The notes under the pieces: generated by a model
The model's input: the letters and a program-made list of their open reading frames with translations, nothing else
Databases searched by the model: none
Told to the model about the DNA's origin: nothing
In this document: positions 1-10,977 of the stretch, piece by piece
How the letters are laid out: each line of letters opens with the position of its first letter
How positions within the stretch are numbered: the stretch's first letter is position 1
Position numbers and translations under genes: made by a program
Assembly: GCA_029932715.1 (NCBI GenBank)
Contig: JAOZPO010000033.1
Coordinates: 1 to 10,977, forward strand
Length of the DNA: 10,977 bases
Reading direction: 5' to 3'
DNA from: Halobacteria archaeon
Lineage (GTDB): Archaea; Halobacteriota; Syntropharchaeia; Alkanophagales; Methanospirareceae

Positions 1-60
1 CTTTTGGCACTTTCCTTGTTTTCCCAAATATTTTTCGTTCTAAAAAATGTTTTCTTTATA

Positions 61-424
61 TCAGCGTTGTGAAACTTTCCCTCTTATCCTAACGGTTACT
101 GGTGTGATTACCGAAAATGCTTGTAGGAGTTCTCCTGCATGGTCTTTGATAGCATCTGCAACGACTTCTGCTTTTACTCCATGGGAGAAGCCCAGCACGT
201 TGGATAAGAATTACTCCTGTGGTAATCTTATTTTGACGAAAAATCAGGTCTCCGAAGTCCTTATCCGCAGTCAGCAGAATGGATTTCTCCAGATTTGCCA
301 GATTCAGCACCTCATCATCGGAAATCCCCGGCTCCATCTCTACAACATACAGCACCTCGTAACTTTCCTGTCTGAGTCGGTCCACTATTTGCCTGTCCAC
401 GCATTCATCAGCCAGGAACTTCAC
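61..424 (-). pseudogene. DUF5615 PIN-like toxin, frameshifted
   Basis: This is a PIN-like (DUF5615) protein, a family usually found as the predicted nuclease toxin of toxin-antitoxin pairs. The GTG start at 424 gives an N-terminus typical of the family (MKFLADECVD) and has GGAG at 434-437, nine bases upstream; a TTG at 448 is a weaker alternative. The acidic residues expected of the fold are present: Asp6, and Asp54 and Asp56 in TADKDFGDL. After about residue 76 (VILIQR) the frame turns into an unrelated Arg/Cys-rich tail. Skipping one base near 196 restores a good family C-terminus (LGFSHGVKAEVVADAIKDHA, then FSVITPVTVRIR) ending at a TGA at 61-63, for a repaired length of 120 residues. The gene is therefore either recently inactivated or carries a sequencing error. 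The usual DUF433 antitoxin is not visible upstream; a second broken gene sits there instead. Confidence 0.75.
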
Positions 425-477
425 TTGTTTTCGCTCCTGTCTTCTCAACTTGAATATGTTTACACTACAACAGCAAA

Positions 478-646
478 TTAAGTCGCTTGTTCCTGCAGCT
501 CAAATCCCAACTGCTCATCAAGCACACGCCGTGCACTCGAATCACCCAACTCAATAATCATGAATAATATCACCATCTTCAAGCCGAATAACAAATATCC
601 GCCCTTGTTTTGCTTCTGAATATCTCATTTTTTTGCGCTCAACCAT
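478..646 (-). pseudogene. PPC/DUF296-domain protein remnant with internal deletion
   Basis: Two short pieces in different frames look like the two ends of one small PPC (DUF296) domain protein, a family of about 130-140 residues often annotated as DNA-binding. The first piece starts at 646 (or at Met7, 628) and includes MRYSEAKQGRIFVIRLEDGD, which resembles the opening strand of the domain; it stops at 551-553. The second piece, 561-478 in another frame, reads MIIELGDSSARRVLDEQLGF. It resembles the closing strand, where an Arg-x-x-Asp-x-x-x-Gly pattern is common. The central 70-80 residues, including the expected histidines, are absent. The assignment rests on pattern memory, so an unrelated pair of tiny ORFs cannot be ruled out. 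It lies between cfbD and the frameshifted toxin on the same strand, making this a small decaying stretch. Confidence 0.5.
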
Positions 647-655
647 CTCTTGCCG

Positions 656-667
656 ACATTATAAACA
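656..667 (-). promoter_or_regulatory. TATA-like box before the PPC remnant
   Basis: The minus strand reads GTTTATAATG here, just after the cfbD stop. It resembles an archaeal TATA box. It is too close to the ATG at 646 for a leadered transcript but fits a start near 636 and translation from the ATG at 628. This is a weak call because the region is AT-rich. Confidence 0.3.
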
Positions 668-688
668 ATTCATAGAACTGTTGCTTGC

Positions 689-1804
689 TCACGATACCTC
701 ATGATTCCTTTTCATTGCATCGAGCTTCAACAACGTATCACCAAATTCCGACGGTATGATTCCCGTAGCACCCATAGTCTTCGGATGCAGGTCAATCTCA
801 AGCACTACATGCTCATGCCCCAGCCATTTCAAAGGCTCCACTGTCCTCGGACCGTTAGTAACGGAGAATATCTCTGTCTTTATGCCATACTCCGCCAGTG
901 GCACTGCATGTGAAACACCCAACAAAACCGCAAAATCGTAATCTGAATACAAATCTTCAATCACCACAGCAGCTTTCTCGCCGGCAACCGGGTATTCGTC
1001 CAGCCCACCAATTAGATGGTCTATCCTTATGCCCTCTGCTGATAGTTCGTTTAGAATCGTCTTTGAATATCCACGTATCTTTTCCAAACCCACTTCGGTA
1101 TCAAGATTAGCGATATTTACTATTTGCGAAGAATGTGCGACTCTATTCACAGCTCTAAGAATATCAACGAACATAAATGCCGTCTCTTTCTTCGCATTCA
1201 AAACGCATACACCCTTTTTCCCTTCTCTTATTAGTTCAAGCAAGGTGCTCGCAACGTCTATTTTCGAGTCGCCTTTAGACGGTGGGATATAACTTTTACT
1301 TGCTGCACCCACTGCTTTCTCTATTCGCGTTGCCGCTTCAAGCATTACCTTCTGCCGCCTGAGTTCCTCGCTGCTAATAATACCTGATTTATACGCTGAC
1401 TCGAGGGTCATGATTACGCCCACCGTGTTGTCCCTGTACCCCGCATGCACATCTACCGCTATCGTTTTACTGCTGACTTCGCTGTCTTCTATCGCCTGAC
1501 TCAGGTCTTCACCTATTATCATGCTTGAACATGTGCCTACAACACCCATCAATTCAGGCTGAAACATCTCTTCCGCCTCTCGCAGCACCTTCACGAGCGA
1601 ATCATGCCCCCCGAAGACAAAATTGCTCTCGTTCATCGCTGTGGTTAACACGTGCATTCCGTCTTCTTCTAGTAGCCGGCTGTGCTTGAAACTACAGCCC
1701 GCGGGTCCGTGCATAATTGCTACTTCTGCATTCAGATCGCGAAGCGTATATAGAGCAGCTACAATCGCGCTTGGTCTCGGATGCAGTATCATCTCCTCTC
1801 TCAT
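689..1804 (-). CDS. cfbD: Ni-sirohydrochlorin a,c-diamide reductive cyclase, catalytic subunit CfbD
   Basis: CfbD is the NifD-like catalytic subunit of the CfbCD complex. With the ATP-dependent reductase CfbC it reduces and cyclises Ni-sirohydrochlorin a,c-diamide on the way to coenzyme F430, the cofactor of methyl-coenzyme M reductase. The 371-residue protein opens with the family signature [17 protein letters not shown] (residues 8-24), followed by HGPAGCSF around Cys37, RLLEEDG, FVFGG and GTCSSM around Cys92. It has only three cysteines (37, 92, 200). Cys37 and Cys92 match the positions where nitrogenase-like subunits bind Fe-S clusters, so a cluster shared across a homodimer is a fair inference. 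The start at 1804 is supported by GGGGTGAG about ten bases upstream; Met5 is a possible alternative. CfbC and the other cfb genes are not in the window. It is divergent from trpF across about 130 bases. Confidence 0.88.
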
Positions 1805-1890
1805 TCCCTTACTCTCACCCCTTTAGCTCCTTCCTCCATATATGATTCTGCTAATTTAAAAAGCACTCTTCGTTCAAAAAAAAGAAAGCA

Positions 1891-1902
1891 TAGTTATAAT
1901 AT
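1891..1902 (+). promoter_or_regulatory. Putative TATA box for trpF
   Basis: TAGTTATAATAT, preceded by a purine-rich A tract (AAAAAAAAGAAAGC) that could act as BRE, lies about 38 bases before the trpF ATG. This is a sensible archaeal promoter distance with a short leader carrying a weak GAGG ribosome site. The same 130-base gap must also hold the cfbD promoter on the other strand, for which I see no clear box. Confidence 0.5.
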
Positions 1903-1935
1903 AGCCTACGTATAACATAAGGGAACAAGAGGCAA

Positions 1936-2613
1936 ATGACTGCAAATCGAATAACGAAAGTAAAGATATGCGGCAACACGAGCGTAGAAGATGCAGTAAT
2001 GGCTGCAAGAGCTGGCGCGGATGCGATCGGAGTGATAAACGTTGCCAATACGAAACGGTACGTAGATTTAGCAGATGTGAAGCGGATATTCGAGGCTTTG
2101 CCCTTATTTGTATCAAAAGTTGTAGTCGTTACTCTGGATACAATGCCCGTAGAAGCTGCTTATGAGCAAATAAAGTCAATACAGCGTACAGGTGCTGATT
2201 GCGTACAACTGCACGGTGAAGAGCCACTGGAACTCGTTGCGGGTTTACGTACACGAATGAACAGCAGCAGCAGAATGCAACTGATAAAAAAGGTGGGCGT
2301 GACGAAAAGCGAATCCATAGAGAAGGCTCTGGCGTATGAACCCGTAGCGGATGCAATATTGCTGGATACGGTTGCCGGTGTTGGAGCCGAGATAGGAGGA
2401 ACGGGGAAGGAACACGACTGGAGTATAAGTAAAGAAATTGTAGCGCGTGTGGAGAAGCCGGTGATACTTGCCGGCGGATTGAACCCAGGCAATGTTGCAA
2501 GTGCCGTAGCACAGGTAAAACCTTTTGCCGTGGATGTGTCCAGTGGCGTGGAGAGCGAACTAAGGAAGAAGGATGCAAAGAAGGTGAAGCGTTTTATAGA
2601 TGCTGTGAAGTGA
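1936..2613 (+). CDS. trpF: Phosphoribosylanthranilate isomerase (TrpF)
   Basis: TrpF converts N-(5-phosphoribosyl)anthranilate to CdRP (1-(o-carboxyphenylamino)-1-deoxyribulose 5-phosphate) in tryptophan synthesis. The 225-residue protein has the (beta/alpha)8-barrel landmarks in order: VKICG with the catalytic Cys12, GADAIGV, CVQLHG at 89-94, the catalytic-acid strand ILLDT with Asp144, GGTG at 154-157, HDW at 160-162, PVILAGGLNPGNV at 175-187 as phosphate-binding loop, and AVDVSSGVE at 198-206. The C-terminal KKDAKKVKRFI matches the family's usual KD-x-x-K helix. One departure is the region after strand 2, where NTKRYV stands where most TrpF proteins have an S-P-R motif. No other trp gene is nearby, so it is a detached member of the pathway. 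It is the only plus-strand gene in the window, is divergent from cfbD and converges on the radical SAM gene with 68 bases between stops. Confidence 0.9.
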   Translation: MTANRITKVKICGNTSVEDAVMAARAGADAIGVINVANTKRYVDLADVKRIFEALPLFVSKVVVVTLDTMPVEAAYEQIKSIQRTGADCVQLHGEEPLELVAGLRTRMNSSSRMQLIKKVGVTKSESIEKALAYEPVADAILLDTVAGVGAEIGGTGKEHDWSISKEIVARVEKPVILAGGLNPGNVASAVAQVKPFAVDVSSGVESELRKKDAKKVKRFIDAVK

Positions 2614-2681
2614 ACAAATAACCCTGAATGCTGTTGGCATACTACACAGAGTTTTGAATAGCCCGAAGAACGCTTATCCGT

Positions 2682-3668
2682 TTATTTCATTACAACACAG
2701 TTTTCTCCTTTTACCCTTAGCTTATTCAACCACGGCTCCTTCAATATCGCCGGACAGTTTTTGTTCATGCTGCATTTACCACAATTCCTGTCTTTACTCA
2801 TGCAGCAGCCAGCTAATTCCGCATATTTCATTGCAAGTTTAGCTCCTGAACCTTCCAATTCTATTCGCTGCGACGATTCTCCACCCCAGGTAACGTTTTC
2901 CAGGTGCCTTTTACATCTACGCCCTATCTCTTCCAACTCGTGCCTTGATGGTCCTGGATGATAATACAGCATAAAGCTTGGTCTGAATCCAATTAAGTGA
3001 TAGGGTATTGACGCATCGAAAGAGGCGATAAATTCCGCTATGTCTTCTATCTCGTTATCGTTTATCCCCGGTACCACTACGGTTTTAAACGCCCGTATTT
3101 TAGATTTATGCTTTAAGAGATATTCCGCATTCCTTAAGACAGGTTCAACCGGTGCACCGCTTAGCGCCAAATGTGTATCAGCATTAAATGCGTTTAACTC
3201 CAGTGCAATGTAAGAGGACATCTGGGTAATCCGTTCCATGCTCTCCTGTGTTGCAAATCCATTTGTTGTAAACCCTACATTCAGGTCAGGCATCAATCTC
3301 TTCGCCGCTTTTACTACTGCTTCGATATAAGGCAGATGTATTGTCGGTTCTCCACCGGTAAAGCCCAGCTTTTTGAAGCCCGCTTCTCTTAATTTGTCTA
3401 CCGCTTCTTTTGCCAGTTCTTCGGGCTCTACATAGCCGCGATAGAACCAGTTGGTATCAGGATATTGAGATATTCGATATGCGTTACAGTAGAGGCATCG
3501 GAAATTGCAACCGAGAAGAGTTATTGAGTAACTTTTAAGGAGCTGCGCCAGGCATGTATAAGCAATCTCCGGCATCTTTACGTTGCAGACACCTACCTCC
3601 TCATATCTGTTAATTCCACATTTCCATTCGCACAAGTTGCAATTCTCAAATCCTTTTATATCATACAT
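2682..3668 (-). CDS. PflA-like radical SAM protein with extra cysteine clusters
   Basis: A 328-residue radical SAM enzyme of unknown substrate. The cluster-binding motif is Cys54-x3-Cys58-x2-Cys61 (CNFRCLYC), followed by GGEP at 105-108 for SAM binding and the TTNGF strand at 134-138. Before the core is Cys10-x2-Cys13-x3-Cys17, then GVCNV with Cys28. This is the N-terminal pattern seen in pyruvate formate-lyase activase relatives of the COG1313/AmmeMemoRadiSam kind, which suggests a further Fe-S site. After the core comes another group, Cys288, Cys289, Cys296, Cys299 and Cys305, possibly an auxiliary cluster. No partner glycyl-radical enzyme or peptide substrate is visible. The start has a run of overlapping ATGs (3676, 3672, 3668); only the one at 3668 is in frame. 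No clear Shine-Dalgarno is seen. A TATA-like TTTATATTA near 3721 is possible, and read-through from the upstream repeat gene 71 bases away is equally possible. Confidence 0.85.
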   Translation of the reverse strand: MYDIKGFENCNLCEWKCGINRYEEVGVCNVKMPEIAYTCLAQLLKSYSITLLGCNFRCLYCNAYRISQYPDTNWFYRGYVEPEELAKEAVDKLREAGFKKLGFTGGEPTIHLPYIEAVVKAAKRLMPDLNVGFTTNGFATQESMERITQMSSYIALELNAFNADTHLALSGAPVEPVLRNAEYLLKHKSKIRAFKTVVVPGINDNEIEDIAEFIASFDASIPYHLIGFRPSFMLYYHPGPSRHELEEIGRRCKRHLENVTWGGESSQRIELEGSGAKLAMKYAELAGCCMSKDRNCGKCSMNKNCPAILKEPWLNKLRVKGENCVVMK

Positions 3669-3739
3669 ACATACATTAATAGCATTTAGAATAAAGGACT
3701 TAAAGCAAGCATTAAAATAATATAAAAGAATGAATATGA

Positions 3740-4345
3740 TTAAAGAGTTTCCTTCTTCAATGATAATCTGGTTTGAATAGAACGATATGTAGTTATTCTA
3801 TTCAAACTCCATTCGGCATCATCCATCTCGCCTCGTTCTTTCCAGTATTCATAGTTCTTTTCCCATGCTTTCAATGGTACTTCATAATCCGAGATGTCTT
3901 TACCAGAGAGCAGCATAATCTCCGCAGCGTGTTCGTACGCATCTGCCGCTTTAAAGAAGTTATCCATTGTATAAAAGAAGTTGCCCATTGTTTCATAGGT
4001 ATTCTTGCATGCTTCATAGTCGCCTTCTTTCTCATACATCTGACATGAAAGGCTCATAAGCAGCGCCCAGATCGAGAACTCACCTATCTTCACCGCAAAC
4101 GTTGAAGCAGCCCTAAAAGATTCTGCCGCTTCGCGCCAGCGTTGGAGCTTATCGCAAATCCGTGCAACGTTGAAATATCCATAGATGCACAAGAAGTAGC
4201 TCCCTTTGGACTCCTTAAGCTTTGCATACTGTCGCCACAGCTCGATTGTCGCTTCATGATCTCCCTGCTTCTCTTTCTCTCGCGCTTCACGTTCGTAATG
4301 CCTCGCTTTTAAATACGCATCCCTCTCCCTTTTCGCCCCATCCAT
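3740..4345 (-). CDS. TPR-like helical repeat protein
   Basis: A soluble 201-residue protein made almost entirely of amphipathic helices, with no signal peptide or membrane segment. At least four helix-turn-helix units of about 34-40 residues can be seen, roughly at 14-47, 52-87, 92-125 and 126-150. Typical TPR features recur: alanine at the packing positions and phrases such as WREAAESFRAAS (70-81), GDYEACKNTYETMGNF (108-123) and KAADAYEHAAEIM (132-144). The overall look recalls TPR/SNAP-like scaffolds, which bind other proteins and have no catalytic activity of their own. The function is unknown. It has its own well-formed TATA/BRE promoter and a short leader without an obvious Shine-Dalgarno site. 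The radical SAM gene follows on the same strand after 71 bases, so the two may be co-transcribed. Confidence 0.8.
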   Translation of the reverse strand: MDGAKRERDAYLKARHYEREAREKEKQGDHEATIELWRQYAKLKESKGSYFLCIYGYFNVARICDKLQRWREAAESFRAASTFAVKIGEFSIWALLMSLSCQMYEKEGDYEACKNTYETMGNFFYTMDNFFKAADAYEHAAEIMLLSGKDISDYEVPLKAWEKNYEYWKERGEMDDAEWSLNRITTYRSIQTRLSLKKETL

Positions 4346-4383
4346 CTTTTTTGTTAATTAATGTAATGATGTAATAATTAATG

Positions 4384-4402
4384 ATATATATAAACTTTTT
4401 GT
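4384..4402 (-). promoter_or_regulatory. Strong archaeal BRE/TATA promoter of the TPR gene
   Basis: On the minus strand an A-rich BRE (ACAAAAA) is followed directly by GTTTATATATATC, close to an ideal archaeal TATA box. Its centre is about 44 bases before the ATG at 4345, which predicts a transcription start near 4364 and a leader of about 18 bases. It is the clearest promoter in the window. Confidence 0.7.
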
Positions 4403-4540
4403 GTCTTGTTAGTATCCCCAAAAACGTATAATTTAATTCATCCGTTAACCTGCTCTAACGATCATACATAATGCCAAGAAAGCTAATAGGGAATGACCCC
4501 AACAGAACCACGGAAAAAAAATCACGCCACTAACGAACGC

Positions 4541-4566
4541 CCAAAAAAGAGAGAGAGAGAAAATGA
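4541..4566 (-). terminator. Pyrimidine-rich terminator and GA microsatellite after the lipoprotein gene
   Basis: On the minus strand a C/T tract (TTTTCTCTCTCTCTCTTTTTTGGG) lies about 45 bases past the lipoprotein stop, and another T8 run lies at 4514-4521. Archaeal intrinsic termination needs little more than oligo-T, so this is a plausible stop for the lipoprotein transcript. On the plus strand the same bases form a short GA dinucleotide repeat. In the rest of the gap to the TPR promoter (4403-4608) I see no gene. Confidence 0.45.
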
Positions 4567-4608
4567 GTTATGAACTTATACTCCTCCCCTAAAATTTTTT
4601 TTTGCACT

Positions 4609-5577
4609 TTACGTACTTGGTGACTGCTCTGTATCATTCACTGGCGGTACCATAGGAGTTTCGGTAGCATTTCCCACGGTCATATTCATTGGTGGCATCA
4701 TGGGGTATCCGGCGGCACTTTCCGCCTCTTCTGGTATCTCTATCGTCACTGGTTTATTATAATCATAGAAGTCTACGGTGGTTCTCTGATCCGAGGTCAT
4801 TGTGAATTTCTCCTCTGCATCTGGTAATATCAAATCATCCGAGCTTATCTCCATTTTCATCTGCATTTCTGTCTTAATCGGGAACTTCGTATCTTTTGCT
4901 ATCCAGTGCTTCATAGACATCTGTTTTATCAGTTGCCCTATGTCAACGTTTTGTTGCAGGCTTTGCATTAGTTCGCTCATCCCCTCTTGCTCGCTCAAAA
5001 ACTTACCGTACTTCTCTATATCTGGTGTTACTTTTAGCACATAGCAATCCACACCGTTCATCATTTCCTCTTTTAACACTTCCACCTCTGATATATTCAG
5101 CAATTCCATTTGCTGATTTACCTGGTTCTGCGATTTCCACGTTTTCGCGTACTCACCTGGCATTTCCATCTTTGTCCATCGCGCTGGTAACTCAGGAATA
5201 CCCATGTCCATCTTCATGTACATTGTCTTATTGACTAAATACATCTCCATATCCATTGTCCTACCGGGCATTTCCGCATTAGCCGACGTTTCCATCGAAC
5301 TCGTCATCTCCATCTTCATCTTCTTGCTTGTAACATCCATGGTAGCCGTGCCCGTGTTTTCTGTCTTTACCTTAGTCTCGTCCGTCTCGTTGCGGATTAG
5401 CATCTCCTGTGTCATATCCATATCAAACTTGTAAGTATCTATCTTATCCACAGAAGCGAATATCATCTGTTTTATTTCTGCTTTATTTACTTGCCCCTCA
5501 TCAACGCATCCTGCAAGCATTGCTACTACTACGATTGCTGCTATCGCTATTAACCCTGCTATGTATCTTTTTCTCAT
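4609..5577 (-). CDS. Methionine-rich surface lipoprotein of unknown function
   Basis: The N-terminus is a textbook lipoprotein signal: MRKR, a hydrophobic stretch to about residue 20, then the lipobox LAGC with Cys24 as lipidation site, so the mature protein should be anchored on the outside of the cytoplasmic membrane. The 322 residues contain about 37 methionines, many in alternating M-x-M patterns on predicted beta strands (for example MDMEMYLVNKTMYMKMDM, 108-125). The body, with alternating strands and a conserved-looking DCYVLKVTP turn, resembles LolA/LppX-like lipoproteins; this is a fold guess only. There are six N-glycosylation sequons (Asn63, 116, 161, 298, 303, 314), three of them in a Pro/Met-rich C-terminal tail. 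The ribosome site is good (GGAAGTGAT, six bases before the ATG). It follows the lipid synthase gene by about 106 bases on the same strand. Confidence 0.82.
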   Translation of the reverse strand: MRKRYIAGLIAIAAIVVVAMLAGCVDEGQVNKAEIKQMIFASVDKIDTYKFDMDMTQEMLIRNETDETKVKTENTGTATMDVTSKKMKMEMTSSMETSANAEMPGRTMDMEMYLVNKTMYMKMDMGIPELPARWTKMEMPGEYAKTWKSQNQVNQQMELLNISEVEVLKEEMMNGVDCYVLKVTPDIEKYGKFLSEQEGMSELMQSLQQNVDIGQLIKQMSMKHWIAKDTKFPIKTEMQMKMEISSDDLILPDAEEKFTMTSDQRTTVDFYDYNKPVTIEIPEEAESAAGYPMMPPMNMTVGNATETPMVPPVNDTEQSPST

Positions 5578-5683
5578 TTCTCTATCACTTCCTTATTGTT
5601 TGCTTCCCTAATTCTATGCCTATATTAGTTATTATGCTTTTCTGTTTTTAGTTACTAAACCTCTTTTGTTACTTGCGCAGCTA

Positions 5684-6301
5684 CTAAATCCTTCGCCATA
5701 TATAAAAGAACCTTTGTAATGCAGTGACGTTACAGAACAAAGCAAAGAAACACACAGCCCAACCAAGTAAAGGATATGTATAGAGCACAGAGATAAAAGT
5801 TGCAGCGATAATAATCAAAAGTCGGTCCGCTCTGCCTAATAAACCACCATACATCCTCCTCAGACCTACTGCCTGCGCCTGCGTGCCCATGTAAGAAGAG
5901 AACAACATGCCAATAACTGCGATTATGCCTATTTCACTGCTCACGTAGCCACCGAAGATGATGCCACAGATGATGAATATGTCCGCATAGCGGTCAATCA
6001 CATGATCGAGAAAATCGCCCTTTCTGCTCGCCTTACCTATCTCACGTGCCAGAACACCATCTAAGGCATCTAAAACTGCATTCAGGCAGACAAAGATACC
6101 GGCGAGCAGCAAGATGATGTTGTTATCTTGAATGGATTTGGCCCCCGAGAAGTAGAACAATACTCCAGCGAGTACTGCGGAGAAGAGCGATAGGATGGAT
6201 ACGGAATTAGGCGTTAAGCCGATGGCAGCGAAATATCGCGCAACCTTTTTCAATAACCACCAATTATTTACAAATGCACGCAACAACGAATCAATAGCCA
6301 T
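5684..6301 (-). CDS. CDP-alcohol phosphatidyltransferase (archaeal phospholipid synthase)
   Basis: An integral membrane enzyme that joins a CDP-activated archaeal lipid to a small alcohol phosphate. The complete family signature D-x2-D-G-x2-A-R-x8-G-x3-D-x3-D is present with Asp78, Asp81, Gly82, Ala85, Arg86, Gly95, Asp99 and Asp103. These acidic residues bind the divalent metals and the CDP. The 205 residues contain about six hydrophobic segments, starting with one at 34-52, as usual for the family. A later stretch, GTQAQAVGLRRMYGGLLGRADR (about 140-161), is of the type seen in archaeal archaetidyl-inositol or -glycerol phosphate synthases. I cannot choose between these substrates. The ATG at 6301 follows an AT-rich inverted repeat and lacks a strong Shine-Dalgarno site. 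It lies 69 bases after srp54 on the same strand, so it may be read from the same transcript. Confidence 0.88.
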   Translation of the reverse strand: MAIDSLLRAFVNNWWLLKKVARYFAAIGLTPNSVSILSLFSAVLAGVLFYFSGAKSIQDNNIILLLAGIFVCLNAVLDALDGVLAREIGKASRKGDFLDHVIDRYADIFIICGIIFGGYVSSEIGIIAVIGMLFSSYMGTQAQAVGLRRMYGGLLGRADRLLIIIAATFISVLYTYPLLGWAVCFFALFCNVTALQRFFYIWRRI

Positions 6302-6307
6302 TTTATG

Positions 6308-6320
6308 ATTATTTAATAAT
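6308..6320. repeat. Short AT-rich perfect inverted repeat before the lipid synthase gene
   Basis: ATTATT-T-AATAAT is a 6+6 palindrome with one central base, lying 6-19 bases before the ATG of the phosphatidyltransferase gene. It could be a small operator or a TATA-type element, but AT-rich palindromes of this size arise by chance. Confidence 0.25.
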
Positions 6321-6370
6321 TCATGGGCTTAATGTCTCTTTAGTAAATGCTTCTCTTCTAAAGATAAGTC

Positions 6371-7708
6371 TTATTTCAGCCCTTTCATCATTTTACCCAG
6401 TGGCATCCCTTTCATACCCGGCATTTTCCCTCTTCCCGATGACATGCTTTTCATCATCTTTTGCATCATCTTGTGATACTTTATCAGCTCGCTTACCTCC
6501 GCAGTTGTTATCCCTGAGCCTCTTGCTATTCGCTTCACCCGTGAGCCGTCTAATATCTTCGGCTCGCTCCGTTCAGCCTTCGTCATCGAATCCATAATCA
6601 CCTTGAACGTCTTTAGCTTGTCCTCTGTTACTTGATACATCGAGGCGTCAAGCTTGATACCAAATCCGCCTAACGGCAGCATCTCCATCAATTTTTTAAA
6701 CGGACCCATCTTTTTCAACGTCTCTAACTGCTGATACAAGTCATTTAACGTGAATTTACCCTTTAAAAAGTCTGTATCTATGTCCTCCTCCCTCAGACTC
6801 TCCTCCGCCATCTCTATCAAAGACTTTATGTCACCCATTCCGAGCATACGTGAGAGGAACCTATCGGATTCGAATTTCTCGAGATCATCTACCGTTTCAC
6901 CCGTGCCCACGAATGCGATCCCGGTATCCGTCTCTGATACTGCGGAAAGCGCTCCACCGCCCTTGGCTGTACCGTCCATTTTGGTTATTATTATTCCTGT
7001 AATCCCAATCGCATCGTCAAACGCTCGCGCCTGAACTGATGCTTGCTGACCTATGCTCGCATCCAGTACGAGGATACGCTGTTCGGGTTTTACTTTAGCC
7101 CTTAGCTCATGTATCTCTTCTATCATCTCCTGCTCCAGCGCATGCCGCCCCGCAGTGTCTATTATTTTGACATCGTACTTCTCAAATTCTTCTACTCCCG
7201 CCTTTACTATCTCTACTACTCCTTTGCCCTGTGGCAGATTGGCAGAATCGAAAAAAGGAACTCCGATTCTATCACAGAGCTGCCTTAACTGCTCGGATGC
7301 CGCAGGTCGGTACACATCGGCACAGATAACCGCGGGTTTCAAACCCTTCTTCTGGAAATATCTCGCAAGTTTCGCACATGTGGATGTTTTTCCGGTACCA
7401 TGCAAGCCGACCATCATTATCTTCTGGGATGCTAAAGGTACCTCCACTGCCTTACCCAAAACAGTCATCAGCTCTTCATAAACTACCTTTATTACGTGCT
7501 CCCGTGGGTTCAGCACCATTTTCTCCTTTAAACTGCGTTCGCGTATGCGATTTGAAAGCTCCTTCACCAGTGCAATCTTAACATCCGCCTGAATCAAAGC
7601 TCGCTGGATGTCACGCACGACTTCATCTACTATATGCTTGTCTATCCTATTCGACATTGCTATCTTCCGGACCGTCTCCTTCAACGAGTTGCTCAACTTA
7701 TCTAACAT
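6371..7708 (-). CDS. srp54: Signal recognition particle GTPase SRP54
   Basis: SRP54 binds signal sequences of nascent membrane and secreted proteins and, with 7S RNA and FtsY, delivers ribosomes to the membrane. All parts of the 445-residue protein are visible: the N domain helical bundle (1-90), the G domain with P-loop GLHGTGKTST at 101-110, DVYRPAA at 131-137, DTAGRH at 184-189 and TKMDG at 242-246, and the methionine-rich M domain from about 320. The M domain carries the RNA-binding helix-turn motif RVKRIARGSGIT (390-401) and a Met/Lys/Gly-rich tail. The DTAGRH-x-L-E form is the archaeal one. The P-loop is unusual: most SRP54/Ffh proteins have Gln where this has His103, and GSGKTTT where this has GTGKTST. 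The ATG has GGAG at 7717-7720, eight bases upstream. Length and order are normal. Confidence 0.95.
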   Translation of the reverse strand: MLDKLSNSLKETVRKIAMSNRIDKHIVDEVVRDIQRALIQADVKIALVKELSNRIRERSLKEKMVLNPREHVIKVVYEELMTVLGKAVEVPLASQKIMMVGLHGTGKTSTCAKLARYFQKKGLKPAVICADVYRPAASEQLRQLCDRIGVPFFDSANLPQGKGVVEIVKAGVEEFEKYDVKIIDTAGRHALEQEMIEEIHELRAKVKPEQRILVLDASIGQQASVQARAFDDAIGITGIIITKMDGTAKGGGALSAVSETDTGIAFVGTGETVDDLEKFESDRFLSRMLGMGDIKSLIEMAEESLREEDIDTDFLKGKFTLNDLYQQLETLKKMGPFKKLMEMLPLGGFGIKLDASMYQVTEDKLKTFKVIMDSMTKAERSEPKILDGSRVKRIARGSGITTAEVSELIKYHKMMQKMMKSMSSGRGKMPGMKGMPLGKMMKGLK

Positions 7709-7803
7709 TTTTTACGCTCCTGTGTCACTCAACTTAATTAGATCATCTTTTTGTGATAGATAACGCTACAAAAAATACACTTTGAGTATTAGCAAATAAT
7801 TTT

Positions 7804-7845
7804 TAGATAAAAAAAATAAAAAAATAAAAGATAAAAAAAATAAAA
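7804..7845 (-). terminator. Oligo-T terminator of the mtr operon
   Basis: Immediately after the mtrH stop the minus strand has five successive T runs (T4, T8, T4, T7, T8) broken by single A or ATC. No GC stem is present. Repeated oligo-T tracts are the known archaeal intrinsic termination signal, so the operon very likely ends here, separating it from srp54. The rest of the gap to the srp54 start (7709-7803) has no gene. Confidence 0.75.
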
Positions 7846-8838
7846 CTATGCCGACATAGTTGTGTACGGATGCGGCTCCTGGAGTTCGATCTCGTGTTCT
7901 GTTTGCGCTGCCTCACCGACAATCATGTCTATCATCCCTACGAGCGGGAACACCGTTGACGCGTGCTCTATTGGGCCATACAGGATGAAGTCATTACCCA
8001 GGAGAGCTGGAATAACGTTACTGCCTACGTCACACATCTTGAACGCCTCTGCTCCGGGTCCTATCCACACACCTCTCTCCGGATGTTCGGAATGCTCCTT
8101 CCGGTATTGCTTTATCCACGTCCACGCAGAAGGTGCATTGTGTATACCCAACCCACAGGGTATGCCCCATTTCGACTTGAATACCATCGCGCATGCACAC
8201 GTAGACCCTGCCCCTGCACCAATGGGCAGCGTGGCAGGATCAATCAAAGGCTTTGTTATTCCACATTCCTTACCTATCGTCAGTATGCCCTTTTCAACGC
8301 CTCTTATCTTGATCGAGCCTGCTCCTGTCTCCATTAAATCCGCTCTACCCGCTACTGTTGCATCTTTCGGATTGAAAGACAATAGAATGGAACTTTCTAA
8401 CGAGCTGTCCCTGACTATATCGTATTCATCGTCGGTTATAGACATGTTCAGCGAATTGTAGATTGCTTTATCTGTTAGCCCTACTTCATCGCAATATTTG
8501 AGCCCTGCCAGCTTCGCCTCCGGAACGGTAGAATCAATCAGGAAAGGACTGTCACTCTTCTTTACGCAGAACTCTATCTCTTTTATCATTGCCTCTTCCG
8601 ATTCTGAGAATATCTGCATCCAGCATGGATTACCCGTCGTATCAGACATCTCATCCTGCATATTTATCAGTTCTTCAGCTTTCTTCTCGTCAAATATGCC
8701 TTTATCTGGGTCCTCAACGATATCATGGTTCGCGTAGAATATCGTACCCGCTAAAACTGTTGCCACTTCCCCGGGCTGGCCACCTACCTTCGTCTTCCCT
8801 ATTTCATATATATCCTGTTTCCTATCAAATACAAACAT
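7846..8838 (-). CDS. mtrH: Tetrahydromethanopterin S-methyltransferase subunit H
   Basis: MtrH is the peripheral catalytic subunit that moves the methyl group between methyl-tetrahydromethanopterin and the cobalt of the MtrA corrinoid. It has the expected start (MFVFDRKQDIYEIGKTKVGG), then SGxx-barrel landmarks: ANHDIVEDPDKGIFD, SPFLIDST, ADLMETGAGSIKIRG, GAGSTCACAMVFKSKWGIPCGLGIHNAPSAW and GNDFILYGPIEHA. The C-terminus (about 290-330) is slightly longer than in the homologues I remember. Its 330 residues contain no membrane segment, matching a cytoplasmic subunit docked on MtrA and MtrG. It is the last gene of the operon, 39 bases after mtrG, with an excellent ribosome site (GAGGTGAT). In a methanotroph the same enzyme would run in reverse. 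Confidence 0.96.
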   Translation of the reverse strand: MFVFDRKQDIYEIGKTKVGGQPGEVATVLAGTIFYANHDIVEDPDKGIFDEKKAEELINMQDEMSDTTGNPCWMQIFSESEEAMIKEIEFCVKKSDSPFLIDSTVPEAKLAGLKYCDEVGLTDKAIYNSLNMSITDDEYDIVRDSSLESSILLSFNPKDATVAGRADLMETGAGSIKIRGVEKGILTIGKECGITKPLIDPATLPIGAGAGSTCACAMVFKSKWGIPCGLGIHNAPSAWTWIKQYRKEHSEHPERGVWIGPGAEAFKMCDVGSNVIPALLGNDFILYGPIEHASTVFPLVGMIDMIVGEAAQTEHEIELQEPHPYTTMSA

Positions 8839-8847
8839 CTTTGCTTT

Positions 8848-8855
8848 ATCACCTC
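8848..8855 (-). promoter_or_regulatory. Near-perfect Shine-Dalgarno site of mtrH
   Basis: GAGGTGAT on the minus strand matches the complement of the archaeal 16S rRNA 3' end, nine bases before the mtrH ATG. It fixes the start at 8838 and implies strong independent initiation for this soluble subunit. Confidence 0.7.
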
Positions 8856-8877
8856 TTCTTACTTATTTTACTTATAT

Positions 8878-9147
8878 TCATGCAACTATAATAAACAACA
8901 CATATAGGAGTACCCCTACTACCACACCATACAAAGTCCCTATTGCGAATCCTAATTTCTCTCCCTGTTTTTGTGCCAGCTCACCAGCCACAAACTCTAC
9001 TTTCTCGTCCATCACTTTTAATCTATCCAGCAATTTCGTATGCTCGGGTGGTGTAATTGCAATTGGAACAGGAGCGGCTAACTCCTCCAGCTCCTCTTCC
9101 AGCCTCTTCAGTTCCTCCTCTTCTTCTCCTTTTTCCTCTTCTGCCAT
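8878..9147 (-). CDS. mtrG: Tetrahydromethanopterin S-methyltransferase subunit G
   Basis: MtrG is a small single-pass subunit of the Mtr stalk. The core after residue 33 matches the family: PPEHTKLLDRLKVMDEKVEFVAGELAQKQGEKLG, where a short coiled coil leads into one transmembrane helix (about 67-88, AIGTLYGVVVGVLLYVLFII). The N-terminus is extended by an acidic, Glu-rich helix (residues 3-23) followed by a Pro/Ala linker, making the protein 89 residues rather than the usual 70-80. The ribosome site GAGGGTAAG precedes the ATG. It stands in its canonical position just before mtrH. Confidence 0.9.
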   Translation of the reverse strand: MAEEEKGEEEEELKRLEEELEELAAPVPIAITPPEHTKLLDRLKVMDEKVEFVAGELAQKQGEKLGFAIGTLYGVVVGVLLYVLFIIVA

Positions 9148-9179
9148 TATTCTTACCCTCTTTTTCTTTCCTTTTACCC

Positions 9180-9389
9180 CTATGCACTACTCATCAACAC
9201 AACTTTCAAGCCAGCAAGCGCCATGCTTATTAAGATACCCACTGCAAGCCCTTTTACAAACCCTACCCAGAGTCCAGCGGCAAACCTTGAGTCTTTCCCT
9301 ATAATGATTACCAGTTTCTTCAGGTCTTCAATCTTTGCCGTTATTACCGATGTCTCGGGCGTTTGTTGTACTACTTTCTGTGGTGGCAT
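9180..9389 (-). CDS. Small single-pass Mtr subunit resembling a detached MtrA C-terminal tail
   Basis: A 69-residue protein occupying the slot where mtrF normally lies. By eye it matches the C-terminal membrane tail of canonical MtrA better than MtrF: PETSVITAKIEDLKKLV (11-27) parallels the MtrA stretch that begins with Pro-Glu and runs into a coiled segment, and RFAAGLWVGFVKGLAVGI (35-52) parallels the MtrA phrase with 'AGIHAGKVQG' before its transmembrane helix. A single membrane helix spans about 43-66. MtrF and the MtrA tail are related in general shape, so a divergent MtrF remains possible, but the clear MtrF signature is found at the end of the preceding gene. Its ATG follows the mtrA stop without any gap, with GGGGTGAT inside the end of mtrA. 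Confidence 0.8.
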   Translation of the reverse strand: MPPQKVVQQTPETSVITAKIEDLKKLVIIIGKDSRFAAGLWVGFVKGLAVGILISMALAGLKVVLMSSA

Positions 9390-10148
9390 TCAGATCACCC
9401 CCGGTAACGACAAGTAAATTAGCGGTAGAAGGATCAGAATAGCTAATATAAATCCCGCTATCAGTCCAGGGATTGTATTCTTTGAAATCGCCATTGATAA
9501 CTTGTAATCACGTGCTAACATCTGAGATTTGTATCTTATGTCTTCCACCGAATCAGCGATTACACCCATGAAAGGATCAGCAGGCATAGCTAAAGGAAGT
9601 TCTATCTCTGCTGCTACCTCTTCCTCTGCTTCTACTTTCACTACCATCGGGTCTTCAGGAAAAGCACCCGGGTCTCTTGACACGCACTCCTGTATCTTCG
9701 CTTTTATCGCACCCGCGTCCTCGCTGCCGAGCATGTCAATCAGTTCCACCTGTTGTCTCAATCGCTCTACCGCTTCGATAGGCGCGTTCTCAATGAAAGG
9801 TATTGCACCTGCTGCATCTACTATCTTATGCGATTCAGAATCTATACCCTTTGCATGCATTGCCTTCAGCGAACCACCGCATATATGCCCGGGAACTTCA
9901 GGTCCTGCCAGTATATAGAACCTTATGTTTGGATTGCTAACAATATTAGCTATCTGCTTCTCCAAACCGATGTTCTCTGTCTTACACGCTCCTACCATCG
10001 CTGCACCCGCACTGAGGAAGTCTGCTATTACGTCATCTGAAAAGTGCCCGCCTGAGGAAGATACCACTACTGGATTCTTTGGATCGCCCACTGTATAATC
10101 GCCTGTTGCTACGGGCCAGCCCTCTGCCGGTTCTTTCTTCTCTACCAT
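9390..10148 (-). CDS. mtrA: MtrA corrinoid subunit fused to an MtrF-like membrane anchor
   Basis: MtrA carries the 5-hydroxybenzimidazolyl-type cobamide that accepts the methyl group and hands it to coenzyme M. Residues 1-171 are a clear MtrA domain: MVEKKEPAEGWPV, CKTENIGLEK (55-64), SNPNIRFYILAG (71-82) and GHICGGS with His88 in the place of the known cobalt-ligating histidine, then GAIPFIEN (114-121) and DPGAFPEDP (159-167). After an acidic linker (172-184) the protein changes: GVIADSVEDIRYKSQMLARD (195-214) and the transmembrane helix at about 227-247 are the MtrF pattern, not the usual MtrA tail. MtrA-MtrF fusions are documented for some archaea. At 252 residues it is slightly longer than normal MtrA. 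It starts three bases after the mtrB stop with a strong GGAGGTG site. Confidence 0.92.
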   Translation of the reverse strand: MVEKKEPAEGWPVATGDYTVGDPKNPVVVSSSGGHFSDDVIADFLSAGAAMVGACKTENIGLEKQIANIVSNPNIRFYILAGPEVPGHICGGSLKAMHAKGIDSESHKIVDAAGAIPFIENAPIEAVERLRQQVELIDMLGSEDAGAIKAKIQECVSRDPGAFPEDPMVVKVEAEEEVAAEIELPLAMPADPFMGVIADSVEDIRYKSQMLARDYKLSMAISKNTIPGLIAGFILAILILLPLIYLSLPGVI

Positions 10149-10150
10149 TG

Positions 10151-10459
10151 TTATGCACCTCCTAACCCCAAACCATACAATACAATCGCTATTAGCAATA
10201 CGCCAAACATCAAACCAAGCATCAGCATTGTGATGAAGCCCGCTATATTCGTTATCCCTTCGCGATTGGGCTGTGCCATTTTGTATGTAGTTGTAGGAGT
10301 GAGGATGTCAAAAAGCTCGTCTACCGCTCTTTCTAGAGTCCCCAACTGCTCATCTATTGGCCCCAGACACACTTTATATACGCCTGGCTTTGCTTCCCCT
10401 ACTGTAAGCGTTGCATCGTCCAAAACAACTCCGAATTTCTCATTTATTGTTAGTACCAT
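10151..10459 (-). CDS. mtrB: Tetrahydromethanopterin S-methyltransferase subunit B
   Basis: MtrB is a small single-pass subunit of the Mtr complex. The 102 residues have a soluble N-terminal half (GVVLDDATLTVGEAKPGVYKV, then a leucine-rich helix around 38-52 ending FDILTP) and one C-terminal transmembrane helix at about 71-96, after the PNREGI turn. Order and length fit the family. It begins 15 bases after mtrC with a GAGGGGTGT ribosome site and ends two bases before mtrA, so the three genes are translationally linked. Confidence 0.93.
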   Translation of the reverse strand: MVLTINEKFGVVLDDATLTVGEAKPGVYKVCLGPIDEQLGTLERAVDELFDILTPTTTYKMAQPNREGITNIAGFITMLMLGLMFGVLLIAIVLYGLGLGGA

Positions 10460-10474
10460 TTTTACACCCCTCTC

Positions 10475-10977
10475 TTAGCCTCCTAATGTCTTTATCATAC
10501 CTGTGCCCACGACCTCGTATGACTCTTCCAGACACGCCTTTACGTATGCCCTGTAAAAGACCACCCATACAATTGCACCGAGCACAATCAGCGATGCACC
10601 CTGAACTGCACCCAAAGTCATTACTGTGATTAGACCCAGGATGATGCAGTTTATGCCTCCTATCTCGATAGCCATAAGTAACGTTCTTCCTCTTCTCTCG
10701 TCAGCACCAAGGCATGAATTTAATGGCTGGAGCATCCCGAACCCTGCCATAATGAACATAAGTGCGACAAAAGCTACGGGTGGTACGGTTCCCAGTACTG
10801 GTTGTCTCAATATGGTATCGGCGTCCCATGTTCCCCCAATGATAGAACATTCCAGTATTATCGCCAGTGTCCCTGCAACTGCCAGTTCCATCATTCCTCG
10901 CTCTAAGCCCGGTATTTTCATGTTTATGAACTTATCGCCGTTTGCAAGTATCCCACTGACATACCCAATGACCGCCT
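10475..10977 (-). CDS. mtrC: Tetrahydromethanopterin S-methyltransferase subunit C, C-terminal part
   Basis: MtrC is one of the large multi-pass subunits (with D and E) thought to form the sodium-translocating part of the complex. The frame is open to the right edge of the window, so the start is missing and about 166 C-terminal residues are present; the ATG at 10921 is internal, because the upstream codons still read as MtrC (GDKFIN before MKIPGLERGMMEL). Further matches are AAGTL-like AVAGTLAI, the loop FGMLQPLNSCLGADERRGRT and the ending EVVGTGMIKTLGG. Several transmembrane helices are visible. mtrD and mtrE are expected next, outside the window. Confidence 0.93.
   Translation of the reverse strand, partial: AVIGYVSGILANGDKFINMKIPGLERGMMELAVAGTLAIILECSIIGGTWDADTILRQPVLGTVPPVAFVALMFIMAGFGMLQPLNSCLGADERRGRTLLMAIEIGGINCIILGLITVMTLGAVQGASLIVLGAIVWVVFYRAYVKACLEESYEVVGTGMIKTLGG

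Follow-up and report, generated by a model that had tools for sequence, protein, structure and literature searches.

Mtr is described as the only energy-conserving step of hydrogenotrophic methanogenesis (PMC12774963), and in methane oxidation it is reported to consume sodium motive force (PMC9012536). In the canonical complex, as described for M. mazei (PMC12774963) and as compared here by sequence matches only for Methanothermobacter marburgensis (8Q3V), each protomer has one A, one B, one F and one G stalk helix, and a flexible linker joins the corrinoid-binding head of MtrA to the A helix, at the core of the stalk. According to the M. mazei structures (PDB 9QTP-9QTS; PMC12774963), the cytosolic stalk has the A helices (177-210) at its core, its vestibule being closed by Phe210; F is on the outside, crossing MtrB and in contact with MtrE; and B, F and G contribute their N termini to a sheet, on the MtrB part of which MtrH docks. 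The coupling of methyl transfer by the corrinoid domain to sodium transport was named as a gap in that 2025 structure paper.

Heads carried by other helices have been described before. Wang et al. (2015; PMC4632066) reported mtrA-2a, a fusion of MtrA with MtrF, in Methanococcales and Methanocella arvoryzae, and mtrA-2b, a fusion of MtrA with MtrG, in Methanomicrobiales; mtrA-2a is an additional copy in genomes that also have a normal mtrA-1 ending in its own tail, and mtrA-1 is likewise kept beside mtrA-2b. For TACK, Methanoliparia and ANME-1, Mei et al. (2023, PNAS Nexus; PMC9982363) reported an operon EDCB[AF]FGH with "a duplicate mtrF". The locus analyzed here has the same operon type, with an F-type module fused to MtrA. 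As in mtrA-2a, the corrinoid head is carried by an MtrF-type helix, but the fusion is the only MtrA match in the genome and the A helix appears to be detached; mtrA-2b also places the head on another stalk helix, although there it is G. Whereas the fused part is treated in PMC9982363 as a duplicate mtrF beside an ordinary one, in our comparison the free gene falls with the canonical MtrA tails, so that the pair would represent an exchange, F not being duplicated. Our search, which covered the open literature, found no description of an exchange of MtrA and MtrF anchors. While the fusion is thus already known, and the preliminary description was right that such fusions are on record, the free gene has the look of a detached MtrA anchor.

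The window, that is, the whole stretch of 10,977 nucleotides analyzed here, comes from a genome assembly (GCA_029932715.1) of 1.32 Mb in 186 contigs that is 85.7% complete. We treated this genome as ANME-1 type because the named close relatives of its MtrA and of the free 69-residue protein are mostly Methanophagales, Methanospirareceae or ANME-1. The products of mtrC, mtrB, mtrA, mtrG and mtrH pass their Pfam cut-offs and are encoded on one strand in operon order, mtrE and mtrD lying outside the window (Table 1). Both mtrA and the gene of the 69-residue protein lie exactly where the preliminary description had placed them, and they abut as TGA-ATG. The last codons of mtrA (about 9393-9402, minus strand), encoding the C-terminal GVI, include a GGTGATC that we liken to the archaeal ribosome-binding consensus; a GVI ending is found in 21 of 32 distinct ANME-1 fused tails. 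When the genome was searched with profiles, MtrA was matched once and the MtrF model just twice at E <= 0.001; both of the latter matches lie in this operon, the one in mtrA extending over 9420-9581 (PF09472). An Rfam scan of the window returned nothing at gathering scores. Elsewhere in the window, the nitrogenase-component-1-like protein may perhaps take part in the synthesis of cofactor F430, as CfbD does.

Table 1. Features of the window. A and F denote profiles of canonical MtrA tails and canonical MtrF, respectively (joint training).
Feature	Coordinates	Strand	Basis or remark
mtr operon of ANME-1 type, C-B-A-x-G-H (x, 69-aa protein)		-	Pfam, NCBIfam
mtrC	10475..10975	-	Runs off window end; PF04211, 110 bits (148-aa part from ATG)
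mtrB	10151..10459	-	PF05440, 57.4 bits
mtrA, 252 aa: corrinoid head, linker and MtrF-type anchor	9390..10148	-	Pfam, NCBIfam, AlphaFold2
MtrA corrinoid-binding head, residues 1-172	9633..10148	-	PF04208, 235 bits
MtrA linker, residues 173-189, ending in LPLAMP	9582..9632	-	Sequence comparison, AlphaFold2
MtrF-type anchor module, MtrA residues 190-242	9423..9581	-	F 57.3 vs A 3.1 bits
Shine-Dalgarno-like GGTGATC in mtrA 3' end, before ATG of free gene	9393..9399	-	
Free 69-aa protein, very probably a detached MtrA anchor	9180..9389	-	A 41.8 vs F 22.0 bits
A-type anchor module, 69-mer residues 9-61, with E12, F36 and G43	9207..9365	-	
mtrG	8878..9147	-	PF04210, 60.3 bits; TIGR01149, 58 bits
mtrH	7846..8838	-	PF02007, 383.6 bits
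Protein matching SNAP, soluble NSF attachment protein; probably TPR-like	3740..4345	-	PF14938, 34.9 bits (cut-off 25)
Nitrogenase-component-1-like protein	689..1804	-	PF00148, 67.7 bits

The head of the long protein is that of an MtrA. Its His88 lies in an invariant G-H of the alignment and is itself invariant in 25 aligned MtrA sequences, and a role as corrinoid ligand is described for this histidine in canonical MtrA (PMC4915002, PMC12774963). Residues 190-243 match the Pfam MtrF family (PF09472) at 55.5 bits, well above the cut-off of 22, and in NCBIfam the tail passes the cut-off of TIGR02507 (46.7 bits; cut-off, 25) while remaining below that of NF009776 (56.3 bits; cut-off, 64). The claim that MtrA ends in an MtrF-type segment, initially based on VEDIRYKSQ and ARD, both present in the tail, is thus borne out by the profile HMMs that the preliminary description had proposed as a check. 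In 5,000 residue shuffles of this tail, its preference for F was never reached. AlphaFold2 predicted the head up to about residue 172, a low-confidence stretch at 173-195 and helices at 194-223 and 225-251. In the fused proteins of ANME-1, the module is preceded by an LPLAMP-like hydrophobic stretch (mean hydropathy, 0.74; 10% acidic residues); the corresponding values are 0.87 and 3% in Thermoproteota and 0.15 and 19% in Methanoliparia. The canonical MtrA linker is acidic in the two canonical groups (hydropathy of -0.98 and -0.53, with 42 and 28% acidic residues), and the start of canonical MtrF (-0.16) is less hydrophobic than the LPLAMP-like stretch. We infer that this stretch may be the counterpart of MtrF's N-terminal strand.

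Taken singly, the 69-residue protein is less clear-cut. It contains the P11-E12 and the AAGLWVGFVKG at 37-47 on which its initial comparison to the free tail of canonical MtrA was based, and its top NCBIfam match is the tail of the MtrA model TIGR01111 (31.1 bits, profile positions 183-237). Among the MtrF models, it scored 28.6 bits with TIGR02507 (cut-off, 25) and 23.0 bits with NF009776 (cut-off, 64), and with Pfam MtrF it fell narrowly short of the cut-off of 22 (21.7 bits). When used as a single sequence against the PDB, its best match was an MtrF chain, 8q3v_F, by a margin of 1.4 bits (27.8 bits versus 26.4 bits for 8q3v_A), and the order was reversed for the M. mazei chains (A, 18.2 bits; F, 13.3 bits). 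Its preference for A was reached in 133 of 5,000 residue shuffles. The 69-mer alone therefore constitutes only modestly significant sequence evidence, and it is through the comparative set that the assignment becomes secure. AlphaFold2 modeled it as one long helix (residues 11-68).

A nearly gapless module of 53 columns is common to canonical MtrA tails, canonical MtrF, the tail of the window's MtrA and the 69-mer. Canonical A and canonical F modules share 19% mean identity and look like old paralogues, and, contrary to the statement in PMC4632066 that Mtr subunits share no homology, the A tail and MtrF are clearly homologous in this alignment. The modules compared were those of MtrA and of the small gene following it at 41 ANME-1, 6 Methanoliparia, 8 Thermoproteota, 56 Methanobacteriota and 41 other Halobacteriota loci, distinct modules being counted since some loci repeat a genome. 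Loci were grouped by record title, by genome family or by MtrA similarity ("Mbact" for Methanobacteriota and "Mmicro" for the remaining Halobacteriota); similarity placed L053 (titled Methanomicrobia) and L035 with ANME-1, L039 (titled Halobacteria) with Methanoliparia and L059 with the other Halobacteriota. The profile groups left out L044, L062 and L136 (present only in the FastTree of 249 modules), the repeat genomes L001-L003, L143-L151 and L157, and loci whose MtrA has no tail module (e.g., L083, L126, L137-L142, L155, L156 and the Bathyarchaeia-class loci from L158); MtrG-ended second copies of MtrA were likewise left aside, and no Methanococcales or Methanopyrus locus was knowingly in the sample. 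In L035, a Candidatus Nitrosotalea record, the mtr operon is of ANME-1 type, and the contig may have been misbinned.

For the A and F profiles, the training sets comprised Methanobacteriota and other Halobacteriota only, jointly and singly. In all three trainings, every fused tail was called F type (44/44: 32 ANME-1, 4 Methanoliparia and 8 Thermoproteota) and every free protein A type (43/43: 31, 4 and 8, respectively), and the canonical modules were called correctly (77/77 A tails and 81/81 MtrF). In the joint training, the fused tails preferred F over A by medians of 34 to 53 bits. The margin of the free proteins in favor of A was smaller, with medians of 17 bits in ANME-1 and 34 bits in Thermoproteota compared to 70 to 79 bits for canonical tails. 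Two residues separated the groups almost without exception: glutamate in column 4 (E12 of the 69-mer) is present in 76 of 77 canonical A tails and glycine in column 35 (G43) in all 77, both are found in 43/43 free proteins, and neither occurs in any of the 81 canonical MtrF or 44 fused modules. Among the 28 most discriminating columns, the fused tails were closer to F in 24 and the free proteins closer to A in only 15, showing that the free protein has diverged.

Database searches pointed in the same direction. A profile built from 15 free proteins matched the MtrA chains of both species in the PDB (54.5 and 34.1 bits) better than their MtrF chains (37.1 and 24.1 bits), whereas a profile of 11 fused tails scored 62.4 and 59.4 bits with the MtrF chains and picked up a single MtrA chain, with 18.2 bits. 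Curated models separated the free proteins weakly: TIGR01111 scored above TIGR02507 for the six further free proteins tested, but for one of them (P0207) the models tied, at 41.2 versus 41.1 bits, when NF009776 was the MtrF model; a canonical MtrF used as a control scored 118 bits with TIGR02507 and 18.9 bits with TIGR01111.

An unrooted maximum likelihood (ML) tree of 78 modules picked by identity thresholds separated canonical A tails and free proteins from canonical MtrF and fused tails (UFBoot 100; internal branch, 0.88). By sequence, the fused tail is thus very probably the orthologue of MtrF and the free protein that of the MtrA tail. Constraining the tree to no exchange (A with fused, F with free) was 41.3 lnL worse (AU P = 0.007; repeat, 0.002), and constraining it to a lineage-specific duplication (fused with free, A with F) was 41.4 lnL worse (AU P = 0.003; repeat, 0.007). 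The same split was recovered by FastTree from 249 distinct modules (support, 0.994), in which the MtrA tails of L044, L062 and L136 fell on the A side and the free module of L136 on the F side. In L044 and L062, the A-tailed MtrA is directly followed by an mtrG-like open reading frame, and no mtrF was seen in the locus.

As for the history of the fusion, the fused tails did not form one clade in the ML tree; forcing them into a single clade cost 13.9 lnL. A single origin of the fused tail was thereby nearly rejected (AU P = 0.054), and there may have been one exchange, two, or independent fusions. The fused tails of ANME-1 and Methanoliparia grouped with MtrF of other Halobacteriota (support, 98), which, together with the near rejection, suggests that the lineages may each have gained, or replaced, their F part on their own. 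The MtrA heads of the exchange lineages formed no clean clade (support, 59; L114 and L118 inside). A tandem mtrA-mtrF duplication followed by complementary losses would give the order head-F and then A tail, but this is a guess.

The pairing of the two modules is conserved, as is their number. All 27 exchange-type genomes searched (8 Thermoproteota, 4 Methanoliparia and 15 ANME-1) had one module in an MtrA-length frame (245 to 291 aa) and one in an adjoining frame of 62 to 123 aa, and in none of the 27 was a third module found below an E value of 0.01; the free module itself scored between 0.001 and 0.01 in 4 of them. Four other genomes of the window's class gave no module match below 0.01. 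Because two neighboring modules, one A type and one F type, and no third were found throughout, the helix set appears to have been kept while subunit contents were reshuffled, as had been anticipated from the window alone. Both genes are under purifying selection, since dN was lower than dS each time the window was compared with six relatives (12 of 12 comparisons, dS being saturated in 3); for the free gene, dN was 0.075 and dS 1.23 relative to L030.

On the basis of these sequence comparisons, we consider it highly probable that ANME-1, Methanoliparia and Mtr-bearing Thermoproteota have undergone a reciprocal exchange of anchors, the corrinoid head being carried by the MtrF helix and the A helix being made as a separate protein.

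Four other explanations were weighed. The one that survives best, although we hold it to be unlikely, is that the free protein is a mosaic, namely, an A tail in which gene conversion has replaced part of the membrane half with MtrF sequence. Columns 37 to 45 of the free proteins indeed lean toward F in ANME-1 (-7.5 bits) and Methanoliparia (-7.9 bits), and gene conversion has been reported for the mtrA heads of other methanogens (PMC4632066). However, the same columns are neutral in Thermoproteota (0.3 bits), and the lysine in column 38 is almost fixed in free proteins, while A tails have Q or E at this position and only 28% of MtrF have lysine.

Somewhat less probable still is that the free protein represents an old third helix module, sister to the A tails, that replaced the A tail. 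The free proteins form one clade of their own beside the canonical A clade (supports of 87 and 91) and have their own marks (Trp or Tyr in column 33, Phe in column 36 and Lys in column 38), and an unrooted tree cannot separate an orthologue of the A tail from an old paralogue beside it. This scenario nevertheless requires a third ancestral gene and complementary losses, the search of the 27 exchange-type genomes having revealed none with three modules, and no sampled locus had two modules after one mtrA. In addition, the branch separating the two halves of the tree (0.88) greatly exceeds in length the stem of the A clade (0.24) and that of the free clade (0.15).

We regard as very improbable that mtrA was fused to a copy of mtrF while the ordinary mtrF remained, leaving two F helices and no A helix, as the published wording for this operon type implies (Mei et al., PMC9982363). 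The names of the free proteins agree with that wording: of 72 relatives of the 69-mer, 28 are named, 26 as subunit F and 2 as hypothetical, and among 16 relatives of a Thermoproteota free protein all 5 named ones are subunit F. Of seven free proteins tested, six score above the TIGR02507 cut-off (25 bits), which may explain these names. The free proteins nevertheless all preferred the A profile and all had Glu 4 and Gly 35, absent from the 81 canonical MtrF; they share 33 to 39% mean identity with canonical A but 23 to 26% with canonical F; and grouping them with canonical F or with their own fused tails was rejected (AU P = 0.002 to 0.007). The single-gene trees of PMC9982363 are without mtrF and mtrG.

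Finally, mere divergence, the long protein ending in a diverged A tail and the 69-mer being a diverged MtrF, which the homology of the two modules, some F-like columns of the 69-mer and its 1.4-bit PDB preference might suggest, is refuted by the profile competition, the AU test, the diagnostic residues and the PDB profile search (62 versus 18 bits for the fused tails), and we give it virtually no credence. The preliminary description had named a 69-mer nearer to MtrF, combined with an MtrA C terminus nearer to A tails, as the outcome that would speak against an exchange; profiles, the ML tree and AU tests, FastTree and PDB profiles all gave the opposite, the comparison with 8q3v_F and 8q3v_A being the lone one to lean that way.

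Given the exchange of anchors, we infer helix positions, tether geometry and function from residues mapped onto the published structure. Phe210 of 9qtq_A corresponds, in the PDB alignment, to F36 of the 69-mer (column 28). This column harbors F or Y in 39 of 43 free proteins, the four from Methanoliparia having L (two) or M (two), and it harbors L in 44/44 fused tails and 79/81 canonical F modules. Among canonical A tails, F or Y is found in 32 of 35 from other Halobacteriota and F in 1 of 42 from Methanobacteriota; with Methanoliparia also lacking it, the phenylalanine is not a universal mark of A. The corrinoid head of MtrA would be fused to the stalk helix of MtrF, and the A helix would be made separately from the gene in the mtrF position. 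Since each exchange genome keeps one A-type and one F-type helix, the A/B/F/G stalk could be built as in methanogens, with one helix of each kind per protomer. The free A helix would take the core position of the stalk and, where the phenylalanine is present, close its vestibule, so that the seal would stay with the free A helix. The F helix would be peripheral, next to MtrB and MtrE, with the mobile corrinoid head on its N terminus, beside the sheet where MtrH docks. The AlphaFold2 single-chain models fit this picture of exchanged anchors, single helices showing no position in a complex.

Second MtrA copies with an MtrG-like C terminus were seen in 12 loci (L090, L096, L097, L100, L104, L106, L108, L109, L112, L113, L115 and L116), and the one checked, in L112, matched TIGR01149 at 83 bits. 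Together with the window, the G-ended copies indicate that A, F and G are all carriers of the head. We lean, if only slightly, toward a joint reading that treats the stalk as an invariable helix set and the B12-bearing head as a detachable load, placed on A in the canonical complex, on F in the present lineages and, in the second Methanomicrobiales MtrA, on G. In the same reading, the ion seal (the free A helix) and the tether of the methyl carrier (the F helix) would be different proteins, so that sodium coupling could not depend on the head directly pulling the plug helix, and the exchange would be a rare genomic change common to Thermoproteota, Methanoliparia and ANME-1.

We also considered a link between the exchange and connectase, which acts near the KDPGA site of MtrA. 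PF09894 (MJ0548_N), which we take to stand for the N-domain of connectase, was found in none of 51 ANME-1-family, 8 Thermoproteota and 4 Methanoliparia genomes; it scored above the cut-off in 4 of 21 other Halobacteriota (a fifth being below) and in 14 of 19 Methanobacteriota. As it was also under the cut-off in 17 of the 21 and 5 of the 19, respectively, its absence is not specific to the exchange, and the link was rejected. Connectase has been mentioned as one possible repair route for MtrA (PMC12774963).

If the exchange is true, what is now called MtrF in ANME-1 and Thermoproteota would be an MtrA tail. Phylogenies in which MtrA to MtrG are concatenated by name (e.g., PMC9635834) may then align paralogous modules, and the lineages hit by such a misalignment may be exactly those of disputed position. 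For the mechanism of Mtr, a corrinoid head and a plug helix on separate chains would limit models in which the head pulls the A helix.
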